From the NCBI GenBank assembly GCA_001775055.1, contig MFBU01000020.1:1-55088 (forward strand): 55,088 nucleotides of DNA, written 5' to 3'. This document shows, in pieces, positions 1 through 55,088 of this stretch (the first letter of the stretch is position 1; every line of letters starts with the position of its first letter). The DNA comes from Candidatus Curtissbacteria bacterium RIFCSPLOWO2_02_41_11 (lineage in GTDB: Bacteria > Patescibacteriota > Microgenomatia > Curtissbacterales > GWA2-41-24). Below the pieces are notes generated by a model, which was not told where the DNA came from, ran no database searches, and worked only from the letters and a program-made list of their open reading frames with translations. A program made the translations under genes and the position numbers.

Positions 1-2
1 CT

Positions 3-1448
3 GCTTCCTTCTTCTTTCTTCTTGGCCTTCTTCCTTATATTTACTTGCCCGTCAGAGCCTCTCAGAATCCCGTTCTTACTTGGGGTGATCCAGACACTGT
101 TGGGAAATTTCTCCATCATATCCTGCGTCGCGATTATGGAACATTCTCTTTTGGCGCAGGTGCCAAGCCAAACCCTTTTAATTTCGATGTCTTAAACTTT
201 TATTTCTCATCTCTCTTTTCGCATTTTGCGGCAGTCGGTAGCTTGCTAGCTTTTGTCGGCCTAATCTTCTCCTTCAAAGAAAAAAAGGGCTTTTTCTACT
301 TGCTTTTAGCCTATCTTTTCTTAGGGGCTATTTTTGTTTTCTTAAGCCGCCTGCCAATTGTCGGTAATATTGATGCCCAAGGGGCCATTGAAAGATTTTT
401 TCTTGCCTCAGAAGTTATCCTTGCTATTTGGATTGGGTTAGGACTTGCCAAAATTATTGAAAAATTGCCCAAAATATTAAAACTAACCCAAATTCCCCTA
501 GCATTTCTTTTTCTCATACCTCTTTTGTTTAACTTCCAAAAAACCAACCAAAGCCAAAATTTTATCTATGAAGACTTTGGCACAAAAACCTTTGAAATTT
601 TACCCCAAGACTCGGTCGTTTTTGTTTTTGGCGACAGGCTTTCAATGATTGCCAAATACTTGCAAATTGTCAAAACTGAAAGACCAGATCTTAAAATTAT
701 AAATATTACTTTTTTAACCGACGACTGGTACAAAACTTACATCAGAAAACACTATCCTGACTTGCCAATTCCCTATGAAAAATTCCAATATTTAAAACTA
801 TCAGAGGTTGAGGTAGGAGAAATAATTTGCCAGTCACTCCTTTCAAAATATCCTGTTTTTATCGAAAATCGAACCAAAGGTTTCGATCCAGCAAGCAATA
901 AGTATTGCATGAATGTCCTATACAAAAACTTCTGGAAACTTGAGCCAAAAGAATACCGTATTTCTGCCGAGGATTTAGTGGAAATTGACGAGTATAACAA
1001 CTTCTGGAGGCCACAAATTGAATCTTTAACTACCAAAAAGCCCTACGATTTAAGAACAAGGGCAATTCTTTTACATTCAATAGCTCAACCGTTAACGAAT
1101 TTAGGATTTAATTTGGAGAACAATTTTGGCAAAATTGATGAAGCCCACGAAATTTATCAGGATGCTTTTGCCATCTCACCTGACAATGCTGTTGCTCTAT
1201 ATCTTTCTGCCAGGAAATCCCTTAGAGAGAAAGATTTCGAAACTGCAGAGAAAATTGAAAAACAGACAATTCAAATTAATCCGACACTTGATGAACCTTA
1301 CAAGCAACTTGGCTTAATCTTCTTCAAGGTAAAAAATGACAAAAAAACCGCCCTTTCATATTTTAAGAAATACTTAAAATATGCAGATGAAAACCAAGAA
1401 AAAAACCAGATTAGAAAATTAGTTGAAAACCTTGAAAAAACCCAATGA
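3..1448 (+). CDS. DUF2723-type membrane protein with C-terminal TPR region, 5' truncated by window edge
   Basis: Frame is open from base 3 (ASFFFLLGLLPYIYLPVRASQNPVLTWGDP); closely similar to the 10042-12062 gene (LPIRASQDPILTWGDP); TPR-like C-terminus. Confidence 0.75.
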   Translation, partial: ASFFFLLGLLPYIYLPVRASQNPVLTWGDPDTVGKFLHHILRRDYGTFSFGAGAKPNPFNFDVLNFYFSSLFSHFAAVGSLLAFVGLIFSFKEKKGFFYLLLAYLFLGAIFVFLSRLPIVGNIDAQGAIERFFLASEVILAIWIGLGLAKIIEKLPKILKLTQIPLAFLFLIPLLFNFQKTNQSQNFIYEDFGTKTFEILPQDSVVFVFGDRLSMIAKYLQIVKTERPDLKIINITFLTDDWYKTYIRKHYPDLPIPYEKFQYLKLSEVEVGEIICQSLLSKYPVFIENRTKGFDPASNKYCMNVLYKNFWKLEPKEYRISAEDLVEIDEYNNFWRPQIESLTTKKPYDLRTRAILLHSIAQPLTNLGFNLENNFGKIDEAHEIYQDAFAISPDNAVALYLSARKSLREKDFETAEKIEKQTIQINPTLDEPYKQLGLIFFKVKNDKKTALSYFKKYLKYADENQEKNQIRKLVENLEKTQ

Positions 1449-3625
1449 AATTCATTTTAAAGTTATTGCCGATCTTCATTTTAGCAATCTTAGTAGTTAT
1501 TTTTTTCAATAAAACTCTAACCGGACAACAGATTTTTGTCACCCCCGATTTTGGAAGAAGCGATATTTTGCATTATGAGTACCCTACTAAGTTATTTTTG
1601 TCTGAATCTTTAAAAAACGGACACCTGCCTCTTTGGAATTCACTCATTACCAATGGTTATCCCCAAATAGCAACTATAAATGGTTATTTTAATCCATTAA
1701 ATCTGATTATTTTTTTTCTATTTCCTATGCCTCTGGCATTCAATCTGGGTTTTGCACTCAGCTTTTTAATAATTGGGACATTCACTTACTTATTTACAAG
1801 AAGCATGGGGTTGTCTAAAATCGCCTCCCTTTTAGGAGCAATTTCTTTTTCGTATTCGGGGATATTTGTAACCCAGATCGTGCATTTTAATGTTATCCAG
1901 ACACTAGCATTTTTCCCAATGGAACTCTATCTAACTGAAATTTACATTCAAAAGAAAAGGTCCTTTTTGGGAGTTCTTCTTGCTTTTGCGATAGGTTTTC
2001 AGACTTTGGCAGGATTTTATCAAGTTGTTCTTTATTCTCTAATAGTCCTTGTTCTATACGCTTTTACAAGAATTTTCTTAGTTGGAGAACCGCGCTTTTA
2101 CAGATGGAGACTTATTCTTGGCATTATTGCCGCAATTATAGGCGGCTTATTAATATCGGCGATTCAACTCTTACCAAGCTGGGAATTAACTCAAATGTCC
2201 AATCGTAAAGGCGGTGTAGGCATTGAGGAAATCAAGCTTTTCCCTTATCAATTTAAACATTTAATTACTTTTGTCTGGCCTTATTTACTTGGAGATCCAA
2301 GAATTGGTACTTACCCCCAATTTTCTAAGGATTGGGGAATTTTTTGGGAAAGTACGGGTTTTATAGGAATTCTACCTTTAATTTTTGCCTCTTGGGCAAT
2401 CATTTGGGGTATCGGGAAAAATAAAATAATCTTATTTTTTTCACTACTGTTAATCCTTTCACTACTTTTAATGTTAGGCAAAAACTCTCCGACTTTTTTC
2501 TTATTCAAACTGCCACCCTTGTCATTTTTTAGAGTTCCTGCCAGATGGATCATCTTTTTTACCTTTAGTCTAAGTATTTTGGGAACAATCGGCTTTGAAT
2601 TTTTTCTTCAAAATCTAAAATCTAAAATAACCAATAAATTTTTTTGGCACTTAGGTACTTTTTTAATTTTAAGTATTTCAACGGTCAATATTTTTATATT
2701 CGCTCTAAATTACCATCTTCGAGGGAATTCAGAAAAATGGCTGCAAAAACCAGAGACTGCAGGATTTCTTGAAAAGGATAAGTCTTTATACCGAATATTA
2801 AGTTTAGGAAACGAAAATGTCTGGAATGAACAGTTCTTAAATCGAGGTTGGCTAAGAGCAGAAGATAGCTACTTCGCCTTCCGTGAAGCTCTCGATCCAA
2901 ATTGGAATGTCATTTTTGGCATTAATCAGGCAAGTTCCTACTCCCCAATTAGTTTTGAAAGAGACATAATTTTAAGTAGTTTCATAGAACAAAACAGTCA
3001 TTTAACTAATAATAAATTTATTATTGATAATGCGGCCAGAAGTTTACTCGATTTGCAAAATGTTAAATACATTATTTCGCCTTTTGAGGTTTCCGCGAGA
3101 GACTTAGATAGTGTTTTTAAAACCCAAAGTCAGCCTCCATATTTTATTTATGAGAATAAAACGGTTCTGCCGAGAGTATTTATCGTCTCAAACTACGAGG
3201 TTGCCCAAACAACCAAAGATCAAATCCGCGAGATTACGTCTTCCAAATTTGGCTACAAAACAACTGCCATATTAGAAAAAAATCTTGAAAACAAATCATT
3301 TTTACAAGCCAGTTCCGAGGCACAAATTACCAAATACGAAGATCAAAATGTTGAAATCAAGGCCAAAATGAACGAGGAAGGAATTCTAGTGCTTGCTGAT
3401 GCCTATTATCCAGGCTGGAAAGCATTTGTTGATGGTAAAGAGTCAGAAATCTTACCAGCTAATATTAACCAAAGGGCACTCACTCTGCCAAAAGGAAATC
3501 ACCTAGTAAAGTTCACCTTTGCGCCAACAAGTTTTAAACTAGGAGCAATAATTAGTCTTTTAACAACAGTTATTGCCCTGGCTCTTCTCCCTGTGTTTTT
3601 CATAAAACGGGACAAAACTGATTAA
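1445..3625 (+). CDS. YfhO-family membrane protein
   Basis: 726-aa multi-TM ORF, C-terminal YYPGWKAFVDGKESEILPAN...RALTLPKGNHLVKFTF typical of YfhO; ATGA overlap with upstream gene. Confidence 0.8.
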   Translation: MKFILKLLPIFILAILVVIFFNKTLTGQQIFVTPDFGRSDILHYEYPTKLFLSESLKNGHLPLWNSLITNGYPQIATINGYFNPLNLIIFFLFPMPLAFNLGFALSFLIIGTFTYLFTRSMGLSKIASLLGAISFSYSGIFVTQIVHFNVIQTLAFFPMELYLTEIYIQKKRSFLGVLLAFAIGFQTLAGFYQVVLYSLIVLVLYAFTRIFLVGEPRFYRWRLILGIIAAIIGGLLISAIQLLPSWELTQMSNRKGGVGIEEIKLFPYQFKHLITFVWPYLLGDPRIGTYPQFSKDWGIFWESTGFIGILPLIFASWAIIWGIGKNKIILFFSLLLILSLLLMLGKNSPTFFLFKLPPLSFFRVPARWIIFFTFSLSILGTIGFEFFLQNLKSKITNKFFWHLGTFLILSISTVNIFIFALNYHLRGNSEKWLQKPETAGFLEKDKSLYRILSLGNENVWNEQFLNRGWLRAEDSYFAFREALDPNWNVIFGINQASSYSPISFERDIILSSFIEQNSHLTNNKFIIDNAARSLLDLQNVKYIISPFEVSARDLDSVFKTQSQPPYFIYENKTVLPRVFIVSNYEVAQTTKDQIREITSSKFGYKTTAILEKNLENKSFLQASSEAQITKYEDQNVEIKAKMNEEGILVLADAYYPGWKAFVDGKESEILPANINQRALTLPKGNHLVKFTFAPTSFKLGAIISLLTTVIALALLPVFFIKRDKTD

Positions 3626-3654
3626 TATATCGATCATCCTAGAAAATATGAGTC

Positions 3655-5580
3655 TTAGTCCAATTTAGATGAGTTACTAGCTTCATTAATTCTAAGTTCG
3701 AGAAGAAGTGGTCCTTGCCTTTTAAGGCTAAATCTTAGTCCCTGATCAATCAGATATTTACTCTTATTGAATTCTGAAACACTATTCACCATATCCTGTT
3801 CCCAAAGAACCACTTTATAGCCGTTACTGACCATATCTTTGAGTAATTTCACTGTGTCATCAAGATAAACATTGGCAACAAAAGGTGTAAACCAACCTTT
3901 TTGATCAAAGTGGTACCGGTAATTGAAATAACTATCATAGTTGCTCATCACAAAGATTTTTTGTTCTGATGGATAAACAGAAAAAAGGTCGGGGTTATTA
4001 TCTATAACCTTATCCAGAGGATGCGTTTCAATCAATTTCCCATGCGATAAATGCGAGTAAGCTAAAGACAATTTAGGAAAAGCAAATTTAGCAAAAACGG
4101 AAGCAGATAATAAGATGAACAAAGATGCAACTACATAGATAACACTTCTTGCGAGATTTAATTTAATAAGTTTATCAAAACACATAAATAAAATTAACAA
4201 AAAAATCCCTGAGATATTAAGAATATTATTCTCGTGGGACCTTCCGTAAAAATAAACCAGTTGTAAAAGCGCTAAAATTAATAGAAATAAACTAGTTAGT
4301 TGATATTTTATAGACTCTTCCTTTAATACAAGGTAAAGATATACGGGTAAAATAGCAATAATTACCCAAAACATAGAATGAGGTAAAATTGGTATTAAAC
4401 CATAATTAATATCCCTGTAGATTTTTCCAGCGGGAGACAACAAGGATCCGAAAAAGTAAAGCTGAAAAACAACGCTTACAATTATCGGTAAGGCTAAAAA
4501 AAACAATCCCTGAAAGTTTACTGCTTGGTTCCTGTATTTTCTAATACAAAATAGTAAAGCAATCATTAGTAAATAACCAATAAGGTACAAGAAACCAATA
4601 AAATTATCCAAAACGTAATTGAAAGCAAAGACCACTGCAGTTATTGGAGAAAAAAAGCCGAATTTATAGACAATAAAAAGTAACGGGACCCAAAGATCCA
4701 ATCTAATCGGCGTTATTTGGGCATTAAAAACCGGATCCCGCATAAGAGAAAGAAACCGCAGCGTCACCAGAGCCGTCATAAATAAAAAGACTAAAAAATT
4801 TTCTTTGATTAGTTTTGTGGCCAGTTTGTAGTAAAGAAAAAACCAAAAAATAAAAATTATTCTTAGAGTCAATTCCATTTGGATAAGTTTAAACCCCAAA
4901 TCCATCATCCACTTAAAAAGATAGGTACCAAGTAGGTTATATTGCATATAGAAAGAATCTAATTTCTCTCCTTGGATCAGCTTTAAAGCAGGCCCCAGAT
5001 AAAAACCGTAATCTCGGGGATCGGAAGGCTCAAAAACCAATATGACCAAAAAGCCAAAAACAACGCCAAGTAAAATCAAATAGATTCGTCCAAACTTTTC
5101 AAAGGCAGAAGAATGATAAAATAAATAGCTTCCATACAAAAAAAACGCCAAAAATAATACCCATAATATATTAAATCTAGGATCGGAATTTGGTCCGTAT
5201 GCTAAAAGATTTGCAGGATTGGTTCGAACGAGGATAATTGAAGTTGTCAAAAAACTTAATATCTGAACTATTTTATTTGAAAACCAAGTCAAAGTTTTGT
5301 AATTAACAACTAAAAAATAAGCAAAAACCAAATAAATAAAACTGCCGATAAACATTACCGGAAGCTCTCTGCCTTCATTTTGTGAAATCCATGGTCTTAC
5401 CCATGGGGTAAGCGAATTAATATCGATGAGTTCTTGATGATGAATTTGAGGAGAAAAAACGAGAACTAAAAAATAAAATAATAAAAATAAAAATGACAGA
5501 ATCGCTAAAATGTGAAGAAAATCCTTAAATGTTGAACTTTCCTTAAAGTCCTCACTTGGGAAAAGAAGAAATTTGATCAT
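3655..5580 (-). CDS. Multi-TM membrane protein, possible GT-C-like
   Basis: 641-aa hydrophobic ORF overlapping the downstream GT2 gene. Confidence 0.6.
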   Translation of the reverse strand: MIKFLLFPSEDFKESSTFKDFLHILAILSFLFLLFYFLVLVFSPQIHHQELIDINSLTPWVRPWISQNEGRELPVMFIGSFIYLVFAYFLVVNYKTLTWFSNKIVQILSFLTTSIILVRTNPANLLAYGPNSDPRFNILWVLFLAFFLYGSYLFYHSSAFEKFGRIYLILLGVVFGFLVILVFEPSDPRDYGFYLGPALKLIQGEKLDSFYMQYNLLGTYLFKWMMDLGFKLIQMELTLRIIFIFWFFLYYKLATKLIKENFLVFLFMTALVTLRFLSLMRDPVFNAQITPIRLDLWVPLLFIVYKFGFFSPITAVVFAFNYVLDNFIGFLYLIGYLLMIALLFCIRKYRNQAVNFQGLFFLALPIIVSVVFQLYFFGSLLSPAGKIYRDINYGLIPILPHSMFWVIIAILPVYLYLVLKEESIKYQLTSLFLLILALLQLVYFYGRSHENNILNISGIFLLILFMCFDKLIKLNLARSVIYVVASLFILLSASVFAKFAFPKLSLAYSHLSHGKLIETHPLDKVIDNNPDLFSVYPSEQKIFVMSNYDSYFNYRYHFDQKGWFTPFVANVYLDDTVKLLKDMVSNGYKVVLWEQDMVNSVSEFNKSKYLIDQGLRFSLKRQGPLLLELRINEASNSSKLD

Positions 5581-6299
5581 TCCTTTTTAGTCTCCAAATC
5601 TCTTTTCTCCCATTCTACCAAAGCCTTACCAAACTTAAACCTCCATATATTCAAAAAGAATTCAAAGTAGGTTTTGACGCTTCTTGTTGATTTCCCGCCC
5701 AATCTTGGTAGCGTTTTTGTTGGAATTTCTTTAATTTTAAAACCTAATTTTATTGCTTTTATTAAAAACTCAGCATCAATGAATGAGTCTTTTGATTTTA
5801 AACTTAATTTTGAAAGATGTTTATTTTGAAAAATTTTAGGTTTGGCATTAATATCAATTTTAGGGGTATTAAATAACAAAGCCATAACTTCGGTAAACAA
5901 TTTTGAAGTAAAAACCCTCCAAGCGGATTCCCTGTTTTGACGCGTAACTGTCACTAAATCCCATTTTCCGCTTTTTATCTCCTCTAATAACTTTGGGATG
6001 GTTGAAAGATTAGTCTGTCCATCTGAATCCATATAACAGACGAATTTTCCTTCGGCGAGCGTTAATCCCTTTAAAACTGCCCACCCATAACCCTTAGGTG
6101 CCTCTGCCCACAAAGTATTAGAGTAATTTTGAGAGATTTTTTTAATAACTTTTAAACTATTATCAGAAGAGCCATTTTCAACCAATATAAATTCGGGTTT
6201 TTTTGTAATTTTTTTAATCGAGTGAAAAATTTCTGAAAAAACCTGCTCAATAATTTCCGCTTCATTCTGGACTGGGAGAATAATTGAAAGTTCAGTCAC
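5577..6299 (-). CDS. Glycosyltransferase family 2 (dolichyl-phosphate mannosyltransferase-like)
   Basis: LSIILPVQNEAEIIEQVF, VENGSSDNS, YMDSDGQ motifs. Confidence 0.85.
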   Translation of the reverse strand: MTELSIILPVQNEAEIIEQVFSEIFHSIKKITKKPEFILVENGSSDNSLKVIKKISQNYSNTLWAEAPKGYGWAVLKGLTLAEGKFVCYMDSDGQTNLSTIPKLLEEIKSGKWDLVTVTRQNRESAWRVFTSKLFTEVMALLFNTPKIDINAKPKIFQNKHLSKLSLKSKDSFIDAEFLIKAIKLGFKIKEIPTKTLPRLGGKSTRSVKTYFEFFLNIWRFKFGKALVEWEKRDLETKKE

Positions 6300-7222
6300 G
6301 ATTTTTTTAAAAATTTTGCAATTCGCAAACTTAATTTTTCAGGTGTTAAACCGTAAATCTTTCTCAGATATTCCTGGCTTCCTAACTTTTTAGGAAAGTC
6401 ATCTTTTATTCCTGAAATTAAAAATTCTGGTTTTTTTGCCGGGATTTGGGCAATTATTTCCGAAACCGCAGATCCCAAACCGCCTACCACCGAATGCTCT
6501 TCAACAGTCACAATATGGGAATAATTTTTTGCAAGTTGGACAATCAATTTTTTATCAATAGGTTTAACTGTATGAAGACTAATAACAGCACCTGACAAAC
6601 CTTTTTTTTCTAAATTTTCTGCCGACTTTAAAGCATTAAAAACTATGTTGCCGCAAGCCAAAATCACAAAATTAGAACCCCTTTTTATCCAATTTCCTTG
6701 ACCGATCTTAAGTTTTGGTGTTTTATCATAAATTACAGGTTCTCCTTTTTTCCCTAGTCGCAAGTATACAGGAGATTTCAAACGGGCAGCTTCTCTTGTT
6801 GCCCATTGAGCTTCAACCGGATCTGCAGGTGCCAAAACTGTCATATTCGGCAAGCCTCTCATCAGAGCTAAATCTTGGGTGGCCAGATGAGTTGGACCGT
6901 TGTCTGCATATGATAAACCGGCACCGGATCCGACAATAATAACGGGGGCTTTATGCAGACAAACATCATTCCTAATATGTTCATAGGTTCTAAAACTTGC
7001 AAAAGAGGCAATTGAATAGGCAAAAACTATTTTACCTGATAAAGCCAAACCTGAGGCAATGCCTATCATATTGGGTTCTGCAATACCCACATTGAAAAAT
7101 TGTTTTGGAAATTTTTTGGCAAATTCTTCAAAAACAGTAAATCCTAAATCTGCAGTTAGCAAAATTATGTTTTTGTTTTTGGCAGCAAGTTTTGTCAGCT
7201 CTTGAATAAATGCGTATCTCAT
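6296..7222 (-). CDS. Transketolase C-terminal subunit
   Basis: DLGFTVFEEFAKKFPKQFFNVGIAEPNMIGIASGLALSGK, GPTHLATQDLALMRGLPNMTVLAPADPVE. Confidence 0.9.
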   Translation of the reverse strand: MRYAFIQELTKLAAKNKNIILLTADLGFTVFEEFAKKFPKQFFNVGIAEPNMIGIASGLALSGKIVFAYSIASFASFRTYEHIRNDVCLHKAPVIIVGSGAGLSYADNGPTHLATQDLALMRGLPNMTVLAPADPVEAQWATREAARLKSPVYLRLGKKGEPVIYDKTPKLKIGQGNWIKRGSNFVILACGNIVFNALKSAENLEKKGLSGAVISLHTVKPIDKKLIVQLAKNYSHIVTVEEHSVVGGLGSAVSEIIAQIPAKKPEFLISGIKDDFPKKLGSQEYLRKIYGLTPEKLSLRIAKFLKKS

Positions 7223-8037
7223 AAATTATCAAGCTCTGAAATTGCCCGCTTGTATTGTTCTTTGGTCAGATTTAAATAATGCCATTCTAATTTATTTTCC
7301 AAAAATGAGACACCTTTGCCTGCAACCGTATGAGCAATAATTACAGTCGGTTTTCCTTTTTTTAAAGGTACTGATTTTGTTGCCTGTAAAAGTTGTTTGA
7401 AATTGTGGCCATTAACTTCTCTAACTTCCCAACCAAACGCCTTCCATTTCTTGACAAATGGCTCTAGGTCAATTACATCTTTAACTTTGCCAAAAGCTTG
7501 AAATTTATTGTAATCAACAACTGCCACTAAATTATCAAGTTTTTGCTGATTCGCAAATAAAACTGCTTCCCAAACAGTCCCAATATCACATTCTCCATCA
7601 CTTAATAAAACAAATACTCTAGAATTTAAGCTATCTAACTTTGCGGCAAGAGCCATTCCGCAACCTGCTGAAAGCCCATGTCCTAAAGAACCTGTTGAAA
7701 GCTCAATACCCGCCAGATAACCATAATCTGGGTGGATTCCTAAAATTGTTCCTTCTTTGCCGTAGCTTTCTAAGTATTTCTTTGGGAAAAATCCCCGATC
7801 CGCAAGAACTGCATATAAAGCTGAAGCCGCATGTCCCTTACTTAAGATAAATCTGTCGCGTTTTAAATTCCAATGATCTTGTGGACTAATCTTTAAGACA
7901 CCCCAGTAAAGAACTACTAAAACATCAATTATTGATAAACTCGAACTGATATGGTGACGTTGACTTTTAAAAGCCATTGTCAGAATTTCTTTTCTTAATT
8001 CTTTAGCCTTTTTTTGAAAGAATGTTAGGTTCTTCAC
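7219..8037 (-). CDS. Transketolase N-terminal subunit
   Basis: RHHISSSLSIIDVLVVLYW, LSKGHAASALYAVL, LSDGECDIGTVWEAVLFA (TPP-binding). Confidence 0.9.
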   Translation of the reverse strand: MKNLTFFQKKAKELRKEILTMAFKSQRHHISSSLSIIDVLVVLYWGVLKISPQDHWNLKRDRFILSKGHAASALYAVLADRGFFPKKYLESYGKEGTILGIHPDYGYLAGIELSTGSLGHGLSAGCGMALAAKLDSLNSRVFVLLSDGECDIGTVWEAVLFANQQKLDNLVAVVDYNKFQAFGKVKDVIDLEPFVKKWKAFGWEVREVNGHNFKQLLQATKSVPLKKGKPTVIIAHTVAGKGVSFLENKLEWHYLNLTKEQYKRAISELDNL

Positions 8038-8984
8038 TTTTGATACAACTTAAAATTCTGCTCAAACCAAGAATAAGTTCTTTTTAATCCTTCCGCAAGG
8101 CTATATTTTGGCTGCCAGGAAAGCTCGGATTTTGCTTTTGAAATATTTGCAACCCAGAAACTGGTATCCCAAGGCCGTCTTTTATATAATCCGATTTTAA
8201 ACTTTAATCTATTTTTTGAACACCTTTGGACTACTCCAACTACTTCTAAGTTAGTGTGTTGTATGCCGCTACCTATATTAAATATTTCTCCGGTTAGATA
8301 TTTCTTACTCATAGCTTTAACATACGCACTAATTACATCCTGAACGCAGATAAAATCCCTGCTCACATTTCCCTTGGTTAAGTTGAGAATCCCTCCTGTC
8401 AGTGCTGCTTTTATAGCAGTAGGTATTAGCCTTGTAGCTTCTTCATAAGGCCCGTATACGGAAAAGAGCCGAAAAGTAATTACCGGTTTTTTAAACTGTC
8501 TGGCAAAAACTTGACAAATGAGCGTCGAGGTGGCCTTGCTTACACCATAGAAGCTTATTGGTTCCAAAATATCGCTCTCCTGCATGGGCTTATCTTTAAA
8601 ACCGTACTCAGAAGAACTACCTGTATTGATAAAACACTGATACGGAATATCTCGTGTTGCTTCCAACAAATTAACAGTGCCTAAAATATTAGTATTAACT
8701 ATCTCGCCAATATCAGTCTGGCTCGGGTAAGAACCATAAGCGGCTAGATGAAAAATATAATTTGGGTTGATTTTAGAACATACATTTTTAAGCTTTTTTA
8801 AATTTTGAAGATCAAGTAAATAGATATTAATATCTCTTAATATATCTCTTAGTCTCCAAAGATTTGTCTCTTTTTTCACTAAAACATGTACCTGAAAATT
8901 TCTTTTTAGAAAGTACTTAACCAGATTCGCGCCTACAAAACCCGCGCCACCAGTGATCAAAAGAGTTTTTCTGCTTGACAACAT
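8034..8984 (-). CDS. NAD-dependent epimerase/dehydratase (extended SDR)
   Basis: TGGAGFVGANL Rossmann motif, YGVSKA, NIGSG. Confidence 0.88.
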   Translation of the reverse strand: MLSSRKTLLITGGAGFVGANLVKYFLKRNFQVHVLVKKETNLWRLRDILRDINIYLLDLQNLKKLKNVCSKINPNYIFHLAAYGSYPSQTDIGEIVNTNILGTVNLLEATRDIPYQCFINTGSSSEYGFKDKPMQESDILEPISFYGVSKATSTLICQVFARQFKKPVITFRLFSVYGPYEEATRLIPTAIKAALTGGILNLTKGNVSRDFICVQDVISAYVKAMSKKYLTGEIFNIGSGIQHTNLEVVGVVQRCSKNRLKFKIGLYKRRPWDTSFWVANISKAKSELSWQPKYSLAEGLKRTYSWFEQNFKLYQK

Positions 8985-8994
8985 AACAAGGATT

Positions 8995-9102
8995 ATATAT
9001 CAGCCCTGCTGGCACGACAATGTCGTGCCGAGCTTCCTGAGATATATCAGAGGAGCAACATTGCCAAGTCAGATTTGGCAGGTTGACCTACTGATATATC
9101 AG
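8995..9102. repeat. Modular palindromic repeat, site A (ATATCAG-bounded hairpins)
   Basis: GGCACGACA/TGTCGTGCC at 9011-9029; AGG/CCT, CAAC/GTTG and TGCCAA/TTGGCA nested stems at 9051-9089; CTGATATATCAG at 9091-9102. Confidence 0.75.
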
Positions 9103-9142
9103 CTTTATATCGCAACTATTAAGCTCTATAATTGGCTTTACA

Positions 9143-10036
9143 ATGAAAAACCTACGATGCGCAATTTGCTCGGAAAAAACAAGAACAAGATTACTCTACA
9201 GGGCAAATTTTGATTTTGAAAAACTTAATGAAAAAACTTTTTCTGCAAGAAGAATTCCTGACAACATCCATTATCAATTAAACAAATGCCAAAATTGTGG
9301 GTTAATTTTCTCGAGTCCGATTTTAGCTGAAAAAAAAATTATCCGGTTTTACCAAAAAAGTAAGTTTACCTACGAAAAAGAGGCTGTCTATCTTGCCCAG
9401 ACTTACCTATCTTACTTAAAAACCTTTAGGTCAAATCTTTCTCCAAAAACAAAAATTTTGGACATTGGCTGTGGTAACGGATTTTTTTTATCAGAGATTT
9501 ACAAATTAGGCATTAAAAATGTTTTCGGAATAGAACCCAGTAAGGAAGCTGTTTCCAAAGCAGCCCCATATTTGAAGAAAAATATCAAAATTGATGTGCT
9601 TCACAAGAATATTTTTCCAAAATCGCATTTTGACATAATTACAAGTTTTCAAACTTTGGACCATGTCGTTAATCCCAATGAATTTGTCAAAATTGTCTAT
9701 AGAATGTTAAAAGCGGAAGGTATTGCCCTGTTTGTTGTCCACGATACCAATGGCCTTTCCGTCAAGCTTTTTGGCGAAAAGTCGCCAATTTTCGATATTG
9801 AACATATCTATCTTTTCAACAAAAAAACCCTAGCTGGAATTTTTCGAAAAAATGGGTTCAAAAAAATCAAAATCTTTAACGTAAATAATAAATATCCACT
9901 AATTTACTGGTTAAAAATGACTCCACTTCCTCCGATACTAAAAAATCCTTTAATGACCATTCTGGTTAATTTGAAATTGGCTAAAATACCTCTAAGCTTA
10001 GCTGCCGGCAATATCGGAATTGCCGCTTATAAATAA
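9143..10036 (+). CDS. Class I SAM methyltransferase with N-terminal Cys-pair zinc-ribbon-like segment
   Basis: CAIC...CQNCG; ILDIGCGNGFFLSEI. Confidence 0.85.
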   Translation: MKNLRCAICSEKTRTRLLYRANFDFEKLNEKTFSARRIPDNIHYQLNKCQNCGLIFSSPILAEKKIIRFYQKSKFTYEKEAVYLAQTYLSYLKTFRSNLSPKTKILDIGCGNGFFLSEIYKLGIKNVFGIEPSKEAVSKAAPYLKKNIKIDVLHKNIFPKSHFDIITSFQTLDHVVNPNEFVKIVYRMLKAEGIALFVVHDTNGLSVKLFGEKSPIFDIEHIYLFNKKTLAGIFRKNGFKKIKIFNVNNKYPLIYWLKMTPLPPILKNPLMTILVNLKLAKIPLSLAAGNIGIAAYK

Positions 10037-10041
10037 TTAAA

Positions 10042-12062
10042 ATGTCCAAAAAAGATATTCTCTCAAACTACATCCTCCCTTTTCTGCTCTTCGCTTTCAC
10101 GCTCATAGTCTACATCCTCACTCTTTCCCGCTCCGTTTACTTTGGTGACAGCGGGGAGTTAATTGCCGCAGCTTATACTCTGGGTATTGCCCATCCGCCT
10201 GGCTATCCTCTCTATACAATGCTTGCCCATTTGTTTACTTATCTTCCCTTTGGAACTCTAGCCTTTAGGGTCAACCTTTTTTCGGCAGTGACCTCTTCTT
10301 TGACTGTTGTTGTTATCTACTTTATCTGCTTGAAGTTAACCAGTAACAGACTAGCTTCGATATCAGCATCGCTTTTTCTGGCCTTTTCTTACCTCTTTTG
10401 GCTCTACTCTCTGGTTGCTGAAGTCTTTTCCCTTCATGCTCTCTTTGTTACCTTAATTATCCTTGTCTCGATTTCTATTTTCGAAAACCCTAAAAACTTA
10501 AAACTTTTTTATCTTTTATCTTTGCTTTTGCTCTGACCAACCACCATACTATCCTCTTTCTGCTGCCTGCCCTTCTCTTTCTGATCTTAACCACCAACCC
10601 CAAACTCTTACTTAATCCTAAGTTCATCATACTTAATACATTATTCATAATACTCGGCTTACTCCCCTATCTTTATCTGCCGATTCGCGCCTCCCAAGAT
10701 CCAATCCTTACCTGGGGAGATCCTTATACTTTTAAGGACTTTGGTGACTACATCAGCCGCCGAATTTACGGCACCTTGACCTTAGGAACTCTCTCAAAAG
10801 GAAATCCTTTCACTTCCGACGGCATTACCTTTTATCTTGCCTCGCTTTTTAAATATTTTGCTTTTATCGGGCCAATTTTAGCTTTTTTGGACCTTTTAAT
10901 AAGTCTGAAGAATACAAAAATCTTTACCTTTTTACTTTTAATTTTCTTATTGCTCGGACCTCTTTTTATCTTTATTAGCCGCTCGCCAGTTCATCCTTTT
11001 GCCCAAAAAGGAATCTTAGAGCGCTTTTTCCTGCCTTCAATGATTCCTTTTTCCATCTGGATTGCTTTGGAACTAATAGTTATTATCAATATTTTTCAAA
11101 AATACCTCGGGATTTTCTCAAAACTAATGCTTTTTGTTTTCCTTTTGCCGCTGTTTCTAAATTTTTCCAAAGTTGACCAAAGCAAAAACATGCTATTTGA
11201 AGAATTCGGGAAAGACATTTTTAGAATTTTGCCTCAAGATTCCATCTTTCTGGTTTCCACCGACGAAGGCCAAATGTCCTCGACTTACCTTCAAATCGCT
11301 CAAAATATGCGGCCAGACATCAAAATTGTCAACTACACTCTTTTAATAAGACAATGGTATCAAAATAATCTTAAAAAGCGTTACCCAAATTTAGTCCTGC
11401 CTTGGCAAAAATTTGATCAAAACATACGATCCCATACCGAGACCGCTGTCATCATTTGCAACGAGATCGTCCCCGATAATCCAACATTTCTCGACTATCA
11501 ATATCCCGAATTTCAATCTTCCTCTAATAATGCCTGTTCCTATAAACCAATCGGCACACTGATTAGCCTGGGCTTACCACAAAACAAGCTCAGCGATGAG
11601 GATATTGCCAAAAATTACGACTTTTGGCAACCAAAAGTAGACAAACTAAAACAAAATAATTCAAAAGATATTAGAACCAGAACAGTGTTGATCGCCTACT
11701 CAAATTCCTTATCGTTTTTGGCGGTTAGCCTTTTTGATCTTAATAAAACCCAACAAGCCCGCCAGCTTTTTGAGGAAGCTTTTCAAATTTCACCCGAAAA
11801 CCCGATTCCGGCAGGTTTACTGGCCAAAAGCTACTTTGACGCTAAAGACTTTGATCCGGCCCTAAACTGGGCCGAAAAGACACTTACCGCTGATCCCGAT
11901 TTTGCCCAAGTACATAAAATACTTGGATTTATCTATATGGAGCAAAAAAACGATAAGAAAAAAGCATACTTTCACTTTCAAAAATACTTAAATCTCGCAC
12001 CTCAAGCCCAAGACCGCGATCAAATCCAAAAAATTGTCGAAAAATTAAGAAAAGAACTTTAA
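10042..12062 (+). pseudogene. DUF2723/TPR membrane protein split by a frameshift
   Basis: Frame 1 (10042-10536) continues as frame 3 (SFIFAFALTNHHTILFLLPALLF... to 12062); shift lies within about 10494-10535 and includes a T6 run. Confidence 0.75.
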
Positions 12063-12133
12063 AACTTCTAGGCAAAAACCAGTATGTACAGCGCATAGCA
12101 AATCGCAATTTAGTCTGCTAAAATAGTTAGGCA

Positions 12134-12577
12134 ATGAAGCTAAATCAAAAAACAGTTAAAAAAATAATTAAATATTTTTCCAAAAAACCGGAGGTTGCCG
12201 CAGTCTATCTTTACGGTTCATATGCCCGTGGCGAAGCTAGAGCTGATTCCGATATTGATCTGGCGGTATTGGTTACCGACACCCGGAAATATAAAGGTTT
12301 TAGTATTCCCCAAGTTATCTTCTCTGCCGATCTTGAAAAAATAACTGGCAAAAAAGTAGAAGTTCAGGATTTAACGGCTTGCTCAGTCGAATTCGCCCAC
12401 AGAGTACTTTCAGAAGGTAAACTCTTAACAAGCAACAATGAAAAAGAAAGGGTTAATTTCCAAACGTCAATAGTCAGAAAGTATTTTGATTTAAAACCGA
12501 TTCTTGACGAATATAACTATTATCTGGCTAAAATCATCAAGAGAGGAGAGCTTCATGTTAGATACCCAACGCATTAA
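12134..12577 (+). CDS. mntA: MntA-type minimal nucleotidyltransferase (antitoxin of HepT/MntA)
   Basis: YLYGSYARGEARADSDIDLAVL (GSxARG...DxD). Confidence 0.85.
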   Translation: MKLNQKTVKKIIKYFSKKPEVAAVYLYGSYARGEARADSDIDLAVLVTDTRKYKGFSIPQVIFSADLEKITGKKVEVQDLTACSVEFAHRVLSEGKLLTSNNEKERVNFQTSIVRKYFDLKPILDEYNYYLAKIIKRGELHVRYPTH

Positions 12578-13001
12578 CGAAAGACTCAGAGAAGTAAGGA
12601 GTCGAGTTTACAAACTTCAAAGCAATTTTCAAAATTTGTCAGAGGAAGAGTTACTCTCCAATGAAACTTCATATAACGCTGCGGAACACCACCTCCAAAT
12701 CGCGATTCAAGCTTGTATTGATATTGCAAGCCACATTGTTGCTACTTTAGGTCTGCCGGCACCGTCAAAAGAAACCGCAGAGGTTTTTAAAAGTCTTGCC
12801 AAAGAAAAAATTATAACAAATGAATTTGCGGAGGTTATGAAAGACGTTGTAAGTTATCGCAATGTGATTGTTCATGGATACCTAGATGTTAATAGAAAGA
12901 TTACCTACGAAAACATCCAAAAACATTTACCGGATTTATCCAAATTCGCCCAGTATATCGAGAGGTTTTTGGAAAAGAAGGCTAAAGCTTTGGGTCTTTA
13001 G
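12555..13001 (+). CDS. hepT: HepT-like HEPN ribonuclease toxin (DUF86)
   Basis: RNVIVHGY matches Rx4HxY; start ATG 12555 behind GAGAGGAGAG; overlaps mntA. Confidence 0.85.
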   Translation: MLDTQRINERLREVRSRVYKLQSNFQNLSEEELLSNETSYNAAEHHLQIAIQACIDIASHIVATLGLPAPSKETAEVFKSLAKEKIITNEFAEVMKDVVSYRNVIVHGYLDVNRKITYENIQKHLPDLSKFAQYIERFLEKKAKALGL

Positions 13002-14329
13002 TGTTTTTCGACCACGGTAAATGAAGCTGTATCTGGAGTCTGTGAAGCGGTGGTGTTTTCTACTATCACTCTAATTTCATAAGTGCCAAGGGCAAGCTCA
13101 GTTTCTCTTAAATTAAGCTCAGCCTTAAATTGATCTTTTTTCTCCTTGAGATCCGGGGTTAAGGTAGCTGTTTTGGTCGGACCGACCGGATTGCCACCCT
13201 CGTCCAGGATTTGCCAAACTTCAACCGTCACATTTTCAGGAGAGACCTTTTGACCGTCAGCATCCAAAAGACCAAATTCTATCTTGAGTTTCTTATCTTC
13301 TTTAATGTCAAATGGATTGTCTTTTTCTAAAAATTTCTCAATTTTCTTCTGCCAGTCAACGCTATAATTTGGCGAGCCGACCGCAAAGAAGGAAAAGGAA
13401 CTAACAGTTCCAGTTACAGTATGGTTAACAGTATCAACCGAAGTCGTCGCATCAACCCAAACTCCATCCTCTAAGTGATAAATTCGCGGGTTTGGTGTAG
13501 TCACCGGATCATAAGGTATAGTCACCGTACAAGGACAGCGAATATTTGCTGTCGTGTTGAAATCATAATAAACTCCACTTAATTGAAACTCGCCTGTACC
13601 GGCAGCAGGAGGACTTGCACTTGAGGTAATAGTTGTTTGACCACCTTGTCCTAACACCCTATTGAAATTGATTGAAATTCCACCGTTAAAGTCATTGGTA
13701 ACATTGGTACCACTTGGTGTTTGAGCAGGCAAGTTTGTGACAAATGTTTTAGTAACAACTTCTGTGTCTTTATAAAATTCAACTATAAAGGTATATTCTC
13801 CGGCTAATGTAGGAAAGGTGACTAACGGAACTCCTCCAACTTCTGCGGAAAAATTAAAAACAGTTGTAAGTGGTGTAGTAAAAATAACCGATTGAGGAGT
13901 ATTAACTCTGAATGTGTGGCCTGTTGTGACATCCCCATCAAGAAAAATATCAATGATAGTCGGCTGGGGAGCAAAATCAGCCCTTAAGCGAAATTTATGG
14001 CCCTGTAGATTTGTATCATTTAAAAGTACAAATGGGAAAGTAAGTTCTGTTCCTGAAAAAACAGCGGTAAAAGTCCCGCTACCAATTTGAGCTCCGTTAG
14101 AAAATGAAGAACCAGAAGCAAAATCAAAACCTGCTGGAATTCTATAAATGGTATAGTCATCAATTTCGGTACCTGCAGGTTGCTGAATGGTGACAGTAAT
14201 TCCTTGACTTTGAGAAATAACAACACTAACAGTAGCATCAAAAATGGCCGAAGCAGGAAAAGCTAAAAAAGGTGAAAAAACTAAGAAACCTGATAAAACT
14301 GACGCGCCAACGAGTCTCTTGAAGTTCAT
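12998..14329 (-). CDS. Secreted beta-rich surface protein
   Basis: Signal peptide MNFKRLVGASVLSGFLVFSPFLAFPASA; beta-rich repeats; shares IPxGFxF...GAxIG...LND...QGHK with the 17163-17924 protein. Confidence 0.65.
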   Translation of the reverse strand: MNFKRLVGASVLSGFLVFSPFLAFPASAIFDATVSVVISQSQGITVTIQQPAGTEIDDYTIYRIPAGFDFASGSSFSNGAQIGSGTFTAVFSGTELTFPFVLLNDTNLQGHKFRLRADFAPQPTIIDIFLDGDVTTGHTFRVNTPQSVIFTTPLTTVFNFSAEVGGVPLVTFPTLAGEYTFIVEFYKDTEVVTKTFVTNLPAQTPSGTNVTNDFNGGISINFNRVLGQGGQTTITSSASPPAAGTGEFQLSGVYYDFNTTANIRCPCTVTIPYDPVTTPNPRIYHLEDGVWVDATTSVDTVNHTVTGTVSSFSFFAVGSPNYSVDWQKKIEKFLEKDNPFDIKEDKKLKIEFGLLDADGQKVSPENVTVEVWQILDEGGNPVGPTKTATLTPDLKEKKDQFKAELNLRETELALGTYEIRVIVENTTASQTPDTASFTVVEKH

Positions 14330-14375
14330 TTGCAATATAAAGATAGTAAAAAACCTATAAGTTGTCAAGCGGGAA

Positions 14376-15899
14376 CTAATCTAATCTTTCAGGAACTAAA
14401 CGTTCGCCAGTTGTTTTTGTTATCCTTTCTTCCTCAGCATACTCAGCATCAGTATTTATTCTCCATAAATTAAAAGTCCCGCCCAAAATATTCCTTGCTG
14501 CCAAAAGCCCTGTCATCATTGCGTGATCTTGGTTGTTATATTTATGCATACCATTTCTTCCAACAACTTGCAGATTTTTAAAATTTTGGAGATAATTTTT
14601 TATCACATTAACTCTTGATAAATATTCCTTATCATAAACCGGATAAGCTTTTGGCACTCGGATAACTTTTCCACTAAGAACTTCTGTTTTGTCAATAAGG
14701 CCTAAAAATTCCAGTTCTTTTACCGCAATCTCAATTATTTTGTCATCCGTTTTATTCCATAAATCGTCTTTGCTAGAACAAAAATATTCTAATCCTAAAC
14801 ATGTCATCTCGCTTTTCAGCACCATAAAGCGCGACCAGTTTTTAAAATTCTGGATTCTTCCAACGTGAACCTCTGGATCATGAATATAAATCCATTGGTC
14901 AGAAAAGAGCTGCTTTTTAGAAATTATTAAGACTACTATTAAGAAATCCCGATATTTTAAAGCTTTTGCCGCATTAAGTACCTGGTTTGGTGGTTCAGGG
15001 TTAAAACAAGTAATCAGGTCTGCTAGTGGCATGGAGGAAATAAAATGATCACCGTAAAACTTCACCCTTCTGTTATTAGATTCTACCGATAAAGAAGCAA
15101 CTTTCTTCAAGTCATGATTAACCGAAATCACTTCTGATCCTAAAAGAACCTGAGAACTCTTTGTCTCAATTATTTTTTTGACTTTCTCCCAAAACATTCC
15201 CGGACCTAATTTGGGATATCTAAAACGAGTGGTTAATGTTTTAATAATTTCCTTTTCTTTCTTTTGACCAAAGAAGGCATTAATCAACACCTCTTTCAAG
15301 GACAAGCCTCTTATTCTTTGGGCTGCCCAATCAGCACTAATCTCTTTTGCCGGTATCCCCCAAACTTTTTCAGTGTAATTTTTAAAAAAGATTGTATAAA
15401 GTTTCTTACCAAACCTATTTGTTACCCAATCTTCAAATGACCTTTCATTTTTGATTGGAAAAAACCTTACCCATATGTAGCTCAGGCAGACAGTAATAGA
15501 CACCCAAACACCTAAATTCTTCAAAGCATTCAAGGGCTTTAGAGGGTAATCAAAGAATTTTTTCTTATAGAAAATACGGGAAAGTCTTTTTTTGACCAAC
15601 ATTTCCTTACCTAAAATTTCAGTCCACAAGTTTTCTATTTCCCTGTTTTTAGAAAAAAACCGGTGACCGCCAATATCAAACCTGAAACCCTTAAATCTCA
15701 TTGTTTTAGCCAGCCCGCCAACATATTTTGAATCTTTCTCAACCACTAAAGACTTGCAATTGTGAGCTGATAATTCATAAGCAGCAGTTAGCCCCGCCGG
15801 TCCGGCCCCAATGATTACGACAGGAAATGTTTTTTTTCTCTTCATTTGGCCGAATAATCTTACCATAGCCAAACTTGAATTATTTACAAAGCTCGACAC
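14376..15899 (-). CDS. FAD-dependent oxidoreductase (amine oxidase/UDP-galactopyranose mutase-like)
   Basis: VVIIGAGPAGLTAAYELSAH, FRFDIGGHRFFSKN. Confidence 0.85.
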   Translation of the reverse strand: MSSFVNNSSLAMVRLFGQMKRKKTFPVVIIGAGPAGLTAAYELSAHNCKSLVVEKDSKYVGGLAKTMRFKGFRFDIGGHRFFSKNREIENLWTEILGKEMLVKKRLSRIFYKKKFFDYPLKPLNALKNLGVWVSITVCLSYIWVRFFPIKNERSFEDWVTNRFGKKLYTIFFKNYTEKVWGIPAKEISADWAAQRIRGLSLKEVLINAFFGQKKEKEIIKTLTTRFRYPKLGPGMFWEKVKKIIETKSSQVLLGSEVISVNHDLKKVASLSVESNNRRVKFYGDHFISSMPLADLITCFNPEPPNQVLNAAKALKYRDFLIVVLIISKKQLFSDQWIYIHDPEVHVGRIQNFKNWSRFMVLKSEMTCLGLEYFCSSKDDLWNKTDDKIIEIAVKELEFLGLIDKTEVLSGKVIRVPKAYPVYDKEYLSRVNVIKNYLQNFKNLQVVGRNGMHKYNNQDHAMMTGLLAARNILGGTFNLWRINTDAEYAEEERITKTTGERLVPERLD

Positions 15900-15917
15900 G
15901 CATTTTAAAATGAGCAG

Positions 15918-17144
15918 GTGTTGAAATTATTAAAATCAGAAGGAATTGGTCTATCCCTCATCGTTTTGTTAAACTTATTCCTTCGCCTTTTTCGCCTTGA
16001 TTCTCCAAATTTTGCCTATTTTGATGAGAAAAATTTCTTTTTGCCTGTGATCAGAAATTCACTCCAAGGACTGCCTGATTTTAGCAACGAACAACCACAA
16101 CTAGTTAAATATATCATTGTCCAATCAATTAGACTATTTGGTGACAATCCTTGGGGGTGGCGGATTCCTTCGGCTATTTTTGGGATTTTATTGGTATTGG
16201 CAACTTATTTTTTGGCTAAAAAAATCTTTGGAGGCAAGTCTATTCCATTGCTTTCGGCACTTTTTCTGACCTTTGAATTTTCCCTGTTTATCCATTCAAG
16301 GATAATTATGATGGAAGTATTCTTTGCCACTTTTGTCATTTTTGGCTTTTTATTTATCTGGTCTTACGTTAAAAACCTTAAACTGCAAGATATTCTTCTG
16401 GCTGGTGCTTTCTTTGGACTAGCAGCCCAAGTCAAATGGGCAACAGCAATTCCTTTGGCTTTGGCTCTTATTTTTATCTTCTTCACCCAAGCTAACTTAA
16501 TCAGAAAGGTCTTTGCAATCTTGGGAGTATTAATAATCACAATTCTGATCTATATTCTGCTTTATCTGCCGTTTATTACTGCCAATGGCCTATCTCAATG
16601 GATCAATCTGCATCAAAAGGTTTGGTACTATCACACTAGTCTCCTGCCCCAAAACTTTGAAAAATACGCCCCGGATTATATCCCGCGTTTTCAAGAAGTT
16701 GAAATTTATACCAGAAGCCGACTCTCTTGGCTTATTGACCCCCAGGGTTTTTATTTTGAAGATATGACCAGCTCTGCTCAAAAAACCTCCGTAATTCTTT
16801 TCTTTTTCAACCCAATCGTCTTTTTTGGCGGTCTTCTAGCAATGCTCTACACGCTTTTTAAAAATATAGAAGACAAAAGAGTTTTATTTACCAGCTCAAT
16901 ATTTCTCTCAGCTTATCTTCCTTTGTTTCTCACTCCCGGCCCAGCTTTTCCTCATTACCTTCTTTTTGGCCTTCCCGCTCTGTCGATCCTTTTAAGCTAT
17001 TTTCTTACTCAATCAATCAAAACATCTATGTGGTTAATTATCGTTATCCTTATTCTTACAATTATGGTCTTTGCCCTTTATTACCCACTGATTTCCGCTT
17101 TACCAATTCCTGAGTGGTATTTCCACTTACTGACCCGCTTCTAA
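15918..17144 (+). CDS. PMT/ArnT-like glycosyltransferase (GT-C)
   Basis: FAYFDEKNFF near N-terminus, QPQLVKYIIVQSIRLFGDNPWGWRIPSAIFG, multi-TM. Confidence 0.85.
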   Translation: MLKLLKSEGIGLSLIVLLNLFLRLFRLDSPNFAYFDEKNFFLPVIRNSLQGLPDFSNEQPQLVKYIIVQSIRLFGDNPWGWRIPSAIFGILLVLATYFLAKKIFGGKSIPLLSALFLTFEFSLFIHSRIIMMEVFFATFVIFGFLFIWSYVKNLKLQDILLAGAFFGLAAQVKWATAIPLALALIFIFFTQANLIRKVFAILGVLIITILIYILLYLPFITANGLSQWINLHQKVWYYHTSLLPQNFEKYAPDYIPRFQEVEIYTRSRLSWLIDPQGFYFEDMTSSAQKTSVILFFFNPIVFFGGLLAMLYTLFKNIEDKRVLFTSSIFLSAYLPLFLTPGPAFPHYLLFGLPALSILLSYFLTQSIKTSMWLIIVILILTIMVFALYYPLISALPIPEWYFHLLTRF

Positions 17145-17162
17145 GAAAAATATCGAAAAATG

Positions 17163-17924
17163 CTAATTGATTGAGATAGTCTTTTGGAAATCAAGGGTAG
17201 TTTCATCAAACAAGGTGGCTCTTGCTCTGAAAGTATAGTTTCCAGAACTATCAGGTCCAGTAAAAATTAGGCCTTCCTGTGATGGTGAATTGGCAAAAAT
17301 AGTCACTAATAACTTTGAGGGTTGTTTAAGACCTTCAATAAAATTCCTCTCCATTGTAATTTTATACCCCTCCAGGTTGTTGCCATCCACATAAGTATTA
17401 AATTTAGAACCGAAAAAGGAAACGCTCCAGTTAGCTTTATGGCCTTGCGCACTTTGATCATTAAGCACATTCTCTTCGGCAACTTGCTCTTTATCATTAT
17501 AAATCACGTCTAAGAGAGCCTTGCCGATAACTGCCCCCTGACTGATATCTTGGCCATTGGTAAATTCGAATCCTTGAGGAATAGTTATTTCCCACGATTT
17601 GATAAATTCTGTATTAGGTTCATTGGAAAACTCGAATTGGATACTTGAGGTTGAACCTATATTGGGTCTTGAGACTTCTATATTAAAATCAACCCCTTGT
17701 TGTGAGGTTATGTCTTTAGCAAAACTTCCGGCACTTGATGTTGCCAACGGCCGATTGACAGGAAGACTACTTTGGCCAGAAGAATTACTTTCCCGTTTTC
17801 GACTATTTAAATTTAATTTCGTTAAGTAGTCTTTGCCGGTATGTAAGATGTAGTAGATCAGCCCCGAAAAAACTAAAATTATCACCCCCAAAGTTACAAG
17901 GTGTACAGGAAATTTTTTCGACAT
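17163..17924 (-). CDS. Membrane-anchored extracellular protein paralogous to the 12998-14329 product
   Basis: N-terminal TM; IPQGFEFTNGQDISQGAVIG...VLNDQSAQGHKANW. Confidence 0.6.
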   Translation of the reverse strand: MSKKFPVHLVTLGVIILVFSGLIYYILHTGKDYLTKLNLNSRKRESNSSGQSSLPVNRPLATSSAGSFAKDITSQQGVDFNIEVSRPNIGSTSSIQFEFSNEPNTEFIKSWEITIPQGFEFTNGQDISQGAVIGKALLDVIYNDKEQVAEENVLNDQSAQGHKANWSVSFFGSKFNTYVDGNNLEGYKITMERNFIEGLKQPSKLLVTIFANSPSQEGLIFTGPDSSGNYTFRARATLFDETTLDFQKTISIN

Positions 17925-18016
17925 TTCGTCAATCAGAATATCAGTAATTTATATAAGGAGTCAAAATCAAAACCTCTTGCCATAGACATCTCACTTATAT
18001 AAACTGATGTCTGTAA

Positions 18017-19162
18017 ATGGCAAAAGCCCAAACCGACATTGGTCTAAAAAATTTATACAAAATCCCCTGGACCAAAAATAACAACCCCAATGGCTGGATT
18101 GAGCCAACTACTTATTGCCAACTGGCCTGTCCCGGTTGTTATAGAGGACTTGCCCTTCCTAACCCAATAAGAATCCATGAAAATTTGGCGAAGCTTAAAA
18201 AAGAAATTGATACACTAATCAAAATCAGGAATATTAAAATTCTCTCAATCGCCGGCGGCGAACCGCTTCTCTACCCAAAGCTAAATGCACTTATCTCCTA
18301 TGCGACCTCGCGGGGTTTAAAAACTCGTTTGGTCACCAATGGTGCTGCTTTAACGATCGAAAGGCTTAAAGAGCTCAAAAAATTAGGTACGACTGAGGTT
18401 GCCATTCATGTCGCCCAATACCAAAACAGAGGCAACTTTGAAAGTGAAGAAAAACTCAACCTCATCCGCCAAAGATTTTGTCAATTATTTCGCCAAGTCG
18501 GTGGGGTTGAACTTAACTTTGTCATGACTGTTTCCAAGAAAAACTTTCATCAATTGCCAAAAGTTATCAATTTTTACAAAAAAAATTCCGATATAGTAAG
18601 CAGGGTTGTTTTTACTCTTTTTAAGGATATTTTTTTTAAGCAGAAAAATGGCGAAGATTCAATCAATTATATTACTTTAAGTAGGTTAGCCAAATTAATC
18701 GGAAAATTATACCGTGCTGAACCGTGCGCTTATCTTGGTAAAAAATTTAGCAAAAAAGAGCCCGGTTGGCTCTTTTTTGCACCGATTATTCTAGGAGAAA
18801 AAACAGTCGGGTTTGCTGACGCCAAAACTGCCGAAAAATTGCACCATCAAAATAACAATGGTAGTTGGAATTCATTCCCTGCAGGAGAAAAAAAATGGAG
18901 TCTTCTGCAGACTCTTTCGATCATGTCTTTAAGCTGTGCTACCAAAACGGTTATTGGTTACATAAGTTCGCTCCTTAAGAATCCCAAAAGCTTTCTTAAA
19001 ACTCCTAAGTGTCAAATAATCGTTATTTTTAATACTCCAAATCTCACTAAGCATGGCTGGGACATTTGTGAAAGCTGTCCGGATGCCATGTTGTATAATG
19101 AAAAACTCGTTCCTTCCTGCCTTTTGGAAAGAGTAAAATTAGGCGAAAAAATTGAAATTTAG
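18017..19162 (+). CDS. Radical SAM protein
   Basis: EPTTYCQLACPGCYRG (CxxxCxxC), SIAGGEPLLYP. Confidence 0.88.
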   Translation: MAKAQTDIGLKNLYKIPWTKNNNPNGWIEPTTYCQLACPGCYRGLALPNPIRIHENLAKLKKEIDTLIKIRNIKILSIAGGEPLLYPKLNALISYATSRGLKTRLVTNGAALTIERLKELKKLGTTEVAIHVAQYQNRGNFESEEKLNLIRQRFCQLFRQVGGVELNFVMTVSKKNFHQLPKVINFYKKNSDIVSRVVFTLFKDIFFKQKNGEDSINYITLSRLAKLIGKLYRAEPCAYLGKKFSKKEPGWLFFAPIILGEKTVGFADAKTAEKLHHQNNNGSWNSFPAGEKKWSLLQTLSIMSLSCATKTVIGYISSLLKNPKSFLKTPKCQIIVIFNTPNLTKHGWDICESCPDAMLYNEKLVPSCLLERVKLGEKIEI

Positions 19163-20178
19163 GCTTGGCCGGATCTAAATGCAGTTCTAACCAAAGAAAA
19201 ACTGGGTAAAGTAAACTTGCCGCCTGCAGGTTTTGGTAAAAAACTCGTCGTCACATGCATAATTGTCCAGAATGGCGCCCAGAGTGGTGAAATAAGAATA
19301 CCTGCTGAATTGGCAATGTAAGCAACGGGTGAATAAAAATAAAGCAAAAACAGGCCAAGCCAAATAGCCTGAAGTATAGCCACAAAAAAATAAAAACGCT
19401 TGATGTTACCCCGCCAGTAAAATATAAATTTTGCCAGACCAACTTGCTCGTCATTTTTAGGAAATTTGGCAAGTCTTCTGGTATAAAAAACATACCAAGA
19501 AACAATATGGAAAATTGCCAACAAAACTGTAGGAGCAAAAACTAAACCATTCCAAAAATAACCAAAGAACAAAATTACCGGCACCAAAAGCAAAACAAAA
19601 ATCACCATGAAACCATGAGGTATTTTTTGGCCGTTGCCCGTTTGCTCAAAATACTTATAAATCAACGCTCCACCCAAGATCAAAAGTAGCATCCAAAGTG
19701 ATCCCAGTATAAGACTTGAACTCCCCCCGAAAAGCCTCAAAGCTGAGATAGTCAAGGCGATTAAAATTAAAGCAATTGAACCCCATGAAAAAACTCTTGG
19801 CCAGGAATTTTGCCAACTCCTATAATCGCTTTTAACAATCGAGCTCTCAAACATCTGCTCATTGGAAAGAAGATGAATCATAAAATAAGCAAGGAATAAA
19901 AAATAAGCAAGATAATCCGGTAAGACGCGGTAAAATATTAAAGCAAGAAAACCGCCAAAAACGGCTACAGTTAAAAATGGGCCTATCAATTTCCTAGTAT
20001 CGGTTGCCAGGTAACCCAGTATTCCCAATACAAAATGTGGGCCTCCCACAAGCATAAATACCGACCACAACAATAGAGAATTACCGAAGAGTAAGAGAAA
20101 AGGCAACCAAATCAGAAGCGATATGAGAAAAGCGAAAGTCGTATTTATTACATATTCAAAGTTCTGGTTACTGGCCAC
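19159..20178 (-). CDS. Multi-TM membrane protein of unknown function
   Basis: 339-aa hydrophobic ORF, 4-bp stop overlap with the convergent radical SAM gene. Confidence 0.6.
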   Translation of the reverse strand: MASNQNFEYVINTTFAFLISLLIWLPFLLLFGNSLLLWSVFMLVGGPHFVLGILGYLATDTRKLIGPFLTVAVFGGFLALIFYRVLPDYLAYFLFLAYFMIHLLSNEQMFESSIVKSDYRSWQNSWPRVFSWGSIALILIALTISALRLFGGSSSLILGSLWMLLLILGGALIYKYFEQTGNGQKIPHGFMVIFVLLLVPVILFFGYFWNGLVFAPTVLLAIFHIVSWYVFYTRRLAKFPKNDEQVGLAKFIFYWRGNIKRFYFFVAILQAIWLGLFLLYFYSPVAYIANSAGILISPLWAPFWTIMHVTTSFLPKPAGGKFTLPSFSLVRTAFRSGQA

Positions 20179-20203
20179 TTTTAACCTCCTTTAATACTCA
20201 TTT

Positions 20204-21346
20204 CTAAACTATTTGATTTAAAACATTATATAAATATCTACTTAATATGAAAAGTTGTTTTAAGGCTGACCATCTTGGCAGATTTGTCGCCGGATTAACG
20301 TGCTCAAATGAATCAACCTCGATAAAATAAACCTGTTTTTTGGGAAGCATCTTGGCTAACTTTTCTCCCTCTATCTTTGGCACGAATGTATCTTTTTTAT
20401 CGCTTAAAATGAAAAGTTTGGCCTTCAGATTATTTATATTTGTATCCGGTGAAAGCTCGACCAAAAGATCTCTTCCTCCTTGGGGTAAATTACTCTCGAG
20501 TTCCTTAAATTTTGCCACGTCCCTGTTGGCTAAAAAAGCATAGATGGATTTTGCCTCAGGAGATAATCCTTCAAACTCACTTTCGGGAATAGTCTGGCTG
20601 GCCATAAGTTTTCCTAAAATTAACTCCCGTTCCTCGGCAGTCGCCACAAAATTGACATAGCCTTTATTAAATGTCTCAACGGTTAATTCGGCAGGCTGCC
20701 AATCTACATACTCCCCTTTTATCTTTTGCCTCCCAAGCAACGTAGCTTCTGCCAGCGAAAACAAATTGGAGTATGGTGAAACCGCAGCAATAAATGCTAT
20801 TTTATCTCTAATTTTCGCGTCTTCTGAGGCTACAATTGAAATAGATGCTCCAACGCAAAATCCTGCAAAGCCAATATTGTTTTTTTGGACAAAACTTTGC
20901 CTGTCCAAAAACTCAACAGAGGATATCAGCGAATTTAATGAATCAGTCCAAATAAAACCCGATAAAAAATCCGGTAGATCCGGTACTAAGACAACAAAAC
21001 CCGATCTGGTTAATGCCTGGGCAAATTTAGTAACTGCAGGATTTCTTCTGGTAATTACTACGCCTAAAGTAAAAACAACCGCCGGATGCTGCTTGTTATC
21101 TTGTGGTCTATAAAGATCGGCTTTGATCTCTTTACCATCAACTTGAAGATTCACTTCACTAACTACTGGTTCCTTGCTAACCCATTCTAATGGTTTAACC
21201 GGAAAACCCGATGTCACTTCCGGCACCAAAAGGGCAGTTTTTAAAGCCGGCCGGCCCCAAGGGGTTGCAAAAAAAGCTGTTAGACCAACCAAAAGGACTA
21301 AAACTACCACTATATTGATCAAAAGGGCACGTTTCCAAAATAACAT
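20204..21346 (-). CDS. Alpha/beta hydrolase (dienelactone hydrolase-like) with N-terminal TM
   Basis: MLFWKRALLINIVVVLVLL; GFAGFCVGASISIVAS nucleophile elbow; start corrected from 21439 because of overlap. Confidence 0.75.
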   Translation of the reverse strand: MLFWKRALLINIVVVLVLLVGLTAFFATPWGRPALKTALLVPEVTSGFPVKPLEWVSKEPVVSEVNLQVDGKEIKADLYRPQDNKQHPAVVFTLGVVITRRNPAVTKFAQALTRSGFVVLVPDLPDFLSGFIWTDSLNSLISSVEFLDRQSFVQKNNIGFAGFCVGASISIVASEDAKIRDKIAFIAAVSPYSNLFSLAEATLLGRQKIKGEYVDWQPAELTVETFNKGYVNFVATAEERELILGKLMASQTIPESEFEGLSPEAKSIYAFLANRDVAKFKELESNLPQGGRDLLVELSPDTNINNLKAKLFILSDKKDTFVPKIEGEKLAKMLPKKQVYFIEVDSFEHVNPATNLPRWSALKQLFILSRYLYNVLNQIV

Positions 21347-21347
21347 C

Positions 21348-21785
21348 TTACGCTGATTTGACTGAATTAAGCTGATTATGCTGACGTTGCCGAGCCTTTT
21401 CCCATATTTTTCTCTTGATAGTAAGGCTATTACTACCAAAATTTACTAAAAGGCCAAGCTTATATTCAGTACCCCTAAGATAATAGGATAGTTGTCTTTC
21501 AGCTTGAATCGGTAGAATCGGCACTGCCTTTAGCTCTATCAGCACCTTACCATCGACTATGAAATCTGGTCTGTAATTTCCAACTTTAGTTCCTTCATAA
21601 ACCACGGATAAGGCCTTTTCTGTCTCATAAGGAATCCTTTGCAGGTCAAATTCTGCAATCAATGCCTTATGATAGACACTTTCTTTGTGCCCCGAACCAA
21701 GTGTTTTATGCACTTTATACATAGCGCCACGGATTTTGTATGTCAAATCTGGATATAAGAAATCTCCCACTAATTTTTTCGGCAT
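21348..21785 (-). CDS. GxxExxY family protein
   Basis: IRGAMYKVHKTLGSGHKESVYHKALIAEF...YRPDFIVDGKVLIELKAV. Confidence 0.9.
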   Translation of the reverse strand: MPKKLVGDFLYPDLTYKIRGAMYKVHKTLGSGHKESVYHKALIAEFDLQRIPYETEKALSVVYEGTKVGNYRPDFIVDGKVLIELKAVPILPIQAERQLSYYLRGTEYKLGLLVNFGSNSLTIKRKIWEKARQRQHNQLNSVKSA

Positions 21786-21842
21786 GTATCAGCGAAATCA
21801 GCTCTTAATTATATCAGCATCATCGGCATTCTAAAATCAGCG

Positions 21843-22460
21843 TTAATCCGCGTCTTTCGTCTCCAAGACGAAAGAATACGAAAACCACCAGAACACAAAA
21901 AACCAGATTAAGACAAAAGTCAGGGAAAACCAGTCATGGAATATACCGGCTGCCGCCGAACCTACAAAAACCGCAAAAAAACCGACAATAAAAAGCCTCA
22001 AAAAGTTTATTAAATATGTCCCTAAAACCCCAATGACCAGCACTTCAAAACGGGAAACTTTGGAAAACTTACCCTGAAAACCGGTTAAAAAGCTGGCCAA
22101 AAGTAAAACCGCGCTCTGCCAGCCCAGACAATTCCACTGCAATTCTAAAAAGATTCCTTCCAGCCAGATTCCCCTTGCTGTTGGGGTAGCCGAAACCGGA
22201 AAAAGCGAAAATAATCCGGCTAGTGCCCGCGCCTGATAAGGCACAATAAATTCCTCCAGCGCCCGATACAGCTTCCATTTCAAAAACAAACTGGTCAAAA
22301 ACTCGTTAAAAGTCGACATAAACGGCAGCATCATTAATAAAAGAGCCGCCATCATAAACAAAACCGAAAACTTTGACCCGTGAACATTCGAATCTGAACG
22401 AATTTCAGGCGAATTATCGCGAATGAGCGAATGGATCATATCTTCTTTTAGTTCAGGCAC
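21843..22460 (-). CDS. Exosortase/archaeosortase family transpeptidase-like membrane protein
   Basis: Candidate catalytic triad: WNCLGWQS (Cys), NFLRL (Arg), FHDW (His) in a multi-TM protein. Confidence 0.75.
   Translation of the reverse strand: MPELKEDMIHSLIRDNSPEIRSDSNVHGSKFSVLFMMAALLLMMLPFMSTFNEFLTSLFLKWKLYRALEEFIVPYQARALAGLFSLFPVSATPTARGIWLEGIFLELQWNCLGWQSAVLLLASFLTGFQGKFSKVSRFEVLVIGVLGTYLINFLRLFIVGFFAVFVGSAAAGIFHDWFSLTFVLIWFFVFWWFSYSFVLETKDAD
21852..21874. repeat. 10-bp perfect hairpin at the exosortase 3' end
   Basis: TCTTTCGTCT-CCA-AGACGAAAGA. Confidence 0.85.
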
Positions 22461-22473
22461 TAGGCATTAGTCG

Positions 22474-22845
22474 TTAGGCATTAGTTTTATATCGTTTTAG
22501 CTTACCTATCAGACTATTAAGCATCTTCATTACTTCATCTAGCTGACTAGAAACTGTTTCAAAATCTTTTTGTCCAACTAAACCAAGTTCTTTCGCTATC
22601 AAAAGTTGAGTCTCAAGTTCCGCACCTGAAGCAAAAGCAATTTGCAAAAACTGAATATATTCAAGTCTTCTGTGCCTCGCATACCCTTCAGCAATGTTCG
22701 ATGGAATCGAAATCGCACAACGCCTCATCTGTGACGTCAATCCATAAACCTCCTCTTTGGGAAATTTTTTGGTCACTTCATACACATTTAATGCCAACTT
22801 AAAGGCCTTTTGCCAAACAATTAAATCTTTATAAGACCTAATCAT
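22474..22845 (-). CDS. Four-helix-bundle protein (S23/IVP-like)
   Basis: YKDLIVWQKAFKLALNVYEVTKKFPKEEVYGLTSQMRRCAISIPSNIAEGYAR; GGAGG upstream of ATG 22845. Confidence 0.9.
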   Translation of the reverse strand: MIRSYKDLIVWQKAFKLALNVYEVTKKFPKEEVYGLTSQMRRCAISIPSNIAEGYARHRRLEYIQFLQIAFASGAELETQLLIAKELGLVGQKDFETVSSQLDEVMKMLNSLIGKLKRYKTNA

Positions 22846-22863
22846 TTTCTCACCTCCTTCCAT

Positions 22864-22932
22864 TGCCTAATGCCTACTGCCTATTGCCTAATGCCTACTA
22901 TCCTACTGCCTACTGGCCTATTGCCTATTGCC
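22864..22932. repeat. Heptameric short tandem repeat (TGCCTAN)n
   Basis: tgcctaatgcctactgcctattgcctaatgcctac...; also encodes the C-terminal tail of the giant ORF. Confidence 0.9.
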
Positions 22933-25900
22933 TCAATCACTACCGGCGCCAGCCTCCTCGGCGGATCATTCCCCATCCCTCGCTGTTTCTTTCTCTTCAA
23001 TCCGCGTCGTTTCCACCATGAAACGATCTTCGGCAAAAACACCATCCCGGGCAGGGCAAAAATGGCAATTTCCGGCACGGGCAGAGCGGTTATTTGGATT
23101 ACTAGCCAGGAATTGTTACTTGTTGCTGTATCAGCAGTACCAGTATTTACTTTCAGCTGGGCATCCAAATTGCCATCAGCCGGTTCAGAAACCAGGGCAG
23201 TACTGCGAACCCGGCTGACTGTGGCTGAAGTAGTAGTGACTTCGCCAACACCGCTATCCAGTCTGGCCAAAGCAGTGGTAGCACCGCCTTTATTATCATC
23301 ATAGAGAATGTCAGACTCAAAATAGAAAGCCTTGGTACCGGTAAAATTGGTGGAAGTATAATTATTCTTATAATTCAAACTTGTATAAGTTGAGCCGGTT
23401 ACAGAACCCTGTGTATTATTGTATTGCTGCATTGTCTCCAAAGCCGTTACCCCGTTGGTCGCGTCACTCTGATCCAGAATAATCTTGGCACTGGCAATGT
23501 TGCCAGTGCTGTTGGAAATTACTGCAGGAGACACTTTCGTATTAACTCTATACTGGGTTGACCCACTTAAAGTAATTGTTCCGCTTCGCGCTCTTGTATA
23601 GACATCAGATGACGATACCTCAGATCCCGAGACAGGACTACCACCTGTGGTGTATAAAGATGCAACGGAAGAAATACTCGCTCGGGCAATTGTCTGGGGA
23701 GTTGAGCGGCTTGAACAAGTTGCATTAGTACACTGGATGAATTTGAGGTCGCCGTTGGTGCTATCATAATATGAGATTTTGCAGTCTGTCGTGGCAGAAC
23801 AGAAGATTGAGGCATATTGCCCAACATTGCCTGTGGTGTCAAGACTTTGGGCCGTTGATTTACTGGTACAATCAGCATTAGTACACTGGATGAATTTGAG
23901 GTCGCCGTTGGTGCTATCATAATATGAGATTTTGCAGTCTGTCGTGGCGCTGCAGTAAATAGAAGGATTTTGCCCAACATTGCCTGTGGTGTCAAGACTT
24001 TGGGCCGTTGATTTACTGGTACAATCAGCATTAGTACACTGGATGAATTTAAGATCACCGTTGGTAGCATCATAATATGAGATTTTGCAGTCTGTCGTGG
24101 CGCTGCAGTAAATAGAGACATTGACAAAGCCACCCGAGCCGATGGTGGTATCAAGAGTCTGGGCCGTTGATGTCGTTGAACAGTCGGCGGCTTTGCACTG
24201 AATGAATTTAAGACTTGGGTAGCTCGTGGCATATGCGATCTTGCAGTCTGTAGAAGGGGCAGATCCTAGACAATCAATGTCAGTTCCCGTTGATTGACTT
24301 GTGGTGTCAAGACTTTGGGCCGTTGATTTACTGGTACAATCAGCATTAGTACACTGGATGAATTTAAGCATGGTGTCATTGTAGTCAGAGTATGCGATCT
24401 TGCAGTCTGTCGAGGCGCTGCAGTCAATTGACGTAAACCGGCCGGCAGTAGTATCAAGAAGCTGTGCTGTTGATTTAGTTGAACAGTCGGCGGCCGTGCA
24501 CTGGATGAAACTTAATTTGTCTTGACTTTCACCATATGATATTTTGCAATCTGTAGTTGTGGAACAGTATATCGAATCCTCTTGTCCCCGAACTCCGTTT
24601 GCGTCAAGTATCTGGCTCGTGGCATAGCTAGAGCAGTCAGCTGAAGTACACTGGATGAAATCTAAGAAACTATTAGTCGCATCATAATATGAAATTTTGC
24701 AGTCGGTGGAAGGAGCCGTCCCAAAACACTGAATTGAAGTATACTGACCAACATTCTGTGAAGAACTGCCGAGTGTCGCCTCAAAATAGGCGGTTGGCGT
24801 CGGCGACCAGACCGTACTTGCGTTATTAGTACAGCCTGTGCCTGTAGCCGTACTGCCGTAACAATACTGTTTCTGATTGGTTAAAGTAGCATAGCTCGTC
24901 CCCGTAATACTCTGCTTATCCCCCACCTCCACCTGCGTTTCGGTTTTGGTCAGCAGTGTGTTGTCTGTTTGGGTAATAATCAGCCGCGCCGCATTCATTG
25001 AAGCCGTCGTACCGACATCGCCACGCAAGCGCACAGTATAATCGCCGCTTGAGAGCGAAATCGCGCTTGAAGTCCTGACTCGGGTATACGAAGTACCGGT
25101 AGCTATTATTTCAACATTCTGCTTAGTGCCGCTTGAACTGTATAAGTCGGCAATGGCTGTTGCCGTTCCGGTATCCGGCGTCTGACCACTGCCCGTAGTA
25201 CATTGGTCGTCATTACAATCATAAAAATTTAAATCCCCCCCCCAGGAAATTCTAGTATAGGCAATTTTACAATCCGTTGCGGCACTTGTGCAGTTAATGC
25301 TTGCCCACTGGCCGCTTCCGCTTGTCGCGACAGCCGTAGTCACATTGCCGGCGCTGCAGGCCCCATTGGTACAGGCGGCAAATTTAAGCTTGGCATTGGT
25401 CTGATCATAATAGCTAATTTTGCAGTTAGTATTAGTTGGACAAGAGATGCTGCTGTATAGCCCAGTGTTAACTCCTAGGTTTGTGTCACAACCTGTTAAA
25501 ACACAACTCGAGTAGCCATCCAGATATTGGGGAGAATTGGCTGTACTACAACCGCTATTTTGACACTGATTGAATTTTAAAGCCGAGTTAGTGCTATCAT
25601 CATAGCTAATCGAGCAGAGTCCTGAAACTGGACAATCAAGGGAAGTATAAAGGCCAACAATACCAGTTGTATCAACTGCCGCAAAAGTCCCGCTAGAACA
25701 AGCACTTCCTCCCGAAAAGTTGCACAGGGCGAATAATAAATCACTAGTAGTCCCATCATAATAGCTAATCTGAGAACGGGTAGAATAAATAGCATAAATC
25801 GAGCTGAACGCACCCCGATCAGCCGTGGTGCTGCAACTTGTCAATACACAGTCAGTGTAACCATCTAGAATAAGAAGTTCCCAACCGAGAGCAGGATCGC

Positions 25901-28900
25901 CGTAAGCCTGCTTCAAGGCAGTGTTGGTTACATCATAGTAAGAAATGTAGATGTCTAAATTTCCAATCGCATAAATTGAGGTATACTGCCCGACATCACC
26001 TGTTGAATCAACCGTATAAACGGTACCTGAAGAACAATCAGCAGCATCGCAATCTGCGTACTTTAAATCGCCGTTTGTCGCATCATAATAAGAAATCCGG
26101 CAATCATTTGCTCCCAGATTGCATTTAATCGAAGGATATTGGCCCACATTAGCTATAGTGTCGCAGCTTGTCAAGACACAGCCGCTGGATCCATCAAGCA
26201 GTGTTTTGGCAAAACCGCCGGTTGCCGGATTGCAGTCTGTGTCGGCGCAGTCAACAAACCTCAGGGCATGATAACTACTGTCATAATAGGCAATCTTACA
26301 GTCGGTTGAAGATGGGCAATAAACACTTGTACCTTTACCGACAGCGCCGTCTGTTCCGGAAACCTTCATCACTGCCTCGAAATTAACATTGACCGTACCG
26401 TCATATTTAGTCGGATCCCAATTAACAAGTCCTAAAGAATTGTCAGTTGGGGCAAAACTCTGACCACCGCCTGTAGCTACCTGATCAATAATATTAATCT
26501 GCTGCTCAATAGCCGGCGTCGAAGCATCTGCCTGCACCTCGTTTGATATTGGGAAAAAGGCCAGATAGTTTAAAAGCAGGGAAATTATCAGCAAAAAAAT
26601 AATTGCGCTTCTGGCCGCATACGGCAGTCTTCTTGGCGAAATTTTATAGCCGGAAAGCGGATTAAAGGCTGTCGCCAAAGCGACACGCGGATTTCCGCTG
26701 ATATCGGCGCTAATCCGCGCCGCGCTGATGAACGCGGAGTCGGCGGTAATCGGCGAGGCCGCCGGGCGGCCTAATACCCTAAATCTCTCAATCCATCTGT
26801 AGAATCTGGCTTTACCGAATACATCGGTGATTAAGCCGGTTTTGGGCGTTCGAAACCACGGTCCTTCTTCTTTTTCAAAAAGCGCTTTAACCGCCGCATA
26901 AGCCTGAAACGGCACCAAGATATAGGATAAAAGCACAAACGAGGCCACTCCCAGATAATCGCGCTCGTCCGATTCCTCCAAAAACAGCCCCACCAGATTC
27001 ATTAAGGGCAGCGAAAGCAGGTTGACAAAAACCAAACTCCAGCCCCAGGCCGCTGTCCAGAATGGCAGCTGCGCATGGACAACGGTTTCGGCAATAAACC
27101 AGGAAAAAGTGCCGATTATAAAAAAGGCCGCCTGCAGATAGTAAGGCCCAAGGTACAAAAACTCAAACTTTTCCCTTTTCGTCATGTTTGGCGTCGCAAA
27201 AAGCCTCTTCCACATTTTGCGCACATTGTAGGTATGCCCTTCGGCCCAGCGCATGCGCTGGCGGATTAGCCTTCTGACCGTTGAAACCGCCTCGGCCGGC
27301 GCCTGAATATAAGGCGTGAAGGCAATTTTATAACCGGCCTCGTAAAGCTTTAGGGTCAATTCCAAATCCTCGGTAATCGAGGTTCCCCAGCCGAACTTTC
27401 TCAGGATATCGGCACGGATGCAAAAGACCGAACCGGCAATCATTTTTAAGCCTCCGTAAAGCTCAATCCCCGCTCGCTCAACCACATAAGAACCCGCGTA
27501 TTCGGTTCGAACTCCCCTCGTCACCCAGTTTTCAGATTTATTCAAAACGTGCCACTGGTAACCCTGGACCGCAGCGATTGGGTTGTCTAACGCTGAAGGA
27601 CTAACGTCTAACGCCGCTTCATTTGCGTTTGCTTTAGTCGTTAGTCGTTGGTCGTTAGTCGTCAAAACTTGGAAAGTTTTGACGAATTGCGCAAGCGTAT
27701 CCGGAAAAGGCACAAAGTCGGCGTCAAAAACCGTTACATATTCTGTTCTTGAATCACTGTATTCAAGCGCCTTGGAAAGTGCCGCTCCCTTAAATCCTGC
27801 CCGGGACGCGCGGTGGATTAAAGTCATTGCCGGCGATTGAGAATGATTGGGTATAAATTCGCAAACTTCCTCGCCATCCCTGCCTTTTGTCTCTCTCAAT
27901 TTACCGTTGCGATCGCCCAGAAACTCTTTGATGATCTGTGTCGTCTCATCGGTCGAATCGTCGATAATAATTACTTCAAAATTAGGATAATCAATCTCCC
28001 TGCAGGCGCGAAGAATCCGCTCGGCCACTCTTTTCTCGTTATATAAAGGAAGATGGATCGAAACAAACGGATAGCGCGCCAACTTTACTTCATCAAGATT
28101 GGGCTGCATGGCCAGAGGTTGTCCCCCAGTTGGCGAAATTATCTTAAAAAGATTAATTCTGTCCAAAAACTTGGCCAGTTTGCCGGCATCTGCCCCTTTT
28201 TGACGATTATCGTTCCGGCTTTGGCCGGGATAAGCCAGCACAATAATCAGCGAATAGTAGTATTTAAGCGAATAAAGAAAGAACAAAAGGCCAAAAGTTA
28301 GGGCCACTGTCGGGAAAAACATGGCCGGGCGAAGCAACTTGTCAACTTCAAAAATGTAAAGGGTAAGAATTAAAAGAGGTATAGCCAGAGGCCAGGTTAA
28401 TGGAGTTCTGATAACAAATTTGGGAATGGTCGCAAACGGCGCATAAAGGAAACGCCAGCGGGAAGGCGCAGGCATGGCGGCCGTTTCGTATTCGGGGGCA
28501 GGCGCAACTTCCGGCTGCACCATGTAGCCCTGGGCAAAGACTCTTCTTTTCTCCTGGGTATTGAGGTTTTCGCGCGCCAAGAGATTTTGGACTGCATGAT
28601 GTCCGGCAATCGGCCTGTCCTCAATTCTGGGAAGCTGGGCATAGAGCTGATGGCAGGAATAATCCGGTCTTTTGCGCACCAAATCCAAAATTGCCTCGCG
28701 AGTCTCCTGGCTTATTGCCCGATGGTGCTCATATCCCTTTTTATACAGCCTCCGCAATGATTCGATTATCCTTCCCTCTATACCCTCTAAATCCTCTAAC
28801 CCTTCTGTTCCCTCTTTATATCTTCTCAGCCACTCATAAAAAGTCGGTCTGGATACTTTCCAAGTTTTACAAACATGGCTGATTTTGGCACTTTCTTTAA

Positions 28901-29357
28901 GGTACTGCTCAACGATCTTGGCACGGTAAGCCGGACTAAGTGCCTGCGCCATGATTGTTTTAACCGGATGTTCTAGGCTGAACCTGTGGCGAAGCTCTTT
29001 TGTCTGCAGTTCGTATCGAAGAAGAACATTGTAGACACCTTTTAAAGAGACCTTAAATCCCCTATCGGTAAGCTGCTTCCATATTATATGGACGCCTAAG
29101 TCGGGGTTTTTAATAACCAAATCCAAAACCTGCTTTTCAAGCTTGTAGGAAAGGCGCCTGTGGTGGTTTTTGCCACGCTTGTAGCCGTTTACAAGGGAAC
29201 GGCTGCCGCTTTTGGGGTCTTTCTGGTATTTTTTAATCCATATGGAAAGAGTCTGCCGGCTTACTTTGTATTTTGAGGAAACTTCACTTAAGGTTTTATT
29301 TTTATTTAAAACCTCTCTGACAGCCTTAAGTTTGCTTTTAGGGGAAATCCTCCGCAT
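22881..29357 (-). CDS. Giant fusion: duplicated transposase-type HTH modules + TM + processive GT2 + two 7-blade beta-propellers with beta-sandwich modules + PEP-like sorting signal
   Basis: Single ~2160-aa ORF; KVSRQTLSIWIKKY and KVSRPTFYEWLRRY HTHs; IIDDSTDET, DADF, TEDLELTLK, QRMRWAEGHTYN; 7+7 SIxC...DCKISYYDxTNxxLKF repeats; VPEIAIFALPGMVFLPKIVSWWKRRGLKRKK C-terminus. Confidence 0.8.
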   Translation of the reverse strand: MRRISPKSKLKAVREVLNKNKTLSEVSSKYKVSRQTLSIWIKKYQKDPKSGSRSLVNGYKRGKNHHRRLSYKLEKQVLDLVIKNPDLGVHIIWKQLTDRGFKVSLKGVYNVLLRYELQTKELRHRFSLEHPVKTIMAQALSPAYRAKIVEQYLKESAKISHVCKTWKVSRPTFYEWLRRYKEGTEGLEDLEGIEGRIIESLRRLYKKGYEHHRAISQETREAILDLVRKRPDYSCHQLYAQLPRIEDRPIAGHHAVQNLLARENLNTQEKRRVFAQGYMVQPEVAPAPEYETAAMPAPSRWRFLYAPFATIPKFVIRTPLTWPLAIPLLILTLYIFEVDKLLRPAMFFPTVALTFGLLFFLYSLKYYYSLIIVLAYPGQSRNDNRQKGADAGKLAKFLDRINLFKIISPTGGQPLAMQPNLDEVKLARYPFVSIHLPLYNEKRVAERILRACREIDYPNFEVIIIDDSTDETTQIIKEFLGDRNGKLRETKGRDGEEVCEFIPNHSQSPAMTLIHRASRAGFKGAALSKALEYSDSRTEYVTVFDADFVPFPDTLAQFVKTFQVLTTNDQRLTTKANANEAALDVSPSALDNPIAAVQGYQWHVLNKSENWVTRGVRTEYAGSYVVERAGIELYGGLKMIAGSVFCIRADILRKFGWGTSITEDLELTLKLYEAGYKIAFTPYIQAPAEAVSTVRRLIRQRMRWAEGHTYNVRKMWKRLFATPNMTKREKFEFLYLGPYYLQAAFFIIGTFSWFIAETVVHAQLPFWTAAWGWSLVFVNLLSLPLMNLVGLFLEESDERDYLGVASFVLLSYILVPFQAYAAVKALFEKEEGPWFRTPKTGLITDVFGKARFYRWIERFRVLGRPAASPITADSAFISAARISADISGNPRVALATAFNPLSGYKISPRRLPYAARSAIIFLLIISLLLNYLAFFPISNEVQADASTPAIEQQINIIDQVATGGGQSFAPTDNSLGLVNWDPTKYDGTVNVNFEAVMKVSGTDGAVGKGTSVYCPSSTDCKIAYYDSSYHALRFVDCADTDCNPATGGFAKTLLDGSSGCVLTSCDTIANVGQYPSIKCNLGANDCRISYYDATNGDLKYADCDAADCSSGTVYTVDSTGDVGQYTSIYAIGNLDIYISYYDVTNTALKQAYGDPALGWELLILDGYTDCVLTSCSTTADRGAFSSIYAIYSTRSQISYYDGTTSDLLFALCNFSGGSACSSGTFAAVDTTGIVGLYTSLDCPVSGLCSISYDDSTNSALKFNQCQNSGCSTANSPQYLDGYSSCVLTGCDTNLGVNTGLYSSISCPTNTNCKISYYDQTNAKLKFAACTNGACSAGNVTTAVATSGSGQWASINCTSAATDCKIAYTRISWGGDLNFYDCNDDQCTTGSGQTPDTGTATAIADLYSSSGTKQNVEIIATGTSYTRVRTSSAISLSSGDYTVRLRGDVGTTASMNAARLIITQTDNTLLTKTETQVEVGDKQSITGTSYATLTNQKQYCYGSTATGTGCTNNASTVWSPTPTAYFEATLGSSSQNVGQYTSIQCFGTAPSTDCKISYYDATNSFLDFIQCTSADCSSYATSQILDANGVRGQEDSIYCSTTTDCKISYGESQDKLSFIQCTAADCSTKSTAQLLDTTAGRFTSIDCSASTDCKIAYSDYNDTMLKFIQCTNADCTSKSTAQSLDTTSQSTGTDIDCLGSAPSTDCKIAYATSYPSLKFIQCKAADCSTTSTAQTLDTTIGSGGFVNVSIYCSATTDCKISYYDATNGDLKFIQCTNADCTSKSTAQSLDTTGNVGQNPSIYCSATTDCKISYYDSTNGDLKFIQCTNADCTSKSTAQSLDTTGNVGQYASIFCSATTDCKISYYDSTNGDLKFIQCTNATCSSRSTPQTIARASISSVASLYTTGGSPVSGSEVSSSDVYTRARSGTITLSGSTQYRVNTKVSPAVISNSTGNIASAKIILDQSDATNGVTALETMQQYNNTQGSVTGSTYTSLNYKNNYTSTNFTGTKAFYFESDILYDDNKGGATTALARLDSGVGEVTTTSATVSRVRSTALVSEPADGNLDAQLKVNTGTADTATSNNSWLVIQITALPVPEIAIFALPGMVFLPKIVSWWKRRGLKRKKQRGMGNDPPRRLAPVVIEAIGNRPVGSRIVGIRQ
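23685..24140 (-). repeat. Near-identical 153-bp tandem coding repeats (last three propeller blades)
   Basis: gtcgtgg...cagaa/cgctgcag landmarks at 23788, 23941 and 24094, exact 153-bp spacing. Confidence 0.9.
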
Positions 29358-29489
29358 GACTGAAACTCTAAATAACAATACTAATTTAATGTTAAAAACT
29401 ATGGAAACACTTTGTCAAGTCCAAGTTATAGGAATTTCAAGGCTAAAACCGGGGGAAAAAGAAACCTTATTAAATCAGATCAAATAAAA

Positions 29490-30650
29490 GATAATGTCCT
29501 ATAAAGGATAAGAAAAATAAGTTTTTCGCAGTATAGTTTTATTTAACACATCTTGTAGTAATAGTTACTCGGTTGATTTAACACTTAAAAAATTTTAAGA
29601 ATTAAATTTTAAAAAAACATATCGGAATGTTCGTCTATAAAAAGACTATATTAATAGGCTAAAACATATATTTTGCGTATTTGGCAATCGCAAGACGCAG
29701 GTAGCAACAGCTATTACTTCGGGCCTTAGTACCCATAAATCTTTACATAATTTTTAACAAAATTACACGCAATATTTGAAAAAGTTAAACAAATACTCCG
29801 GTTGTTTCGGGTAAAAAGCCGTTAAAATAGAATAAGTAAGCTTAAAGAAGCTATATTTTTATTAAAAAGTTGCAAATTTTATTAAAAAATTAAAAAATTT
29901 AGCTATAAGCTCAAACATATTACTCTGATAGTAAATGACTATTAGCTGTAAATCACAAAATTATAAGTTTACTGTCACTAAAATGTAGAATACGCTAAAA
30001 AATGAAAATAATAATTACTCAAGCGATTATTATTCCGTTACAATAAGCTAAATTTTATAAAATTACAGTTTGTATATGTAACCGAACCACTTCTTACACA
30101 CATACCAATTACTATATAAAAATATCTATCAAACCCTAGTATTAGACTTAAAGACCCTTTTTCCAACAATATTCACTAATATCGGTTTAATTTTGTTAAA
30201 AATTGAACAGTTTTATCTCTCAATTTTTTTGCGTTAAATATATGGAAATAATCTGTTTATTTCATGTAACTTATAAGAATATAATTAATGCCTTAGCTTA
30301 TAATTTATCCAAATCACATAAATACCTATATAAATAGAATTACGGCTTTATACTTTCTACATCATAGAACATCTTTTTACAACCTTTTTATAACAGATTT
30401 TTATTAGTTTTCTTTTTAAATATTTCTATAAAGCAGGATTTATTTTAAAAATAATTTTATAATTAATTTTTAGCATCGAAGTTTATGTTGGTTAAATTAA
30501 TTATTTTATTATAGCTTACTCCAGTACTATTTTTTAATTTTCAGCCTTTTAAAAAACCCTAATATTTGTCTTTATGTATGACAACTTAAGATAAGTTATG
30601 ATATCTTTTGACCCTCTTGCTTTAATTGGTTTTTAACAATAAACTACTAT
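29490..30650. other. Long AT-rich ORF-free intergenic region
   Basis: No ORF of 60 aa or more; visibly AT-rich compared with flanks. Confidence 0.75.
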
Positions 30651-30656
30651 CACCTC

Positions 30657-30688
30657 ATCTTGCGATCTCACCTATTCAATCTTGCGAT
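30657..30688. promoter_or_regulatory. Direct repeats of ATCTTGCGAT spaced 22 bp
   Basis: ATCTTGCGAT at 30657-30666 and 30679-30688; inverted partial copy ATCGCAAGA at 29687-29695. Confidence 0.45.
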
Positions 30689-30730
30689 ACAGCCGCCTCA
30701 AGGTCTGCCAAAACTGCCTAGAAAGATTAA

Positions 30731-30928
30731 ATGCTTTTATACTGGGGTATGTTCACTGCCGGTTTCACTATCGGCGCTATTTTTTCTTTTATGACTTTTG
30801 CCGCTAAAAAACCGGAAGAGGATGCGGAATATGAAGCTGAAAAATTACCCGACCAGAAACAACAAGTACCCGAGTACCCGATACTCGACAAGTCCTATCC
30901 GTCGTATAGGTCATATAAGTCCAATTAG
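30731..30928 (+). CDS. Small single-TM protein
   Basis: MLLYWGMFTAGFTIGAIFSFMTFAAKKPEEDAEYEAEK; C-terminus SYPSYRSYKSN encoded by a tandem repeat. Confidence 0.5.
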   Translation: MLLYWGMFTAGFTIGAIFSFMTFAAKKPEEDAEYEAEKLPDQKQQVPEYPILDKSYPSYRSYKSN

Positions 30929-30930
30929 TC

Positions 30931-31461
30931 CTACCTCCTTCTTGCCTCCAGCCTTCTTTTAAAAAGGTTTTCCGTGTACCCGCCTTGTTCAACAAAGCTC
31001 TTATCGAGCGCCTGAAGCTGACGGTCAAGCAGAAAATTTGCCTGATGGATAAGACAAATTAGACAATTGGCAGCGCGTTCTGGGTTTTCTAGATAGGACA
31101 TATAGGTCGTATAGGACTTATCGGACTTATAAGCCAAGGCGCGCACTTTGCGTGCTTTAGGATGATCTTTTTCCCAAAGCTCCAATCCTCGTTGCCTTAA
31201 AAAGTCTTCATAATCCGCAAGTAGCTCTTCCAAACTTGCCCGAGCCACACCAATTAGCTTAATCTCTGTCTTTTCAGAAGTCCCGGATGCTTGCGAACCT
31301 TCAGCGATGTTCTGTCTCCCGCTTCTTGCAGCCTGAACCATTTGATCTCGCGTACGCGAATACTTATCAATGTACCGTTTGCAAAACTCAACCGTCAGAT
31401 CGTAGATAATCGTGGCCATCTGGTAAGATTTAAGGTTACGATAACCGCCGTGAGCCTTCAT
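30931..31461 (-). CDS. Four-helix-bundle protein (S23/IVP-like), suffix-domain variant
   Basis: YRNLKSYQMATIIYDLTVEFCKRYI...RDQMVQAARSGRQNIAEGSQA. Confidence 0.88.
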   Translation of the reverse strand: MKAHGGYRNLKSYQMATIIYDLTVEFCKRYIDKYSRTRDQMVQAARSGRQNIAEGSQASGTSEKTEIKLIGVARASLEELLADYEDFLRQRGLELWEKDHPKARKVRALAYKSDKSYTTYMSYLENPERAANCLICLIHQANFLLDRQLQALDKSFVEQGGYTENLFKRRLEARRR

Positions 31462-33584
31462 GAATTCGACCTATTGAACCTATATGACTTATATGACTTA
31501 TAGGTCTTATTAAACACCCAAGCCACAGTCCCAAGGGTAATTAGATAGCCTAGCCAAACCGATAAAGGCCGGCCGTAAACTAATTCTATTTCAAATTTGC
31601 TCGCCTTTTTAGGTACAAGCACCATAAAATCCAAGGGGTCTTTAATTACCTTCCATCCCCGATTCCTAACCTTCCAACCGGGATCATAAGTCTGCTGAAA
31701 TAAAACGGCCTCGCCGTTGCCGACTTCACCGGAAATCTGATATTTACCATCCACAAGCTTTTTGACCAAAAGCCTTTTCTCTGCTTTTTGTTCAAGCCAC
31801 TCAAGATAGGCAAAAATCGGCTCCTTATCTATGGCATTATATGGCTTCTTAATCTGTTTGAAGGATTCGGCATCAACTACTTTGGCCAAAGAATCATTTT
31901 TAAGAGGAATATCAAAATAAATATCACCGTCTTCCGTAGCTATTTCCGAAGCTATAGCCTTAAATTTCTCCAACGGTACTTTATAATCTTTATAAGGTTC
32001 TGCAGAGCCAGGCGTTGTATAAACAAGTTTGCCGATGTTGGCAATCTTAAGCCAAGCTAAAGTAATTGACCCATCCTGTCCATTAGCCGTGTGATAATAA
32101 ATATGCTCAGGCCAATCATGCGTTGATGATTGAAAAAGAGCTCCCCTGAGCTGTGGGACCGGTTCAAAAAAATTAAGCCAAAAGCCGTAATTTCCCGGCG
32201 CCAGAACCCGCTGATCGGTTCCTACGGTTAACTCCTTCAACTTTTTGGCCACTTTAAACTCAACCGAGTTTTCAATCCGGCCGACTTTGCCATCCGTTAG
32301 GTCGCGGGTATACTCTGGCAAAACAGCCAACAACTTCACTCCCCACCAAACTAGTCCGACAACCGGCAAAACGGCAACTGCAACGGCCAAAACCAAACTT
32401 GGGTACTTAATTCTCCCTTCTCTTCTTGTCAAAAATAAAAATAAATTAGATATGAGAACACCAGCTAGAATAGCAAGTGCTAAATCAACTTCTGTATTCA
32501 AACGCAGGGCCTGAGGCACATATTCGAGGCGGTTTTCTCCCGAGGCATAATAGATAAAAACGATCGCAAAGGCCATTAAAAACCAAAAAACCGCCAAGGG
32601 CACACCGCTAAACTTACCGGTCAACCTCTTAACCATTAAAAATACACCTACTAGAATTGCCAAAACGGGAATTAATCCCCAAGGGAAAAGCGCCAACCAA
32701 TTGGTTAAAGCTCCCCCACCCTCCTTAAAAAAGGTTCGCAAAAACGGCCCATTGTACCAAAAAGCCACCAGTCCCAAACTTAGAACAATCAGGGTCAGAA
32801 GACCCTTACCCAAATCAATGATTTCGGTTTTCTCCCGGGTTATGGCCGCCAGAAAAATGGCCAAAAGTAATAAAACAGCTGCCCACAAGACTATGGCATT
32901 GATCAATGCAATCAGCCCTAAAAAGAAACTGGCCAAAAAAAGATTGGCAAAATTACGTTTCTCAACTAATCTTGAAGCAAATAATCCAAAGATCGGCAAA
33001 AAAACCAGAGCTAAAATGTGCGGGCCTTCCCCCCAGCGCACAAGAATTGCAAATCTTCGCGGCTCCCAAGAACCGCTCAGAGTATCCTGGGCAACCTCGT
33101 TAAAAATTAAGGCAATTATTGAAGGTAGAAAACTGTAAAAAAGTGCCGAAACTAAAGCGCCAATTTTACTCTTTCCTATCTGCCAGACAAAAAGATAAAC
33201 AGAAACCGGTACCAAAACGTAACCTGCGCCCGTTAGCACTCTGTAGGCGTGGGCAAAACTGAAATTTAAAACATGATGCAGCAAAACTTCTAAAGCCGGC
33301 AAAAGAGGCGTATAGAAGACATGCCAAGGGTATCCCAGATACCAAAGCGGCTGCCATCCCGCCCCGTGGGACTCTACCCAAAACTTGGCCATTTGAATAT
33401 AGGAAATCTCAATTGAGCCTAAATTCTGGTTAAATTCGCCGCTAAACCAGTATCGAATAAGTACGAGGTTGAGATAAATAATCGCACCAAGAGAAATAAA
33501 AACAATCAATAGGTGGATAACAATTGACAATTGCCGCCAGAGGCGAGCCTCGTCTTTGACGGGACCTTTAACAATTGACTTCAT
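31458..33584 (-). CDS. Large multi-TM membrane protein with YfhO-like C-terminal region
   Basis: 708 aa; QQTYDPGWKVRNRGWKV...MVLVPKKASKFEIELVYG; C-terminus TYKSYKSYRFNRSNS is repeat-encoded. Confidence 0.65.
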   Translation of the reverse strand: MKSIVKGPVKDEARLWRQLSIVIHLLIVFISLGAIIYLNLVLIRYWFSGEFNQNLGSIEISYIQMAKFWVESHGAGWQPLWYLGYPWHVFYTPLLPALEVLLHHVLNFSFAHAYRVLTGAGYVLVPVSVYLFVWQIGKSKIGALVSALFYSFLPSIIALIFNEVAQDTLSGSWEPRRFAILVRWGEGPHILALVFLPIFGLFASRLVEKRNFANLFLASFFLGLIALINAIVLWAAVLLLLAIFLAAITREKTEIIDLGKGLLTLIVLSLGLVAFWYNGPFLRTFFKEGGGALTNWLALFPWGLIPVLAILVGVFLMVKRLTGKFSGVPLAVFWFLMAFAIVFIYYASGENRLEYVPQALRLNTEVDLALAILAGVLISNLFLFLTRREGRIKYPSLVLAVAVAVLPVVGLVWWGVKLLAVLPEYTRDLTDGKVGRIENSVEFKVAKKLKELTVGTDQRVLAPGNYGFWLNFFEPVPQLRGALFQSSTHDWPEHIYYHTANGQDGSITLAWLKIANIGKLVYTTPGSAEPYKDYKVPLEKFKAIASEIATEDGDIYFDIPLKNDSLAKVVDAESFKQIKKPYNAIDKEPIFAYLEWLEQKAEKRLLVKKLVDGKYQISGEVGNGEAVLFQQTYDPGWKVRNRGWKVIKDPLDFMVLVPKKASKFEIELVYGRPLSVWLGYLITLGTVAWVFNKTYKSYKSYRFNRSNS

Positions 33585-34963
33585 TCTTCCCCTTCATTTT
33601 TTAAAATCATATAAATCAAAATTGCCATAAAAAATAGACTAAGTGCCACTCCCAGCCATAACTGCCAGCCATCTGTATGCTGTCTGACGAGTCCAAAATT
33701 TTTTCCGGCAAAAGCCAATGTCTCTTGTCTGTCGGCAAGTACCCCCATTTTAATTTTTGTCCAAAGTCCATTGGGACCGGATATTAAAAGAGTCACCCAT
33801 GGGGAAACCACAAAAGCGAGAATTGCCAAAAGCAAAAAGCTAACTACGCCAAAAATCAGAGCCCCCAAGGCTTTACCGGCCGCAGACCAAGTCTCTACCG
33901 CCAATGTTTTGACTAAACGCAGTCTATCGATAATCGCAGTTAAGGTTAAAGCCGAAACGATTGCCGCAAACATATTTAAATTAGGAACAAGCCTTTGGGG
34001 ATGTGGCAACAATGACCGTTGATACCAAAGCCACTCGCCGACAAGTATTAGAAAAATTATAAAAAGCAGAAAGGAAAAAAAGATTGGCTGGCGATCTTCC
34101 CTCTTGCCAAAGAAAACGAAAGAGGCAAAAAGTGTCAAAAAGCCAATAGTCACAGGTAGTGGAAATAGAAACTTTAGATTGACTTTGAGCTGGTTGAAAA
34201 AACCAATCAAAGTCTCCTGCCAAAAACTCGGTGTGTACCAAAAGGATACCAGGCCCAGGGATATCAGAAGTACCAATAAAAACCGCTTGAATTTAATTCT
34301 AGCATTCCCTAAAAACAAATCAGTGAGCGCAACGACTGTTAAAACCAAAAACAAACTCAGCGCTTGGGATCGGCTGGCAAGAAGGATAAAAGCACAAGCC
34401 AAAACAGTTATAACTAAATCACTTGTTTTGTCCGACTTGATATAGCGCAAGAAAAAAAGGGCGGCAAAAGCAATCAAGGCTAAAGCCAGAAAATGGGCGC
34501 CGTCGCCGTATATTATCGTAAAAAATGATTTGGCGGAAATTAATTGGCTCTGATAGCGTCCTGAAAAGAAAAGGGACAAAATAAAAATAGGCATAGGCGG
34601 AATTAAGTAAAGAACAGAAGCTAAAATGGCCGTTACGCGCCTTTTGGTTAAATCATAAACAAAAAGATAAATCCCGACCGTAGAAATCATCAAAGAACCA
34701 ATAAAAAGAAATCTAAGAGAGCTATCGGCATTAAAGCCAAAGATCGAAAGTACCGATATTAAAAATGGCACCAGCGGAGTAAAAAAGACTTCTTCAAAGG
34801 TAATTTTGGCAATAATCGGCCAAAAGATAACGAATGAAAGCAGGACGAAAACTCCGATATAGATAAGATTAATCCGATCAAAAAGGATAACGGGGTAACC
34901 ATTTGTTGCTGATCTCCTATTAAACCAAAACAGCGGACGCTTGGGAATGTTTTGGGGATCCAT
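33581..34963 (-). CDS. Multi-TM membrane protein
   Basis: 460-aa hydrophobic ORF, ATGA overlap with the 31458-33584 gene. Confidence 0.6.
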   Translation of the reverse strand: MDPQNIPKRPLFWFNRRSATNGYPVILFDRINLIYIGVFVLLSFVIFWPIIAKITFEEVFFTPLVPFLISVLSIFGFNADSSLRFLFIGSLMISTVGIYLFVYDLTKRRVTAILASVLYLIPPMPIFILSLFFSGRYQSQLISAKSFFTIIYGDGAHFLALALIAFAALFFLRYIKSDKTSDLVITVLACAFILLASRSQALSLFLVLTVVALTDLFLGNARIKFKRFLLVLLISLGLVSFWYTPSFWQETLIGFFNQLKVNLKFLFPLPVTIGFLTLFASFVFFGKREDRQPIFFSFLLFIIFLILVGEWLWYQRSLLPHPQRLVPNLNMFAAIVSALTLTAIIDRLRLVKTLAVETWSAAGKALGALIFGVVSFLLLAILAFVVSPWVTLLISGPNGLWTKIKMGVLADRQETLAFAGKNFGLVRQHTDGWQLWLGVALSLFFMAILIYMILKNEGEE

Positions 34964-35002
34964 TATTAACTAATATAACATCTGACAATTAATAATTGAC
35001 AA

Positions 35003-35854
35003 TTAACGGCCTGAAATCACCTGGGGAATCTGGTCAAAGATATCTGAAGCAACTACCCCTTCGCCTTTCGCATTTGCTGCCAGCTCCCCGGCGCGGCCGT
35101 TGATATAAGCCGCCGCATGGGCTGCTTCAAAAAGGCCGGTTCCGCGCGAAAGCAGCGCCCCTACAATACCGGCGAGTGTATCGCCGAAGCCCCCTTTGGT
35201 CATCAAGGGTGTGCCTGAATTATTGGTAATAGTCGTTGTCCCGTCGGTAATAATATCAACGTATCCCTTTAAAAGAACCATAGCGTGATATTTGCTGGCA
35301 GCCTGTTTGGCAGCTACTAACTTAACCTCAAAATCGTCGCTTATTTTGTCTTGACTTAAAAGAACAGCCAGCTCCCCGGCATGCGGGGTTAAAATAACCT
35401 GTTTGCCAAAAACGACCTGGGGTTTTTGGGCAATGGCGCGCAGGGCATCGGCATCCAAAACCATCGGGATGACAAATTTACTGATCAACTTTTGAATAGA
35501 AGCAAGAGTTGAGGGGTGTCTTCCCAGTCCGCAACCCAAAACTACGCTGTTTATTTTTCTGACATGGGCAATGTCTAATATTTGATTAAGATGTCGGCCG
35601 GAAAGATAATCACCCCGCAGTGGATAAGTAATCAGATCAGGCAAAGTGTATGAGGCCACATCAGCCGCTCGCTCGGGGGCAACAATAGTCACTAAATCAG
35701 CTCCCGTTCGAAGAGCAGATACCCCAACCAGAGTTGCCGAACCTGAGTAAAGTTTTGACCCACAAACAACTAAAACCGAACCGTAGTTGCCTTTGTGGAC
35801 CCAATCGGGTCTTGGTGGATAGATTTTGGACAGATCCATGGACAGGTTTTGCAA
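35003..35854 (-). CDS. nnrD: ADP-dependent NAD(P)H-hydrate dehydratase
   Basis: GSATLVGVSALRTGADLVTI, LDADALRAIA, TPHAGELAVLL, TKGGFGDTLAGIVGALL. Confidence 0.88.
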   Translation of the reverse strand: MQNLSMDLSKIYPPRPDWVHKGNYGSVLVVCGSKLYSGSATLVGVSALRTGADLVTIVAPERAADVASYTLPDLITYPLRGDYLSGRHLNQILDIAHVRKINSVVLGCGLGRHPSTLASIQKLISKFVIPMVLDADALRAIAQKPQVVFGKQVILTPHAGELAVLLSQDKISDDFEVKLVAAKQAASKYHAMVLLKGYVDIITDGTTTITNNSGTPLMTKGGFGDTLAGIVGALLSRGTGLFEAAHAAAYINGRAGELAANAKGEGVVASDIFDQIPQVISGR

Positions 35855-35856
35855 AA

Positions 35857-35917
35857 AGTCTAAAGACTAAAGTCTAACGCCAGCAAATAGAAGCATTAGT
35901 CGTTAGTCGTTAAGCTT
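35857..35917. repeat. Heptameric tandem repeats AGTCTAA/AGACTAA/AGTCTAA and TTAGTCG
   Basis: Direct reading. Confidence 0.85.
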
Positions 35918-35960
35918 TAAGCGTTTCTAAACTACCAGAAATTTGCTTTTAGGGCAAGAA

Positions 35961-36029
35961 TTAGGAGTACTGACCAACTTGAATTACCTGTTCAATCAAT
36001 CGATTACTATACCCCCACTCGTTATTTTT
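35961..36029 (-). pseudogene. Relic of the 3' end of a second gap gene
   Basis: Minus-strand translation *IFKNNEWGYSNRLIEQVIQVGQYS* matches the gap C-terminus DNEYGYANRLVEQVIQIGNYP. Confidence 0.8.
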
Positions 36030-36214
36030 GAAAATCTACGATTTTCAAAACTATATCAGCAGCGCTCCGCGCTCTGATATATCAGGAAGCGCAGACAACG
36101 AAGTTGTCGAGAAGGCTGATATCAGAGGAGCGCCATTGGCATGAAGTCCTGAACGCAGTCGAAGGACTGTGCCAAGGCGACCTGCTGATATCATACCGTC
36201 CAGCTTTGCTGGAC
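36030..36214. repeat. Modular palindromic repeat array, site B
   Basis: GAAAATC/GATTTTC, AGCGC/GCGCT, CTGATATATCAG 36074-36085, GACAAC/GTTGTC, CTGATATCAG 36116-36125, nested AGG-CGCC-TTGGCA-AGTCCT stems, GTCCAGC/GCTGGAC. Confidence 0.85.
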
Positions 36215-36222
36215 TAAAAGCG

Positions 36223-37233
36223 TTATGGGTAATTACCTATCTGTATCACTTGTTCAACCAGTCGATTGGCATAGCCATACTCATTGTCATACCAAGCAAA
36301 GACTTTGACCATGTCGCCGTCAACTACTTGGGTTAAAGATAAGTCAACAATTGAAGACTCGCTGCGGCCGATGATATCCGAGGATACTAATGGATCGCTG
36401 GAAACCACCAAAATGCCCTTTGACTTGAGAGCAGCATCGGTTAAGGCTTTATTAACTTCCTCAACAGTCACTTTTTTATTTAACAGAAATGTAAAATCGG
36501 CAATTGATCCGCAAATTACCGGCACACGCAAGGCCACTCCATCAAATTTGCCCCTCAAAGTCGGGATCGCCTCGGTGGTAGCAATAGCTGCCCCTGTTGT
36601 TGTTGGAATAATGTTGACATAAGCAGCCCGCGCCCGTCTCAAATCCCCTGCCTTGCCTCCCGGCGGCGGTCCGTCTACCAGATTTTGTTCGGCAGTCACC
36701 GCATGAATCGTTGTCATCATCGCTTTTTTGATACCAAAAGCATCTTGCATTACTTTGGCAACCGGCGCGATACAATTGGTCGTACACGAAGCGTTATTAA
36801 TAACATCCTGACCCTGATAGTCTTGCTCATTAACTCCCAAAAGCACGGTTGGCGTCTCTTTGGCCGGAGCGCTGATAACCACTTTCTTGGCGCCGGCAGT
36901 GATGTGTTTTGAAGCTTCCTCAAGTTTGGTAAAGCGCCCGGTCGACTCGACAACCACATCCACCCCTAAATTTTCCCAAGGGAGTTTGGCCGGCTCTTTC
37001 TCGGCAAGAATCGGATATTTTTGACCATTAACGATTAGGTTTCTCTCATCTGATGAAACTTCTTTGGGGTAAACACCATAGACTGAGTCGTATTTTAAAA
37101 GGTGAGCTAAAGTCGCCGGTTCCATCAAGTCATTAATGGCCACAACCTCAACTTCTTGGGCGTGGCGGTCTAGGGCTACTTTAAAAGCAGTCCGTCCAAT
37201 TCTGCCAAAACCGTTTATGGCAACTTTGATCAT
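36223..37233 (-). CDS. gap: Glyceraldehyde-3-phosphate dehydrogenase
   Basis: IKVAINGFGRIGRTAFK, NNASCTTNCIAPVAKV, WYDNEYGYANRLVEQV. Confidence 0.97.
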   Translation of the reverse strand: MIKVAINGFGRIGRTAFKVALDRHAQEVEVVAINDLMEPATLAHLLKYDSVYGVYPKEVSSDERNLIVNGQKYPILAEKEPAKLPWENLGVDVVVESTGRFTKLEEASKHITAGAKKVVISAPAKETPTVLLGVNEQDYQGQDVINNASCTTNCIAPVAKVMQDAFGIKKAMMTTIHAVTAEQNLVDGPPPGGKAGDLRRARAAYVNIIPTTTGAAIATTEAIPTLRGKFDGVALRVPVICGSIADFTFLLNKKVTVEEVNKALTDAALKSKGILVVSSDPLVSSDIIGRSESSIVDLSLTQVVDGDMVKVFAWYDNEYGYANRLVEQVIQIGNYP

Positions 37234-37240
37234 ACTTTAA

Positions 37241-37260
37241 TTGTCAGTTGTCAGTTGTCA
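37241..37260. repeat. TTGTCAG heptamer repeat
   Basis: TTGTCAGTTGTCAGTTGTCA. Confidence 0.85.
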
Positions 37261-37262
37261 AT

Positions 37263-38531
37263 CTATCTTGATTTTTTAACTTGAAAAGCAAGTTTTGCAA
37301 TCATTGTCCCTAAAATCAACACCCCAATTACTAAAACTGCGGGCAAAAGAAAAGGATATCTTTCTGTTAACGGTTTTTCCCTGGCTTTTTCGGGAACAAA
37401 AGATGAATTCTCCTGTTCACTCCCCAGTACTGCAGCACTTACGTCTGAGGCGTTAAAGTACACTAAATACGACTCAATATCGTAATCTGGATAGCGTGCC
37501 TGGGGATTGCCGTAAAAAAGCTTATAAGTTTCGCCCAGAGCATATTCAAAAATTACTTTGCGTACCGTACCGAAAACCGCAAAATCAGTAAGTTTAACAG
37601 GAGAATTATCCCGATTAAATACTGTCAATCTTAAATATCTGAAATTTCCTTCACTAAAAGTGACGCTATCCTTCGCCCCATCAAATCTTGGAGTCTGGTA
37701 ACTAAAAATTACGTCCTTGGCAAGATTGGTGAAATTATTATTATCGTTACTTCCTTCAATTAGTACTTCCCGATTGAAATTAACTTCCTTCGTTGAAAAA
37801 CTTATTTTATTACTCGGGATACCTCTAGCACCCAAATCCAGAAGATAAGTGGAGGTTTGTTTTTCCTGATCATTTTTAGTTTCTAACAATTTAGGATCGT
37901 AAGTCGCCGTTCTCGAGGAAATATAGATATCGTTAATAACCGACGCTCCGGTAACTTTAATCGGTTCTTCTCCATTATCTAAAATCTTAATTCTCAAAAA
38001 TCTTGCCGTACTTTGAGGATAATAGACAGTCGTGTTTTTAGCTTTAAAATCCATCGAGTAGTCATAAATGTAAGAGCCTTCGTCTGCTTTCTTTGCCAAA
38101 AGCCAATTGGCTGAATCATCGCTTGTCTCGACTTCGACCTGTCTCCTGAAGTTGACAGAAGAGGTCTGAATTGTAACCGAGTTATGTAAGATTCCCTGTC
38201 TGCCCAGATCTGCAATAAATTGGGTATTATCTCCAACCTTAATTCCCAAATCACGGATTCTTGCAGGAATTGTCTCAATCGTCTTCTGGCCGGACTCTAT
38301 AGTCAGTTTATATTTAATCTCGTCACCCAGATTATTGATGATTCTCAAATCAGCCAAACCTTCCTTGGCATGTTCGTAAACCTGGTTATCAAGCGAAAAA
38401 GACGCCAGTTTTTGACTGCCGGTTACTCTAATCTCCCTGCTGTATTGCCATTTTTCAGCGTTAAAATCAGCTCCTGCCTCGCCGGTTACGAGTAAAAACA
38501 ATACTGAAATCAGAAAGATTTTACTTATCAT
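37263..38531 (-). CDS. Signal-peptide protein, DUF3999-like
   Basis: FNAEKWQYSREIRVTGSQKLASFSLDNQVYEHAKEGLADLRIIN; C-terminal TM; adjacent to a DUF2339 gene. Confidence 0.6.
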   Translation of the reverse strand: MISKIFLISVLFLLVTGEAGADFNAEKWQYSREIRVTGSQKLASFSLDNQVYEHAKEGLADLRIINNLGDEIKYKLTIESGQKTIETIPARIRDLGIKVGDNTQFIADLGRQGILHNSVTIQTSSVNFRRQVEVETSDDSANWLLAKKADEGSYIYDYSMDFKAKNTTVYYPQSTARFLRIKILDNGEEPIKVTGASVINDIYISSRTATYDPKLLETKNDQEKQTSTYLLDLGARGIPSNKISFSTKEVNFNREVLIEGSNDNNNFTNLAKDVIFSYQTPRFDGAKDSVTFSEGNFRYLRLTVFNRDNSPVKLTDFAVFGTVRKVIFEYALGETYKLFYGNPQARYPDYDIESYLVYFNASDVSAAVLGSEQENSSFVPEKAREKPLTERYPFLLPAVLVIGVLILGTMIAKLAFQVKKSR

Positions 38532-40752
38532 TTAAAAGAAAGGCGCTAATTTGTGTTTTGTATTTCTGATAGACAAGAGATGTTGCTAATAAAATTGTCC
38601 CTAAAACCATAAAGGCAACAATTCTGTAACCTTGTTGCAAGTTCCTTGAATCATAAACAAACACTTTAAAAATTGTCAGCATTAAAAATGCTAAGGCAAA
38701 CAGTCTAATCGGTTTGTATTTAGCCGCAATACCTATGCCCAGCAGGATTACTGAGTAAAATAGCCATATTACGGACAGCGAAATATCTCTGGCTGATTCC
38801 AAACCTTTTATTTTCGTAAGGTCCTGGCTGGTTAAAGTTTTGGGTGGCTGGTAATTGTAATTTGGTCTAGGAACATACCTATTATATGGAGTCGGACTCG
38901 GATAACGGTAATATTGATAATTATTTGGCTGCCTTTCAATTTGTCCGCTGCCAGTTGCCGAGTAATTAGGATATGTATCGTAAATATTTATTCCCTGAGC
39001 AATTTTTATTCCCAGAACTCTAACGTCTGTTTCCAGCGACTGCAATCGGCTATTCCTAAATTGATCAATTTTCCTGCCGTAATATGAAATCGACTCCCAA
39101 GATAAAACCCATATCAGAAGAACGTTCAGTACGATTAAAAGAGAAGGTAGTATTTTCTTTTCGTCCTCGTCCAGATTCTGACTGTATTTAAAATACAGAT
39201 ACGAAGCGCAGCCCATTGAAATAACGGAAATCATAAACGTCAAAAATCGTATGTTGAAAATTAAGGTAAATTGAGAAATATCTATTTGCGTGTCAAAAGC
39301 CAATAATCTAATAACGACCAGTATGTAAATTATCAGAGCGGCGACTCTCAGTTTTTGACTGCTTATTAAAAAACCAAGCAGCAGCAAGGATGCCGCTTCA
39401 ACTGCCCAGACAATCGTAATTAAATTCTTTTTAACCGAAAGAGGCACGGCGATTGTTAAAAAGAATATGGCAATACCCAAAAATCCTAAAGTCAAATAAG
39501 AGCTTTCTTTAAACTTTTGATAGCTTAAAGAACCCAAGGCAAAATAGAAAGCTGCAAGAGCGAAAGCAAAAAATCCGATAAAGTCTTTATAGCCGGCATC
39601 AGTCATCAAATAATAACCCAGGCCGAAATATACAAGAGCGTTAAGAAGCATCAGTATGATATCCGACTCTTCCGCTTCTTTTTTATATACGAAGTTGTAG
39701 ATAAAAAGACTGATCGCAAAGATCAAAAAGATAATTGTCAGGAAGGTAATTGTTTCAAGAAATTTTTCCGCCTTCCAGTGGATACCTGCCCAGGATACAA
39801 AAACAATATAAGTACCGGCAAAAGTAGCAATGCTAAGCTCGCGCCAGTTTTTGAAAAAAGCGACAGCCAAAACCCCAAGATTTAAAATCACAATATATGA
39901 CATCAAAACTATCTCACTGTCAAACCCTTTCCCCAAAAGAATCGGTGTCGCAAAACCGCCGATTACCCCAAGAACACCTATGTAAACGGCTTCATAGCGA
40001 ATTGCCAAAAGCGAGGACAAAATGGTAATAATTGACATCGAAGCAAGAGCTACATATGGCGAGATAAGATGGAAAAGTCCTAAGGCTGCCCAGATTGAAA
40101 GATATAAAACGACAATTCCTCCTGAGCTTATTATCTGACTGTACTTGTGGACTTTTTCTCTTAAAAATTCTCCGGCAAAAATTAGAGAAATTCCAAATAC
40201 CAGTCCGATGACCACTTGGCCAACGGGACCGATTAACCCGTTGTCGAAAGCAAATTTCAAAAAGAAAACGACTGCAAAAACGATCGCTACTATCCCGACA
40301 ATCGCGAACCAATTGGCTGCTAATTTGAACTCTAAACTCTGTTCTTCCTCTGGCGGCTTTTCAATTTCTAAAGTACCTGAGATTCCCTTAACTTGCTCTG
40401 TCCTTAGTTCACTCGGTTCTTTTGAGGATTTTTTGGCTCTTTCCCTGTAGGGCAAAATCGATTTTAATCCTAACGCTCCCAACAATATTCCAATCACTAT
40501 CGGGACTAAGTAGGCAGAGGATGAGGAACGTCCGAGGTTAAACAAAAAATTTGGCAGTGAAGACAAAAGAATTAAACCACCGACAATTAAAAGAATTACT
40601 CCACCAATCGGGAAACTCGGTTCTTCGCTTTTAGATGGAAAATCTTTAGAGGGAATTACTGTTTCTGGCGGTTTTGTACCTGTTTCCAGCTTCATGAGGC
40701 GGCTTTCGATATCCGAAATGCGCCTTTCCAAATCACCAATTTTGTCTTCCAT
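38521..40752 (-). CDS. DUF2339 multi-TM membrane protein
   Basis: N-terminal coiled coil, then many TMs (LAANWFAIVGIVAIVFAVVFFLKFAFDNGLIGPVGQV). Confidence 0.75.
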   Translation of the reverse strand: MEDKIGDLERRISDIESRLMKLETGTKPPETVIPSKDFPSKSEEPSFPIGGVILLIVGGLILLSSLPNFLFNLGRSSSSAYLVPIVIGILLGALGLKSILPYRERAKKSSKEPSELRTEQVKGISGTLEIEKPPEEEQSLEFKLAANWFAIVGIVAIVFAVVFFLKFAFDNGLIGPVGQVVIGLVFGISLIFAGEFLREKVHKYSQIISSGGIVVLYLSIWAALGLFHLISPYVALASMSIITILSSLLAIRYEAVYIGVLGVIGGFATPILLGKGFDSEIVLMSYIVILNLGVLAVAFFKNWRELSIATFAGTYIVFVSWAGIHWKAEKFLETITFLTIIFLIFAISLFIYNFVYKKEAEESDIILMLLNALVYFGLGYYLMTDAGYKDFIGFFAFALAAFYFALGSLSYQKFKESSYLTLGFLGIAIFFLTIAVPLSVKKNLITIVWAVEAASLLLLGFLISSQKLRVAALIIYILVVIRLLAFDTQIDISQFTLIFNIRFLTFMISVISMGCASYLYFKYSQNLDEDEKKILPSLLIVLNVLLIWVLSWESISYYGRKIDQFRNSRLQSLETDVRVLGIKIAQGINIYDTYPNYSATGSGQIERQPNNYQYYRYPSPTPYNRYVPRPNYNYQPPKTLTSQDLTKIKGLESARDISLSVIWLFYSVILLGIGIAAKYKPIRLFALAFLMLTIFKVFVYDSRNLQQGYRIVAFMVLGTILLATSLVYQKYKTQISAFLLNDK

Positions 40753-40816
40753 CTTCTAACTTCAGCTTAACACTTCGCCATTTACCTATCAATTATTTGC
40801 CAATTGTCGTTGAAAC

Positions 40817-43474
40817 TCAATCGTCAATTTCAACTAGCGGTTCGATCTTTCCAAAGGATAATTTTGGTGATCTTATTGAAATTGCTGAAGACTTTTTAAA
40901 AAACTTCCTTGCCTCCTCCACCCAAATAATCAAAGTCGAAGCCAAAAAGGCCAAAAGCCAATGGGCTAGTGTTAGTTTTTGGGTATGCAATAATTGATTG
41001 CCAAAACTGGTCTGAATTACCAAAATCTGCAAAACAAAAACAATACCAACTGCCGCAAGTAAGTAACCGTTATTTAAGGGTATTGAAAAGATCGATTTTT
41101 GCCTTGAGCGTACATTAAAGGCATTCATCCATTGACTGGCAGCAAGAACAACCAAGGCAAAGCTTCGGGCATAACCTAAAGAATAGTTTTTTTCAAAAAA
41201 GATAAAAAGAGGTAGAGTTGCCAAAAGCATTGAAAAAGCCATTAATAAACTTCGATTGATGGCCAAACTATCGACAAGATTTTCGCTTTGCACTTCATCA
41301 CGCGAATGGATTCCATCCTCCGGCGGCTCCTGCGCAAGAGCAACAACCAAAAACCCGTCAGTCACAAAATTAAGCCAGATGATCTGCACCGCCACTAGCG
41401 GCAGAGGCAAACCAATAAGAATCGCACCGGCAATAACCAAAACTTCTCCAACGCTGGTCGAAAACAAATACAAAATCACTTTTTTTAAGGTTAGATAAAT
41501 GCTTCTTCCCTCGCCAATTGCCTCGCAAATTGTCGAAAAATCATTGTCGGTTAAAACTATATCGGAAGCATCTTTGGCAACTTGAGTTCCCGACCCAAGA
41601 CCGATTCCCAGATTTGCTGCCTGCAGAGCCGGCGCGTCATTAACACCGTCTCCGGTCATCGCCACTATGTGGCCTTTTTCTTTATAAAGATTGACGATTT
41701 TGTGCTTGTGCTCGGGCGTAATTCTGGCAAAAACCGATACCGCCTCAAGTGATTCTAAAAGTTGCTCTTTAGAAAATTTTTCGATATCCGCGCCGGTTAA
41801 CACTTTATCACCTTCCTCAAAAATACCAACTTCTTGGGCAATACTTTGGGCAGTCTTTGGAAAATCGCCGGTCATCATCACCACGCGAAGACCGGCCCTC
41901 TTTGCTTTCTCAACTGAGGCCTTAACATGCTCGCGAATTTCCTCGTCTATTGCCAAAAGTGCATGAAATGCAAGTTTATTTTTTCTGGGACCATAGACGG
42001 CAATACCAACTACCCTCAGTCCCTTTTCGGTTAAATTTTGATAATCGGAAGATAAATTATGATCAATTTTTAAATCTCGGCTTAAAAATTCGGGTGCGCC
42101 TATGTAAATATCCCATTGACCATCATCACCGGTGAATTTGGCCTCAATATATCTCTTTCTTGAATCAAAGGGTTTGGCGACAATCGTTTGATATTCTTTT
42201 TCCAAATCTTCTTTGACAAGTCCCAGCTTGCGGCAAAGAACCGCAATAGCTGCCTCGGTTGGATCACCGACCGGCTTAAAACCGCTACCTTCTTCAAAAA
42301 TGACATCGGCCTTAAGCGAAAGATAGGTTAAGGCCAAAAGCTTTTTAAGATTTACCAAAGTTTCCTTAGTCCCACCCTCGATTTTACCCTCCGGCGCATA
42401 ACCTTGCCCGCTAATCTTAAAATGGGTTTTGCCAAAATAGACTTTATTAATAATCATTTGACCGGTTGTCAAAGTTCCGGTTTTATCAACTAATAAGGTA
42501 TCGGCATTACCCATAGCCTCGACCGCTGCCATCTGCCTGACAATTGCCCGGGCGCGGGCCATGCGCCAGACTCCTCGCGCCAGAACTATGGTTACTGCCA
42601 CCGGCAAACCTTCGGGGACAACCGAAACTGAAAGACCGATAACCGCTGTAAAAATCTCACGAAGGGCAATTCCCCGCAAAAGCCCAATAAACAACATTAA
42701 AATGGCAATGACTAAAACTCCCCAGGCAATTACATGAGTCAGTCTGGTTATTTTTTGAGCCAAGGGCAGAGGGATATCGGCAGTTTCAAGTAAGCCTTTG
42801 GAGATTTTGCCAAGCTCGCTTTCAAAACCTGTCGCTACCACGACTGCTTCTGCATAACCCGAAGCAACACTGGTCCCGGCAAAAACCATGTTCTTCTGAT
42901 CACCGATGACCAGATTTTTACGACTTAAAACATCGGGATTTTTGGCAATTGTGTAGGCTTCTCCCGTTAAAATGGCTTCATCGGTCATTAAACTTTCCAC
43001 ATGAACCAGTCTGGCATCAGCGGCGACTCGATCCCCTTCGTGCAAAATTAATATATCTCCGGACACAACTTCTTCAGAAGGCACAAGCATTTCTTCACCG
43101 CCCCGCCTAACTACTGCTTTGTGGCGTATCAAATTTCTAAGCCGTTGCAGGGAATTTCTCGCTCTTCCTTCTTGAACCGTACCGACTATGGCATTAATGG
43201 TAATTACCGCCAATATAACTAAAGCGTCAATGCTTTGGCCAAACATTAAAACTAAAACCGCCGCAAAAATTAGAATGTAAATTAAGGGGCTTTTGAATTG
43301 TCTTGCGAAAATATCAAAAATCGTTTCTTTTTTAACTTGGGCTAAAATATTAGGGCCGAAGGTTTTTAAGCGGGAGCTGACTTGCGTCAGAGTTAAGCCT
43401 TCTTGAGCACTAACCAATAATCCTTGGCAAACTTCCTTGGCAGTTTTTTGATAATAGGTCATTGTAATAGACAA
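40817..43474 (-). CDS. P-type cation-transporting ATPase
   Basis: LLVDKTGTLTTGQM, VPEGLPVAVTIVLA, MTGDGVNDAPALQAANLGIGLG. Confidence 0.95.
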   Translation of the reverse strand: MSITMTYYQKTAKEVCQGLLVSAQEGLTLTQVSSRLKTFGPNILAQVKKETIFDIFARQFKSPLIYILIFAAVLVLMFGQSIDALVILAVITINAIVGTVQEGRARNSLQRLRNLIRHKAVVRRGGEEMLVPSEEVVSGDILILHEGDRVAADARLVHVESLMTDEAILTGEAYTIAKNPDVLSRKNLVIGDQKNMVFAGTSVASGYAEAVVVATGFESELGKISKGLLETADIPLPLAQKITRLTHVIAWGVLVIAILMLFIGLLRGIALREIFTAVIGLSVSVVPEGLPVAVTIVLARGVWRMARARAIVRQMAAVEAMGNADTLLVDKTGTLTTGQMIINKVYFGKTHFKISGQGYAPEGKIEGGTKETLVNLKKLLALTYLSLKADVIFEEGSGFKPVGDPTEAAIAVLCRKLGLVKEDLEKEYQTIVAKPFDSRKRYIEAKFTGDDGQWDIYIGAPEFLSRDLKIDHNLSSDYQNLTEKGLRVVGIAVYGPRKNKLAFHALLAIDEEIREHVKASVEKAKRAGLRVVMMTGDFPKTAQSIAQEVGIFEEGDKVLTGADIEKFSKEQLLESLEAVSVFARITPEHKHKIVNLYKEKGHIVAMTGDGVNDAPALQAANLGIGLGSGTQVAKDASDIVLTDNDFSTICEAIGEGRSIYLTLKKVILYLFSTSVGEVLVIAGAILIGLPLPLVAVQIIWLNFVTDGFLVVALAQEPPEDGIHSRDEVQSENLVDSLAINRSLLMAFSMLLATLPLFIFFEKNYSLGYARSFALVVLAASQWMNAFNVRSRQKSIFSIPLNNGYLLAAVGIVFVLQILVIQTSFGNQLLHTQKLTLAHWLLAFLASTLIIWVEEARKFFKKSSAISIRSPKLSFGKIEPLVEIDD

Positions 43475-43498
43475 CTAACAACTAACATCTAACAACTA
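43471..43498. repeat. ACAACTA heptamer repeat
   Basis: ACAACTA ACAACTA ACATCTA ACAACTA. Confidence 0.85.
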
Positions 43499-43514
43499 AC
43501 TACTTACTGGAAAA

Positions 43515-44630
43515 TCACTCCAATGCAACTAGCCCCGGCAGTTCTTTACCGGATAAAAATCCCAGCATTGCTCCGCCGCCCGAGGAGACGAAAAAAAATT
43601 TCTCGAGAAGTTTTTTAGATGCCAAAAACTCTGTCGTTTCCCCACCACCAACCACACTGTAAGCACCACTCTTAATAATTGCATTTGCTACTGCCATCGA
43701 TCCTTCATCAAACCTCTCCTCAAAAACTCCCATCGGCCCGTTCCAAACAACCGTCTTGGCCGTTGCAATGATCGACCTGAATTTCTCAATCGACTCTCGA
43801 TCAATATCTTTTGTGTCCTCCGTTAATTGGGCAATTTTGATTTTTTCATTGTAATTTCGAATTTCTTTTGCTAATGCTCCTCCGACAATTACCCAATCTG
43901 CAACTTTCGCCAAATTCTCAATTACCGGCACTTTCGTCTCTATTTTGGCGCCGCCGACAATGGCCACAAACGGCCTTTGGGGATTTTTAAGAAGTTCAGA
44001 TAAAACCTCAATTTCCTCTTGAAGGTGCAAACCCACTGCATGAGGCAAAAGGCTAGGCAACGCCACTACAGACGCATGCTCTCTATGACTGACACTTAAA
44101 GCGTCATTGATATAAACATCTGCCATTGATGCCAATTGCCGCGCGAATTCCAAATCATTTGCTTCCTCTCCCGGCCAAAATCGCAGGTTCTCCAAAAGAA
44201 CAACTAATCCTGACCCCGAGCTGTCTACCTGGTACACACCAGGTGTGGGTTGAGTAGACACGTCGGGATAGAAAGCAATTTGACTTTTTAAAATCTTTTC
44301 CAAAACCGGCAAAAGCTGTTTTGTCGAAAGCGCTGGATCAATAACCGGCTTGCCGCTCCGTAGCCTTGGCGAAGGACGGTCAATATGCCCGGCAATGATT
44401 ATCTGAGAAACCTCATGTTCCAGAAGATAATCAATCGTGGGCTTCAGGTTTGTCAGTCTGGTAGAAATTTCGAGTTCTGCGCTAGTCGTTAGTCGTTCGC
44501 CATCTACCACTTGCGCTTCGCGCAAAGGCACATCAAGATCCGCCCTCACAAAAACCCGCTTTCCAAAAACATCAAGATCAGAAAGAATCTTCACTAATTT
44601 AAGTATTAAGTATCTGGTAGTAACTATCAA
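43515..44630 (-). CDS. pgk: Phosphoglycerate kinase carrying in-frame repeat-derived segments
   Basis: VFVRADLDVPL, VLLENLRFWPGEE, FVAIVGGAKIETK, VVWNGPMGVFE, SVVGGGETTEF. Confidence 0.92.
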   Translation of the reverse strand: MIVTTRYLILKLVKILSDLDVFGKRVFVRADLDVPLREAQVVDGERLTTSAELEISTRLTNLKPTIDYLLEHEVSQIIIAGHIDRPSPRLRSGKPVIDPALSTKQLLPVLEKILKSQIAFYPDVSTQPTPGVYQVDSSGSGLVVLLENLRFWPGEEANDLEFARQLASMADVYINDALSVSHREHASVVALPSLLPHAVGLHLQEEIEVLSELLKNPQRPFVAIVGGAKIETKVPVIENLAKVADWVIVGGALAKEIRNYNEKIKIAQLTEDTKDIDRESIEKFRSIIATAKTVVWNGPMGVFEERFDEGSMAVANAIIKSGAYSVVGGGETTEFLASKKLLEKFFFVSSGGGAMLGFLSGKELPGLVALE

Positions 44631-44660
44631 GCTGCGGCGGAAACTAAGAAGATTTTTACT

Positions 44661-45308
44661 CTAGTTGATTGATCTTTCTTCAGCAAGTGGATTGGAGTTT
44701 TCTTGTCGAATATGCTCATAACCTAGAAATTGATCTCCTTCACCAAAATTCAAAACTACTGCTTCGGCTTTACCCAAATAATCATCATCTCTTAACTTTT
44801 TGGGCAGACCTCCTTCCGGATGCTGCAGCCACCAAAGCGCAAATCTTGAAGGATCACCGTGGGTAACCACAGCCACCGTTTCTTCTTGATGGTTTTGCTT
44901 GACAAATTTAAGAAACCTTGACATCCTGTCAATAACGTCTTGGGGAGTTTCGGAACCGGCAACCTTAATTTCTGGTCTAAAATTATCAAACTGAACAGCT
45001 CGAACTACATCCATCGGTTTACCTTCAATGCCCGGAACAGCCGTATCAATCAATGCTTCATTAATCTTAATATTGGCTAAGCCAAACTCTCTTTTGATAA
45101 TTTGGGCTGTCTGCACTGCCCGCTCAAGTGGACTTGAATAAATCGCCTCAAACTTGACGCCTTTTGATCTCAAAACCTCGGCAAGCTTCTTAACTTGTTC
45201 CTTGCCTTGTGAAGATAAAGGAAATCCCTGCATCCGGCCATAAACTATATCATTGGGATTTTCCACCGCCCCATGGCGGATGAGATAAATTTTAGTCTCT
45301 GGTGCCAT
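44661..45308 (-). CDS. Histidine phosphatase family protein
   Basis: IYLIRHGAVENPNDIVYGRMQGFPLSSQG, VVTHGDPSR. Confidence 0.88.
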   Translation of the reverse strand: MAPETKIYLIRHGAVENPNDIVYGRMQGFPLSSQGKEQVKKLAEVLRSKGVKFEAIYSSPLERAVQTAQIIKREFGLANIKINEALIDTAVPGIEGKPMDVVRAVQFDNFRPEIKVAGSETPQDVIDRMSRFLKFVKQNHQEETVAVVTHGDPSRFALWWLQHPEGGLPKKLRDDDYLGKAEAVVLNFGEGDQFLGYEHIRQENSNPLAEERSIN

Positions 45309-45329
45309 GTAGCTATTTTACTGACTGGA

Positions 45330-46823
45330 TCAAAATGAAGGCAAATGCCAGATAGTGCGGACTTCCCCAACCAAATACAGCGAGCCAGTGATTAGAACCA
45401 GTTCGCTAGTGCCTAGGGTGCTAGAGTCTAGTGCACTGAAAATAGCTTGCTGAGAATTATTAAAGTATCTTGTATCTTGTATTTTGTATTTAGTATCTAG
45501 ATAATCTTTAATCTCTTTTGGATCAACTGCCTGATACCTTCCCATATCTGTTACCGCATAAAATTTCGTTGCGATGACCGTCTTAACCTGCAAATTTTTG
45601 ATCAATAAATCAATCATCTTTTGCCAATCTTTACCTTTTTTAAAAGCAACTATAAGAACAATTGACATTTGACCGGTGACATCTGACATTTTTTCTTTTG
45701 TCAATTGTAAATTGTCAGTTGTCAGTTGTTTTTTGATCCAGCGGATCAAAAACTTAATTTTGTCAGGATTATGCGCTCCGTCTAAAATCACTCGATCGTC
45801 AATTTGCTCGAAACGGCCGGGAAAAGGTAAGGACAACATTTCTTTCAATGACGACTTCGAAACTCTAAATCCTAAAGTCTCCAAAGCTGAAACTGCCAGT
45901 AAAACATTTTCTAACACAAAGTTTTGAGTTCTATGTCGTACTATATCGTAATATTTAATAAGGTAATCTTTAGCATCAGATTTTAGGGTCTTTGGCCAAC
46001 TTTGAGTATCAATTTTGATCAACGGAGCTTTTTTGCTTTTTGCCACTTTCTCAATTACATTCAGTGCCTTTCCCGTAGCTCCAGTTACTACCGATACTCC
46101 AATTTGATTCACCTTTGGTACTTTTGATACTTCTCGTACCTCTCGTACTTTTCGTACCTGTAACTTGATTATCCCCGCCTTCTCAAAAGCTATCTTCTCA
46201 GCAGTACTTCCAAGGATTTCCGTATGATCCAATCCTACATTGGTAATCACACAAAGTTCCGGTTGCAAGACATTAGTCGCATCAAGCCTTCCTCCAAGGC
46301 CAACCTCCACCACCGCCCAATCAACTTTTTCTTGGGCAAAATAAAGGAAGCTCGCCGCCACCAAAATTTCAAAGTAACTCGGCGTTAATTCGAACTTGTC
46401 TTTCTTTATCTTTTCGACAATCGGTCCAACTTCATTAAACAGTCTTAGAAATCTCCCTATCGGCATCAACTCGTTCTCAAACTTTGAACTTTCAAATATC
46501 TGCATCCGCTCTCGAATATCAACTAGATGAGGAGAAAGGTGTAAGCCGACTTTAGGAGTACCACGAGTATCAAGAGTATCACGGGTACCAAGAGCTTCTG
46601 ATACTTTTGGTACATTTGATACCTCTAATAATCTTGCAATATAAAACGCCGTCGAGCCTTTGCCCGAAGTTCCGGCTACATGAATTGATTTGAATTTATC
46701 CTGCGGGTTGTCCAGAAGTTTTAGAAGATATCGAATCCGCGCCAGCCCTAATTCTTGCTTTGTCCAAACTTGGGGAATAAAATTTTCTAACCAAGTTCGA
46801 ACATCAATATAACTTTCAAACAT
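45330..46823 (-). CDS. folC: Folylpolyglutamate/dihydrofolate synthase-like Mur ligase family protein, repeat-expanded
   Basis: GTSGKGSTAFYIARLL, EVGLGGRLDATNV, TNVGLDHTEILG, LDGAHNPDKI; start corrected to MFESYIDV. Confidence 0.85.
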   Translation of the reverse strand: MFESYIDVRTWLENFIPQVWTKQELGLARIRYLLKLLDNPQDKFKSIHVAGTSGKGSTAFYIARLLEVSNVPKVSEALGTRDTLDTRGTPKVGLHLSPHLVDIRERMQIFESSKFENELMPIGRFLRLFNEVGPIVEKIKKDKFELTPSYFEILVAASFLYFAQEKVDWAVVEVGLGGRLDATNVLQPELCVITNVGLDHTEILGSTAEKIAFEKAGIIKLQVRKVREVREVSKVPKVNQIGVSVVTGATGKALNVIEKVAKSKKAPLIKIDTQSWPKTLKSDAKDYLIKYYDIVRHRTQNFVLENVLLAVSALETLGFRVSKSSLKEMLSLPFPGRFEQIDDRVILDGAHNPDKIKFLIRWIKKQLTTDNLQLTKEKMSDVTGQMSIVLIVAFKKGKDWQKMIDLLIKNLQVKTVIATKFYAVTDMGRYQAVDPKEIKDYLDTKYKIQDTRYFNNSQQAIFSALDSSTLGTSELVLITGSLYLVGEVRTIWHLPSF

Positions 46824-46924
46824 ATTAGAAAATTTTGCAGTCCTCATCCACTTCGTGGCTTGCGGGCCTAAAAACTCTCCAGCCAATCGCGAACTTCATA
46901 ATAATCGCCAAACATGCGGGCTCA

Positions 46925-47464
46925 TTATACATGCTGCTGACCTTCTTTAGATCCTTGTACCTGCATATTGGCAGCAGTTCCCAAGGCCACGGCACCTAAA
47001 AAATTAGACACACCTAATTTACTGCAAATATTGTCTCGAAATAGGTCAAATTGTAAGGGTACAATCTTCAATTTGCGCATAATTGTCCAACTGTCAATTC
47101 GTCCTACAGTCAGAGCCAAAATCAAGGCCTCTTGAGCCGATAAGTCTCTTCTTGGCTTTTTTGCTAAATTTTCAACAGAAAGTGAACCATCTTCAACACC
47201 ATCAATGACTGCTGGAATTAGATTATCCTTAATATCCTTAATAGGTCTAGTTCGATTTGGATCTGCCTTAAGTACGATCCCCAGCACGATTCTTTTAATA
47301 GTAAAGATACTTTTCTCTAATTGTTGGGCAATCTCCCGTTCATCCAACCCATCAACTAACATCTGAAGAACTACATCCCTAAGTGTAGAACCGGTTTTCG
47401 TTTCATGGAGAGTTATCCCAGATCCCATGTTTGTCTCAGGCGTCATGGCAGCGCAATTTAGCAC
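46925..47464 (-). CDS. Hypothetical protein with possible LuxR-like HTH
   Basis: VVLQMLVDGLDEREIAQQLEKSIFTIKRIV. Confidence 0.45.
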   Translation of the reverse strand: MLNCAAMTPETNMGSGITLHETKTGSTLRDVVLQMLVDGLDEREIAQQLEKSIFTIKRIVLGIVLKADPNRTRPIKDIKDNLIPAVIDGVEDGSLSVENLAKKPRRDLSAQEALILALTVGRIDSWTIMRKLKIVPLQFDLFRDNICSKLGVSNFLGAVALGTAANMQVQGSKEGQQHV

Positions 47465-47505
47465 GAATAATGGGGGAAAATCAACTTCGTGAAGCTATTT
47501 TCTAC

Positions 47506-48081
47506 TTAGTGCTGCGAATCAGCAGCTAGTTCTTCTACGAAATTATGGCTAGTATAGACTTTTTCAACCGTAACTGCCTGACCATCTTTACCAATTTTGG
47601 GAACCAAATTACCCAGATTATCCCGTTCGTAAATCGGAATTCTAGCACCATCAAGACTTGTTGCTTCCAACCATTCTCCATAATAGCGACCATTGATGAA
47701 GTGATTATAATCATCAAAGTAAGGGCTTGGATAGGAATCACCGTTAACAAGAATTCCTTGAAGCTTAGTATCAACTTTTAGGTAACCAAGCTGAGTTTTA
47801 TCATCATCCGATGCATGATAGATAGACCGGGCGATGGCGTATTCCCCAACATTAGGTCTGACGATATAGATGCCTTCTTTTGCACCTTCGACTGGCTTCC
47901 CTTCCATACTAGAAGAAAACCCAAAAGTACTCTCGATCCACTTCATCGGACCTTCAATACCCGAGAAAATTCCGACGCCAACCACAGCAGCAGCCGCTGC
48001 GCCGCCAGTCAATTTTAATAAGCGCCTTCGGGAGAGTTCTCTTGATAGCTGCCTGTATGGCTGCATTTCAATCCTGCTCAT
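47506..48081 (-). CDS. Hypothetical exported protein with Tat-like signal
   Basis: SRRRLLKLTGGAAAAAVVGVGIFSG near N-terminus. Confidence 0.6.
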   Translation of the reverse strand: MSRIEMQPYRQLSRELSRRRLLKLTGGAAAAAVVGVGIFSGIEGPMKWIESTFGFSSSMEGKPVEGAKEGIYIVRPNVGEYAIARSIYHASDDDKTQLGYLKVDTKLQGILVNGDSYPSPYFDDYNHFINGRYYGEWLEATSLDGARIPIYERDNLGNLVPKIGKDGQAVTVEKVYTSHNFVEELAADSQH

Positions 48082-48166
48082 GATAACCTATAATTATAGG
48101 GTGCCAGCGTTAAAATGTCAACCGACTAAATTGCCCCAAAAGCTTCCTTCTGTTAAATTTAAACTA

Positions 48167-50572
48167 ATGGCCAATAATCTGCCCCAAGAACAAAATTATC
48201 TCAGCTGGCACTACAGCACAGCGCTTCCTGAATTTATCAAAAACCGCCAAAGACAGCTTACCTTTACCCTTAGCTTCTTTAATATTGGCGGCTTTTTAAG
48301 AACCCTTTTTGTTCCGTACAGACGCCTGGAAATCACCGGCAAAGCGCCAAGTTTGATTGACAAAATATCCTTTAATCTAATTTCCCGCACCATCGGTGTT
48401 ACCGTTCGCATCCTTTTAATAATTGCCGGTATCGGCTCAACTATACTTTTTGCCGTTTTCCAACTTATGCTAATTTTTGTCTATTTAATTCCTATTTTTT
48501 CCCTTGCAAAATATCAAAGACTTAAAAAGAATAGTTTAGTATCATCCGATCTTGAAGATGTCGGCAAGTTCACCGCAAAACTAACCGCAACCGATCTTTT
48601 CCAACTTTTAAGCACCTTTTTTCCCGGCGATTTTGGACCGGTTTTTACAAATCTGCCTGCTCCCTCTACTTTAGATATTAAAACCACCGACAAACTAGTT
48701 GATGTATTTACTAAACTTGCTAAAAACTTTCAAAAACTGGCAATTTATCTGGAGCAAAAAAGCATTAAACCCCAAGAATTTGAACTGCTAGTTAAAACAT
48801 TAAATCACCATCTTGAAAGTCAACCGCCGCCTCGACCCGCTCCGATTGGCCAACTTTTGGCTTTTGGCTATACCAACACTTTGGACAGATTTGCAACAGA
48901 ACTGACTGGTCAAACTTCATCGCATATACCGGCCGAAAAATTTGAACTTCTTGGTGAAATTGCCAAGGTTCTCGCGCGGCCCCAAAATAACAACGTGCTT
49001 TTGGTCGGCGAACCGGGAGTTGGCCGGCACACGACTTTACATTTTCTGGCCTCGGCCATTGGCCACTTGCAGCTTTTGGAACTTGCTGGCAAAAGATTAA
49101 TGCTTTTAGATTCAGTAGCACTTGCCGGCACCGGCAAAAATCTTTTAGAGGTCAAAGGTAATTTTGAAGCGGTTATGACCGAGGCCAAACATGCCGGCAA
49201 TATTATTTTAGGAATTGACCAAATCGACAGACTCTCAAGCTCTGCTGATGGCCGCATTGATCTTTCTGAAGTCTTAACCACCATGCTAACTGATAACTCC
49301 CTACCGATAATTGGCATTACCACTTTGGATGACTTTAGCCAGTTTATTCGGCCCAACTCTAACTTCTTAAAACTTTTTGAGAAAATCGACATTGAAGAAG
49401 CAAGCCGCCAGGAAACTATCGCCATTCTTACTGATAAGGCACTTGAAATCTCCAAAGGCGAAAAGATTGCCACATCATTTGGGGCAATTCTGGAGATTGC
49501 CCAAAGATCAGATCAGTTATTGCCCGATCGCAGACAGCCTGAAAAATCATTAATCTTATTTGATGATTTAGTATCTGAGGCTAAAGCTCGCAATCTTTTA
49601 ACTATTGAAGTTAATCTGGTTGATGAAGTCATAAGTACAAAGACCAAAACTCCCATTGGTAAAATCTCAGAGAGCGAAGCTCAAAAGTTAAAAAATCTTG
49701 AGGAGATCTTGCACAAACGAATTGTCAATCAAAACGAGGCCATTGAGGAAATTGCCCGCGCCATGCGCCGCGCCCGCGCCGAAATTGAAACAGGCGCAAG
49801 ACCAATCGGTTCGTTCTTGTTTTTGGGACCAACCGGCGTTGGTAAAACCGAAACTGCCAAAGCCCTGGCTCAAATTTATTTCGGTTCGGAGGAAAAAATG
49901 GTTCGCCTTGATATGTCCGAATATCAAGGGACAGATAGTCTTTCGAGATTAATTGGCGATATCAGGAACAAAACTCAAGGACAACTGGCTAGCTTAATTC
50001 GCCAGCATCCTTTTGCACTCTTATTGGTTGATGAGTTTGAAAAAGCCGACTCCTCTGTACACAATCTTTTTTTGCAAGTTTTGGATGAAGGACATCTTAC
50101 CGATGCTTTTGGTAAAAAGGTCAGCTTTGACAATATCATTATTATTGCCACTTCCAATGCCGCAGCCGAGTTTATTCGAGAAGAAGTAACCAAGGGAACA
50201 GCGGATTTATCAAAAAAACTAATTGACTATATTTTAGAAAAAGGCCTCTTTTCGCCGGAGCTTATCAATCGTTTTGATGCCGTGGTTGTTTACCAACCAC
50301 TGACCGATGAACAAACTGGCCAAGTCACTAAACTCATGCTTAATAATTTGGCCCAAAAAATAAAAGAAACTAAAAATATCACTTTGGAAATTACCGATGA
50401 GCTTTGCCAAAAAGTCGCCAAAGCCGGCTATGATCCGACTTTTGGCGCCCGCCCCATCAGGCGCCTGATTGCCGACAAAATCGAAGACGGAATCGCAAAG
50501 ATGATAATCGAGGAATCGGCCAAAAACGGGGATAAAATTGCACCCTCAACTCTTCTCAAATTCGTGACCTAA
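48167..50572 (+). CDS. Membrane-anchored Clp/Hsp100-like AAA+ ATPase with degenerate first AAA domain
   Basis: N-terminal TMs; D1 GEPGVGRHTT (degenerate Walker A); D2 GPTGVGKTETAKALA, LLLVDEFEKA; start corrected to 48167 to avoid antisense overlap. Confidence 0.85.
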   Translation: MANNLPQEQNYLSWHYSTALPEFIKNRQRQLTFTLSFFNIGGFLRTLFVPYRRLEITGKAPSLIDKISFNLISRTIGVTVRILLIIAGIGSTILFAVFQLMLIFVYLIPIFSLAKYQRLKKNSLVSSDLEDVGKFTAKLTATDLFQLLSTFFPGDFGPVFTNLPAPSTLDIKTTDKLVDVFTKLAKNFQKLAIYLEQKSIKPQEFELLVKTLNHHLESQPPPRPAPIGQLLAFGYTNTLDRFATELTGQTSSHIPAEKFELLGEIAKVLARPQNNNVLLVGEPGVGRHTTLHFLASAIGHLQLLELAGKRLMLLDSVALAGTGKNLLEVKGNFEAVMTEAKHAGNIILGIDQIDRLSSSADGRIDLSEVLTTMLTDNSLPIIGITTLDDFSQFIRPNSNFLKLFEKIDIEEASRQETIAILTDKALEISKGEKIATSFGAILEIAQRSDQLLPDRRQPEKSLILFDDLVSEAKARNLLTIEVNLVDEVISTKTKTPIGKISESEAQKLKNLEEILHKRIVNQNEAIEEIARAMRRARAEIETGARPIGSFLFLGPTGVGKTETAKALAQIYFGSEEKMVRLDMSEYQGTDSLSRLIGDIRNKTQGQLASLIRQHPFALLLVDEFEKADSSVHNLFLQVLDEGHLTDAFGKKVSFDNIIIIATSNAAAEFIREEVTKGTADLSKKLIDYILEKGLFSPELINRFDAVVVYQPLTDEQTGQVTKLMLNNLAQKIKETKNITLEITDELCQKVAKAGYDPTFGARPIRRLIADKIEDGIAKMIIEESAKNGDKIAPSTLLKFVT

Positions 50573-50614
50573 AAAGTCCTTGACATCATTTCACCCGAAG
50601 GCCATACTAAAATT

Positions 50615-51550
50615 ATGGAAGATAGTTCAACAATAGAAGTCACCGAAAAACCACGAGTAGCCACCGAACCTCAGGATGCTCCTAAACAATTTTTTCGAAC
50701 AGAGGAAGGCAAAATTTTAAACCGTCAACAAAATGAGCAGTATGTCCAGAAGAAGGTTGATCAGCAACCAGAGCAGTTTAGCCCAACTCATGAACAAGTC
50801 TTGTCTGTTCTTGGTCATGTTGAAAAATCACGAGCTCCTGATTCCACTCCCCAACCTGAGACAGCAGTAACTACTGCCGATGCCGAAAGAGCCCTTGAAG
50901 AAGTACGAAATATCTTGGCCGAAACTGATCCCACTAAACTTGTCGAAAGAACTCAACGGGAGGCCTCAGAGCTGGTTGAGGACTTAGGTCGCTTAAGAAG
51001 TGCTGAGGGCAGATCATCCCTGGCCAATTTGAGAAGAATTCTCCTGCGGCTTTCTCCATTAGTTTTGGCAGTCAGCGCTATCTTGATGCCGCGTGATACT
51101 GTCAATGTTGAAGGTCAGAGCGCAACAACCCCAGTTTCCCCTCCCGCGGCTGCTGAACCAATTACGCAACCTCCAACTAGCGAAATTTCCGCTACCCAAA
51201 TCGCCCCAAAAGAACCAGAATTTACCGCCTACACAGTTCAACCCAGCGACAGTATTACCGGTATCTTAGCCAAAATGCATCCGGAGAAATATCTTGATGA
51301 GCAAGGCCATTTCAAGGCGGATGAAATTACTCAAGATGAGCTTTACGCCCGAGTAGGTGAAGTCTTAGATTTAAATCGCGATACACTACAACCACAAAAT
51401 CCAGATTTGTATGGAAGAATCGACGAGATCAGGAGTGGTGATAAAGAAGTAAGAGGTTATGATTTAAGAGGTTTGGTTCAGCAAACCGGCGGACCTTATG
51501 AGGTGGTTACCATCCAGCCGAGCCAAAGGCTAACATTCCCAAATAAGTAA
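50615..51550 (+). CDS. Single-TM protein with LysM-like extracellular region
   Basis: RILLRLSPLVLAVSAILM; YTVQPSDSITGILAKMHPEKYLDEQGH...LDLNRDTL. Confidence 0.55.
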   Translation: MEDSSTIEVTEKPRVATEPQDAPKQFFRTEEGKILNRQQNEQYVQKKVDQQPEQFSPTHEQVLSVLGHVEKSRAPDSTPQPETAVTTADAERALEEVRNILAETDPTKLVERTQREASELVEDLGRLRSAEGRSSLANLRRILLRLSPLVLAVSAILMPRDTVNVEGQSATTPVSPPAAAEPITQPPTSEISATQIAPKEPEFTAYTVQPSDSITGILAKMHPEKYLDEQGHFKADEITQDELYARVGEVLDLNRDTLQPQNPDLYGRIDEIRSGDKEVRGYDLRGLVQQTGGPYEVVTIQPSQRLTFPNK

Positions 51551-51573
51551 AGTTTAGCGAGGAAACAGTCCTG

Positions 51574-51680
51574 TGGGTCCGGGAGGGATCGAACCTAATT
51601 CTTGCCTTTCGCCTTTTCAGTATTATTCATACACGGCTCAAGGCGCGAATTTTACGGGGCAGGCCTCCGACCTCCGTCTT
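51574..51680 (-). pseudogene. tRNA 3'-half-like sequence with interrupted T arm
   Basis: Minus strand GGTCGGAGG-[~69 nt]-GTTCGATCCCTCCCGGACCCA. Confidence 0.5.
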
Positions 51681-51903
51681 ACTCAGACTTCAACTTGCGC
51701 TTTCCAATAACAATTAAAACAAAACCAGGGATACTCCATATTAGAAAACCTATGACGTTTGCGTAAAGAGTAAATTTTTCATATCCTTCTTGAGAACTAA
51801 AATAATGTGGATTTCCAGCAAGAAAGACTATCGCTATTATTACAGTTATCGAAACCCACAATACACCGATCCACAAGTAAATTTTACCAGCTGAAGTCTT
51901 CAT
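51679..51903 (-). CDS. Small two-TM protein
   Basis: MKTSAGKIYLWIGVLWVSITVIIAIVFLAG...GFLIWSIPGFVLIVIGKRKLKSE. Confidence 0.55.
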   Translation of the reverse strand: MKTSAGKIYLWIGVLWVSITVIIAIVFLAGNPHYFSSQEGYEKFTLYANVIGFLIWSIPGFVLIVIGKRKLKSE

Positions 51904-51928
51904 AAATTAATTAATACAATTAATACGA

Positions 51929-52000
51929 TGGGTCTGGGAGGGATCGAACTTTTCGATAAAATCTCAGGACTATAGCCTCCGACCTTCACATTTAGGCCCA
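51929..52000 (-). pseudogene. tRNA-like sequence with interrupted T arm
   Basis: Minus strand GGTCGGAGG-[~26 nt]-GTTCGATCCCTCCCAGACCCA. Confidence 0.45.
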
Positions 52001-52044
52001 CAAGCCATGCAATGGCTGAGAACCGCAAGAAAAATATTTACTTG

Positions 52045-52116
52045 TGGGTCGTGAAGGGATTGAACCTTCGACCTCGACATTATCAGTGTCGCGCTCTACC
52101 ACTGAGCTAACGACCC
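52045..52116 (-). tRNA. tRNA-Ile (GAT)
   Basis: GGGTCGT TA GCTC AGTGGTA GAGC G CGACA CTGATAA TGTCG AGGTC GAAGG TTCAATC CCTTC ACGACCC A; CCA not encoded. Confidence 0.92.
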
Positions 52117-52133
52117 CAAAATATTTTTCTTAT

Positions 52134-52197
52134 CAGTGTGACGCCTTGCTCCGCCGAAGCTTTAGCGAAGGCGAGTCTACCACTGAGCCACGGACCC
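52134..52197 (-). pseudogene. tRNA 5'-half-like fragment carrying a palindromic insertion
   Basis: GGGTCCG TG GCTC AGTGGTAGA then CTCGCCTTCGCTAAAGCTTCGGCGGAG, then CACACTGATAAG. Confidence 0.6.
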
Positions 52198-52237
52198 AAA
52201 AATCCGTTAATTGTCAATTGTTAATTGTTTACTTTTG

Positions 52238-52309
52238 AGGCGCAGGCGGGAATCGAACCCGCGCATCGAGGTTTTGCAGACCCCAGCGTTTCCACTTCGC
52301 CACTGCGCC
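52238..52309 (-). tRNA. tRNA-Cys (GCA)
   Basis: GGCGCAG...GGGGTCTGCAAAACCTC...GCGGGTTCGATTCCCGCCTGCGCC T; CCA not encoded. Confidence 0.92.
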
Positions 52310-52339
52310 ATTATTTACTTGCCTTACCAACTTGCTTGC

Positions 52340-52363
52340 CCGCCGAAACTTTAGTGACGGCGG
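52340..52363. repeat. Palindromic element CCGCCG-aaactttagtga-CGGCGG
   Basis: Same family as 52151-52174 and 44358-44379. Confidence 0.75.
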
Positions 52364-52595
52364 TGGCACCAGACAAATGTCAATTATTATTTCTTCTCTT
52401 AATCCTTTTTAAGCCTTCTCTTGATGCTTTATGCACTAAGATGGCTCCACTGACTAAAAGTGCCACTCCGCCAATTGCTGGAACAAAAGGACCAACAATC
52501 AAGGCTACTCCTGTCGAACCCAACATAATTATGTTCTCCAGTCGACCGCAAACTCCCCTTTTCGGGTCCGGCTTGACTGGTCGGTTCGTGTTCGA

Positions 52596-52775
52596 TCATC
52601 TCGTGTTCTTCCCTTTCCACAGCGCCCAAGCGCCACCGACTGCAACTACTCCAACGGTAATCAGTTCGGCGGCCTTAATAATAGCTCCAACCGCCGCCGT
52701 TACCAAACCGATTTTAAACAACCTCGAATTCCAAAGTGACTGGTCTTCTTTTGCAACAGACCTTTCAGCACTCAT
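52596..52775 (-). CDS. Small TM protein (59 aa) followed by an in-frame continuation
   Basis: MSAERSVAKEDQSLWNSRLFKIGLVTAAVGAIIKAAELITVGVVAVGGAWALWKGKNTR*. Confidence 0.45.
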   Translation of the reverse strand: MSAERSVAKEDQSLWNSRLFKIGLVTAAVGAIIKAAELITVGVVAVGGAWALWKGKNTR

Positions 52776-52836
52776 TAGAAGTCAATTTTATCAAACGGGC
52801 TTGTCAGTTTCCAGTTTATTGTTTATTGTTTAAAGT

Positions 52837-53436
52837 GTGAAAATCATCGCCCACTCTGTCGGTAATTTAAAAGAAGCCAGAAATGCCCTTAAAAAAGGCG
52901 TAGACTTCATAGAAGTTGATGTTTCCAAAAGAATTTTCTTGCCCAAATTCGTGGTTCAGCATTCCGCCATCAAAGGAATCCTCGGAGTCGGACCGATTCT
53001 GGCCTCACTTTTTATCCCAAGTGTCCGTGACAGGCTATTTTTGGATTTAAAACGGGCAACATTTTCTCTCTCTTTTGCCGGCAAGTTTGCCCATTTACTT
53101 TCAACTTTTAAAGTTAAAGGTGTTAGAATCTGCGGTCTTAATTGGCCGGTAATCTCTCAGCTTTGCGAGGGCAATAATTTGTTGCCATTTTACACTTTAA
53201 GAACCAAAGAGCATGTTGAAAAAATCAAAAAAATCTTGCCTTCTTTAAAAAATCCTGCTGGATTTTCTGTGTATTACGAGCTTATCAATAAACAATTTAT
53301 CGAAAAATTTAAAGATGACCAAACGCAAGTTTGGGCCTGGACCGTCAATGACCTCCCGACTGCCAACCAGCTAGCAAAACTGGGAGTTGATGGAATAATT
53401 TCGGACAAATGGGAAAATCTTCTAAAACTTCACTAA
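52837..53436 (+). CDS. Glycerophosphodiester phosphodiesterase-like protein
   Basis: IIAHSVGNLKEARNALKKGVDFIEVDV...VWAWTVNDLPTANQLAKLGVDGIISD; GTG start. Confidence 0.8.
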   Translation: MKIIAHSVGNLKEARNALKKGVDFIEVDVSKRIFLPKFVVQHSAIKGILGVGPILASLFIPSVRDRLFLDLKRATFSLSFAGKFAHLLSTFKVKGVRICGLNWPVISQLCEGNNLLPFYTLRTKEHVEKIKKILPSLKNPAGFSVYYELINKQFIEKFKDDQTQVWAWTVNDLPTANQLAKLGVDGIISDKWENLLKLH

Positions 53437-53564
53437 GCGATCTTATTCGTACCAATTCGCGGTTGAGAAAGACCTTGTAAATTTGTTGCCGTTTAAAGAC
53501 TTATACAGCAATTTTCGACCAAATTAGCACATTCGCTCTAATTCGCATCTTATCAAACCCTGAA

Positions 53565-53641
53565 AAGTGACACCCATCCCTAGAGACTGTATGTTGGGCA
53601 TACAGCAACCCGAGGATTTAACGATTCCCCAATCGTCACTT
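53565..53641. other. Candidate structured RNA/DNA element, three-way-junction-like
   Basis: AAGTGAC/GTCACTT closing stem; CTGTATG-ttggg-CATACAG; ACGATT-cccc-AATCGT. Confidence 0.4.
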
Positions 53642-53721
53642 CTACCACGTGAGAGGTAGAAAATTGCAGAGTTTCTAGACCCTAGTTTTCCTAGACTCTA
53701 GACTCTGATTCATTCTCCTTA

Positions 53722-55088
<1,367 letters not shown>

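Follow-up and report, generated by a model that had tools for sequence, protein, structure and literature searches.

In the PEP-CTERM/exosortase (EpsH) system, which is linked to polysaccharide synthesis, substrate proteins end in a signal laid out as a PE motif, a transmembrane (TM) helix and a basic cluster, and the exosortase carries a Cys/Arg/His triad (PMC1569441). An association of GT2 synthases with exosortases is also known, from the XrtG/XrtP families (NCBIfam). Processive GT2 synthases, such as BcsA, PgaC, NodC and the XrtG/XrtP-associated enzymes, have DxD, TED and QxxRW motifs, a gating loop and flanking TM segments. The bipartite DNA-binding domains of transposases (IS481/IS3/IS630, Tc3, MuA, TnsB), like the PAX paired domain, combine tandem HTH units with a second helical module, and the site of the transposase domains is the terminal inverted repeat. 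ToxR and CadC hold a cytoplasmic HTH and an extracellular part in one chain. The cytoplasmic HTH of RodZ binds MreB, so membrane-anchored HTH domains with protein partners exist. In the bacterial cytochrome b/c1 polyprotein FbcH, two products of one chain are separated at an internal signal peptide.

Here we describe a giant gene of Candidatus Curtissbacteria bacterium RIFCSPLOWO2_02_41_11 that has something in common with each of these. It resembles the EpsH system in its C-terminal tail, its exosortase and its probable link to polysaccharide synthesis, and it shares with the processive synthases, the transposase domains and ToxR/CadC the features listed above. In contrast to the synthases, it has HTH units at its N-terminus and a probably exported protein at its C-terminus; unlike the transposase domains, it lacks a DDE domain, is joined to a membrane enzyme and has its candidate site at its own promoter. 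It differs from ToxR and CadC in HTH type, enzymatic middle, apparent release by signal peptidase and a candidate target set limited to itself. FbcH is an unrelated protein with no DNA-binding part, and the likeness lies in the apparent split into two products at an internal signal peptide. The parts are of known kinds (exosortase system, processive GT2 synthase, transposase-type DNA-binding domain), but their combination is without a description in the literature searched, most subscription papers lying outside its scope.

Domain architecture of the giant ORF

The window covers positions 1 to 55,088 of contig MFBU01000020.1 (assembly GCA_001775055.1). The giant ORF starts at ATG 29357 and its frame remains open across 2158 aa (Table 1); an alternative TTG start lies 21 nt upstream and would add seven residues.

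Table 1. Features of the giant gene and its surroundings (window positions)
Feature	Position	Strand	Remarks
Exosortase/archaeosortase family gene	21843..22460	minus	TIGR04178 above cut-off; C, R, H triad
Four-helix-bundle (23S rRNA IVP/bAvd-like) gene	22474..22863	minus	between giant gene and exosortase
Giant ORF	22881..29357	minus	2158 aa; HTH x2 - TM - GT2 - TM/gate - signal-peptide-like segment - surface domain - sorting tail
Putative C-terminal sorting tail	22986..23078	minus	VPEIAIFALPGMVFLPKIVSWWKRRGLKRKK; VPE-hydrophobic-KRR layout
Surface domain	23079..26522	minus	residues 946-2093; about 1150 aa
Repeat set 2, seven ~51-aa repeats	23682..24764	minus	structure model low confidence
Repeat set 1, seven ~51-aa repeats	25188..26372	minus	probable seven-bladed beta-propeller (predicted fold)
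Internal signal-peptide-like segment	26523..26639	minus	residues about 907-945; basic n-region, h-region, EVQADA/S (slash, putative cut)
GT2 C-terminal TM region	26808..27182	minus	gating-loop-like WFRTPKTG
Processive GT2 catalytic domain (by motif)	27213..28076	minus	DAD, TED, QRMRW
First two transmembrane segments	28266..28406	minus	residues about 318-364
Second helical/winged module 2	28533..28745	minus	residues 205-275
HTH 2	28785..28931	minus	residues 143-191
Second helical/winged module 1	28980..29183	minus	residues 59-126
HTH 1	29220..29339	minus	residues 7-46
Conserved promoter/operator-like element	29390..29418	minus	TTGACAAAGTGTTTCCATAGTTTTTAACA; TTGACA (-35-like), TAACAT (-10-like), conserved spacer
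AT-rich non-coding upstream region	29379..30930		1.55 kb; 28% GC (window, 40%); no longer gap in the window

The anatomy proposed by the first-pass annotation is borne out: two HTH stretches with second helical modules, a GT2, a second TM and repeats. The N-terminal stretches match HTH_28, HTH_Tnp_1, HTH_23 and HTH_32 in Pfam, while the IS481/IS3 transposase models of NCBIfam align with the N-terminal part only and far below their cut-offs (91 bits for IS481, against a cut-off of 224). No DDE catalytic domain was found in the giant ORF with either database, as the annotation had noted. The giant ORF is thus ruled out as an IS481/IS3 transposase, since it has no DDE domain and the model matches end within its N-terminal part.

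A single-sequence structure model of the HTH part shows an HTH and a second helical module, twice, with pLDDT of 75-87 over the first HTH and low values elsewhere. The best Foldseek matches of this model are the DNA-bound domains of Pax5, Pax6, TnsB, Tc3 and MuA, each non-significant alone but agreeing in kind; a sequence search of the PDB with the HTH part gave no significant match. The modelled fold thus resembles the bipartite Pax/Tc3/TnsB/MuA domains, albeit with weak E-values. Unit order varies in the family (HTH-w-HTH-w, HTH-HTH-w or a single HTH-w). Because dS is saturated, we compared codon-position identities in place of dN/dS: third positions diverge far more than first and second positions through HTH1, HTH2 and the linker, and the N-terminal part is therefore translated and constrained.

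Pfam places the GT2 at about residues 430-780. The TED and QxxRW motifs that the annotation had read are present, together with DAD and a BcsA-like gating loop (WFRTPKTG), all invariant in six relatives, and the closest solved structures are cellulose synthases. From DxD, TED, QxxRW and the TM helices we infer a processive GT2 synthase, whose product would be a glycan. Two TM segments precede the GT2, which places the HTH part in the cytoplasm with the GT2; in the predicted topology the surface domain is outside. In the surface domain the ~51-aa repeats fall into two groups, each of exactly seven, which suggests a pair of seven-bladed propellers; the single-sequence model of this region (mean pLDDT 45) is too poor for an informative fold search.

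Recurrence of the fusion in relatives

HTH and GT2 share one frame in 29 ORFs, which are spread over many genera and several families and are not confined to a single class of the phylum. The genomes are uniformly small and of high completeness, as expected of Patescibacteria (CPR). A second copy lies on contig C10 of the genome itself, which measures 1.08 Mb in 25 contigs, and four genomes of the same family have relatives (G001, G003, G004 and G013). In a class sample of 374 genomes 22 match, and a phylum sample of 380 genomes adds further families outside the class. Peptide-pattern searches for relatives returned only distant GT2s from a genome contig collection and nothing from a viral one.

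The HTH part is kept by all GT2-clade ORFs whose 5' end is complete and unbroken. Those lacking it start at contig ends or are fragments of broken frames, with the exception of L036, where the HTH-TM part and the GT2 occupy two ORFs that share 4 nt. The first-pass annotation had named separate genes for the HTH, GT2 and surface parts in relatives as evidence that would count against its reading; what we found is this one split and a few fragmented loci, against 29 fused ORFs. Its suggestion of a repeat-mediated fusion is not supported, because the fusion recurs across families and classes. Since the architecture recurs in many genomes, it is neither a chance fusion nor an assembly join, and both are ruled out by its conservation. 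More broadly, accidental fusion, assembly error or gene decay is a very improbable explanation: frames are indeed broken at L036, L084, L087 and L142, but the fused ORFs span many genera, coding constraint extends over the junction, and both the promoter and the partner gene are conserved.

An upstream element that varies with the HTH part

Gaps upstream of HTH genes are long and AT-rich, with a median of 653 bp compared with 46 bp for their neighbours (p=7e-16). Blast comparisons among these gaps revealed a short common block close to the start codon. When aligned over nearly all HTH genes, this block reads TTGAC, then a spacer of 17 to 20 nt with TTACCCAT or TTCCCAT inside it and ATGT/TTGG at its end, then TAACA. 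It often lies 35-37 nt upstream of the start codon, which implies a leaderless or short-leader mRNA. Identity is 0.48 for the element and 0.26-0.30 for flanks at equal distance. The element in Table 1 is the only match in the window at up to two mismatches (0.17 expected). No dyad symmetry above the expectation from column composition was found in the element and no convincing array of direct or inverted repeats in the 1.5-kb upstream region; k-mer repeats within single upstream regions gave a mixed result.

The element is specific to HTH genes. When 351 genomes are scanned with a sequence-only model of it, the 28 hits that reach E<0.004 all fall at HTH genes or at duplicated upstream regions of these (L075), and the two hits in the present genome are its two HTH genes. 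Since the model was trained on HTH-gene loci, the test was repeated leaving out each family: sites were recovered every time, true sites scoring 17-38 bits, while outside HTH gene regions the highest-scoring site reached 15 bits. L077 has a second, equally strong element 0.9 kb further upstream. It is present, too, ahead of L093 and L140, which are HTH genes without a GT2, and ahead of L144, an HTH ORF on its own.

Element and HTH part also covary. The more two HTH parts differ, the more their elements differ (Mantel r=0.58, n=32, p=2e-4; 0.53 in a partial test on GT2; 0.51 among the 17 with GT2), and no such correlation exists with GT2 distance (r=-0.04). Element and HTH part are adjacent, and linkage alone could give part of this correlation, but it would not account for an element that is conserved from family to family. 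At the locus of G004 syntenic with the window, DNA of the C10 type runs from -76 to +564, covering the element and HTH part, between window-type DNA far upstream (-1125 to -997) and after +564. Judging from this mosaic, element and HTH part have been exchanged as one cassette, as expected of a regulator with its operator. A paralogue pair in G001 shares 80% identity in the linker/TM and 78% in the GT2 but only 30-36% in the HTH parts, fitting paralogue-specific HTHs.

As in an autoregulating DNA-binding protein, a conserved site linked to the HTH part is found at the gene's own promoter; with a matching DNA signal there, the gene is probably self-controlling. The first-pass idea of a domesticated transposase domain in membrane-tethered regulation gains from this element, which tracks the HTH part, and from the Pax/Tc3/TnsB/MuA-like fold, weak as its E-values are. 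Alternatively, the HTH part could be a protein-interaction module that positions the glycan synthase, for which RodZ offers a precedent, and some other regulator, or a sigma factor, could read the element, which overlaps the boxes of the promoter and could be the mark of a special class of promoters. We find this improbable, because the element is confined to HTH genes, even GT2-less ones, because it varies and moves with the HTH part and not with the GT2, and because the domain is of transposase type and not RodZ-like.

Probable internal signal peptide, putative sorting tail and proposed mechanism

A basic n-region and an h-region make up the TM segment ahead of the surface part. Of 26 relatives, 21 carry an [AVST]xA site after the last TM, compared with 46% in the control (p=3e-4); the strict AxA form, a weaker test, occurs in 8 of 26 against 12% (p=0.008). 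Typical junctions (slash, putative cut) are VQADA/S, TSYA/S, ALA/SP and MAQA/P, while five of the 26 have no good [AVST]xA site and the GT2-less L140 has none. These sites suggest that the last TM is an internal signal peptide and that the product is a polyprotein, cleaved at this point. The second signal-like TM of the first-pass annotation is thus present as described, but its reading as an internal signal peptide, and with it the polyprotein, had been missed; the neighbouring exosortase and the operator-like promoter had likewise been overlooked.

At the other end, the surface halves of the window protein and of nearly all relatives with a complete C-terminus finish in a (V/I)PE motif, a hydrophobic stretch and a basic cluster. 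The giant ORF thus has the features of a PEP-CTERM-type substrate, with its signal peptide internal instead of N-terminal; as it matched no PEP-CTERM family model in Pfam or NCBIfam, we call it PEP-CTERM-like and not a member of a named subfamily. The exosortase gene, a short way downstream of the giant ORF, scores 26.3 bits with TIGR04178 (cut-off 23), and its C111, R155 and H175 are invariant among 14 sequences. Such a gene, with conserved Cys, Arg and His, adjoins most complete loci. Among 351 genomes, 20 have the HTH and 21 the exosortase, and 16 have both (about 1.2 expected). No exosortase match was found in G109 and G178, whose HTH proteins are GT2-less, and the exosortase therefore goes with the GT2/tail form. 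In contrast to the EpsH system, the putative substrate here forms the C-terminal half of a chain that it shares with an HTH regulator and a GT2, an exosortase gene lies beside each of many loci, and the tail reads VPExx, not PEP.

We propose, with a probability of roughly 0.6, that the giant gene encodes an autoregulated polyprotein. The tandem transposase-type HTH units would stay in the cytoplasm and bind the element between the -35-like and -10-like boxes of their own promoter, most likely repressing it, a feedback on a protein of 1100-3600 aa that is costly to make. We lean towards autorepression and consider autoactivation unlikely, since the site sits inside the core promoter. The membrane-embedded GT2 would make or extend a surface glycan. 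Signal peptidase would cut after AxA and free the surface half, whose repeat or lectin-type adhesin domains would be retained by the VPE-TM-basic tail and processed by the neighbouring exosortase, probably onto lipid or glycan.

The protein might instead remain uncut, as a membrane one-component regulator of the ToxR/CadC kind in which the repeats sense, the signal reaches the HTH and the GT2 is an inserted module. The predicted topology would suit such a regulator, as would L093 and L140, which lack the GT2 but retain HTH, TM and extracellular domain. However, signal-peptidase-like sites in most GT2 forms and the exosortase tail suggest release of the surface half, and the only site-bearing genes found are HTH genes, which leaves little regulon beyond the gene itself; we therefore regard an uncut regulator as unlikely.

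The autoregulated polyprotein can be extended to a fuller, tentative picture. A leaderless or short-leader gene may let the nascent transposase-derived domain bind its own promoter in cis during membrane insertion; cleavage of the product would yield a glycan synthase-regulator and an adhesin anchored by the exosortase, and an exchangeable operator-HTH cassette would keep paralogous surface systems separately controlled.

Gene control, glycan synthesis and cell-surface protein display would thus be tied into one polypeptide, and a domesticated DNA-binding domain of transposase type turns up where it was not expected. The gene occurs in bacteria that have small genomes and probably depend on a host, and about whose surfaces very little is known; it offers an operator and a cleavage site that can both be put to the test, along with a partner sortase. 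The cassette-like swap of HTH and promoter site suggests a way in which several near-identical surface systems may stay under separate control within a single tiny genome.

Neighbouring genes and relatives without GT2

The giant gene is flanked on both sides by four-helix-bundle genes, and adjoins two large multi-TM proteins, one with a weak match to PTPS_related. Such a pair also adjoins its relatives in two genomes of the same family, G004 and G003. Two further relatives (L093, L140) encode HTH-TM-surface proteins that lack GT2; their MG2-like extracellular domain is also present in some of the GT2 forms (L037, L039). In the genomes carrying these GT2-less proteins, no match to the exosortase was found.

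Features of the giant gene and its relatives
Feature	Coordinates	Remark
C-terminal surface half	L012:1-750	own genome
C-terminal surface half	L155:2-1120	own genome
Repeats TTAGTCG, TGCCTAC	window 27634-27662, 22864-22933	within giant gene or at its end
GT2-less protein	L093:3049-10560
GT2-less protein	L140:5390-6859
23S rRNA IVP/bAvd-like gene	window 22474-22863	one flank
23S rRNA IVP/bAvd-like gene	window 30931-31461	opposite flank
Two multi-TM proteins	window 31458-34963
Two multi-TM proteins	L038:4151-7758	G004
Two multi-TM proteins	L040:405-3312	G003
Two promoter elements	L077:10517-11472	non-coding
Two promoter elements	L075:11767-12571	non-coding

Paired promoter elements

L077 and L075 each carry two copies of the operator-like promoter element, separated by 0.8-0.9 kb; at L075, one of them is part of a duplicated segment where the contig ends.

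Repeats, reading frames and copy number

Inserts resembling the heptanucleotide repeats yield odd peptides while keeping the reading frame: VGSGESVVGSQNVASTNYELQTTNSA in L012, an almost identical one in L040, and LPAGRQ and STSSGQ. In four copies (L036, L084, L087, L142), the frame is interrupted between or within modules, which may reflect assembly error, decay or switching. Since additional surface halves with VPE/LPE tails are present in the giant gene's own genome, at contig ends (L012, L155), that genome probably carries more giant-gene copies than the two seen whole or in part.
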